Below the pieces are notes generated by a model, which did not search any database, was not told the DNA's origin, and saw only the letters and a list, made by a program, of their open reading frames with translations. From positions 1 to 37,022 of the forward strand of contig JARGFM010000033.1 in assembly GCA_029210725.1 (NCBI GenBank): a DNA stretch of 37,022 nucleotides, given 5' to 3'. Position numbers and translations under genes: made by a program. Numbering within the stretch: the stretch's first letter is position 1; the number at the start of each line of letters is the position of its first letter. This stretch comes from Bacteroidales bacterium (GTDB taxonomy: Bacteria > Bacteroidota > Bacteroidia > Bacteroidales > GCA-2748055). Below are positions 1-37,022 of the stretch, in pieces.

Positions 1-2
1 CA

Positions 3-68
3 CGCAACAGGTACAAGCTGATTGCTCAAGGGTATGAAGAATTGATCAAATCAACAACGCAAAATTAA
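3..68 (+). CDS. C-terminal end of an upstream gene, partial, unidentified
   Basis: Reading frame 3 is open from the window edge to a TAA at 66-68 and encodes about 21 residues ending in KSTTQN. The other two forward frames stop early. The fragment is too short to name. It reads like the end of a helical C-terminus, and it is followed by about 155 bases before the next start, so it is probably a separate transcription unit. Confidence 0.4.
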   Translation, partial: RNRYKLIAQGYEELIKSTTQN

Positions 69-223
69 ACTATAGCCATTCTTATTTGTAACGTGCTTAT
101 TTACTGATTAAAATGGGACTTTCATACAGCTTTCTTTTTACAGGCGAACTATATTCAACAGCATGAACATACCCATTGCATGCTATGCGCATATTATCTA
201 CATTAATGGCAAAATCTTACCTT

Positions 224-2332
224 ATGAAAACCATTCTTTCGATCATTTTAATTATTATGGCCATGGGCTGTACACAACAAGTGACCTTTAACTATCCTGA
301 AACAGCGAAGGGTGATGTGGTGGATAATTATCACGGCACGGAGGTCCCAGATCCTTACAGGTGGCTGGAGGATGATATGTCTGATGAAACGGCTGCCTGG
401 GTTAAAGCGCAGAATGAGCTTACCTTCTCCTACCTGGAATCCATTCCCTTCAGGGATGCACTAAAAGAACGTATGACCGAGATCTGGAACTTTCCAAAAA
501 TGGGAACCCCCTTTAAGGAAGGGGAGCTGTACTTCTACAGTTACAATACTGGACTTCAGAATCAGAGCATTATCTATATGAAAAAAAGCCTGGAAGAGGA
601 TGGCGAGGTCTTTCTGGATCCCAATAAATTTTCGGAAGATGGGACCGTGGCCCTGGCCGGCTTAAGTGTATCTAACGACCATAAATATGCAGCCTATGGG
701 ATTTCCAAAGGCGGTTCCGACTGGAGGGAGTTTTTTGTGAAGGAGATTGCCGGCGGCAGTGATCTGGAAGATCACATCGAATGGATCAAAAACTCGGGAG
801 TGTCCTGGTATAAAGACGGCTTCTTTTATACCCGCTATGATACTCCGGCCGAGGGTGATGAATTAAAAGGGGAAAATAAGAATGCCAAAGCTTATTACCA
901 TAAGCTGGGGACTCCACAGTCGGAAGATGCACTGGTGCATCAGGATCCGGCACACCCTGAACGTAGCTTCCATATGGGTGTCACTGAAGATGAGGCTTAT
1001 ATATTATTGAGCGCTTATGAATCAACCAGCGGTAATTCCCTGGCATTCAAGAAGGCCGGACTGGACGACACCCCCTTCACCTGGCTGGATGAGGACTTTG
1101 ATGATGACTATTCGCCCATTGGTAATCACGGAAACATCCTCTATGTGCTGACCAATAATGAAGCACCTCTTTACCGGCTGGTTGCCATAGACCTGAACCA
1201 TCCGGCACGGGAAAACTGGGTGGATGTAATCCCGGAACAAGGAGACGTCCTGGAATCGGCCACCCTGGCCGGAGGTAAAATTATTGCCTCTTATATTCAG
1301 GATGCCTTTAACACTGCTTATGTTTACAACCTGGACGGAAGCATCTTGCATGAAGTTCCTCTGCCCGGAATCGGATCCGTGGGAGGATTCAACGGAAAAA
1401 TGGAGGATAACACAGCTTTCTACAGTTTCACTTCTTTCAATTATCCTGCTACCATCTTCAAATACAATATTGAAGAAAACATTTCAGAAGTGTTCTATAT
1501 CCCGGAAGTGGATTTCGATGCTGCGGCCTACGAAACCAAACAGGTCTTTTATACCAGCAAGGATGGTACGGAAGTCCCCATGTTCATTGTGTATAAGAAA
1601 GGCCTGGAACTGGATGGGACCAATCCGACCCTGCTATATGGCTATGGTGGATTTAATATATCCATGACTCCATCCTTTAGCAGTACCCGTGCCGTTTGGC
1701 TGGAGCAGGGCGGTGTCTTTGCTCTTGCCAACATCAGAGGTGGTGGCGAGTATGGGGAAGCATGGCACAAAGCAGGCACTGTCCTTCAGAAACAGAATGT
1801 ATTCGATGATTTTATAGCCGCTGCTGAATATCTGATCGAAGAGAACTACACCTCCAGCAAGCGGCTGGCTATCTATGGAGGATCCAACGGCGGCCTGCTG
1901 ATAGGAGCTGTGATCAATCAGCGGCCTGAGCTTTTTGCAGCAGCCGTCCCCATGGTGGGTGTTATGGATATGCTTCGCTTTCATAAGTTTACCATAGGCC
2001 GGTACTGGACGGTAGATTACGGATCCTCCGATGATCCCGAAGAGTTCAAATACCTGCTGGCTTACTCCCCTGTTCACAATATTTCAGCTGAAAAAGATTA
2101 TCCCGCTGTTCTGATCACTACAGGTGATCATGACGACAGGGTGGTACCGGCTCACTCCTTTAAATATGCAGCAACGCTTCAGGACAAGTATGCCGGCAAG
2201 AACCCCGTGATGATCCGGATCAATACCGATGCCGGTCACGGTGCAGGGAAACCTACCGATATGGCCATTCAGGAGTATGCCGATGTATGGTCCTTTATCT
2301 ATAAAAACATGGACTTTACCCCAGAGTTTTAA
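224..2332 (+). CDS. Prolyl oligopeptidase family serine peptidase (S9A), predicted lipoprotein
   Basis: This is a serine peptidase that cleaves after proline in peptides, probably anchored to the cell envelope. I chose the ATG at 224 rather than the earlier in-frame ATG at 176 because it begins a clean lipoprotein signal (MKTILSIILIIMAMGC). From that start the protein is 702 residues, the usual S9A length. The N-terminal part matches the seven-bladed propeller entrance of the family (DPYRWLED near residue 42). The C-terminal alpha/beta-hydrolase domain shows the nucleophile in GGSNGG (Ser554), the acid in DHDDRVVP (Asp637) and the base in DAGHG (His672), so the catalytic triad is intact. The next gene starts 3 bases after the stop, so the two are probably co-transcribed. 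Confidence 0.95.
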   Translation: MKTILSIILIIMAMGCTQQVTFNYPETAKGDVVDNYHGTEVPDPYRWLEDDMSDETAAWVKAQNELTFSYLESIPFRDALKERMTEIWNFPKMGTPFKEGELYFYSYNTGLQNQSIIYMKKSLEEDGEVFLDPNKFSEDGTVALAGLSVSNDHKYAAYGISKGGSDWREFFVKEIAGGSDLEDHIEWIKNSGVSWYKDGFFYTRYDTPAEGDELKGENKNAKAYYHKLGTPQSEDALVHQDPAHPERSFHMGVTEDEAYILLSAYESTSGNSLAFKKAGLDDTPFTWLDEDFDDDYSPIGNHGNILYVLTNNEAPLYRLVAIDLNHPARENWVDVIPEQGDVLESATLAGGKIIASYIQDAFNTAYVYNLDGSILHEVPLPGIGSVGGFNGKMEDNTAFYSFTSFNYPATIFKYNIEENISEVFYIPEVDFDAAAYETKQVFYTSKDGTEVPMFIVYKKGLELDGTNPTLLYGYGGFNISMTPSFSSTRAVWLEQGGVFALANIRGGGEYGEAWHKAGTVLQKQNVFDDFIAAAEYLIEENYTSSKRLAIYGGSNGGLLIGAVINQRPELFAAAVPMVGVMDMLRFHKFTIGRYWTVDYGSSDDPEEFKYLLAYSPVHNISAEKDYPAVLITTGDHDDRVVPAHSFKYAATLQDKYAGKNPVMIRINTDAGHGAGKPTDMAIQEYADVWSFIYKNMDFTPEF

Positions 2333-2335
2333 TCA

Positions 2336-2971
2336 TTGAAATATAAGTACTTAGTTATTGAGGGAAATATTGGGGCCGGGAAAACAAGCCTGGCCTCTTT
2401 GCTGGCGGAAGAGACTGGAAGCCGTCTGGTTCTGGAATCGTTCAGTGAAAATCCCTTTCTGCCAAAATTTTATGAAGATCCCGACAGGTATGCTTTCCAG
2501 CTTGAACTTTCCTTTTTATCGGAACGATACCAGCAGATCAAAACCGAACTTGGACATCCGGACCTGTTCGGGCAAGGAGTTATTAGCGACTATTTTCTGG
2601 CAAAATCCTTTATATTCAGCAAACATAACCTGAAGGAGGATGAAATGAAGTTATTTGAGAAATTATTTTCCATCATCAATCTGCAGGCACCCAAACCAGA
2701 TCTTTATGTATACCTGCACCTCCCGGTCGAAAAACTGCTTGAGAATATAAAACAAAGAGGCCGGGAATACGAAAAACACATCAAATACAACTATCTTAAA
2801 GAGGTTCAGGATGGGTATTTTGGATTCTTCAAATCGCAACGAGAAATGAAAATAGTGATCCTGGATACCAGCCGGCTCGATTTTATAAATAAGAGTTCAG
2901 ATCTTCAATTACTAAAAAAAGTTATCCTCGAAGGTGAGTATACTCTTGGAATGAACAGGCTAATTTTGTAA
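2336..2971 (+). CDS. Deoxynucleoside kinase
   Basis: This is a deoxynucleoside kinase of the dCK/dGK family, which phosphorylates deoxyribonucleosides for nucleotide salvage in the cytoplasm. The P-loop GNIGAGKT lies at residues 10-17, right after the first beta strand. A basic LID-like stretch (KQRGREYEKHI) lies around residues 138-148, as expected for the family, and 211 residues is a typical length. The only sensible start is a TTG at 2336, since no ATG or GTG precedes the P-loop in frame. That TTG is 3 bases after the peptidase stop, so translational coupling is likely. Which nucleoside it prefers cannot be read from the sequence. Confidence 0.88.
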   Translation: MKYKYLVIEGNIGAGKTSLASLLAEETGSRLVLESFSENPFLPKFYEDPDRYAFQLELSFLSERYQQIKTELGHPDLFGQGVISDYFLAKSFIFSKHNLKEDEMKLFEKLFSIINLQAPKPDLYVYLHLPVEKLLENIKQRGREYEKHIKYNYLKEVQDGYFGFFKSQREMKIVILDTSRLDFINKSSDLQLLKKVILEGEYTLGMNRLIL

Positions 2972-2998
2972 CTTATGCCTTCATTCGACAAAGAAATC

Positions 2999-3030
2999 TT
3001 TATTTTTGTCAAAAACATTATGTAATTTTG
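2999..3030 (+). promoter_or_regulatory. Predicted Bacteroidota-type promoter for the TPR/OmpA-like lipoprotein
   Basis: TAATTTTG at 3023-3030 matches the -7 consensus TAnnTTTG exactly, and TTTA at 2999-3002 lies 20 bases upstream in the -33 position. The transcript would start near 3037, leaving about 50 bases of leader before the ATG at 3088. Confidence 0.6.
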
Positions 3031-3087
3031 CACCTTACTTAAAAGTAACTAAACAGAGAAGAATAATCAACATTTAATCAGATTGAT

Positions 3088-4806
3088 ATGAGAAACATTA
3101 AGAACTTTGCGATTTTTATCCTCGCAGCCGCAGTATTAAGCAGTTGTGGTGGTCTAAACAAAATGGTCAAGGACTCTGCCCTTGTTGGCTACCAGGTAAC
3201 TCCTGAAGTACTGGAAATGCACGGTGGTGAAGTGGATATGACTATCAACGTCAACTATCCCGCCAAGTATTTTAACAAAAAAGCTGTAGTCACCCTTACC
3301 CCCGTCCTCCGGTACGAAGGTGGTGAAACAACACTCGACCCTCTTGTGCTCCAGGGTGAAGATGCAACTGCCAACAACAAGCCAATCAGCTATGATGGTG
3401 GCGGAAGTGCCAGCTTGTCAAGCACTCTTACATACGAAGATGCCATGATGATGTCTGAGCTGTATTTCACCGTAAATGCTGCCATTAAGGAAAAATCGGC
3501 TGATCTTGGAGATGTAAAACTGGCCGATGGTATCATCGTGACTCCATTGTTGGTACAGAACAATCCAAAGGTTATCCTGTTCGATAACAATTTCAAGCAG
3601 ATCGTTCCTGAGTCTTATGAAGCCGACATCAAGTATGTGATCAACAGGGCCGATATTCGCCGTTCTGAAATGAGCAAGGAAGAAATTGCCCTTTTGAACG
3701 AAACTCTGAAAAATGTCGACGAAAACGAGAGGCTCGAGCTTAAGGGGATTGAAATTTCGGCCTATGCTTCTCCCGATGGAGAGCTGGACCTGAATACCAA
3801 ACTGGCCGACAAGCGCCAGACGAGCGCTTCAAAGTATCTCTCCGGACAGTTGAAAAAGGCCGAGGTCGAAGTTGCTGATGAACTGATGAGTTTGCTGGCT
3901 ACTCCGGAAGACTGGGAAGGCTTTAAAAAACTCATGGAAGCTTCTGACATTCAAGATAAAGAGATGATCCTCAGGGTACTCAGCATGCACTCTGACCCGG
4001 TTGTACGTGAGCAAGAAATCAAGAACCTGACCGCCGCTTTTGAAGTCATTGCTGAAGAGATACTGCCACAATTAAGAAGATCCAAGTTCACTGTAAACAT
4101 GGATAAAATTGGTTGGAGCGACGAAGAACTGGTCGACCTCTTTGCAAACAATCCTGATACTCTTGTGCTGGAAGAGTTGCTCTACACCGCTACCCTTGTA
4201 AAAGACAATGAGACCAAACTGGCTGTTTATACCAAAGCTGCGAAGGTAGCTCCCCAGTGCCTCCGCGCTCATAACAATCAAGGTGTTGTTCTTTACAACA
4301 TGGGCAAACTGGAAGAAGCTGCCTCATCCTTCAAAGCTGCAAAGGCCATCAAGGACCACGATATCATCAATAACAACCTTGGAGCCCTTGCTCTCAAGAA
4401 TGGTGATGTAGAAGCCGCCAAAGAAGCTTTCACCGCTTCCATGGGAGCCGGATCCGCAGTCAACTACAACCTGGGAATTGTAAGTATCAAGGAAGGCGAA
4501 TATGAGACTGCTCTGAATTACTTCGGAAGCGAAGCTTCCTACAATTCTGCCCTGGCCATGTACCTGAAAGGTGATAGTGAAGGTGCCTGGAGAACAAATG
4601 CCAATCTGGAAAAAGTGGGTGGAATGGGTTACTACCTGCAGGCAGTGATTGCTGCAAGCCAGGACATACCAGAAGCTGCACTTGAGAACCTGAAACTTGC
4701 CGTGGAGAACTGTGGATCTGCTCAGTTCATCAAAGACAGGGCAAAGAAGGACCTCGAATTCGCCAAGCTTTTCGAAACTGCCGAATTCAAAGCAATTGTC
4801 GAGTAG
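3088..4806 (+). CDS. TPR-containing lipoprotein with OmpA-like central segment
   Basis: This is a predicted outer-membrane or periplasmic lipoprotein of 572 residues, and I do not know a proven function for it. The N-terminus is a lipoprotein signal with the lipid cysteine at residue 20 (AVLSSCGG). Residues about 30-180 are beta-rich. A segment near residues 215-255 (ISAYASPDGELDLNTKLADKRQ) resembles the peptidoglycan-binding part of OmpA domains, but with DGE in place of the usual DSRG-type motif. Residues about 385-560 are tetratricopeptide repeats (NNQGVVLYNMGKLEEAASSFKAA and later units). Proteins of this layout are common in Bacteroidales envelopes. It has its own promoter and is followed by a strong terminator, so it is probably monocistronic. 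A scaffold role in the periplasm is an inference. Confidence 0.8.
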   Translation: MRNIKNFAIFILAAAVLSSCGGLNKMVKDSALVGYQVTPEVLEMHGGEVDMTINVNYPAKYFNKKAVVTLTPVLRYEGGETTLDPLVLQGEDATANNKPISYDGGGSASLSSTLTYEDAMMMSELYFTVNAAIKEKSADLGDVKLADGIIVTPLLVQNNPKVILFDNNFKQIVPESYEADIKYVINRADIRRSEMSKEEIALLNETLKNVDENERLELKGIEISAYASPDGELDLNTKLADKRQTSASKYLSGQLKKAEVEVADELMSLLATPEDWEGFKKLMEASDIQDKEMILRVLSMHSDPVVREQEIKNLTAAFEVIAEEILPQLRRSKFTVNMDKIGWSDEELVDLFANNPDTLVLEELLYTATLVKDNETKLAVYTKAAKVAPQCLRAHNNQGVVLYNMGKLEEAASSFKAAKAIKDHDIINNNLGALALKNGDVEAAKEAFTASMGAGSAVNYNLGIVSIKEGEYETALNYFGSEASYNSALAMYLKGDSEGAWRTNANLEKVGGMGYYLQAVIAASQDIPEAALENLKLAVENCGSAQFIKDRAKKDLEFAKLFETAEFKAIVE

Positions 4807-4832
4807 ATTTTAGGAATCTTGCATAATAGATT

Positions 4833-4862
4833 AAGAGGCTGTCTCATCCGGGGCAGCCTCTT
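4833..4862. terminator. Bidirectional intrinsic terminator
   Basis: AAGAGGCTG at 4833-4841 pairs perfectly with CAGCCTCTT at 4854-4862, and further pairs including G-U wobbles close to a 4-base loop. ATTTTTTG follows on the plus strand. It sits between convergent genes, and its right arm overlaps the TAA of the minus-strand RNA methyltransferase gene. Confidence 0.85.
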
Positions 4863-5400
4863 ATTTTTTGCTCAGGCTCCTGAACAGCTCCCAGATAACA
4901 ATTCCTGCAGCAACCGAAATATTCAGGGAGTGCTTGGTACCATACTGAGGTATCTCTATACAGTAATCGCTCATATTCAGCACGTCCTGTTCCACTCCCC
5001 TGACTTCATGGCCGAAAACAATAGCATATTTCTGCTGGTCAGCAAGACGAACCTGATCCAGCATAAGCGCTCCCTCGGCCTGCTCCACAGAGTATATCTG
5101 ATATCCCTTCGCCTTTAATTCTGTGAGAGCATCGACGGTCTCCTTTCTATACTCCCAGTGTACAGATTCTGTAGCCCCGAGTGCTGTTTTATGTATCTCC
5201 CGGTGTGGCGGAGTGGAGCTGATTCCACATAAGTATATCCCTTCCAGACGAAAAGCATCAGCAGTGCGAAATACAGAGCCAATGTTATTCAGGCTCCTTA
5301 CATTATCGAGCACTACCGTAAGAGGGATCTTTTCCACACTCTTATACTCCTCCACAGACAGTCTTTCCAGCTCCTCATTCAAGCGCTTTCTCATTTTCAT
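4861..5400 (-). CDS. TrmH/SpoU family RNA methyltransferase
   Basis: This is an S-adenosylmethionine-dependent RNA 2'-O-methyltransferase of the SPOUT (trefoil knot) class acting on tRNA or rRNA. All three SpoU motifs are present: NVRSLNNIGSVFRTADAF (about residues 33-50) with the catalytic arginine region, FGHEVRGV (about 129-136) and IPQYGTKHSLNISVAAGIV (about 150-168), which forms the knot that binds the cofactor. At 179 residues it has only the catalytic domain, without the N-terminal substrate-binding domain found in RlmB-type members. The exact target nucleotide cannot be told. Its stop codon lies inside the shared terminator hairpin. Confidence 0.9.
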   Translation of the reverse strand: MKMRKRLNEELERLSVEEYKSVEKIPLTVVLDNVRSLNNIGSVFRTADAFRLEGIYLCGISSTPPHREIHKTALGATESVHWEYRKETVDALTELKAKGYQIYSVEQAEGALMLDQVRLADQQKYAIVFGHEVRGVEQDVLNMSDYCIEIPQYGTKHSLNISVAAGIVIWELFRSLSKK

Positions 5401-5477
5401 CTAATTATAAAACGAAATTAACCAATATGCATGAACACTAAGCACAACTTTTATCTTTTTCCTGTCAGTCAAATTGC

Positions 5478-5485
5478 TAAATTTG
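5478..5485 (+). promoter_or_regulatory. Predicted -7 promoter element for sucC
   Basis: TAAATTTG matches TAnnTTTG. It lies 23 bases before the sucC ATG, giving a leader of roughly 15 bases. No clear -33 TTTG is visible at the right distance, so support is moderate. Confidence 0.45.
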
Positions 5486-5508
5486 TTTAAATCAAGCAGA
5501 CAAGCATT

Positions 5509-6699
5509 ATGAATATTCATGAATACCAGGGAAAACAGATTCTTAAACAATTTGGAGTCTCCGTGCCCTCCGGGGATGTAGCCACCACTCCTGATGAAGC
5601 CGTGGAGGCCGCCCGAAAAATTCAGGCAGAAACAGGTGCAGCTACATGGGCTGTAAAGGCTCAGATTCATGCAGGAGGACGCGGAAAGGGTGGTGGTGTG
5701 AAAATTGCCAGAACGCTGGAGGAAGTGAGGTCGCATGCCCGGGATATTCTGGGAATGACCCTGGTTACCCATCAGACCGGAGCGGAAGGAAAGCTGGTTG
5801 GGAAAGTGCTTGTTGAACAGGGTATTTTCTACCCGGGGGAGAGTGAACCCCTGGAATTTTACATGAGCGTTTTGCTGAACCGGGAAAGCGGGAAAAACAT
5901 TATCATGTACTCTACGGAAGGCGGTATGGATATTGAGAAAGTTGCTGAAGAAACCCCACACCTGATTTTCAGGGAGGAGGTGGATCCGGGGGTTGGAATC
6001 CAGGCCTTTCAAACAAGACATATCGCTTTTAACCTGGGGCTGTCGGGTCAGGCTTTTAAGGAGATGTGCAAATTTGCAGGGGCCCTCTATAAGGCCTTTG
6101 AAAAATCCGATGCCTCTCTCTTTGAAATAAATCCGGTTTTCAAAACATCTGATAACCATATTATGGCCGCCGATGCCAAGGTGAATATCGATGATAACGC
6201 TCTCTTCAGACATGCTGATTACGCAGCCATGAGAGATCTCCATGAAGAGGACCCCGCAGAGGTCGAAGCAGGTGAATTTAATCTGAACTTTATAAAGCTG
6301 GATGGAAATGTGGGCTGTATGGTGAATGGTGCAGGGCTCGCTATGGCAACCATGGACATCATAAAACTTTCAGGTGGCGAACCTGCAAATTTTCTGGATG
6401 TAGGAGGAACGGCCAATGCAGAGACAGTTGAAGCCGGATTCAGAATCATCCTGAAAGATCCCCGTGTGAAAGCAATACTTATCAATATTTTCGGCGGAAT
6501 TGTTCGTTGCGATCGCGTAGCGGAGGGTGTTGTTGAAGCCTACAGAACCATTGGACAGATAGATATTCCGGTTATAGTCAGATTACAGGGGACCAATGCA
6601 GAAGAGGCCAAGGTGCTTATTGACAACTCCGGACTTGAAGTTCATTCCGCCATCACACTGGAAGAGGCTGCTGAAAAGGTGAAAGAGCTGGTCGTCTAG
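5509..6699 (+). CDS. sucC: Succinyl-CoA ligase (ADP/GDP-forming), beta subunit
   Basis: This is the beta subunit of succinyl-CoA synthetase, which interconverts succinyl-CoA and succinate with nucleotide phosphorylation in central carbon metabolism. It starts with the family hallmark [17 protein letters not shown]. The ATP-grasp glycine-rich loop [10 protein letters not shown] is at residues 56-65, and the C-terminal phosphate-binding segment [10 protein letters not shown] precedes the subunit-contact region. Its 396 residues are close to the normal length. The alpha subunit gene sucD is not next to it: the next gene is on the opposite strand 2 bases downstream. The partner must be encoded elsewhere. 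Confidence 0.95.
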
Positions 6700-6701
6700 C
6701 T

Positions 6702-7532
6702 TCAGATCAGTGAGCGGCTGCGCAGTATTTCCTCCATTTCTGTCTGAAGCCTGGAGGCTTCGAGCCTGGCCGCATCCTGGAATTTATTGGTCACGTCTGC
6801 GTAAATAATCGACCTGCTTGCATTAACAATCAGGCCACAGCGGTCGTTCATCCCGTATTCAGCAACATCCCTGAGACTTCCTCCCTGGCTTCCCACCCCG
6901 GGAACCAGAAGGAAATGTTCCGGAACCAGTTTCCGGATCCGGGCCAGGGCTTCTGCTTTGGTAGCCCCGACTACGTACATTATATTGTTAACGCTACCCC
7001 ATGCTGATGAAGTGCTTATTACCTTCTCAAACAACTGGGTCCCTTCGTCCAGATAGAGCTGCTGAAAATCCCCGGAGCCTTCATTCGAGGTGAGTGCAAG
7101 AAGTATGACCCATTTCCCTTCATACTCCAGGAAGGGAGAGATACTATCGAAACCCATATAAGGAGAGAGGGTAATTGCATCAAAATCCAGCGTTTTGAAG
7201 AAAGCATGGGCATATATATGGGATGTATTCCCGATATCGCCCCGCTTTGCATCAGCAATAATATACAGATCGGGATATTGTTCCCTGAGGTAAGTTACAG
7301 TCATTTCCAGGCTCATATAGCCTGCAGCTCCCAACATCTCATAGAATGCCAGGTTTGGTTTATATGCAACCGCATACTCCTGGGTGGCATCTATGATATG
7401 CTTATTAAACTCAAATACAGGATACTCCTTATGAAGGAGTATCTTTGGAATTTTTTTAAAATCTGTATCGAGTCCCACACAGAGAAAACTCTTTTTACGC
7501 TTAATATTCCTGAATATCTCTTCGGCGTTCAT
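6702..7532 (-). CDS. pyrF: Orotidine 5'-phosphate decarboxylase (long type)
   Basis: This enzyme performs the last step of UMP synthesis, decarboxylating OMP to UMP. The TIM-barrel signatures are present: [10 protein letters not shown] at about residues 16-25 and the catalytic tetrad region DAKRGD at residues 94-99, containing the essential lysine Lys96. The C-terminal phosphate-binding segment (VPGVGSQGG) is also there. The length of 276 residues places it in the longer type-2 PyrF group typical of Bacteroidota and actinobacteria. It follows prfA by 10 bases on the same strand and is the last gene of the OmpA-purM-prfA-pyrF run. Confidence 0.95.
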
Positions 7533-7542
7533 AACTAATAAA

Positions 7543-8631
7543 TTAGTGCATACCGCTCTCTTTCAAACGTTCCGCATTCTCTGCCATCTGGAGCTTATCG
7601 ATTATCTCCTGAATATCCCCGCTAATAATGGACTGAAGATTATACATCGTCAGATTGATACGATGATCAGTCACCCTGCCCTGCGGATAGTTATAGGTTC
7701 GTATTTTAGCTGAGCGATCGCCTGACGATACCATGGTTTTCCGCCTGGATGAGATGGCATCCATTCGCTTCTGGTACTCCAAGTTATAAAGCCTTGACCT
7801 TAGCTCCTTCATAGCCTTATCCAGGTTTTTCAACTGCGACTTTTCATCCTGACAGGTCACTACGATCCCGGTGGGAATATGAGTCAGACGTATGGCTGAA
7901 TAGGTTGTATTAACCGACTGGCCACCGGGACCCGACGAACAATAGGTATCCTTTCTGATATCTGCCTGGTTGACTTCCACCTCAAAATCTTCCGCTTCGG
8001 GCAGTACGGCAACCGTAGCTGCTGAAGTATGAACCCGGCCCTGGGTTTCGGTTTGAGGAACACGTTGAACCCGGTGTACGCCGGACTCATATTTCATTAT
8101 TCCATAAACTCCTTCCCCGGTAACATTCATGATAATTTCTTTGTATCCGCCAACAGTCCCTTCCGTAAAACTGGTAGTCGAAGCTTTCCACCCTTTCGAT
8201 TCAAAGTACTTGGAATACATTCTGTAAAGATCACCTGCAAAAATGCTGGCCTCATCACCACCTGTTCCTGCCCGGATCTCTACAATGGCACTCTTTTCAT
8301 CCTCCGGGTCCTTGGGTAACAGTAGAAGTTTAATATCCTCCTCCAGCCTGCCCAGTTTATGCTGATAGAGATCCAGCTCCTCCCTGGCCATCTCCCTTAA
8401 CTCTTCATCCTTCTCTTCCGACAGCATTTCCCTGGCACTTTCGATATTGCTCAGCAAATCCCTGTAGTCATTCATCGCATCTACAACAGGTTCCAGATGT
8501 TTATACTCCCGGTTCAATTTCACATAGCGCTTCATATCAGCTATAATGGCCGGGTCGGTAATTAACTGTCCCACCTCCTCAAATCTTAGCTTCACTCCTT
8601 CTAAACGGGATAATATCATATTTTCGCCCAT
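7543..8631 (-). CDS. prfA: Peptide chain release factor 1
   Basis: RF1 recognises UAA and UAG stop codons and triggers peptide release on the ribosome. The GGQ catalytic motif is at residues 236-238 ([10 protein letters not shown]). The codon-recognition tripeptide is PQT at 192-194, a PxT form consistent with RF1 and unlike the SPF of RF2. I place the start at the ATG at 8631 because it yields a normal 362-residue protein ([12 protein letters not shown]) and has an AAGGAG sequence 13 bases upstream. The 26-residue upstream extension to 8709 would overlap purM and has no family resemblance. The gene begins 14 bases after the purM stop. Confidence 0.95.
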
Positions 8632-8645
8632 GCCTCTGTATCTCC

Positions 8646-9812
8646 TTAATAAATATATTCTGCCTGTTCTCCGACGATGGTAAGTCTCTTTTGCGGGGAT
8701 TCCAAGCAATGCCCCACTATTCTGGCTTCAATATTATATTTCGCAGCCAGCTCTATGATTCCCCGGGCGCTTTTCTCGTCGGTATATATTTCAAAACGGT
8801 GCCCCATATTGAATACCTGGTACATCTCTTTCCACGTTGTGCCCGACTCCTCCTGTATCATTTTGAACAGTGGGGGTAACGGAAACAGTTTGTCTTTGAT
8901 AATATGGATGTTCTGCACAAAATGCAGGACCTTTGTCTGGGCCCCGCCGGAACAGTGGATCATAGCACATACCTGGTCTTTGTATTGCTCCAGCACCTCT
9001 CTGATTACAGGAGCATAGGTCCGGGTCGGGGAGAGCATCAGCTTTCCGGCATCGAGACCGAGACCCCTGATCGAATCGGTAAGTGTTTTACTACCCGAAT
9101 ATACAAGCTCGGACGGAACGTCCGGATCAAAGCTTTCCGGATATAGGCGGGCCAGGTATTCTCCGAACACATCATGACGTGCCGAGCTTAATCCGTTGCT
9201 CCCCATTCCCCCATTATAGCACTTTTCATAAGTGGCCTGGCCGGTAGAAGAGAGCCCTACAATGACATTCCCGGGGAGAATATGGTTCTCTATGATACTG
9301 GAACGCCTGGACCGTGCGACAACCGTTGAATCCACAATAATGGTTCGTACCAGGTCGCCTACATCAGCAGTCTCTCCTCCCGTGCTGTAGATCGGGATAC
9401 CCAGGGAACGCAATTCATCCAGGATCTCTTCGGTCCCGTTGATAAGAGCGGAGATAACCTCCCCGGGAATCTTTCTTTTGTTCCTTCCAATAGTAGATGA
9501 AAGGAGTATATCCCCGGTGATCCCCACACAAAGCAGATCATCCAGGTTCATCACAATGGCATCCTGGGCAATGCCTTTCCATACGGAGAGGTCCCCTGTC
9601 TCCTTCCAGTATACATATGCCAGAGAGGACTTTGTTCCCGCCCCATCGGCATGCATCACCAGGCAATGATCCGGGTCGCCGGTCAGTATATCCGGAATCA
9701 CCTTGCAAAAGGCGCCTGGAAAGAGGCCTTTGTCCACATGCCTGATAGCCCGGTGCACATCCTCCTTGCCGGAGGAGACTCCACGCTGAAGGTAACGGGA
9801 AGAGTGACTCAT
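8646..9812 (-). CDS. purM: Phosphoribosylformylglycinamidine cyclo-ligase (AIR synthase)
   Basis: PurM-superfamily protein that most likely converts FGAM to AIR in purine synthesis using ATP. The N-terminus has the [17 protein letters not shown] substrate-binding region and the [11 protein letters not shown] segment (about residues 54-64) characteristic of PurM. A glycine-rich region [22 protein letters not shown] (about residues 193-214) corresponds to the second-domain loop. It is 388 residues, longer than the roughly 345 of the Escherichia coli enzyme, as is common in Bacteroidota. The order purM-prfA-pyrF is conserved in Bacteroidales, which supports the name. The start is only 5 bases after the stop of the upstream OmpA-like gene, so the genes are probably co-transcribed. 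Confidence 0.82.
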
Positions 9813-9817
9813 CTCGA

Positions 9818-11809
9818 TTAATTTTGCGGTATATAGTCTGTTGAGAGCACCCTGAATTCGGTGCGCCTGTTAACCTGGTGTGCCTTTTCCTGAAGTTCCA
9901 CGCCCTCCATCTGGTTAATGAAAGCCTCTGTCAGAATATCACCTATCTCCAGAAAACCATACTGTGTTTTCACCTTCTCATCCACTACCTTGGGTTGAGA
10001 TTCTCCATAACCCTGAGCCTTTAACCTGTCGGGCTGAATCCCCTTAGAGATCAGGTAATCAACAACTGACTGAGCTCTTTTTTGTGACAATTCCTGATTA
10101 TCCGCAGGCGTACCCCTGGAATCTGTGTGTGACATTAATTCGATGGTCACATTGGGGTTATCGTTAAGAGTTTCCACCAGGTTATCCAGGGACACCATCG
10201 ATTCGGGCCTCAGATACCACTTTGCAAAATCATAAAAAATATTGGGCAGTTCGATCACCTGGGTGATGGAAGCGAGATAAATGGTCACTTCAAATTCCTG
10301 GCTTTGATCCAGTCCCCTGGTAGATTCTCTCTCTTTACCATTCAAATAACCCGGTTGAGTGGCCACAAAGACATAGTCGGTGCCTGGTTTAAGCATAAAC
10401 CTGAAAGTTCCGTCTTCACCGGTGTTAGCTTCCACAGTGATTCCATCACTTCCGACCGATCTGACCGTTGATCCCGGCAGGATCTGATCGTTCCGTTCAT
10501 CCTTTACTACTCCGGTAACAGAGAACTCCAGTGGTGGCAGCACAAAGGAAAAAATATCATCATTTCCCCTCCCCTTCCTCGAGGAACTAAAAAACCCCCG
10601 CTCCACCTCTTCTTCAAACACGATACCAAAATCATCCTCCGGGGAGTTTATAGGAGGTTTCATATTTTCCAGTCTCCAGGACCTGGTTTCATCCAGGGTA
10701 GCCTTGTAAATATCAAGCCCCCCTATTCCCACCCTGCTGTCGGATGAGAAATATAGCGTTCCATCGCTGTGAACAAATGGATAAAGCTCATTTCCGGGAG
10801 TGTTGATCTCCTCCCCCATATTTACGGGAGAACCCCAGCTGTCACTCTGGCTTTCTCGTGTTACTTTCCAGATATCTTTCTCACCCAGGCCACCAGGCAT
10901 GTCAGAAACAAAGTAAAGCGTAAGACCATCGGGCGAAATAGCCGGATGGGCAGTGGTTACACTGTCGCCCAGAGCTTCAAGCTCCACCTTCGGCTCAGAC
11001 CAGCCACTTCCGCTGGCGCTGGCGCTAAGAATCTGGCAACCGAGTTTCTGGTTCTTACCTTTCTTGCACCTGGTAAAATAGAGGGTGGTAAAATCCGAGG
11101 ATATACATGGAGTTCCATCCTCGAACTCGGAGTTCAGACTCTCAACGGGAACCGGCACACTCCATTTCCCTTTTCTGTCAAGGGTGGATGAAAAGAGGTC
11201 CGCAAAATTTTGTCCCGTTGCTCCATGTGTTTCATTGCCGGTGGCATCTTCACGGGTGGAAGTAAAATATAATTCTGTGAAGGCTTCATTGATATATCCC
11301 GGGCTGAAATCCCTTTCCCTGGAATTAAAATATCGCATATTTTCAACGATATACCCCGTCGGGTTATTCTTCCAGCTAATAGCAACCTCGCATGACTCAA
11401 TTCCAATATTTCCCCGGGGATCGTCCGGAACCAGTTCCACATAACGCTTAAACTGCTCCGCAGCATCCGTGTACTTCTCATTTACAAGCATCATCTGGCC
11501 ATACCTGAGAAAGATTACCGGATCCTGATAATCTTCTCTAACAGCCTTCTTATACCATAATTCAGCAGAGCGTGCATCACCAAGTATCCGGTAACACTCC
11601 CCTATATTAAAGAGAATGGCCGTCTTCTGCATTTTATCGCTAACCTTATTCACAGCATTCTTAAAAAGATCGATGGCTTCATAATACTCACCGGCTTCGA
11701 ATGCAGCCTGAGCCCTGGAGTCTTTCTGCTTTTTTTGCCCTTCAACCGGATTTATAATCAGTAGAGCGGCCATAATGACCAGTGAAACTACTCTGAAAAA
11801 TCTATTCAT
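9818..11809 (-). CDS. OmpA family protein with TPR, PD40 propeller and carboxypeptidase-regulatory domains (PorE-like)
   Basis: This is an envelope protein expected to hold peptidoglycan in the periplasm. Domains in order: a Sec signal (MNRFFRVVSLVIMAALLIIN), TPR repeats at about residues 25-150, WD40/PD40-like propeller strands at about 165-420 (repeated ISPDGLTLYFVSD-type motifs), a carboxypeptidase-regulatory-like domain at about 430-515, and a C-terminal OmpA domain at about 525-655 with the peptidoglycan-binding residues in HTDSRGT and SQKRAQSV. This is the architecture of PorE, a type IX secretion anchoring protein, but no lipobox cysteine follows the signal, whereas the known PorE is a lipoprotein. 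Paralogues with this layout are frequent, so PorE itself is only a possibility. It heads the purM-prfA-pyrF run. Confidence 0.85.
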   Translation of the reverse strand: MNRFFRVVSLVIMAALLIINPVEGQKKQKDSRAQAAFEAGEYYEAIDLFKNAVNKVSDKMQKTAILFNIGECYRILGDARSAELWYKKAVREDYQDPVIFLRYGQMMLVNEKYTDAAEQFKRYVELVPDDPRGNIGIESCEVAISWKNNPTGYIVENMRYFNSRERDFSPGYINEAFTELYFTSTREDATGNETHGATGQNFADLFSSTLDRKGKWSVPVPVESLNSEFEDGTPCISSDFTTLYFTRCKKGKNQKLGCQILSASASGSGWSEPKVELEALGDSVTTAHPAISPDGLTLYFVSDMPGGLGEKDIWKVTRESQSDSWGSPVNMGEEINTPGNELYPFVHSDGTLYFSSDSRVGIGGLDIYKATLDETRSWRLENMKPPINSPEDDFGIVFEEEVERGFFSSSRKGRGNDDIFSFVLPPLEFSVTGVVKDERNDQILPGSTVRSVGSDGITVEANTGEDGTFRFMLKPGTDYVFVATQPGYLNGKERESTRGLDQSQEFEVTIYLASITQVIELPNIFYDFAKWYLRPESMVSLDNLVETLNDNPNVTIELMSHTDSRGTPADNQELSQKRAQSVVDYLISKGIQPDRLKAQGYGESQPKVVDEKVKTQYGFLEIGDILTEAFINQMEGVELQEKAHQVNRRTEFRVLSTDYIPQN

Positions 11810-11835
11810 TATCGCTTGCCGTTTTTACAATTTGA

Positions 11836-11866
11836 TAAAATTACCTTTTTTTTCCATGATAATAAA
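11836..11866 (-). promoter_or_regulatory. Possible promoter for the OmpA-like gene and downstream purM
   Basis: On the minus strand TTTA (11866-11863) is followed after 19 bases by TAATTTTA (11843-11836), one mismatch from TAnnTTTG. The start codon is 27 bases further on. The region is AT-rich, so chance matches are possible. Confidence 0.35.
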
Positions 11867-11876
11867 ACGTAAGAAG

Positions 11877-11897
11877 CCCCCCGTAAATTACGGAGGG
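11877..11897 (-). terminator. Probable terminator of glnN
   Basis: CCCCCCGTA (11877-11885) pairs with TACGGAGGG (11889-11897) around a 3-base loop. The one imperfect pair becomes a G-U wobble in the minus-strand RNA. A moderately U-rich stretch (CUUCUUACGUUUUAUU) follows in that direction. It lies 30 bases after the glnN stop. Confidence 0.6.
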
Positions 11898-11926
11898 CCC
11901 CTTAAATATGGCTATGCAGGTAAAGT

Positions 11927-14113
11927 TTAACTTGAGAACAGCAGTTCCCTGTATTTGGGCAAAGGCCAGATCTCATCATCCACAATAAGTTCAAGCTTAT
12001 CGATATGATAACGGATCTTATTCAGGAAAGGAGCAACAGTGGCAGAGTAAGCTTTGGATTTCTCTTTCTCATCATCCATCTTATTGGCTACTTTTCTGGC
12101 CTCAACCATCTCATTTACTCCAGTTTTAATGGCAGTAACATGGTCGGAGATCTCTTTGATCAGTTCGATCCTGTTACCAGCCAGTGACTTATACTCCTCA
12201 CCGTAGATCTCTTTCAATCCAAGCACATTCTCCATCAGCCTGTTCTGATACTTTACAGCCGTTGGAACAATATGATTCATGGCAAGGTCACCCAGTACTC
12301 TGGCCTCAATCTGGATCTTCATGGTATACTGTTCAAACATCACCTCTACGCGTCCCTCCAGTTCTGCCTCGGAAAAGATCCCCAGGTCGAAAAAGAGCTT
12401 TTTGGATTTTTCACTTAAATAGGCCGACAGGGCTTCAGGAACATCGGTAACATTGGTAAGTCCGCGTTTGGCTGCCTCCTTCACCCATTCATCACTGTAG
12501 TTGTCACCCTCAAAGCGGATAGCTTTGGATGCTATGATGTACTCCCTGAGCACCTGGAATATGGCTTCATCCTTTTTAATACCCTTTTCGATAAGCGCAT
12601 CTACCTCCACTTTAAAGTCCATCAGCTGCTTGGCAACAGCTGCATTCAATATGGTCATGGGTGTGGCAGGATTACAGCTTCCTCCTACGGCTCTGAACTC
12701 AAAACGATTCCCCGTAAAGGTAAAAGGTGAGGTTCTGTTCCGGTCTGTATTATCCAGCAAGATCTCAGGTATCTTCCCGATATCCAGCTTCAGGGCGGTC
12801 TTCTCATCCGGAGACATTTTTTTACTGGTAACCTGCTCCTCAAGCTGATCGAGCATGGCCGAAACTTCTGAACCAAGGAAACAGGAAAGAATGGCAGGAG
12901 GTGCTTCATTGGCCCCTAGCCTGTGTGCGTTAGATGCCGATGCAATACTGGCCCTCAATAAATCCTGATGATCAAATACAGTTTTAATCGTATTTACCAC
13001 GAAAGTTAAAAACTGCAGATTGGTCTTTGGATTCTTACCTGGTGAGTGCAGAACCACTCCGGTATCGGTGGAAAGCGACCAGTTGTTATGCTTTCCTGTT
13101 CCATTAATACCCTGAAAAGGTTTTTCATGGAACAGCACCCTGAAACCATGATGCCTGGATACTTTTGTCATCAGATCCATCAGCAACACGTTATGATCCA
13201 CTGCCAGATTGCACTCCTCAAAAACAGGAGCTAACTCATATTGATTAGGAGCCACCTCATTGTGACGGGTCTTCACAGGGATACCCAGCTTATAGGCCTC
13301 GGACTCCAGATCGTGCATAAAGGACATCACCCGTTCAGGGATGGATCCAAAATAGTGATCATCCAGCTGCTGATCCTTGGCAGAAGCATGTCCCATCAGG
13401 GTCCGGCCTGTAAGGGCAAGGTCGGGCCGGGCATAATAGAGCGCCTCGTCAATCAAAAAGTACTCCTGTTCCCAGCCCAGATTGGCATTAACCGAACCAA
13501 CGTTTTTATCAAACAACTGACAGATCTCCGTTGCGGCTTTATCTACAGCACTCAGAGCTTTCAGCAAAGGGGTTTTGTGATCCAGAGCCTCTCCCGTATA
13601 GGAGATAAAAACCGTGGGAATACTGAGGGTGTTGTCAATGATGAATGCAGGTGAGGTGGGATCCCATGCCGTATAACCACGGGCCTCAAAAGTATTCCTG
13701 ATTCCACCACTGGGAAAGGAAGAAGCATCAGGTTCCTGTTGCGCCAGCGCTTCCCCGGAAAAAGTCTCCACCACTCCACCGTATGAATTGGGGTGTATAA
13801 ATGCGTCGTGCTTTTCAGCGGTTCCGCCTGTCAGCGGCTGGAACCAGTGCGTATAATGGGTGGCTCCTCTTTCAGTGGCCCAGGCTTTCATCCCTGCAGC
13901 AACAGAATCGGCCTTATTCCTGTCAATGGGAGTGCCTTTCTCAACTGCATCCATCACATGATTAAAAGCGTCTTTGGAAAGGTATTTCTGCATCTTGGCC
14001 CGGTCAAATACATTGATGGCATAATAATCCGATGTCTTGTCAGAGGGAGGAGGAACATGGAGAGGTTTTCGGTCAAATACCTGTTCCAGTGCTTTAAATC
14101 TTATAACCGCCAT
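11927..14113 (-). CDS. glnN: Glutamine synthetase type III
   Basis: This enzyme makes glutamine from glutamate and ammonia with ATP and is the main ammonium-assimilating enzyme of many Bacteroidota. The 728-residue length and motifs mark it as GSIII rather than the ~450-residue GSI: FQPLTGGTAEKHDAF (about residues 89-103), the active-site strand NANLGWEQEYFLID (about 203-216), RHNEVAPNQYELAPVFEECN (about 283-302), the FHEKPF-GINGTGKHNNWS ATP-binding region and the NRTSPFTFTGNRFEFRAVG segment. It stands alone, with its own terminator downstream and a -7-like element upstream, so it is probably monocistronic and separately regulated. No PII or ammonium transporter gene is nearby. Confidence 0.97.
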   Translation of the reverse strand: MAVIRFKALEQVFDRKPLHVPPPSDKTSDYYAINVFDRAKMQKYLSKDAFNHVMDAVEKGTPIDRNKADSVAAGMKAWATERGATHYTHWFQPLTGGTAEKHDAFIHPNSYGGVVETFSGEALAQQEPDASSFPSGGIRNTFEARGYTAWDPTSPAFIIDNTLSIPTVFISYTGEALDHKTPLLKALSAVDKAATEICQLFDKNVGSVNANLGWEQEYFLIDEALYYARPDLALTGRTLMGHASAKDQQLDDHYFGSIPERVMSFMHDLESEAYKLGIPVKTRHNEVAPNQYELAPVFEECNLAVDHNVLLMDLMTKVSRHHGFRVLFHEKPFQGINGTGKHNNWSLSTDTGVVLHSPGKNPKTNLQFLTFVVNTIKTVFDHQDLLRASIASASNAHRLGANEAPPAILSCFLGSEVSAMLDQLEEQVTSKKMSPDEKTALKLDIGKIPEILLDNTDRNRTSPFTFTGNRFEFRAVGGSCNPATPMTILNAAVAKQLMDFKVEVDALIEKGIKKDEAIFQVLREYIIASKAIRFEGDNYSDEWVKEAAKRGLTNVTDVPEALSAYLSEKSKKLFFDLGIFSEAELEGRVEVMFEQYTMKIQIEARVLGDLAMNHIVPTAVKYQNRLMENVLGLKEIYGEEYKSLAGNRIELIKEISDHVTAIKTGVNEMVEARKVANKMDDEKEKSKAYSATVAPFLNKIRYHIDKLELIVDDEIWPLPKYRELLFSS

Positions 14114-14157
14114 AGTAAATGAATTTAAGTGAATATGATAAAAAAGGTTTTATGCGG

Positions 14158-14165
14158 CAAATATA
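14158..14165 (-). promoter_or_regulatory. Predicted -7 promoter element for glnN
   Basis: The minus strand reads TATATTTG, an exact TAnnTTTG match, 44 bases upstream of the glnN ATG. No TTTG is evident 19-21 bases upstream, which could mean an activator-dependent promoter or a chance match. Confidence 0.45.
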
Positions 14166-14269
14166 TACTTTTTTCTCCTTACCCCCCCTATTATTCATGG
14201 TGTAATTTTATTTTTTTAGTTTTTTTTATTTATATCCCCTGATTTTTTAAAGCATTATAATAAATAAGC

Positions 14270-14298
14270 AAAAAAAAACCGCCGGTGTGACCGGCGGT
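14270..14298 (-). terminator. Strong intrinsic terminator of the M20 dipeptidase operon
   Basis: ACCGCCGGT (14278-14286) and ACCGGCGGT (14290-14298) form a perfect 9-bp GC-rich stem with a 3-base loop. The run of nine A on the plus strand at 14270-14278 gives a U-tract after the hairpin in the minus-strand transcript. It is 16 bases after the dipeptidase stop. Confidence 0.9.
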
Positions 14299-14313
14299 AA
14301 TTTTTGTATCTGG

Positions 14314-15696
14314 CTAATCCTGCTCCTGACCCATCTCCTCTTTAAAGTATTTATAGAATAAGGGAATGGTTTCGATCCCTTTGTAAAAGTTAAAAAGAGG
14401 GTAGTTCTCATTGGGCGAGTGAATGGCATCCGAGTCCAGTCCAAAACCCATTAATATAGACTTGATGCCCAAAACCTCCTCAAAATCAGAGACAATCGGA
14501 ATACTTCCTCCACTTCTGACGGGGATTGGAATTTTACCAAAACTCTCCTCGATAGCCCTGCTGGCCGCCCTGTAAGCTGGAAAATCGATGGGGGTTACAT
14601 AACCCTGTCCTCCATGCAGACTCTTCACCCTGACCTTGGTGCCTTTGGGAGCTATACGCTCCATATGGTTTATAAAGAGCTCATCGATCTTTTTGGAATC
14701 CTGATTGGGCACCAGTCGCATGGAGATCTTCGCCCAGGCCTTGGAGGGCAGGACGGTTTTAGCCCCTTCTCCCGTGTAACCCGACCAGATTCCATTGACA
14801 TCCAGACTGGGCCTTATTCCTGTTCTCTCCGTGGTGGAGAATCCCTTTTCTCCCACCACCTCATCTATGTCCAGTGCCTGTTTATACACTTTCAGATCAA
14901 AGGGGGCCTTGGCCATCTCGGCCCGTTCTTGCTCTGAAACCTCCATCACATCCTCATAAAAACCAGGAATGGTAATGTGGTTGTTTTCATCGGTCAGGGA
15001 AGCGATCATTTTTGCCAGGAGGTTGGCCGGATTTCCTACAGCACCTCCATACAGGCCTGAATGCAGGTCCCGGTTCGGTCCGGTAAGTTCCACCTCCAGG
15101 TAACTGAGCCCCCGGAGCCCCACGGTAATGGAGGGGATATCCCGGGCAATCATGGTAGTATCTGAAATAAGAATGATATCCGCTGCCAGAAGCTCCTTGT
15201 TCTCCCGGCAAAACTGCTTCAGGCTGGGTGAGCCAATCTCTTCCTCCCCTTCTATCATAAATTTCACATTACAGCTTAGCATCCCCCGGGCATTCATCAT
15301 CTCAAAAGCCTTTACATGCATAAAAAGCTGGCCCTTATCATCATCCGCTCCCCGTGCAAAAATCTTACCATCTCGAACCTCCGGTTCAAAAGGGGGTGAA
15401 TCCCAGAGCTCCAGTGGCTCGACTGGCTGCACATCATAGTGCCCGTAAACCAGCACGGTAGGAAGCGACTCATCCACGATTTTATGTCCGTATACCACCG
15501 GCCATCCGGTGGTCTCCTTCACTACCGCATGCCCGGCCCCGGCCTTCAGCAGGGATTCTTTGATATGTTCTGCCGCCCTGAACATATCCGCTCTGGCATC
15601 CGCCTGAGAACTGATGGACGGGATGCGGATCAGTTCAAATAGCTCGTCGAGAAAACGATCCTTGTGAGTCTCCACATAATCTTTAATTGTTTTCAT
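14314..15696 (-). CDS. M20 family metallopeptidase (dipeptidase)
   Basis: This is a zinc-dependent dipeptidase or aminoacyl hydrolase of the M20/ArgE/DapE family, likely cytoplasmic since no signal peptide is seen. Metal-binding and catalytic motifs are intact: GHYDVQP with His86 and Asp88, the bridging aspartate in RGADDDKG (residues 115-122), and the glutamates of EGEEEIGS (149-156). A dimerisation domain follows at about 190-340, and the C-terminal metal histidine fits the DAIHSPNE segment near residue 430. The length of 460 residues matches family dipeptidases. It lies 29 bases after the DUF3109 gene and probably shares its transcript; a strong terminator follows. Substrate preference cannot be deduced. 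Confidence 0.92.
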   Translation of the reverse strand: MKTIKDYVETHKDRFLDELFELIRIPSISSQADARADMFRAAEHIKESLLKAGAGHAVVKETTGWPVVYGHKIVDESLPTVLVYGHYDVQPVEPLELWDSPPFEPEVRDGKIFARGADDDKGQLFMHVKAFEMMNARGMLSCNVKFMIEGEEEIGSPSLKQFCRENKELLAADIILISDTTMIARDIPSITVGLRGLSYLEVELTGPNRDLHSGLYGGAVGNPANLLAKMIASLTDENNHITIPGFYEDVMEVSEQERAEMAKAPFDLKVYKQALDIDEVVGEKGFSTTERTGIRPSLDVNGIWSGYTGEGAKTVLPSKAWAKISMRLVPNQDSKKIDELFINHMERIAPKGTKVRVKSLHGGQGYVTPIDFPAYRAASRAIEESFGKIPIPVRSGGSIPIVSDFEEVLGIKSILMGFGLDSDAIHSPNENYPLFNFYKGIETIPLFYKYFKEEMGQEQD

Positions 15697-15725
15697 AAGG
15701 TCTAATATTTAAATCATAATGAGGT

Positions 15726-16298
15726 TCACTTGTTCTTCATCAATTCCCCGTAGACTATCTCAAGCTCTTGATAGAAGCCCTCGCCATAAACTCTGATAAG
15801 GGCGTCTTTCAGAAACCGGAATACAGGAACACCTTCTCTCTCCCCCAGTATGCGGGCAGGTTCACAGATGCTCCACCGATGATAATTCAAAGCAATGCCC
15901 TGCTTTAGTTTTGTAACACGGATGGGATAAAGGTGGCAGGAGACAGGTTTCCGGAAACGAATCGCCCCCTCATCATAGGCCTGTTCAATGGCACAGCGGG
16001 CAATGTTATCGTTAAATACCGCATAAGCACATTCCTCCTCCCCCACCAGGGGTGTCACCTTGTCTCCATCGTTATCAATCAGCCAGGCTTCCTGTTCCCT
16101 GACTGCCCGTATGCCTTCCGCTCTCATAAAAGGAAGAATCTTATCCAACTCTTCTGCCAGTGATTCAGCTTCACTATCTTCCAGAGGAGCACCCGAATCG
16201 CCGAAAACACAACAGTTTCCTTCACACTTCTCTAAATGACATATAAAATGATTCTCAAACAGCTCCCGGCTGATAATCTTTTCCCCGATCTGAATCAT
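15726..16298 (-). CDS. DUF3109 family cysteine-rich protein
   Basis: I recognise this as the uncharacterised DUF3109 family, widespread in Bacteroidota. It is 190 residues and soluble-looking. An N-terminal cysteine group (CHLEKCEGNCC, about residues 20-30) and further cysteines at EECAYAV, ARCAIEQAY, KPVSCHLYPIRV and SICEPAR resemble the metal-binding pattern of YkgJ-type zinc/iron-chelating proteins, so it probably binds zinc or an iron-sulfur cluster. That is an inference, and no reaction is known to me. It is the first gene of a two-gene operon with the M20 dipeptidase, which may be coincidental. Confidence 0.88.
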   Translation of the reverse strand: MIQIGEKIISRELFENHFICHLEKCEGNCCVFGDSGAPLEDSEAESLAEELDKILPFMRAEGIRAVREQEAWLIDNDGDKVTPLVGEEECAYAVFNDNIARCAIEQAYDEGAIRFRKPVSCHLYPIRVTKLKQGIALNYHRWSICEPARILGEREGVPVFRFLKDALIRVYGEGFYQELEIVYGELMKNK

Positions 16299-16416
16299 AC
16301 ATTCTATTGAATAAAAAACAAATGTGCAAAAAAAAGCGCTGGGATGTCTCCTTTTTCATAAGATCTAAATTGTTAAAATGTCTTTAAACCGGAAAACTAT
16401 AAGGCCTTGATTAGTT

Positions 16417-16448
16417 TTTGCTTATGAATTTTTGTTTAACTTATTTTG
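16417..16448 (+). promoter_or_regulatory. Predicted promoter for the fasciclin gene
   Basis: TTTG at 16417-16420 is followed after exactly 20 bases by TTATTTTG (16441-16448), one mismatch from TAnnTTTG. The leader would be about 68 bases. Confidence 0.5.
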
Positions 16449-16522
16449 TTAATTATTAAACAATTTGGCCGGGCTTGTGTTGATTAGTCAAACAAAGATC
16501 ATAAACACAAAAACCAGTCAAA

Positions 16523-17089
16523 ATGAAAACACAGATTTTAAGCTTGCAAAATCCCATCCATATGATGAGGATTTCCTTTATGGCCACGATACTGGCTTTG
16601 CTTAGCATGGCTGCATTTGCTCAATCGACCGTAGTCGATATAGTGGTTAACAGCAGCGACCACAACACTCTGGAAGCCGCAGTGATTGCTGCCGAACTTG
16701 CTGATGATTTAAGTGAAGAAGGTCCATTCACTCTTTTTGCCCCAACCGATGCAGCATTCGGTGCACTGCCTGAAGGAACTGTAGCTTCACTGCTGGAAGA
16801 TCCTACCGGAGATCTTGCTAAAATCCTGCTCTATCATGTTGTCGCCGGAAAAGCACTTTCAACGGATCTTTCAAACGACCAGATGATTGCCACGCTGAAT
16901 GGCGAAAAAATATCGGTAAAGTTCACAGATGGCAAAGCCTATATCGATAATGCCATGGTGACCGTTGCAGATATCAAGGCAGATAATGGAGTTGTACACG
17001 TCATCAATGCGGTTATTACTCCTTCTTCAAAGATGGCGGATGCGGGCAAAACAAGCAGGTCTTCATCCAGCCAGGGCTGCGATAATTAG
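16523..17089 (+). CDS. Secreted fasciclin (FAS1) domain protein
   Basis: This is a small exported protein with one FAS1 domain, a fold usually involved in adhesion or cell-surface interactions. A Sec signal peptide ends near AAFAQS (about residue 34), and the FAS1 core spans about 36-162. It shows the family H1 motif FTLFAPTDAAFGALP and the H2 region LLYHVVAG, then a closing strand GVVHVINAVITP. The tail is short and serine/basic-rich (KTSRSSSSQGCDN) and has no type IX sorting domain, so the final location (periplasm or outside) is open. A terminator hairpin lies 75 bases downstream and a promoter upstream, so it looks monocistronic. Confidence 0.92.
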   Translation: MKTQILSLQNPIHMMRISFMATILALLSMAAFAQSTVVDIVVNSSDHNTLEAAVIAAELADDLSEEGPFTLFAPTDAAFGALPEGTVASLLEDPTGDLAKILLYHVVAGKALSTDLSNDQMIATLNGEKISVKFTDGKAYIDNAMVTVADIKADNGVVHVINAVITPSSKMADAGKTSRSSSSQGCDN

Positions 17090-17164
17090 TCATGCAAAGC
17101 CGGTAATCGTCAAGTTGTATTCAGTTTAGGGTTGTGAAGTAGTGGTTTGTTACCGGTTTGCCAG

Positions 17165-17195
17165 GGGCTGTCTGCAGATCTGGACAGCCCTTTTT
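17165..17195 (+). terminator. Intrinsic terminator of the fasciclin gene
   Basis: GGGCTGTC (17165-17172) pairs perfectly with GACAGCCC (17183-17190), followed directly by TTTTT (17191-17195). Because it lies upstream of 17214, it argues against any earlier start for the next gene. Confidence 0.85.
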
Positions 17196-17201
17196 AATTT
17201 C

Positions 17202-17209
17202 TATCTTTG
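17202..17209 (+). promoter_or_regulatory. Possible -7 element very close to the next start codon
   Basis: TATCTTTG is an exact TAnnTTTG match only 4 bases before the ATG at 17214. If used, transcription would begin at or next to the ATG, giving a leaderless or nearly leaderless mRNA. There is no clear -33 element, so it may be chance. Confidence 0.35.
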
Positions 17210-17213
17210 TCAG

Positions 17214-18335
17214 ATGAGGCAACTTTTTACAACACTGCTTTGGATATGCATTTCCTGGCCCGCGGCAAGTTCCCAGGTGTCCTACCTCGACAGGCCCGAT
17301 CTGTTGGAGCAAGTTGAAACCTGCCTGCACCACACCTATGAATTCTCCTTCGATAAGGCCAGGAACATCCAGGCGACCTTGTCTTCCTCAACTCCGGGTC
17401 ATCCAGCCCCTGTATTTCTGGAAGCCTTGATCGTTTACTGGGAGAATTTTCCACTGATCCCATCCAAAAAGGCTTCAGAACAATTTATTATTCTGATGGA
17501 CAATGTTATAGAGCTCGGTAAGGAATATAGTAAATACGAACATACTTATGTGGAAGGAGTTTTTTTCGATCTCTTCGGGAGAGCTTTCAAAGCCATGTTC
17601 TGGGCCGATAACGGAAAATCGGCCAAGGTAATACCCGACCTGGGAAACATGTACCGGAACACAAAAAAGGGTTTTGAGTTACAGGAGCAGTTTTCAGAGT
17701 TCTATTTTTCAACAGGACTTTACAATTACTATATCGAGGCCTATCCCTCAGCCCATCCGGCTTTTAAGCCCCTGGTCTCCTTCATGCATAAAGGTGACCG
17801 GGAGCTTGGACTGAAACAATTGAATCATGCCATCAATCATACGGTCTTCCTGAAGGTGGAATCCATACTGTTTATGTCACTCATCCTGCTCAATTACGAA
17901 GAAGATCTCAATTCAGCTGCCATTTATTCAGAAAAATTGGTCAGGGAATTTCCAGACAATATCTATTTCCAGGGACACCTGATCAATATCCTGCTTCATC
18001 AGCAAAGGTTTGGAATGGTGCAAGAACTGCTATCGGCCATGGACCAGCAGAGTGACAGCTATTCTGTGATGATCCGGACCCTTGCAAACGCATATATGAA
18101 GGAGATAGTTACTGGAGAAGAAAGCCGGTCCGGAACAGCTTATCTGGAAACCATTGAACTGGCTGATAAATTCGGACCCTTTGCAGATATATACAAAGCC
18201 ATGGCATATATGGGACTTTCCAGATTATATAAAAAAAGAGGGCAACTGAGCGAGTCAGAAAGCTATTACCGCAAAGCTTCTCATCTTACCACCTACTCCT
18301 TTATTCTGGAAGAGCAGGCTTCCGGGTCCAGGTAA
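17214..18335 (+). CDS. Exported TPR-like protein of unknown function
   Basis: I do not recognise a named family. From the ATG at 17214 the protein is 373 residues and begins with a Sec signal (MRQLFTTLLWICISWPAASS). I rejected the earlier in-frame start at 17142 because a terminator hairpin lies between. The rest is alpha-helical with TPR-like units (for example AAIYSEKLVREFPDNIYFQGHLINILL and a final SRLYKKRGQLSESESYYRKA repeat at about residues 340-360). The region near FSTGLYNYYIEAYPSAHPAF, about residues 165-185, looks like that of periplasmic TPR proteins in Bacteroidota. Its last 35 bases overlap the 3' end of the convergent EamA gene. Confidence 0.75.
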   Translation: MRQLFTTLLWICISWPAASSQVSYLDRPDLLEQVETCLHHTYEFSFDKARNIQATLSSSTPGHPAPVFLEALIVYWENFPLIPSKKASEQFIILMDNVIELGKEYSKYEHTYVEGVFFDLFGRAFKAMFWADNGKSAKVIPDLGNMYRNTKKGFELQEQFSEFYFSTGLYNYYIEAYPSAHPAFKPLVSFMHKGDRELGLKQLNHAINHTVFLKVESILFMSLILLNYEEDLNSAAIYSEKLVREFPDNIYFQGHLINILLHQQRFGMVQELLSAMDQQSDSYSVMIRTLANAYMKEIVTGEESRSGTAYLETIELADKFGPFADIYKAMAYMGLSRLYKKRGQLSESESYYRKASHLTTYSFILEEQASGSR

Positions 18336-19194
18336 TCAACCATACTCCCGCCAGGGTGAACAATCCGCCTGCCAGTTGCAGTCCTGTAGGGAACACTCCC
18401 AGAAAAATCCATGCCAGAACCAGGGTCCAGACGCCTTTTGTACTAATAATTAAAGAGGTCTTTGTTGCTTCTATCAGTTTTAGCGCCTGGTAAGCCAGAA
18501 TAATAACAATCAGTGTTTCCATCAGTGAACCCAGAGCCAGATCCTTCCAGATTCCCATGGTGAGATGGACCGTGTTTCCAGAGCGGGAAAAGAGAATGAG
18601 CATTACCAGAGCAAGCAGAAATGAGCGAATCAAAGACATATAGCCAGGTAAGAGCTGCTGATGCCAGCGTCGCCCCACAATGGTGGCCAGAGAAAAAAGG
18701 AATGCAGCAGCAATAACATATATGGATCCGGGATCGAAAAATCCGGCAAATCCACCCTCCCGGTAATTAATAACAAATATGCCCAGGATGGTGATGATAA
18801 TACCAAACATCTGGGAGGCCCGAAACCTTTCTTTAAGAAGCAGAATGCCCATCAGGGTGACAAATACCGGGCCAATATTCCCGATAAAGGAGACCACTGC
18901 CGGATTTTCCATAGCCTTAATAGCCAGATAAAAAAGGCCTGTTGCTGCCCCCTCAAGAACAGCAATAACCAGGGCAGTCATGGTTTTACGGCCCGAATCA
19001 CCTTTCACTTTTCTGTATTCACGACTTATCAGGAACCAGCTTCCGTTCCAAAGAACTCCCAAAGTGAACCAGAGCAAGCCAAACTGAATCATGCTCAAAT
19101 GGTTCAGCACAGATTTACTGAATACAAAAGAGCCTGCAAGGGCCAGTGATGCCCCCAGGGCATAAGCATAGCCATTTGTCTGCTGGCGATTCAT
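18301..19194 (-). CDS. EamA/DMT family transporter
   Basis: This is an inner-membrane drug/metabolite transporter of the ten-helix EamA type. The 297 residues contain about ten hydrophobic segments arranged as two five-helix repeats. Each repeat ends with the family-typical stretch before a basic loop (GPVFVTLMGILLLKERFRASQ in the first half, STKGVWTLVLAWIFLGVFP in the second). The substrate is unknown. The gene diverges from the DUF3267 gene over a 45-base spacer holding an inverted repeat, and its 3' end overlaps the convergent TPR gene by 35 bases. Confidence 0.9.
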   Translation of the reverse strand: MNRQQTNGYAYALGASLALAGSFVFSKSVLNHLSMIQFGLLWFTLGVLWNGSWFLISREYRKVKGDSGRKTMTALVIAVLEGAATGLFYLAIKAMENPAVVSFIGNIGPVFVTLMGILLLKERFRASQMFGIIITILGIFVINYREGGFAGFFDPGSIYVIAAAFLFSLATIVGRRWHQQLLPGYMSLIRSFLLALVMLILFSRSGNTVHLTMGIWKDLALGSLMETLIVIILAYQALKLIEATKTSLIISTKGVWTLVLAWIFLGVFPTGLQLAGGLFTLAGVWLITWTRKPALPE

Positions 19195-19196
19195 TT

Positions 19197-19231
19197 GCTA
19201 TTTTCGTCTGGAAAATCCATGCCAAAATAGC
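19197..19231. repeat. Inverted repeat in the divergent EamA/DUF3267 spacer
   Basis: GCTATTTT (19197-19204) and AAAATAGC (19224-19231) are perfect 8-bp inverted copies separated by 19 bases, flanked by TTT on the left and GAAA on the right. The repeat fills the 45-base divergent spacer and may hold overlapping promoter elements or an operator. Confidence 0.5.
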
Positions 19232-19239
19232 GAAAACCA

Positions 19240-19896
19240 ATGACAAATATGAAAACGGGCAGGTCAAAGCTTAAACCTGATGTGGAAACCCTTGAGATGA
19301 ATAAAGGGTACAGGAAGGTCATGGAGCTTGATTTTAGTGAGATGATCCCCTTTGTACTCTCAAATATCCGAAAGCGCGGGGTAATACCCCTGCTTTACAT
19401 GTCAATCAATGTGGCCTTCCTGGCCTTCATGGTCATTTTTGCCATTTGGAGTTTCAGGGACAATCAGCTAAGCCTGGGAAGAATAGCTCTTCAAATCTTT
19501 ACCGGTATAGTTGCAGGGAGCTTCCTGGTTATTCCGCCACATGAACTGCTTCACGGGCTGGCATACCGTGTGCTTGGTGCAAGAAAAATACGTTTCGGGA
19601 TGGATCTGCAACAGTTTATCTTTTATGTAACTGCCGACCGCTGCCCCATCTCCAGAAATGAGCTGACTCTCCTGGCCCTGACTCCGTTTGTGATCATTAA
19701 TGCAGTGATTTTAGCAATCACCGTTTCCTGGGCCACAAACCTGACTCTTTTTTTCACTGCCCTGCTGCTTAGTCATAACATCATGTGCATTGGTGATTTT
19801 GCAATGATCACATACGCCTTCAGCCTGAAGGGGGAAATTTATACCTTTGATGACCTTAAAAAGAATAAAAGCTATTTCTATGAACGGGAGAGCTAA
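19240..19896 (+). CDS. DUF3267 family membrane protein with HExxH zinc-protease-like motif
   Basis: This is a membrane protein of 218 residues. Hydrophobic segments lie at about 49-70, 82-99, 144-165 and 165-182. An HELLH motif at residues 101-105 lies at the end of the second segment, followed by GLAYRVLGARKIRFGMD. That placement of HExxH at a membrane segment is typical of DUF3267 and resembles intramembrane zinc metalloproteases, so proteolytic activity is possible but unproven. It diverges from an EamA transporter, and its stop is 3 bases from the stop of the convergent TPR lipoprotein gene. Confidence 0.82.
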   Translation: MTNMKTGRSKLKPDVETLEMNKGYRKVMELDFSEMIPFVLSNIRKRGVIPLLYMSINVAFLAFMVIFAIWSFRDNQLSLGRIALQIFTGIVAGSFLVIPPHELLHGLAYRVLGARKIRFGMDLQQFIFYVTADRCPISRNELTLLALTPFVIINAVILAITVSWATNLTLFFTALLLSHNIMCIGDFAMITYAFSLKGEIYTFDDLKKNKSYFYERES

Positions 19897-19899
19897 ACC

Positions 19900-20625
19900 T
19901 CAGGATACCATTTTTTCAAGAAGCATTTTTGCTTTCTCCGCTTTTTGCAGGCTCATCGTGAAATCTGAATCAATCTCATATGCCTTCATATAGCTGTCAT
20001 GCGCTTCCTGGTATTTCTGGATGGTCATAAAAAAATCCCCCTTTGAATCGTAAGGATATGCAATATCCGGAGCCAGCTGGATATACCTGTCAAAGGCCTT
20101 TTCTGCATCGTCATAGCGTTCCAGGTCCATATAAGCATAACCAAGCTGGTTATAGGCCAGAGGATAAGCGGGACATTCCCTGGTGGCTCTCTCAATGGAG
20201 ACAATGGCTGCTTCCGGATCCTTAAAATAATGGAATTGAATAATATACAGTATTTTATGGAGATGAGGATCGGATGGATAGAGCTCAATCAGTTTATTCA
20301 GATGTTCCACGACCTTCTCATCCTGTCCATCCTTAAGATATTTCAGAGCAGCTCTGAGTTCCTCCTCCCCGGGATTCTGTGTAATACCGGACTGTAAGGC
20401 TTTATCGATTATATCTTTGGAGCCCTCGCTGGAAATAAAGAACATCCAGAAATAGGCCATGAAAAAGTCCGGATCCTCCTTTACCGCATACTCGAAATTC
20501 TTGTGTGCAAGGCTTAATTTGAGCTGGTCATACGCCAACATTCCGGTCTCATAAAACTCCAGAGCCAGTTCAGAATCAGTGTGTATGGGCATCACCGAAG
20601 CCGGGTTTCCCCCGGTGCACCCCAA
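19900..20625 (-). CDS. TPR lipoprotein, signal peptide apparently one base out of frame
   Basis: This is a helical repeat protein with at least four tetratricopeptide units (for example PLAYNQLGYAYMDLERYDDAEKAFDRYIQLAPD at about residues 150-182 and the following SKGDFFMTIQKYQEAHDSYMKAYEID). The open frame gives only a TTG at 20625 as a start, right at a lipobox-like FLGCTGG. Upstream in the same frame the peptide SFSILIFLGC would be an ideal lipoprotein signal core but has no standard start codon. An ATG at 20675 begins MRLSLLAPVLVF in another frame and would join SILIFLGC perfectly if the five-base A run at 20640-20644 had six bases. A good promoter lies just upstream of that ATG. I infer a sequencing error or a real frameshift. 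Confidence 0.75.
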   Translation of the reverse strand: MGCTGGNPASVMPIHTDSELALEFYETGMLAYDQLKLSLAHKNFEYAVKEDPDFFMAYFWMFFISSEGSKDIIDKALQSGITQNPGEEELRAALKYLKDGQDEKVVEHLNKLIELYPSDPHLHKILYIIQFHYFKDPEAAIVSIERATRECPAYPLAYNQLGYAYMDLERYDDAEKAFDRYIQLAPDIAYPYDSKGDFFMTIQKYQEAHDSYMKAYEIDSDFTMSLQKAEKAKMLLEKMVS

Positions 20626-20675
20626 AAATATAAGAATGGAAAAACTAATACCGGGGCTAATAAACTTAACCTCAT
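20626..20675 (-). other. Displaced lipoprotein signal peptide start (putative frameshift)
   Basis: This stretch holds the ATG and the first half of the signal peptide for the TPR lipoprotein. It falls into the right frame only if one base is added to the A5 run at 20640-20644. Confidence 0.55.
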
Positions 20676-20707
20676 TTTCTCAAAGTTTTCCAATCTTACG
20701 TCCACTT

Positions 20708-20739
20708 CAAAATTAGCACTTTTCTTTACTATTGCCAAA
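20708..20739 (-). promoter_or_regulatory. Predicted promoter for the TPR lipoprotein
   Basis: On the minus strand TTTG (20739-20736), a 20-base spacer and TAATTTTG (20715-20708) give a full consensus match. The expected transcription start is about 25 bases before the ATG at 20675. It begins directly after the hydrogenase NuoE-like stop codon, so the lipoprotein can be expressed independently of the hydrogenase operon. Confidence 0.7.
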
Positions 20740-21225
20740 TCAGCCCTTATATTCTTCGATGATGTTCTTCACATCATCAGGTGCCACCCTTCCGTAAGTT
20801 TTGTTCCCCACCTGCACCACAGGAGCAAGGCCACAGGCACCGACACAGCGCAGACAGCTGAGCGAAAACAGCCCATCGGCATCTGTCTCACCCACCTCAA
20901 TCTGCAGCTGCTTTTTAAATTCTTTCAACACAGTCTCGGCACCCCGCACATAGCACGCTGTTCCGGTACATATGGATATGGGATACTTCCCCTTTGGAAT
21001 CATGGTGAAGAATGAATAGAAAGTGACCACTCCGTATACTTTTGCAGCCGGCATCTCCATCTTTTCGGCGATCACTTCCTGAACCTCTGCAGGAAGATAG
21101 CCAAAGGCAGACTGGCACTTATGCAACACATTGATCAGTTCTCCATGCTGGTTGCCAAATGAATCACATATGGAATGGATTTTATCAACCTGGTCCTGTC
21201 TGAGTTCTATTTTAACGCTTGACAT
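20740..21225 (-). CDS. NuoE-like [2Fe-2S] subunit of NAD(P)-linked [FeFe] hydrogenase (HndA type)
   Basis: This is the small thioredoxin-fold [2Fe-2S] electron-transfer subunit of a multimeric hydrogenase, related to the 24-kDa subunit of complex I. From the ATG at 21225 the protein is 161 residues. The helical N-terminal domain (NVLHKCQSAFGYLP) is followed by the cluster domain, whose ligands are C86 and C91 (CTGTAC) and C127 and C131 (CVGAC). All four are conserved, so it should carry a cluster. I prefer 21225 (MSSVKIEL) over the position directly after the upstream stop, because the 7-residue extension is not typical. It is the last hydrogenase gene, 21 bases after the catalytic subunit. 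Confidence 0.92.
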   Translation of the reverse strand: MSSVKIELRQDQVDKIHSICDSFGNQHGELINVLHKCQSAFGYLPAEVQEVIAEKMEMPAAKVYGVVTFYSFFTMIPKGKYPISICTGTACYVRGAETVLKEFKKQLQIEVGETDADGLFSLSCLRCVGACGLAPVVQVGNKTYGRVAPDDVKNIIEEYKG

Positions 21226-21246
21226 AACTATCTGTATTATTAGCAA

Positions 21247-23022
21247 TTAAACCTGGAATATCTTTTTTCGCTTGTCGAAATAATGCGTATGTAACAATTC
21301 ATGCGCCTTTTCACTCAGTGGTTCACCAAGGAACTCATCGTAAAGTTTCAGGATATAGGGATTCTTATGAGATTTCCGGATAGTCTTCCCTTCATCTTCC
21401 AGGTATATTGCTTTGGTCCTGGCTTTCAGAATCGAACTGTCACCGTGGTGAAGTGGTTGTCCACCGCCACCAATGCATCCGCCTGGACAGGCCATCACCT
21501 CAATGGCATGGTATTTCGATTTTCCGGCTCTTACCTCATCCAACAATTTCCTGGCATTTCCCAGTCCGTGAGCAATGCCGATCTTTATATCCAGTCCATC
21601 GAAATCGACTGTTGCCGACCGGATCCCCTCCATTCCCCTGAGCTGCTCAAACTCAACGTTTTCAAGAGTCTTCCCGGTTTGAAGCTCATAGGCAGTGCGG
21701 GTGGCCGCTTCAATTACACCGCCCGTGGCACCAAAAATGACGGCCGCTCCGGAAGACTCACCCAAAGGAGCATCAAACTCTGATGCCTCCAGCTTATTGA
21801 GATCCATGTTGGCCTGTTTGATCAGGTGAGCCAGCTCCCGGGTTGAAATACTGTAATCTACATCCGGATTCCCGTCTACCGAAAATTCGTCACGCTGACA
21901 CTCATACTTTTTAGCCAGACAAGGCATGATGGATATGACTACCATGTCTTTCCTTTTCACCTTAATCTTATCGGCAAAGTAGGTCTTGGCGATCGCTCCG
22001 AACATTTGCTGGGGCGACCTGGCCGTGGAAGGCACATCCTTCAAATCGGGGTAGTTGTATTCAAAAAAGTTCACCCAGCCCGGGCAGCAGGAGGTCAGAA
22101 TGGGAAGTTTCACACTCTCATCGCCCTCAAGGTGCCTTTTTAAACGCCCCAGGAGTTCAGTTCCTTCCTCCATGATGGTCAGGTCAGCCGCAAAATCAGT
22201 ATCAAATACATAGTCGAAACCAAGCTGCTTAAGAGCCGTAACCATCTGGCCGGTGACCCTGGTTCCGGGCTCCATACCGAATTCCTCGCCCAAAGCAGCC
22301 CTGACTGCCGGAGCCGTTTGCACCACAACGGTTTTACCTGGATCATTTAACGCTCTGATTACATTACCAGTATGGTCCACCTCTGTAAGGGCACCCGTGG
22401 GACAAACAGCCACACACTGTCCGCAGTAGGTACAGGGAGAGTGCTCCAGGTTCATCTCAAAGGCCGGAGCCACCACTGCCATAAAACCGCGATTTACAGC
22501 ATGAAGTGCCCCCACAGTCTGAAAATTATTGCACATAGTCTCGCACCTGCGACACATAATGCATTTGTCCAGGTCCCGTATAATGGAGGGAGAAGTATCC
22601 AGCCTGTAGGTCGACATCTCTGCATATTCCTGTCCCGGAATCTCCCTGATTCCAAGTTTAACAGCCATGTCCTGCAGGTCACAGTTACCCGATTTGGCAC
22701 AGGAAAGGCAATCCTTGGGATGATCCGAAAGGATTAGTTCCATCACGGTCCGCCGGGCGTTGATCACCCTCATACTGTTAGTCCTGACAACCATGCCTTC
22801 AGCCACATCCGTAGAACAGGACGGGGCCAGGTTTTTCCTGCCCTCAACCTCCACGGAACATATTCGGCAGCCTCCCGGCTTGTTCTCAATATTCGGATCT
22901 TTCAAATCCATATAACACAGGATCGGTATATCGATATCGAGCTGTTTAGCCGCTTTGTAGATAGTTGTACCTGCCGGCACCTCTACCTTGTTTCCATCTA
23001 TGGTAAGTTTAATTTGACTCAT
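21247..23022 (-). CDS. [FeFe] hydrogenase catalytic subunit (HndD type)
   Basis: This is the catalytic subunit that reduces protons to H2 or the reverse, in the cytoplasm. Domains in order: a [2Fe-2S] ferredoxin domain (C36, C52, C55, C69); the His-Cys [4Fe-4S] site (H101, C105, C108, C114); two [4Fe-4S] clusters (C154/157/160/164 and C197/200/203/207); then the H-domain. The H-cluster motifs are complete: TSCCPGW (C312 as proton relay, C313 as ligand), MPCLAKKYE (C368) and MACPGGCIGGGG (C512, C516). A small-subunit-like tail follows. The 591 residues match HndD of NAD(P)-linked, probably electron-bifurcating group A enzymes. Needed maturases HydE, HydF and HydG are not in the window. It lies 9 bases after the NuoF-like gene. 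Confidence 0.97.
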   Translation of the reverse strand: MSQIKLTIDGNKVEVPAGTTIYKAAKQLDIDIPILCYMDLKDPNIENKPGGCRICSVEVEGRKNLAPSCSTDVAEGMVVRTNSMRVINARRTVMELILSDHPKDCLSCAKSGNCDLQDMAVKLGIREIPGQEYAEMSTYRLDTSPSIIRDLDKCIMCRRCETMCNNFQTVGALHAVNRGFMAVVAPAFEMNLEHSPCTYCGQCVAVCPTGALTEVDHTGNVIRALNDPGKTVVVQTAPAVRAALGEEFGMEPGTRVTGQMVTALKQLGFDYVFDTDFAADLTIMEEGTELLGRLKRHLEGDESVKLPILTSCCPGWVNFFEYNYPDLKDVPSTARSPQQMFGAIAKTYFADKIKVKRKDMVVISIMPCLAKKYECQRDEFSVDGNPDVDYSISTRELAHLIKQANMDLNKLEASEFDAPLGESSGAAVIFGATGGVIEAATRTAYELQTGKTLENVEFEQLRGMEGIRSATVDFDGLDIKIGIAHGLGNARKLLDEVRAGKSKYHAIEVMACPGGCIGGGGQPLHHGDSSILKARTKAIYLEDEGKTIRKSHKNPYILKLYDEFLGEPLSEKAHELLHTHYFDKRKKIFQV

Positions 23023-23031
23023 CTCTCTGCT

Positions 23032-24825
23032 TTATTTTAAAATCACTGCATCGAATTTACATTTCTCCATACAGGCACCACATTTAATACAGGTCTCAGG
23101 ATTGATCAGGTGAGGTTCTTTGCGCTCTCCTGATATTGCTCCTACCGGACAGGCCCTTGCACAGGCCGTACATCCAATGCAATTCTCCTCCAAGATGAAA
23201 TACTCAAGAAGGTCCGTACATACTCCTGAAAGACACTTCTTATCCACCACATGCGACAAATATTCGTCATAAAAATTATCCATGGTGGACAGTACCGGAT
23301 TGGGGGAACTCTGACCCAGACCGCAGAGGGAAGTATCCTTAATGACCTCTCCGAGATTGCGTAACCTGACCAGGTCACTCTCCTCGCCCTTACCTTCACA
23401 AATTCTTTCGAGCAATTCCAGAAGTCTCTTGTTCCCGATCCTGCAGGGAGCACATTTACCACAGGACTCCTCAACCGTGAAGTCCAGATAGAATTTGGCA
23501 ATGGAAACCATACAATCGTCCTCGTCCATAACAATCATACCCCCCGAACCCATCATGGAGCCGTTGGCAACCAGGTTTTCGTAGTCAATAGGAGTATCCA
23601 GATGTTTTTCGGTCAGGCACCCGCCGGAGGGTCCGCCGGTCTGTACCGCCTTAAATTTCTTGCCATCTTTAATCCCTCCCCCAATCTCAAATATCACCTC
23701 ACGAAGGGTGGTTCCCATCGGAACCTCTATAAGGCCCACATTATTGATTTTTCCTGCCAGCGCAAACACCTTGGTTCCCTTGGAAGTCCCGGTACCAATA
23801 CTACTGAACCAGTCGGGTCCCTTTAAAATAATCACCGGAACATTGGCCAGCGTCTCCACATTATTGACGTTGGTAGGTTTTCCCATATATCCGCTTTCAG
23901 CTGGAAAAGGGGGCTTCAAGGAGGGCTCACCCCGTAGGCCTTCCATGGAGTGGATCAGGGCAGTTTCTTCTCCGCAAACAAAGGCTCCTGCTCCATATTT
24001 CAGATCAATATCAAAATCAAATCCTGAACCCAGAATGTTCTTACCGAGCAGTCCGTACTCCCTGGCCTGTCCGATGGCTATCTTTAATCGTTCAATGGCC
24101 AGCGGATATTCTGCCCGTATATAAATATAACCCATATCCGCACCGATACAGCGACCTACAATGGCCATGGCCTCAAGTACGGAATGGGGATCCCCCTCCA
24201 GGATGGACCGGTCCATAAAAGCACCGGGGTCCCCCTCATCAGCATTACAAACCACATATTTCTGATCGGCCTGGCTCTTTCGGGCAAAATCCCATTTCAG
24301 TCCGGCCGGAAAACCAGCTCCTCCTCGTCCTCTCAGTCCGGATTCCTTCATTAACTGGATGGTTTCTTCCGGTGTCTGATTGCTGAGTACTTCCCCCAGG
24401 GCCAGGTAGCCATCCCTGGCAATATATTCATCAATAAACTCCGGATCAATCACACCACAATTCCTCAGAGCTATCCTCAACTGCTTCTTATAGAAACCCA
24501 TAGCTTTGGCATCCTCCACATGTACGTTAGTTTCAGGGTCTGTATAAAGCAAACGCTCTACTCTTCGTCCTTTGACCACATGCTCCTCCACAATCTCTTC
24601 CGCATCTTCAGGCTTAACCTGGGTATAAAAAGTATTGTCGGGCATCACCTTCACAATGGGACCCTTTTCACAGAAACCGAAGCAACCGGTCATAATGACC
24701 TGGACAGTCTCCCCGAGACCCTGCTTCGAAAGCTCCTTTTTTAGCTTTTCGGCGATGATGTCGCTCTCCTGAGACTTACATCCGGTGCCGCCGCAGACAA
24801 GCAAGTGCATGCTGTATTTTGACAT
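23032..24825 (-). CDS. NuoF-like flavin/NAD(P)H subunit of [FeFe] hydrogenase (HndC type)
   Basis: This is the flavoprotein subunit that exchanges electrons with NAD(P)H and, in bifurcating relatives, with ferredoxin. Numbered from the ATG at 24825 it has 597 residues: an N-terminal thioredoxin-like [2Fe-2S] domain (C11, C16, C48, C52), the FMN/NADH-binding NuoF core (GLRGRGGAGFPAGLKW at about 163-178, GAGAFVCGEETAL at about 278-290), an SLBB region, the N3-type [4Fe-4S] site (C455, C458, C461, C501) and two C-terminal [4Fe-4S] clusters (C549/552/555/559 and C579/582/585/589). The start is fixed by a strong Shine-Dalgarno just upstream. The extra N- and C-terminal clusters are typical of HndC/HydB rather than complex I. 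Confidence 0.95.
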   Translation of the reverse strand: MSKYSMHLLVCGGTGCKSQESDIIAEKLKKELSKQGLGETVQVIMTGCFGFCEKGPIVKVMPDNTFYTQVKPEDAEEIVEEHVVKGRRVERLLYTDPETNVHVEDAKAMGFYKKQLRIALRNCGVIDPEFIDEYIARDGYLALGEVLSNQTPEETIQLMKESGLRGRGGAGFPAGLKWDFARKSQADQKYVVCNADEGDPGAFMDRSILEGDPHSVLEAMAIVGRCIGADMGYIYIRAEYPLAIERLKIAIGQAREYGLLGKNILGSGFDFDIDLKYGAGAFVCGEETALIHSMEGLRGEPSLKPPFPAESGYMGKPTNVNNVETLANVPVIILKGPDWFSSIGTGTSKGTKVFALAGKINNVGLIEVPMGTTLREVIFEIGGGIKDGKKFKAVQTGGPSGGCLTEKHLDTPIDYENLVANGSMMGSGGMIVMDEDDCMVSIAKFYLDFTVEESCGKCAPCRIGNKRLLELLERICEGKGEESDLVRLRNLGEVIKDTSLCGLGQSSPNPVLSTMDNFYDEYLSHVVDKKCLSGVCTDLLEYFILEENCIGCTACARACPVGAISGERKEPHLINPETCIKCGACMEKCKFDAVILK

Positions 24826-24832
24826 TTCTGTT

Positions 24833-24840
24833 CCTCCTTT
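24833..24840 (-). promoter_or_regulatory. Strong Shine-Dalgarno that decides the NuoF-like start
   Basis: The minus strand reads AAAGGAGG seven bases before the ATG at 24825. Such a strong site is uncommon in Bacteroidota, and it sets the start at 24825 rather than the in-frame TTG at 24849. Confidence 0.7.
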
Positions 24841-24845
24841 AGTTT

Positions 24846-25238
24846 TCAATCAACTGTTTGATAGTTCACCGGGATGATCCCATCCACCAGTTCACCTCCC
24901 TTTATATATTTCTCGATGATCTCGTCCGCTTTTTCCAGATTAACCCCGCCAAAAACAACCGGATCGTTTCCGGGCAGCCTTACCTCAATGGTGGGTTCTG
25001 CATAACAATAACCCATGCAACCCACCTGGCTTACTATAGCATCTACTCCTCGTTTCTCCAGCGCATTAGTCATAAACTCCATGGTCGCTTTGGCACCCGA
25101 TGCTATGCCACAGGTAGCCATAGCCACCTTTACTTGTACCAGTTCAGAGGCCAGCTCCCCCCTCTCCCGGGCTTGCATGCCTTTTACTTGTTTGTCGCGG
25201 ATCTTTTTCAGATCTGCCAGCGATGTAATCTTGCTCAT
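24846..25238 (-). CDS. HndB-like thioredoxin-fold [2Fe-2S] ferredoxin subunit
   Basis: This small protein is found with NAD(P)-linked [FeFe] hydrogenases and is thought to act as an accessory electron carrier. It is 130 residues, with a helical N-terminus (about 1-35) and a thioredoxin-like ferredoxin domain. Only three cysteines are visible: C43 in MATCGIASGA, and C74 and C78 in GCMGYCYAEP. Canonical thioredoxin-fold ferredoxins have a fourth five residues after the first; here that position is glycine. A modified or absent cluster is therefore possible. It is 20 bases upstream of the NuoF-like ATG and follows a 68-base gap after the GHKL ATPase gene, the largest gap within the operon. Confidence 0.88.
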   Translation of the reverse strand: MSKITSLADLKKIRDKQVKGMQARERGELASELVQVKVAMATCGIASGAKATMEFMTNALEKRGVDAIVSQVGCMGYCYAEPTIEVRLPGNDPVVFGGVNLEKADEIIEKYIKGGELVDGIIPVNYQTVD

Positions 25239-25306
25239 AATCCTTCGGAATTGGTTCTCTTGTTTCTATAAAGTTATATGATAAGTATGTTATATTTAGT
25301 GCTGTT

Positions 25307-25852
25307 CTAATTCAATCCAAGTTCATCAAGGTTATTTCTAATCATTCTTTTTAAGCCGGTACTTAACTCATTTCCGCCAATACATTCCAGTCCCAGTTCC
25401 TGCCTGATTTGGGAGGTGGAAATGGCAAAATTTCCATTTCCGGTTTTACATTTCAGCTCCCACTCGATCGCTGGATTTGACACAACCAGTAAGAGCCAGC
25501 TTCCCTCCAGATCTCCCAGTGGTTGCCTGTCCGGATGCTTAATCAGGAAAGTAGCCTCAACAGTGGTTCCAATTCCTTTCTCCGAATGGATCTTCAAGCC
25601 CCCTCCTGCCATCTCGGCATGCTGACGAAACAGGGGAATGCCCATCCCAACCCGGCGCGTGGTGCGGGAGGTATAAAAGGGGTCTGAAGCACTGCCGGTC
25701 TCCTTCTCACTCATCCCCTTCCCATTGTCTTCAATCCGGATACACAAAAAATTCCCTTCTTCTTCCTCTTTAACTGTTATGATTACCCTGCCCGCACCGG
25801 CAGCTATGCAATTTTCTGCAATATCCAGGATATGTAGGGCCAATTCCTTCAT
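25307..25852 (-). CDS. Stand-alone GHKL (histidine-kinase-type) ATPase in the hydrogenase operon
   Basis: This is a soluble ATP-binding protein with the HATPase fold of histidine kinases but no phosphoacceptor histidine domain and no sensor domain. The N-box (HILDIAENCI) lies at the extreme N-terminus, followed by G1 (EDNGKGM), the F-box-like SDPFYTSRTTRR, G2 (GMGIPL) and GTTV. All nucleotide-binding elements are intact. The last 75 or so residues (after FLIKHPD) match nothing I recognise. I favour the ATG at 25852 (MKELALHILD), which lies just after the PHP stop codon; an ATG at 25867 overlapping PHP is the alternative. Homologues sit beside [FeFe] hydrogenase regulatory genes in anaerobes. 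Partner and phosphorylation target are unknown. Confidence 0.85.
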   Translation of the reverse strand: MKELALHILDIAENCIAAGAGRVIITVKEEEEGNFLCIRIEDNGKGMSEKETGSASDPFYTSRTTRRVGMGIPLFRQHAEMAGGGLKIHSEKGIGTTVEATFLIKHPDRQPLGDLEGSWLLLVVSNPAIEWELKCKTGNGNFAISTSQIRQELGLECIGGNELSTGLKRMIRNNLDELGLN

Positions 25853-25856
25853 CTTT

Positions 25857-26597
25857 TTATAATTCAATCACTTTCCTCCCCTGCTCACCTTTCATAGCCA
25901 GGCGAAGCTCATAAAAATCTTGGTTCTTCATCAGATACCTGTTACCTGCCCGGCCTATATCGTCCAGGAAATGGGCATCGGAATTTTTAATCAATGTGCA
26001 GGCAGAGAGTTCAGGATACTCCTTCAGAGCTGCATCGTACGAAGTTTTCCTCGATATTTCCACTGCATCCACCTCCAGTGTTTCCGGAAAAAATCCCAGC
26101 TGCGTATACAGGCCATTTGTGATTCTATCCACATGCGCGGGAATAAAAATCCCACCCAGTTTATGCACCAGGCCGGCTGCCTCTTCTATGCTCCAATCAA
26201 GTCCCTGATAGAGGGAATAAGCGATCTCGTCAATTATCTGCTCCTGCTCATTTACAATCACCTGATGCCCCAGGCGCGCGATTTCATTGGGAATCTTCCC
26301 GAGATTTCCCTCCAGCTCCCTTTGAAATATACTCAGCTGTTTTTCAGTATCAAAGAACGTCAGGCAGTGAACCTCTTCCCTGGTATTTATTTCTGCTCCA
26401 TAAACCACCCAGATCCCCTTTTTTTCTCCCAGCTTTCTGGTAAGACGGGCATGACCTGTGTGATTATGGTCGGTCACTGCAAGGATATCCAGTCCCTTCT
26501 CCGCCGCCCTGTTCACAATGTTCCTTGGGCTCATTTCCAGATCCCCGCAGGGGGAAAGAACCGTGTGGATATGCAGGTCGGCGCGATAGGTATTCAT
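25857..26597 (-). CDS. PHP-domain phosphoesterase
   Basis: This is a metal-dependent phosphoesterase of the PHP family. The metal-binding motifs are intact: H9 and H11 in DLHIHTVLSPCGD, D43, H44 and H49 in TDHNHTGHA, then HVDR at about 155-158 and NSDAH near 207-211. These indicate a trinuclear metal site and an active enzyme. The 246 residues contain just the PHP domain, with no polymerase or kinase attached. Its start overlaps the stop of the DRTGG gene by 4 bases (ATGA), so the two are translationally coupled. The natural substrate is unknown; placement among sensing proteins suggests a nucleotide or phosphoprotein, which is an inference. Confidence 0.88.
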   Translation of the reverse strand: MNTYRADLHIHTVLSPCGDLEMSPRNIVNRAAEKGLDILAVTDHNHTGHARLTRKLGEKKGIWVVYGAEINTREEVHCLTFFDTEKQLSIFQRELEGNLGKIPNEIARLGHQVIVNEQEQIIDEIAYSLYQGLDWSIEEAAGLVHKLGGIFIPAHVDRITNGLYTQLGFFPETLEVDAVEISRKTSYDAALKEYPELSACTLIKNSDAHFLDDIGRAGNRYLMKNQDFYELRLAMKGEQGRKVIEL

Positions 26598-26929
26598 TCC
26601 TCAAACAACAATTGATATAACTTCCCGCTGATGGTGAATGTGTCTTCCCTGGTCCCCAGGATTAAAACCCCTTCCTTGCCGGCTCTGTCAACCACCGCTT
26701 TCTCAGGTTCGATCCCCTTCACCAAAAGGATGGCGCTCAGATCCTTCAGGGAAGCAATGGCCACCACATTCATATGGGCCTGAAGAGTGATCCACACCTC
26801 TCCTTCCTTTGCATGCCCCATCACATCACTAAGCAGGTCGGAAACATATCCGCCTTTTACCTCCCTGGAGGATATTCTTCCTGTAAATACTTTCAGGTTC
26901 AGCTGTTCAATTACTTGCTCTGTTGTCAT
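26594..26929 (-). CDS. DRTGG-domain protein (second copy)
   Basis: This is a small protein of 111 residues consisting of a single DRTGG domain, a fold otherwise seen in phosphotransacetylase and CBS-containing regulators and believed to bind a ligand. I set the start at the ATG at 26929 (MTTEQVIEQLNLKVFTG) because it is 1 base after the stop of the sensory hydrogenase-like gene and matches the other DRTGG start. The longer frame to 27154 overlaps that gene without family similarity. Visible features are GGYVSDLLSDVMGHAKEGEVWITLQ and a C-terminal strand ILGTREDTFTISGKLYQLL. It overlaps the PHP gene by 4 bases. The ligand is unknown. Confidence 0.82.
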   Translation of the reverse strand: MTTEQVIEQLNLKVFTGRISSREVKGGYVSDLLSDVMGHAKEGEVWITLQAHMNVVAIASLKDLSAILLVKGIEPEKAVVDRAGKEGVLILGTREDTFTISGKLYQLLFEE

Positions 26930-26930
26930 T

Positions 26931-28286
26931 TCATTTACTTTGGCTTCTGTAATTCCGGTCCTTGCCCCAGATCGATGCATTGATCTTATCGGCATCCTCC
27001 AGGCTGAGACGCTTGTCACGGATATATAATTCTTGTAAAAACACGCAGTGACTTGTCTCTGCCCGTCCCTGAACGATATCTTCGGCCAGGGCACTGCATG
27101 AGGGAGATCCGCAGGCTGCACAATCGATGCCAGGAAGCACTTTGAGCAACTCATCCCTCTTTTTCATCTTTTCCATGGCCACCTCTCTGTCTGGATCGAG
27201 GGATAACATGGAACGGGACTGGATTTTATCCAGGAAGAATAAATCAAGATTTACAGCCCCGGAATCAGGCTTCCCGGCCTTCTCTCCCGAAACCTCGCCT
27301 GCACGCTTGTTTAAGCGTTCTACGGTTAAAAAACGATTTCCACTGATCAGCACACCACCGGCACAGCTTTCATCGCAGGCCCGCAACTCCAGAAAATCTA
27401 TATGGCTTTCTTCGGTTTCCTCCAGTCGTTCCAGGAATTCTGTTACATTGCTCATGCCGTCCACGGCAAGGCAACGGCCTGGCTGATGCTCCGATTCACC
27501 CCGGGTCAGGCTCCACAGAATTCCTTTGGAACTCAGGCCGGTACTATCCGCTTGAGTTTCTGTCCCGACCTCTTTGTTTATGATTATATGAAGCAATTTA
27601 TTATACATATACTCCATATTGATCACGCCATCAACAGATGATCGCGCTTCTCCCACCGGACTTTTAATAGATGCTATTTTGGCGGCACAGGGGGTAATAT
27701 AAAAGATACCAAGTTCTGCGGGATTATAGCCCTGACCTTCCATCTTCTCCCTGTAATAAATCGCAGCCACATCAGAGGGTGGCTTAACCCGGATCAGATG
27801 ATCGACAAGAGAAGGAAACCTTACCTGGATCAGGCGGACAATGGCCGGGCAGAATGTAGAGATGGCAGGCCTTAAACACCGGGAACCCTTTGTTTCCCTG
27901 TCGTAAGCCTGCTGAACCAGGTCCACAACACTGTCAATTTCCACAATATGCGTAAATCCAATGCTTTTCATGGCACCAAAGATCTTTCCGCTATTAATCC
28001 GGGATGGAAACTGACCGATAAACACCGAGGGAACCAGCGCCACACGAACCGGATAGGAGAAGAAGAGATCAAAATCGTCCTGCTCAATCAGAATGGCCGA
28101 TACCGGGCAGGCTTTACAGCAGTTTCCGCAATCCACGCAACGTTCCTCGAAGATGATGGCCTTTCCGTCCCTGACCCGTATGGCCTGGGTTGGGCAGGCG
28201 ATCATGCAATGGGTGCATCCAATGCAAAGCTCGTCAACCACCTTCAGTGCATGATGAAAACCTTTATCTGAGTAAGTCTGTTTCAA
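26931..28286 (-). CDS. Sensory-type [FeFe]-hydrogenase-like protein with C-terminal Fe-S domain
   Basis: This is an [FeFe]-hydrogenase homologue probably used as a sensor rather than a bulk enzyme. Domains in order: two [4Fe-4S] ferredoxin sites (C21/24/27/31 and C50/53/56/60); an H-domain with STFCP (C146), TPCAAK (C200) and CDESCAGG (C304, C308); and a C-terminal Fe-S domain (C389, C392, C397, C414) like those in RnfB and group C/D hydrogenases. The four H-cluster cysteines remain, but the proton-relay cysteine is Phe145 and the motifs are degenerate. There is no PAS or output domain, so signalling must pass to the co-encoded ATPases or DRTGG/PHP proteins. The TTG start at 28286 overlaps the stop of the upstream gene (TTGA). 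Confidence 0.88.
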   Translation of the reverse strand: MKQTYSDKGFHHALKVVDELCIGCTHCMIACPTQAIRVRDGKAIIFEERCVDCGNCCKACPVSAILIEQDDFDLFFSYPVRVALVPSVFIGQFPSRINSGKIFGAMKSIGFTHIVEIDSVVDLVQQAYDRETKGSRCLRPAISTFCPAIVRLIQVRFPSLVDHLIRVKPPSDVAAIYYREKMEGQGYNPAELGIFYITPCAAKIASIKSPVGEARSSVDGVINMEYMYNKLLHIIINKEVGTETQADSTGLSSKGILWSLTRGESEHQPGRCLAVDGMSNVTEFLERLEETEESHIDFLELRACDESCAGGVLISGNRFLTVERLNKRAGEVSGEKAGKPDSGAVNLDLFFLDKIQSRSMLSLDPDREVAMEKMKKRDELLKVLPGIDCAACGSPSCSALAEDIVQGRAETSHCVFLQELYIRDKRLSLEDADKINASIWGKDRNYRSQSK

Positions 28287-28699
28287 TCTCTTAAATAATT
28301 GGTAATTCTGACCAGTGTTCCTTCACCCGGAACACTTTCTATGTGTAAATCGTCACTGTTTTTTTTCATATTTGGCAATCCCATTCCGGCTCCAAATCCC
28401 ATTTCCCTGACTTCTTTTGAGGCTGTGGAATAACCCGCCTTCATCGCTTCCTCGATATTCCCTATTCCGGGGCCACTGTCCCTGACCGAAACCCTGATCT
28501 TTTCTGGTTCAATCATCGCTTCAATCGTGCCTTCTCTGGCATGTGCCACAACATTAACTTCCGCTTCATATAGTGCAATCACCACTCGTTTAATTCTCCG
28601 GGATGGAACGTCCAGCTGTTTCAATATATGTTTGACATCGCTGGATGCCTTTCCGGCATTAACAAAATCACCTCCTGCAATATAATAGTGTAAGATCAT
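28283..28699 (-). CDS. RsbW/SpoIIAB-like ATP-binding protein (anti-sigma-factor-kinase type)
   Basis: This is a 138-residue GHKL ATPase of the anti-sigma-factor serine kinase type. The N-box (IALYEAEVNVVAHA, about residues 41-54), G1 (RDSGPGI) and G2 (GFGAGMGLPNMKKNSD) are all intact, and the size fits RsbW/SpoIIAB. In the classical system such a kinase binds a sigma factor and phosphorylates a STAS antagonist. Neither is present in the window, so its target is unknown. It overlaps its upstream neighbour by one base (TGATG) and its downstream neighbour by four, which strongly suggests coordinated translation with the sensory hydrogenase-like protein. Confidence 0.88.
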   Translation of the reverse strand: MILHYYIAGGDFVNAGKASSDVKHILKQLDVPSRRIKRVVIALYEAEVNVVAHAREGTIEAMIEPEKIRVSVRDSGPGIGNIEEAMKAGYSTASKEVREMGFGAGMGLPNMKKNSDDLHIESVPGEGTLVRITNYLRD

Positions 28700-29055
28700 C
28701 AGTATACGGGTGCAATTCCAGCCTTATACAAAATTCCGGATATTCTGAAAAGAGAATAGGGAGTCTGTAGTAAGACGATATCCTTTTCAATGGCCAGATC
28801 AACCATCTCCCGGCTCACTTCCTTTTGGCGGCCGATAATTATCTCACTGATATCAGACATCTCAGCGGTGCGTATACACTGCAGGTTCGATAGGCCCGTA
28901 ATCAGAAGGGTTCTGTGGTAATCTCCCGTCAGTACATCACTCATCAGATCTGAGGTGAATGCTTTTTCGACCTCATTGTACAAATCAAGCTCCGGGGTTA
29001 AAACCTTAGCCTTCAGTAAGTCTGCAATTTTCCCAATCGGCATTCCCATGAACAT
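28699..29055 (-). CDS. DRTGG-domain protein (first gene of the hydrogenase operon)
   Basis: This is a 118-residue protein made of one DRTGG domain, a paralogue of the copy at 26594-26929. Landmarks are KIADLLKAKVLTPELD near the N-terminus, FTSDLMSDVLTG in the middle (parallel to VSDLLSDVMGH in the other copy) and the closing strand TPYSLFRISGILYKAG. In-frame ATGs at 29055, 29049 and 29043 are all possible starts; the family usually begins close to the last one. It is the promoter-proximal gene of the operon, about 50 bases downstream of the predicted transcription start. The function is unknown; ligand binding is inferred from the fold. Confidence 0.82.
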   Translation of the reverse strand: MFMGMPIGKIADLLKAKVLTPELDLYNEVEKAFTSDLMSDVLTGDYHRTLLITGLSNLQCIRTAEMSDISEIIIGRQKEVSREMVDLAIEKDIVLLQTPYSLFRISGILYKAGIAPVY

Positions 29056-29114
29056 TCCAGATTATTGTTATTTCTTTCACACTTATGAATAAAAAAATAT
29101 AGAACTCTGTGATG

Positions 29115-29122
29115 CAAAGATA
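29115..29122 (-). promoter_or_regulatory. Predicted -7 element of the hydrogenase operon promoter
   Basis: The minus strand reads TATCTTTG followed by CA, the most typical Bacteroidota -7 sequence, 59 bases before the first start codon. The -33 region is not canonical: the nearest TTG is 23 bases upstream. That would fit a regulated promoter. Confidence 0.6.
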
Positions 29123-29228
29123 CAATAAATCATTTTACGGAAGCTCAAGCTCCTGCCAATAGGTTCAAGTTATAATAATTCTAAATAAATCCGCAGGGAA
29201 CACAAAATACGTTGTATTCATCCTTTCA

Positions 29229-29260
29229 TTTGGAATTATCGAGAATTCGTGATACTTTTA
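29229..29260 (+). promoter_or_regulatory. Predicted promoter for the SPFH gene
   Basis: TTTG (29229-29232) is followed by 20 bases and TACTTTTA (29253-29260), one mismatch from TAnnTTTG, with the ATG 33 bases downstream. It diverges from the hydrogenase operon promoter within the 238-base spacer 29056-29293. Confidence 0.55.
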
Positions 29261-29293
29261 TGATATCATTGTAATATCACTAACAAAACCCCA

Positions 29294-30151
29294 ATGAAAA
29301 CCCAGGAAAAAACCTACAGAGCTGTTTCAGGATACCTGATGCTCATCGTACTATTGGCCTTCATTCTTGGAGGAATATTCAGTTTTATGAACGGTATCGT
29401 ATGGCTTGGTATCACATTAAGTCTGGCTTTCTTCCTGACGGCCCTTGGATTTAACGTGATCAATCCGAACGAATCCAGTGTTCTGATCCTGTTTGGAGCC
29501 TATCAGGGAACCATCAAAAAAAATGGCCTGTTCTGGGTCAATCCCTTTTTTGTACGTAAAAAGATCTCATTAAGAGCTAGAAATTTTGATAGTGAGACCA
29601 TCAAAGTGAACGACAAAATTGGAAATCCCATAAAAATAGGTTGTGTCTTAGTCTGGAAAGTTGAAGATACCTATAAAGCAGCTTTTGAAGTCGACGACTA
29701 CGTGCATTTTGTTTATGTACAGAGTGAAACAGCTTTAAGAAAACTGGCCGGGATATACCCTTATGACAATTTTGAGGATCATGATGCACAAATAACTCTC
29801 AGGGGAGGAGGTTCAGAAGTTAATCACGAGCTCGAAGAAGAAATACGGGAGAGGCTACAAATTGCCGGGATACATGTGATAGAAGCCAGAATTAACTTCA
29901 TAGCCTATTCAGAAGAAATTGCCGGAGCCATGTTAAGAAGACAACAGGCCACTGCTGTTGTTGCAGCACGCTTCAAAATTGTTGAAGGCGCTGTTTCGAT
30001 GGTTCAAATGGCTCTGGAACAGTTGACTGAAAAAGAGATCGTGGATTTTGATGATGAGAAAAAAGCTGCCATGGTAAGCAACCTGATGGTGGTACTGTGC
30101 GGCGATAAAGATCCGAGTCCGGTGGTTAACACAGGGACCCTACACCATTAG
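29294..30151 (+). CDS. SPFH (stomatin/prohibitin/flotillin/HflK) domain membrane protein
   Basis: This is a membrane-anchored SPFH protein of 285 residues, expected to form large assemblies at the inner membrane. Two hydrophobic helices lie at about 14-32 and 35-53, then the SPFH domain begins at NVINPNESSVLILFGAYQGTIK. Further features are the helical ERLQIAGIHVIEARINFIAYSEEIAGAMLRRQQA segment (about 184-220) typical of the family and a glutamate/lysine-rich C-terminus. This subgroup is regularly followed by a tiny Arc-like gene, as here 1 base downstream. The exact function is unknown; membrane-domain organisation or stress protection is an inference from the family. Confidence 0.92.
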   Translation: MKTQEKTYRAVSGYLMLIVLLAFILGGIFSFMNGIVWLGITLSLAFFLTALGFNVINPNESSVLILFGAYQGTIKKNGLFWVNPFFVRKKISLRARNFDSETIKVNDKIGNPIKIGCVLVWKVEDTYKAAFEVDDYVHFVYVQSETALRKLAGIYPYDNFEDHDAQITLRGGGSEVNHELEEEIRERLQIAGIHVIEARINFIAYSEEIAGAMLRRQQATAVVAARFKIVEGAVSMVQMALEQLTEKEIVDFDDEKKAAMVSNLMVVLCGDKDPSPVVNTGTLHH

Positions 30152-30152
30152 A

Positions 30153-30317
30153 ATGAGCAAAAAGAAGGCGTTTGTACTTAGAATAGATCCTGAAAAGATG
30201 GAGGCACTGGAGAAATGGGCTGCCGATGAATTCAGAAGCACCAATGGACAACTCGAGTGGATCCTGGACCAGGCCTTGCGGAAAAGCGGACGATGGAAGT
30301 CCGGCAAGCCTACTTAA
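30153..30317 (+). CDS. Small Arc/ribbon-helix-helix-like protein (54 aa)
   Basis: This is a short basic open frame of 54 codons starting 1 base after the SPFH stop: MSKKKAFVLRIDPEKMEA at the start, then ALEKWAADEFRS and TNGQLEWILDQALRK. The pattern of a short strand (AFVLRID) followed by two helices resembles the ribbon-helix-helix fold of Arc repressors, and such small proteins often follow SPFH genes in bacteria. It may bind DNA or simply act as a partner of the SPFH protein. The last 8 bases overlap the stop end of the convergent GroES-like gene. Confidence 0.75.
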   Translation: MSKKKAFVLRIDPEKMEALEKWAADEFRSTNGQLEWILDQALRKSGRWKSGKPT

Positions 30318-30693
30318 ACAGACCTTCATCTCTGATCAGCATCAGAATGGCTGAATGCGGCACGATTACATACTTTTCATTGAAAAATTCAATTTCATAC
30401 CCGCTCTTTTGCAGGTAGATGGCCTCATCACCTTCCCTGGGTTGCAAGGGTACATATTTCACTTCATCCCCCCTGTCTTTCCATGGTTCATCTGTATCCT
30501 GAATGGCAGGAATTGGGTATCCAGGCCCAACCTTTAAGACATATCCACTGTGAATCTTCTCTTTCTCATGAACCCCCGGAGGAAGATATAGCCCCGATTT
30601 GGTGCGGTCCTGCTGGTTCTTGGGTTTGATCAGAACCCTGTCCCCAACCACAATAAACTTGCTTAAATCCTTCTCATCAATTTGCAATGCCAT
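30310..30693 (-). CDS. Divergent GroES-family co-chaperonin-like protein
   Basis: This protein of 127 residues carries the Cpn10 fold signature: VGDRVLIKPKNQQDRTKSGLYLPPGVHEKEKIHSGYVLKVGPG (about residues 16-58) matches the start of GroES including the mobile-loop region. It has an insertion (YPIPAIQDTDEPWKDRGDEVKYVPL) and a long C-terminus (EIEFFNEKYVIVPHSAILMLI). No groEL is adjacent, and GroES proper is about 95 residues, so this is probably a second, specialised member common in Bacteroidota. It follows the LytTR regulator by 16 bases and is likely the last gene of that operon. Confidence 0.85.
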   Translation of the reverse strand: MALQIDEKDLSKFIVVGDRVLIKPKNQQDRTKSGLYLPPGVHEKEKIHSGYVLKVGPGYPIPAIQDTDEPWKDRGDEVKYVPLQPREGDEAIYLQKSGYEIEFFNEKYVIVPHSAILMLIRDEGLFK

Positions 30694-30709
30694 TTCTAGC
30701 TCTATTTAC

Positions 30710-31471
30710 TTAAAAGTCCAGGTTCTCCTTGAGCACCTGCATTCCGCTCCGGCTTACGGGAACTTTGCTTCCATCTTTAAGAATCAGGATAAAATTATTC
30801 TTTTCGTATGGTTCAATCCGCTCAATACGTGCAATATTGGCGATATAGGAACGATGTACCCTGACAAACTGCTGGGAATCCAGGTGTTTCTCATAATACT
30901 TCATGGTTTGTTGCTTCAAATATTTACCCTCATCGGTATAAATCAAGACATAATCGTCCTGCGCTTCCAAAAAATTGATATCAGCAGTGGAAATAACATG
31001 GATCTTGCCGGATTTCTTAATCACAACACGGTGCAGTATCTCATCGCTTTGGGAAATATGCTGCCGGATCTTCTCAATACTACTCTCCACCTTTACCCCT
31101 GCCTTCCCGGACTCAATTCGTGCTTTAAGCTTTGAGACAGCCTCTCTGAAGCGAACCTTGGAAAAAGGCTTCAGCAGATAGTCCACCGCATTTTTTTCAA
31201 AAGCCTGTATCGCATATTGATCGTATGCGGTGGTAAAAATAATTTGAAGCTGATGCTCAATAACCTCCAGCAATTCAAACCCGGTCAGCTTGGGCATCTG
31301 AACATCCAGGAAAACGGCATCAGGTTCAATCTCATTGATGGCCTTGAGTCCATCAAATCCATTGTCGTATTCACCCAGGACCTCTATCTCCGGATACTCT
31401 GCCAGGCAGGTTTGTAATAAATCCCTTGCAGGCCGCTCATCTTCAATAATAATTGCTTTTATAGTGATCAT
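30710..31471 (-). CDS. LytTR-family DNA-binding response regulator
   Basis: This is a two-component response regulator of 253 residues. The receiver domain covers about 1-120, with the acidic pocket in IIEDERPAR, the phosphoacceptor D56 in FLDVQMP, and the KPFSKVRF lysine. A LytTR DNA-binding domain follows (about 150-250; RVVIKKSGKIHVISTADINFLEAQDDYVLIYT, then FVRVHRSYIANIARIERIEPY). The start is the ATG at 31471, 2 bases after the kinase stop; the 21-residue upstream extension is not conserved-looking. LytTR proteins bind pairs of direct repeats about 21 bp apart, and exactly such a pair lies upstream of this operon. Confidence 0.95.
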   Translation of the reverse strand: MITIKAIIIEDERPARDLLQTCLAEYPEIEVLGEYDNGFDGLKAINEIEPDAVFLDVQMPKLTGFELLEVIEHQLQIIFTTAYDQYAIQAFEKNAVDYLLKPFSKVRFREAVSKLKARIESGKAGVKVESSIEKIRQHISQSDEILHRVVIKKSGKIHVISTADINFLEAQDDYVLIYTDEGKYLKQQTMKYYEKHLDSQQFVRVHRSYIANIARIERIEPYEKNNFILILKDGSKVPVSRSGMQVLKENLDF

Positions 31472-31473
31472 CT

Positions 31474-32529
31474 TTATATAAATATACGAGGAAATAAAAT
31501 AGTAACCGTAAACACACCATCTCGGCCGGACCACTGGACTTTACCCTGATCCTGATAAGCAAGCGCAATACGTTGTCTGACATTTTGAAGCCCAACCCCT
31601 GTACCTTTCCTGGAAGGAACCGCAGGATCATAATCATTTCTAATCTCTGCTTTCATCAGGCCTTGATCAAGCGCGCAATAAAAACTAATGCTCACCGGAT
31701 CGACACTCTCATATACACTGTGACGGATCGCATTTTCGAACAAGGGCTGGAAGATCATGGTCGGAACCGGGAACTTTACACACTCTTCACTGATATTGAA
31801 TTCATAATGCAGTTTTTCCCCGAACCTGATCTTTTCAATAGCCAGGTAATCTTTCATTCTGCCAAGCTCCTCCTCCAGGGGGACATATTCGTTTTCCCTG
31901 TGCTTCAGAGAGTATCTGAGAAAATCCGAAAGCCTGATTATCATCTCTCTGGCCTCGTCAGGGTTGGACATGGTTAAGGATGAGATAGAATTTAAGGAGT
32001 TAAAGAGAAAATGCGGATTGATCTGAGATTTCAGCATATTCAGTTCTGCATCCCTGACCATACCTTTCAGCCGCTCTTCCTGCTGAGATCTTTCCTGCAA
32101 TTTCTGATTATTGGAAACCAGGTAATAAATCAGCACCAGCACCAGATAACTCAGTCCGCCCAGCATGGCCCTCCAGGCTATTGTCTGGTTCAAAAACTCA
32201 ATATACATTTCCTGTTTGCTGAATAAAGCATTCAGAGTCGCCACTGAAAGCACCACCCAGCTTCCCAACACAACAATTCCTGCCACTAAGTGAGCCACGA
32301 TGGAATAGAGCGGGGAATGTTTTTGAAATGGGATATACCGAGCTGGATACCACGCCAAAAGGCCCATGAAACCAAACAAAAGATTAGAAATTAACGCATC
32401 AGTTATGACCACCGATAGTGGAAAATGAAGCAAGTAATAATAGAGCACAGCCATGGTGGCCGATATCAACAGCCATACCAGCGAGTAGACCAGTAGCGAT
32501 CTCCTGCTCCCTGTAATCGGATGACTCAT
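31474..32529 (-). CDS. LytS-type sensor histidine kinase (His_kinase family)
   Basis: This is a membrane histidine kinase of 351 residues. Four hydrophobic segments lie at about 12-34, 42-62, 77-99 and 121-139, followed by a short coiled coil (LQERSQQEERLKGMV). The phosphoacceptor is His173 in QINPHFLFNSLNSI. The ATP-binding domain has the N-box ENAIRHSVY and the G-box GTGVGLQNVRQRI. No extracellular sensing domain is visible, so it may sense through its membrane helices or through the co-encoded LiaF-like protein. It is 2 bases from both neighbours, which implies strict co-expression. Confidence 0.95.
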   Translation of the reverse strand: MSHPITGSRRSLLVYSLVWLLISATMAVLYYYLLHFPLSVVITDALISNLLFGFMGLLAWYPARYIPFQKHSPLYSIVAHLVAGIVVLGSWVVLSVATLNALFSKQEMYIEFLNQTIAWRAMLGGLSYLVLVLIYYLVSNNQKLQERSQQEERLKGMVRDAELNMLKSQINPHFLFNSLNSISSLTMSNPDEAREMIIRLSDFLRYSLKHRENEYVPLEEELGRMKDYLAIEKIRFGEKLHYEFNISEECVKFPVPTMIFQPLFENAIRHSVYESVDPVSISFYCALDQGLMKAEIRNDYDPAVPSRKGTGVGLQNVRQRIALAYQDQGKVQWSGRDGVFTVTILFPRIFI

Positions 32530-32531
32530 TA

Positions 32532-33320
32532 TCAGTAGTAGTTTACTATCTCACCCCCGCCAAAGATATTCACACCGGTGATATTCAGACTCCTGTCCGT
32601 ATCGGAAACAACTATGGATTTGACCCGTTTATCTGAAAAACCGCCAAATACTGAAGTCACCTCCATTTTGACTTCCCAGCTTTCAGGGACTATCAGCTTG
32701 GTCCCTCCGAAGATGAGAACGACCTCCAGATAGTTTTTCCCCGGCGCCAGTTTAGCCCTGGTGAAATCGATTTTCGAACCCCCAAAAATATGGGTGATTT
32801 TACCTCCCTGGAATTGCTGGGAGTTGATTATCCGGTCCCCGCCTCCAAAGACAGCAACATCATCCAGCCAATCCTCACTGCTTGCTTTTCTCTTATGCCC
32901 GCCGAAGTAAGTGCCTCCGCTACCGTGTCTTCGACTGCTGAAGATTATCACCAGCCCGAGAATGATCAGCATGGAAGGCCAGAAGAGTGAACGCCAGTAA
33001 TCGGGAACATGTATCACACGAGGAAAGAGGAAAAATGATCCAATTACTATTAATATGATCCCTGTACCTTTATTCTCCTTATTAGAAAGAAATATCAGTC
33101 CCAGGAAGATTAATAAGGCCTGCCAGGTAAACAGAAAATCCCTGAGTCTCCAGGGGATAATATCTGCCAGGTCTGCAATAAGAAAGAGGCCCAGGAACAT
33201 CAAGACTATTCCCAACAGCAAATGCGCTCTTCCGGATCTCCTGAATTGTCCCGGAGATCTGTTTTCGGGTGAGTTCCCTACACCCTGTTTCCGTTTGTTC
33301 CAATCTGAATAGTTTTCCAT
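32532..33320 (-). CDS. LiaF-like membrane protein with C-terminal beta-helix domain
   Basis: This is a membrane protein of 262 residues starting at the ATG at 33320 (MENYSDWNKRK). Four hydrophobic stretches at about 31-50, 63-78, 85-98 and 109-125 form the N-terminal half, ending in a basic loop (SSRRHGSG). The C-terminal domain contains repeated short FGG/GGxK strands (VAVFGGGDRI, HIFGGSKIDF, LIFGGTKLIV, SVFGGFSDKR, NIFGGGEIVNYY) that resemble the LiaF-type beta-helix. In Firmicutes LiaF inhibits the LiaRS two-component system. Here it heads an operon with a LytS kinase and LytTR regulator, so a similar control of the kinase is a reasonable inference. Confidence 0.85.
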   Translation of the reverse strand: MENYSDWNKRKQGVGNSPENRSPGQFRRSGRAHLLLGIVLMFLGLFLIADLADIIPWRLRDFLFTWQALLIFLGLIFLSNKENKGTGIILIVIGSFFLFPRVIHVPDYWRSLFWPSMLIILGLVIIFSSRRHGSGGTYFGGHKRKASSEDWLDDVAVFGGGDRIINSQQFQGGKITHIFGGSKIDFTRAKLAPGKNYLEVVLIFGGTKLIVPESWEVKMEVTSVFGGFSDKRVKSIVVSDTDRSLNITGVNIFGGGEIVNYY

Positions 33321-33339
33321 ATCGTATAGCTTATCGCTC

Positions 33340-33371
33340 CAAATGTAATATGGATCGATCTGTTCCGGCAA
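33340..33371 (-). promoter_or_regulatory. Predicted promoter of the liaF-lytS-lytT-groES-like operon
   Basis: On the minus strand TTG (33371-33369), a 21-base spacer and TACATTTG (33347-33340) match the -33/-7 pattern. The ATG lies 20 bases downstream of the -7 element. It lies immediately downstream of the direct-repeat pair. Confidence 0.65.
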
Positions 33372-33378
33372 TAAAAAT

Positions 33379-33410
33379 CGGCAAATGGACAGATTTTACC
33401 GGCAAATGGA
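33379..33410 (-). promoter_or_regulatory. Direct-repeat pair, probable LytTR regulator binding site
   Basis: Two identical 11-bp copies of TCCATTTGCCG (minus strand) occupy 33410-33400 and 33389-33379. They are 21 bp apart start to start, two helical turns, so both face the same side of the DNA. LytTR-family proteins typically bind two direct repeats of about 9-10 bp with this period. The pair ends 7 bases upstream of the predicted -33 element, as expected for an activator site. Confidence 0.65.
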
Positions 33411-33430
33411 GAGCTTCTAATAAATTAGTT

Positions 33431-34405
33431 TTAAAACCTGTTCAGCCATTTGTAACGCCTGGCGTTATCCCCAAATTTGGCTATGAAAGTGAATTCATGG
33501 GTACCGTAACTGTGCTTCATCGTACTGTTCAGGCCAATATCAAAGGCATATCCAAACACAAACTTATCCACGCTTACACCGGCCAGTACAATGATGGCCT
33601 GTCCGGTCCGAAAAGTCGCACCGGCCCAAAATGTCTGCTGAAAATAGAACTTCCCACTCAAATCGGCCTGGAATTTCCCGTTTTCAGCATATTTAACCAG
33701 GGTGGAAGGAGAAAAAATAAGATCCCTGTTCAATTCAAAATCATAACCCCCAATAAGATAGTAATTGCGTTCCATCACATAGCGGTCATATCCCGAATCC
33801 CCTATCTTCAGAATTGATTCGAACAGCTGATCCACCGAAAAACCACCCCAATAGTTCCTGGCCGTATAATAAACCCCGAAATCTGCATCCGGAATTAATA
33901 CTGATTTATTAGCACCCAGCCACAATTCGTCGCCAGGATCTGCCAGCTGAATCAGATCATCATTTAGTCTGAACTGATAGGCAACCATGGAGAGCCCGAA
34001 GGAAAGCTGGGAATGACGGAAATTGATATGGTAGGCATAGGTACCCTTAAACCCGGTACGCTCCACAGCTCCGTTTCGATCAGAAAACATATATGCACCA
34101 AGGCCAACTTTTCCGCCTCTGCTGTTACTGCTTGTCCTTCTCCGTACCGAAGAGCTTCGTGATATATAGCTCTTTCTCAGAATCCGGGTTTGAAAACTCA
34201 GTGCATAAGTGCCAGGAGCATGGTCCATTCCAATCCACTGCTCCCGGGCTGTCAGGTTTACTGCTGTATATCCTTCAGAGCCTGCAACTGAAGGGTTCAA
34301 CAGAAATCCATTAAGCATATACTGACTGTACAGAGGAACCTGCTGTGCGTTTGCCTGAATCAGAAATCCTGTCAACAAGATGACGATATAAAAGATCCTT
34401 TTCAA
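33431..34405 (-). CDS. PorP/SprF family type IX secretion outer-membrane protein
   Basis: This is an outer-membrane beta-barrel protein of the PorP/SprF family, which works with the type IX secretion system, often to localise a neighbouring adhesin. A signal peptide (MKRIFYIVILLTGFLIQANA) is followed by the family hallmark QQVPLYSQYMLNGFLLNPSVAG (about residues 21-42) and REQWIGMDHAPGT (about 54-66). The remainder alternates amphipathic strands with aromatic residues and ends in a typical strand (KWLNRF at the C-terminus). The 324 residues are normal. It starts 13 bases after the stop of the giant Ig-repeat gene, so the two form an operon and a functional pair in which the PorP homologue probably supports secretion of that substrate. 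Confidence 0.93.
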   Translation of the reverse strand: MKRIFYIVILLTGFLIQANAQQVPLYSQYMLNGFLLNPSVAGSEGYTAVNLTAREQWIGMDHAPGTYALSFQTRILRKSYISRSSSVRRRTSSNSRGGKVGLGAYMFSDRNGAVERTGFKGTYAYHINFRHSQLSFGLSMVAYQFRLNDDLIQLADPGDELWLGANKSVLIPDADFGVYYTARNYWGGFSVDQLFESILKIGDSGYDRYVMERNYYLIGGYDFELNRDLIFSPSTLVKYAENGKFQADLSGKFYFQQTFWAGATFRTGQAIIVLAGVSVDKFVFGYAFDIGLNSTMKHSYGTHEFTFIAKFGDNARRYKWLNRF

Positions 34406-34418
34406 ACTTTCTGCTACT

Positions 34419-37022
34419 CTATCTGATTACGGTAATAATACCAGTTATATAGTCCTTTTCAGCTTCAGTATTCAACTCGATCACAAAATGATAGGAATCC
34501 ATAGGTACTTCACTCCCCCTCATAGTCCGTCCATCCCAGGGTGTAGAGTATCCAGGTTCTGACCTCCAGACCAGCGTTCCCCAGCGATCGAAAATTTCAA
34601 CGACCGCCTGGGAGAACGTAGCCAATTTATCGATCTTCCAGAAATCGTTCAGCCCGTTTCCGTCTCCCGGAGTGATAGCAGTTGGAATATCTCTGAAATA
34701 AAAGTTCATGGAACAGTTCCTGACCAGGATTGTATCACCTCCTAAACAGCCGAACTCATTCTCCACTTCAACCCAGTATTCATTATTATCACCCATAAAG
34801 ACAGTGATCTCCTGGCTGATATCACCAGTCGACCATTGGTAATATATCCCGTCTGTCCCCGCATCAAGCACAAGGCCCCGATCCCCACAAACAACTGTAT
34901 CTGGTCCCAGGTCCACCACCGGCAATTCATGTTCAGTCACAAATGTACTATCTCTGGCCTTGCAGCCAAATGCATCAGTAACGTCCACAATCACCCAACC
35001 CTCCTGTTCTGTTGTAAAATCTGATCCAGTGCTGCCATCGTGCCACAGATAGCTGACAAAATCCCCTTCCGGATCGATGGTGACAGATTCTCCAACGCAC
35101 AGACCCGCATCTTCGCCAAGATCAAGATCCGGTGCGTCCACAACTACCTGGAGGAGTAAAGGATCTGATACACATCCGTGGACAGAGATTTCAGTCAGTT
35201 CCAGAGTTCCGGTAAGTTTCTCATCACCCCAATCCACATAGACAGTATCATTATCCTGACTTACAATAGTTCCGTTTGTAATACTCCAGTTAAATAAGGA
35301 ACCGGCCAATCCACCAGCCACATAGCGATATTGCAAACCATTGACACATACATGCTCTGTTTTCTCAACGAAGACTGGTTCAGGTAAGGGCCATACTGAA
35401 ACTTCTACAGAAACCGCTGCTGAAGTATCGCAGTCAGCTTCATATCTCATATAATATGTGGTAGTACTCATTGGAACTGCAATGGATAGATTGTTTCCAC
35501 TTCCTACACTGCTGGTAAACCCAGCATCCTCATACCAAACAGCTGAACCATTACTTCCCGGATCTCCACCGATATAACTCAGGCTTATCAGACCATCACC
35601 GGGACAAACCGGAGTACGGTCGACAAAGGCTGCAACCGGATCAACAGTCAGCGCTTTTACGGTCACCGTCGTGGATAATGCAGGCGATATATCACAGGTA
35701 CCTTCGAATCTCACGAAATAAGTAGTTGCGACAACAGGTGCAGGGACAGTCAGCACATTACCCGTTCCAATAACATTGGTCAGCGCAGCAGCATCATACC
35801 ATACTGCAGTTCCTCCTTCCACCATCACACCTCCTTCATAATACAAGATAATGTCCCCATCTCCCGGACAAACTTCATCCACGCTGCTGAAGGCACTATC
35901 GGGAGGAACAATTGTGGTCAGAACCGTCACATCGAAAGCACATGAATCTGCATTGTTGTATGGATCTGTAATTTTATACCAGACAGTGGTCACACCCTTA
36001 TTAAATGCTGTGCCACTTGCATCAGCCACACCCAAACCTGTGGTTGCTCCTTCCATTCTGTAGGTAACCAGAGCATTGCTGCAGTTATCTGAAGCAAACA
36101 CAGGAGCAATTCCACTTACAACAACACTGCAACTTCCTGCGGCTGCATTCACTGTTTCATCTCCCGGACAGGTAATTACCGGAGGAATATTATCTTCTAC
36201 TGTAACCGTTGCAGCACAGCTGTAAATAGTACCACAAAGATCCTGTACAAAGAGATTCACCACATTCGGACCAACATCTTCACAATCAAAGCTGGAAACA
36301 TCGAGCCACATGTCATCGATCCCACAATTGTCGCTGCTGCCGTTGTCAATGTCCGCAACTGTGATCGAAGCATGACCGGTTGCATCCAACTGAACTGTGA
36401 TGTTCTGGCAAGCAACTGTTGGCTCTGTAATATCATTGACCGTAATCGTCTGGGTCACATAGATAGAATTGCCACAGTCATCAGTTACACTGTAGGTACG
36501 TGTGATCGTCTCGGGACAAGAGTTGCCATCGCTGACATCCCCTTCCCAAAGCACAATCGGAGCGCCACAGTTATCTGCTACATCGGTAACAACACCCGGA
36601 TTGGCAGGAGGTATATCCCCGGTACATTCCACACTGACCGCTGCCGGGTTGCTGGCTGTGGGAGGCGTGATATCATTGACGGTGATCAGCTGAGAAACAC
36701 TCGCTGCATTACCACACAAATCTGTATAAGTCCAGGTACGAGTGATTGTCAGAGGACAACCTCCACCATCACTCACATCAGTACCAGAAACCGTTCCGGA
36801 TCCATCGCAATTGTCGGTCCATGCAAGATCAATCATAGCAGGAACATCGGCCATACATTCTACGGTAACATCCACAGGGGCAGTTGCCACAACCGGATCC
36901 GTAATATCATGGACCGTGATCGTCTGCGTCACATTGATCGAGTTCCCACAATCATCGGTCACACTATAGGTCCGCGTGATAAGCTCCGGACAGCTGTTAC
37001 CATCACTCACATCACTCACAAA
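34419..37022 (-). CDS. Giant secreted protein with Ig/HYR-like repeats and type-B T9SS C-terminal domain, 5' end beyond window
   Basis: This is the C-terminal 867 residues of a large surface or secreted protein; the frame stays open at the right edge. From the edge inward there are three HYR/Ig-like repeat units of about 80 residues with conserved DVSDGxxCPxTITRTY, TDxCGN and ITVNDIT motifs. Next come a variant repeat pair, two Ig-like modules with VCPGDG and TTYYMRYEADCD-type strands, a PKD-like part (YLWHDGSTGSD, YYQWSTGD) and a C-terminal gliding-motility-associated sorting domain (DIPTAITPGDGNGLNDFWKI to the end, with FDRWGTLVW). That domain is the type-B signal for the type IX secretion system. 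It is probably an adhesin, transcribed with the PorP homologue. Confidence 0.93.
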   Translation of the reverse strand, partial: FVSDVSDGNSCPELITRTYSVTDDCGNSINVTQTITVHDITDPVVATAPVDVTVECMADVPAMIDLAWTDNCDGSGTVSGTDVSDGGGCPLTITRTWTYTDLCGNAASVSQLITVNDITPPTASNPAAVSVECTGDIPPANPGVVTDVADNCGAPIVLWEGDVSDGNSCPETITRTYSVTDDCGNSIYVTQTITVNDITEPTVACQNITVQLDATGHASITVADIDNGSSDNCGIDDMWLDVSSFDCEDVGPNVVNLFVQDLCGTIYSCAATVTVEDNIPPVITCPGDETVNAAAGSCSVVVSGIAPVFASDNCSNALVTYRMEGATTGLGVADASGTAFNKGVTTVWYKITDPYNNADSCAFDVTVLTTIVPPDSAFSSVDEVCPGDGDIILYYEGGVMVEGGTAVWYDAAALTNVIGTGNVLTVPAPVVATTYFVRFEGTCDISPALSTTVTVKALTVDPVAAFVDRTPVCPGDGLISLSYIGGDPGSNGSAVWYEDAGFTSSVGSGNNLSIAVPMSTTTYYMRYEADCDTSAAVSVEVSVWPLPEPVFVEKTEHVCVNGLQYRYVAGGLAGSLFNWSITNGTIVSQDNDTVYVDWGDEKLTGTLELTEISVHGCVSDPLLLQVVVDAPDLDLGEDAGLCVGESVTIDPEGDFVSYLWHDGSTGSDFTTEQEGWVIVDVTDAFGCKARDSTFVTEHELPVVDLGPDTVVCGDRGLVLDAGTDGIYYQWSTGDISQEITVFMGDNNEYWVEVENEFGCLGGDTILVRNCSMNFYFRDIPTAITPGDGNGLNDFWKIDKLATFSQAVVEIFDRWGTLVWRSEPGYSTPWDGRTMRGSEVPMDSYHFVIELNTEAEKDYITGIITVIR

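Follow-up and report, generated by a model that had tools for sequence, protein, structure and literature searches.

A conserved DRTGG-GHKL gene module around a HydS-type protein accompanies predicted electron-bifurcating enzymes in Bacteroidota

The window, a 37,022-nucleotide contig of a Bacteroidales bacterium (JARGFM010000033.1, assembly GCA_029210725.1), carries an array in which six putative signaling genes precede the four genes of a predicted bifurcating [FeFe]-hydrogenase. The favored reading, at slightly better than even odds (about 0.55), is that the six genes encode a cytosolic sensor module in which two DRTGG-GHKL pairs surround one Fe-S sensor, attached to bifurcating enzymes. 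The evidence is best read as a module that would report the redox state of electron carriers, and H2 only where the H-cluster is made. It may gauge the electron balance of the cell rather than hydrogen alone, since the set accompanies different electron-splitting enzymes and some host genomes apparently cannot make the iron site for H2 sensing.

Organization and transcription of the array

The ORF list places all ten genes on the minus strand between positions 20740 and 29055 (Table 1), and the sequence contains every junction given in a preliminary description of this DNA. These are TGATG between g1 and g2 (28701-28697), TTGA between g2 and hydS (28286-28283), ATGA between the DRTGGb and PHP genes (26597-26594), and a single base (26930) between hydS and the DRTGGb gene. 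The widest gap within the array, 68 bases from g6 to g7, lies between the two halves. Inspection by eye suggests that g8 and g10 start at ATG 24824 and ATG 21225 rather than at the ORF-tool starts, and that the true start of g6 may be internal to its listed frame. Gene identities, gene order, the HndABCD-like enzyme, and the division into a sensing and an enzyme half were also supported. As first described, Pfam finds no sigma factor or STAS protein that could be cognate to GHKLa, and no response regulator, among the ten genes.

Table 1. Features of the array in the window
Feature	Description	Position	Strand	Evidence
Promoter-like -7 motif	TATCTTTG (TAnnTTTG), ~60 bases upstream of g1	29115..29122	-	motif scan
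g1	DRTGGa protein, 118 aa	28699..29055	-	DRTGG profile, blastp, conservation
g2	GHKLa, SpoIIAB-like ATPase/kinase (predicted), 138 aa	28283..28699	-	Pfam/curated family scores, conservation
g3	HydS, group D-like sensory [FeFe]-hydrogenase homologue, 451 aa, TTG start	26931..28286	-	Pfam, alignment
g4	DRTGGb protein, 111 aa	26594..26929	-	Pfam, conservation
g5	PHP-domain predicted metal-dependent phosphoesterase, 246 aa	25857..26597	-	Pfam, conservation
g6	GHKLb, second GHKL ATPase with its own C-terminal part, 186 aa; start codon TTG or inner ATG	25307..25867	-	Pfam
g7	HndB-like thioredoxin-fold [2Fe-2S] protein, 130 aa	24846..25238	-	weak, sub-threshold matches only
g8	HndC/HydB, NuoF-like, bifurcating-type motif GAFMDR; FMN and NAD parts, Trx-like N-terminus, C-terminal 2x[4Fe-4S]	23032..24824	-	
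g9	HndD/HydA, catalytic [FeFe]-hydrogenase subunit, 591 aa	21247..23022	-	NF040763
g10	HndA/HydC, NuoE-like, 2Fe-2S, 161 aa from ATG 21225	20740..21225	-	

The TAnnTTTG motif, which we take to be the Bacteroidota promoter consensus, occurs at least once in 75 of the 104 regions that lie upstream of g1 orthologues, with 87 motifs observed against 18.4 expected from shuffles. On the coding strand of the window it stands at 29122 and next only at 20715, after g10, a spacing that fits a single predicted transcript starting at g1. Generic scans for sigma-70 sites and terminators returned about as many sites as shuffled sequences.

Components of the module

Pfam assigns two [4Fe-4S] domains, Fe_hyd_lg_C, and an FeS domain to HydS, and no PAS domain is found among its matches. 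The C-terminal Cx2Cx4Cx16C motif (C389/392/397/414) is present in all 119 alignment rows covering it. The position equivalent to C299 (residue 145) is never Cys (F, Y, or A in 110, 9, and 1 of 120), and the M353 position (residue 198) is T or S in 119/120. By motif and residue, HydS is a group D-like (M2e) protein. Another HydS-like protein of the same genome is fused to HisKA-HATPase, which offers by analogy a precedent for a HydS that would drive a GHKL kinase.

Against the DRTGG profile (PF07085, cut-off 25.2 bits), g4 scores 31.6 and g1 a sub-threshold 16.9, but g1 matches g4 by blastp (E 1e-12) and its Firmicutes orthologue reaches 35.3 bits. The motifs SDLMSDVL of DRTGGa (114 sequences) and SDLLSDV of DRTGGb (106 sequences) are at least 95% conserved. 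A phmmer likeness of DRTGGb to designed 'Pizza' propellers was rejected as spurious, as no stretch passes alone. Predicted structures were uninformative, with a mean pLDDT of 37 for g1 alone and 34 for the PHP protein with one relative.

GHKLa belongs to HATPase_c_2, and its nearest solved relatives are SpoIIAB structures (PDB 1til, 1th8). Its N-box (E45...N49), D74xGPG, and GFGAGMGL are at least 95% conserved in 118 sequences. The nearest model is SpoIIAB, yet the score of 62.6 bits falls far under the equivalog cut-off of 135, which counts against the sensor-module model; the score for the curated RsbW family is also below its threshold (29.3 bits, cut-off 145). GHKLb is an HATPase_c protein in which D15...N19, D47xGxG, and GxG are at least 95% conserved in 99 sequences. 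It carries Asp where the N-box Glu is expected and, given the role that we assume for this Glu, the substitution counts against the sensor-module model. The PHP protein scores 36.8 bits (Pfam, cut-off 26.4), and H9, H11, D43, H44, E69, H77, H155, D207, and H209, presumably its metal ligands, are at least 95% conserved in 105 sequences.

Bifurcating signature of the enzyme half

The catalytic subunit g9 scores 899.9 bits against NF040763 (cut-off 765). HndC (g8) bears the A..M signature in the motif GAFMDR, placed at T. maritima positions 232/234 by inspection rather than by alignment, and its paralogue in the same genome (L051) reads GTFKDR. Hnd-type beta subunits scoring above 1000 bits show A..M in 75/75 cases across the surveyed loci; the other hydrogenase, often located upstream of the module, shows T..K in 37/37. 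In the available text of one study, A/E..M near the NADH site is one of several criteria for bifurcating beta subunits (PMC7311640). The same criterion includes extra Fe-S domains, which g8 also has. A purely NADH-dependent, non-bifurcating enzyme is judged unlikely from the motif. The initial label of NAD(P)-linked hydrogenase should rather read predicted bifurcating type, HndABCD/HydABC (Bfu family).

Distribution and genomic contexts

HydS occurs in 112 of 393 genomes of the order, and 81 of these 112 loci contain the complete series DRTGGa-GHKLa-HydS-DRTGGb-PHP-GHKLb in that order. The array is thus more than chance, since the same gene order recurs, and the initial impression that the full set was exceptional in Bacteroidota does not hold. 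Chance adjacency is ruled out by the neighborhoods recurring in the order and in another class, and a peculiarity confined to Bacteroidota by a Subdoligranulum locus and a Halanaerobium operon (PMC4237134). Statements on Firmicutes and Thermotogae rest on one plasmid-collection contig (L052) and published papers.

Where a complete copy has 8.2 kb or more of sequence behind it, the four hnd genes follow the module in 58/69 cases and none follows in 11/69. Copies without hnd genes behind include L045 and, in Parabacteroides distasonis, L053; in one of the 11 (L154) the hnd genes lie upstream, and in two (L063, L093) a non-bifurcating hydrogenase does. Four loci (L102, L115, L116, L143) contain DRTGGa-GHKLa-HydS without the second trio in the flank examined. 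L096 also lacks the trio within its flank, and GHKLa was undetected there. The second arm may therefore be dispensable or placed elsewhere.

In another class of the phylum (the class of G212), HydS was found in 15 of 197 genomes. Eleven of these loci adjoin a HydABCSL-like [NiFe] hydrogenase, with all or part of the module between Hdr-like genes and genes for NuoE-HndB-NuoF-NuoG-like-[NiFe] small and large subunits; A..M is present in all 11. One locus (L168) yielded HydS and GHKLb, with DRTGGa, GHKLa, DRTGGb, and PHP undetected. Two loci are cut by contig ends, and two lie beside an Nfn-type complex and have DRTGGa and GHKLa joined in a fusion. Across both classes, all four Nfn-type loci (L156, L157, L171, L173) carry this fusion, called by Pfam for L156 and by custom profiles for all four, and A..M, found in L171 and L173 only with a wider motif pattern. 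They lack PHP and GHKLb. The module therefore accompanies three kinds of NAD-linked complex, and its occurrence beside [NiFe] and Nfn-type enzymes in another class of the phylum is new here.

The HydS proteins of the four Nfn-type loci form one clade spanning both classes (SH-aLRT 99). Hence HydS goes with the kind of enzyme, in a tree where taxonomy and enzyme kind are partly confounded. That tree contains a single row from Firmicutes (L052) and two further HydS-like proteins from the genome of the window, and omits TamHydS.

Proposed mechanism and alternative explanations

We infer electron uptake, kinase and phosphatase activities, and the direction and output of signaling as follows. HydS would take electrons from H2 where the cell makes the H-cluster, or alternatively from reduced low-potential carriers or the neighboring bifurcating enzyme. 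Uptake would alter the shape or redox state of HydS and so control GHKLa. GHKLa would act as a SpoIIAB-like kinase on its partner DRTGGa, as a STAS protein partners SpoIIAB; the gene fusion supports this predicted pairing. DRTGGb, PHP, and GHKLb may constitute a second arm, with PHP as a possible opposing phosphatase. The DRTGG proteins, through their state, would then determine how active or how strongly expressed the bifurcating enzyme is, either in cis or in trans. Several points count against this model: the module encodes neither a DNA-binding protein nor a STAS protein or sigma factor, some loci have no second trio in the flank examined, L168 yielded only HydS and GHKLb of the six, and PHP and GHKLb are missing from the Nfn-type loci.

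A broader proposal, advanced tentatively and at less than even odds, is that a [FeFe]-hydrogenase fold, free of the H-cluster in some lineages, would act as redox gauge in a module that controls Bfu enzymes in general, of [FeFe], [NiFe], and Nfn type. It would do so through a new partner switch in which DRTGG rather than STAS proteins partner the GHKL kinases.

The default view in the field is that group D proteins are strict H2 sensors. Every HydS would then hold a full H-cluster, bind H2, and adjust the hydrogenase through GHKL signaling. TamHydS accepts an H-cluster and reacts with H2, according to the available parts of PMC8163306 and PMC13104023. The four H-domain cysteines are kept in every alignment row covering them, although His replaces one in the HydS of L171 and L173. 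Maturases are present in the genome of the window, and HydG exceeds its cut-off in 86 of 98 HydS carriers tested in the order (24/30 and 62/68; 14 carriers fell outside the test), but this HydG may serve the catalytic hydrogenases. One genome (G025) does contain HydE, HydF, and HydG with HydS as the sole Fe_hyd protein found. Against this stand the 15 carriers of the other class. None yielded HydG or HydF, and in nine of them HydS is the only Fe_hyd protein found. For this reason H2, named at the outset together with redox as what is sensed, is not established as the signal, and strict H2 sensing appears rather unlikely as a general explanation.

An assembly or maturation set is improbable. 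Here, GHKL chaperones and HydS as an Fe-S carrier would equip the BfuBC core with clusters or FMN. The module does go with the BfuBC-type core, not with the catalytic site, and a MutL model is among the profile matches of GHKLb, whose N-box we take to be MutL/Hsp90-like. Yet GHKLa resembles anti-sigma kinases, and module copies and partial trios exist without enzyme genes behind them. On the side of maturation, the HisK, HydD, and HydP of A. mobile are left as 'maturation and/or regulation' in the accessible text of PMC8880783.

The two halves can occur apart, as in the 11 complete modules without hnd genes behind, and a promoter-like motif often lies between them where the gap is wide. Two separate transcription units without a functional link are nonetheless very improbable: the gap before hndB reaches at least 60 bases in 38 of 70 loci measured, with a promoter-like motif in 27/38 of these gaps against 2/32 shorter ones, and modules without hnd genes behind exist, but all four hnd genes follow 58 of the 69 complete modules with enough flank, and the module is met again beside [NiFe] and Nfn-type complexes.

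Significance

Finding the interaction partners of a group D enzyme is considered critical to clarify its signaling mechanism, in the available portion of PMC13104023. From the fixed gene order, five candidate partners of HydS can be named, and the fusion singles out the DRTGGa-GHKLa pair. The genomes that yielded neither HydG nor HydF offer a natural way to test if group D proteins depend on the H-cluster. If the module reads the state of electron carriers, it would control electron bifurcation generally among anaerobes, including gut Bacteroidales.

Comparison with known systems

Among the closest proteins described is TamHydS of Thermoanaerobacter mathranii (group D/M2e). According to the available text of PMC8163306 and PMC13104023, it shares two N-terminal [4Fe-4S] motifs, the H-domain, Cx2Cx4Cx16C, the lack of PAS, a residue 299 other than Cys, Thr/Ser at 353, and a gene that precedes those of a bifurcating hydrogenase and is accompanied by a kinase-like ATPase. 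The equivalent of CpI 497 is Arg in the window HydS and Leu in TamHydS. Those portions mention neither DRTGGa/b and PHP partners nor [NiFe] and Nfn-type contexts.

A very similar gene list is given for the putative operon Halsa_1862-1871 of Halanaerobium hydrogeniformans, in the part of PMC4237134 available. It shares hydrogenase, NADH dehydrogenase, ferredoxin-like, histidine kinase, NuoE, PHP, Fe-S hydrogenase, and anti-sigma/Ser-Thr kinase genes. NuoE lies inside that array and at the end of ours, and the source portion is a gene listing in which DRTGG is not named. In Clostridium thermocellum (Cthe_0335-0342) and other Firmicutes, a group D HydS stands upstream of a trimeric hydrogenase of the bifurcating type, and a histidine/serine kinase frequently lies in between; the available text of PMC3561251 does not name the intervening genes.

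The NiFe-HydABCSL operon of Acetomicrobium mobile, with HisK, HydD, and HydP, combines a Bfu core with [NiFe] subunits as in the operons of the other class. By description alone, its HisK may correspond to GHKLb and its HydD to HndB. The accessible parts of PMC8880783 and PMC9304861 mention neither an [FeFe]-kind HydS nor DRTGG or GHKLa. The partner-switching kinases SpoIIAB and RsbW resemble GHKLa in sequence and in catalytic-type residues. In place of their STAS antagonist and sigma factor, both absent from the module, a DRTGG protein is the proposed partner.

Organization and transcription of the array

The preliminary description placed ten open reading frames on a shared strand with four tight junctions, and all of these are present in the sequence. 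Its gene names are backed by Pfam and NCBIfam matches, which give the order DRTGGa, GHKLa, HydS-like, DRTGGb, PHP, GHKLb, and HndB-, HndC-, HndD-, and HndA-like. HydS is a homolog of the group D-like sensory [FeFe]-hydrogenases, and the first six genes are referred to here as the module. DRTGGa gives a weak DRTGG match by itself and is homologous to DRTGGb. The boundary between the sensor and hydrogenase halves is the largest gap in the array (68 bases).

Across loci, the promoter-like motif TAnnTTTG lies inside the gap before hndB in 27 of 38 cases where this gap spans at least 60 bases, and in 2 of 32 where it is shorter (<60 bases). Based on motif presence or absence in this gap, a shared transcript of both halves may be predicted for the other 41 of 70 loci, including the window, and separate transcripts for the remainder.

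Coordinates of features in the window and in contig C12 (locus L050) of the same genome
Feature	Contig	Position	Orientation	Remark
Ten-gene array	Window	20740-29055	Minus	
TAnnTTTG motif	Window	29122		Promoter-like, 5' of the first gene
Next TAnnTTTG copy	Window	20715	Same strand as the motif at 29122	Past the last gene
SPFH-like gene	Window	29294-30151	Divergent	Between the operon and the LytTR/histidine kinase pair
LytTR-type response regulator and histidine kinase genes	Window	30710-32529	Same strand as operon	Read by eye
HydS-like protein fused to HisKA-HATPase	C12	12962-14950		662 aa
Hybrid response regulator-kinase	C12	15395-16513		372 aa

Distribution and modular structure in Bacteroidales

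The gene set is common in Bacteroidales, though the original observation of it was correct; the rarity in Bacteroidota that it implied is not borne out. A profile built from eight HydS proteins (E 1e-50 or better) identified an orthologue in 112 of 393 Bacteroidales genomes, covering 66 of 206 genera. Neighborhoods of all 112 loci were read with profiles of the ten window proteins, and the six module genes are all present, in order, at 81 of them. At 25 of the 112 loci, HydS lies within 8.2 kb of the downstream contig end. Of the complete modules, 69 have 8.2 kb or more of downstream sequence; hndB-C-D-A follow 58 of these, and the other 11 have no hnd genes behind them. These 11 include one locus with hnd genes upstream instead (L154) and two with a non-bifurcating hydrogenase upstream (L063 and L093). 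Another complete module with no adjoining hnd genes is found in a Parabacteroides distasonis record (L053, NZ_OY725779.1), where DRTGG, PHP, and ATP-binding proteins are named in the public annotation. This record is filed as a 375 kb plasmid and bears gyrA and serB besides the six-gene module; it is probably a chromosomal piece wrongly filed.

Gene order points to a module built from two trios, both of which include a single DRTGG and a single GHKL protein. In one family, four genomes (L128-L130, L134) carry the trios swapped, with DRTGGb-PHP-GHKLb preceding DRTGGa-GHKLa-HydS, and several other loci show the first trio alone, or part of it, within the flank examined.

Additional genes accompany the module in some lineages. 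A second HydS-like gene lies close to it in four loci of one family (L123, L079, L108, L109); in L123, a SpoIIE-like phosphatase gene, read by eye, separates the two. Two loci of one genus (g7) carry a putative 10TM heavy-metal exporter gene after HydS, matched as ArsP_2 in L096 and similar by eye in L044.

Enzymes associated with the module

The window HndC contains GAFMDR, read as the Ala..Met bifurcating signature, which the available text of PMC7311640 gives as one of several criteria for bifurcating beta subunits. The signature is found in 75/75 Hnd-type beta subunits (over 1000 bits) across loci, and the non-bifurcating Thr..Lys pair in 37/37 subunits of another trimeric hydrogenase. In 39 of 112 loci, the catalytic subunit of this Thr..Lys-type enzyme is encoded no more than 9 kb upstream of HydS, on the same strand in 33 and on the opposite strand in 6. 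Because the 33 same-strand hydrogenases lie 5' of the module, in many cases no more than 3 kb from HydS (e.g., L065, L070, L094), the module can sit between non-bifurcating and bifurcating hydrogenases. In the window's own genome, the Thr..Lys-type enzyme is encoded on a separate contig (L051).

Beyond the order, a phylum-wide draw yielded HydS in 5 of 395 genomes, three of them outside the window's class. The class of one of these carriers, that of genome G212, has HydS in 15 of 197 genomes. At 11 of these 15 loci, all or part of the module precedes NuoE-HndB-NuoF-NuoG-like genes, after which come [NiFe] small and large subunits, with HdrC-, HdrB-, and HdrA-like genes upstream (named here from the domains Fer4, CCG, and FAD/Fer4). 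All six module genes were detected in 9 of these 11; L169 gave no DRTGGb match, and four of the six genes were not detected in L168. Two further loci (L165, L170), truncated where their contigs stop, carry an HdrA-like gene upstream, as in the [NiFe]-type loci.

A third arrangement occurs in the remaining two loci of the G212 class (L171, L173) and in two of Bacteroidales (L156, L157). Here DRTGGb, a DRTGGa-GHKLa fusion (4/4), and HydS are accompanied by NuoE, NuoF, a NuoG- or molybdopterin-like subunit, and NfnA/NfnB-like genes, and PHP and GHKLb are absent from all four. Despite representing two classes, their HydS proteins form a single clade (SH-aLRT 99). The bifurcating signature is found in all 11 [NiFe] loci showing the subunit and in all four Nfn-type loci.

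Possible mode of action

The DRTGGa-GHKLa fusion is direct evidence that the two proteins act jointly. GHKLa retains SpoIIAB-type kinase residues, and both DRTGG proteins contain an SDLxSDV motif whose two serines are at least 95% conserved; we speculate that phosphorylation could take place at these serines. The module's genes include no output protein. That some module copies are not followed by enzyme genes suggests that they act in trans, and all 11 genomes with such complete copies contain a PF02906 (Fe_hyd_lg_C) match above 312 bits besides HydS, of Hnd or other type.

A second form of coupling between the HydS fold and a GHKL domain appears in the window's genome, where a third [FeFe] hydrogenase is followed by a HydS-like protein with a histidine kinase fused to it (L050). 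Together with the neighboring hybrid regulator, this reads as a classical two-component arrangement.

Maturases and the H-cluster

HydS might function without an H-cluster, and the G212 class bears on this possibility. HydG (12 carriers at E 1e-60) and HydF (E 1e-40) were not found in any of its 15 HydS carriers, and HydE gave no match over the cut-off in the three tested. HydS is the sole Fe_hyd_lg_C protein found (E 1e-10) in nine. The remaining six contain other [FeFe]-hydrogenase-like proteins, likewise without HydG or HydF, so the absence may partly reflect divergent or missing genes.

Within Bacteroidales, HydG exceeds the cut-off in 86 of the 98 carriers tested out of 112. Genome G025, which encodes HydE, HydF, and HydG and in which HydS is the sole Fe_hyd protein found, counts against an H-cluster-free role in this order. 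The other 12 gave no HydG match over the cut-off. In one of these, G451, HydE and HydF are present, which makes an assembly gap the probable reason for the missing HydG. Three others (G700, G387, G618), from a family clustering with P. distasonis, have group A-like proteins and no HydE or HydF over the cut-off. These three, together with G027 and G512, are 93-99% complete and encode strong [FeFe]-hydrogenase proteins, with no HydE, HydF, or HydG over the cut-off.

Comparison with known systems

Across 122 HydS sequences, the four H-domain cysteines are kept wherever covered, as is the C-terminal Cx2Cx4Cx16C motif. Phe, Tyr, or Ala occupies the C299 position, Thr or Ser the M353 position (119/120), and Arg the M497 position (110/118). 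Compared with the group D description in the available text of PMC8163306, these features agree on the cysteines, C299, and M353 but differ at M497. Among further sequences, L171 and L173 have one H-domain cysteine replaced by His. In the first N-terminal cluster, 13 of 15 sequences of the G212 class, along with L156 and L157, have another residue at the second cysteine position.

Searches of the open-licence literature turned up no description of three features: the DRTGG members, the pairing of HydS modules with [NiFe] or Nfn-type enzymes, and the occurrence of HydS where HydEFG are missing. HydS adjoining bifurcating hydrogenases together with a kinase is already known in Firmicutes, according to accessible portions of PMC3561251, PMC3608648, and PMC8163306. 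Excerpts of PMC4237134 list a closely similar gene set in Halanaerobium, including PHP and an anti-sigma protein, and those of PMC8880783 assign HisK, HydD, and HydP of the A. mobile [NiFe] operon to maturation and/or regulation. The aspect worth following is the wider pattern of a sensor module that is portable between bifurcating enzymes, not necessarily hydrogenases of one kind. Enzymes of the kinds found beside it are grouped, in the text available from PMC9304861, as one Bfu family with a common core.
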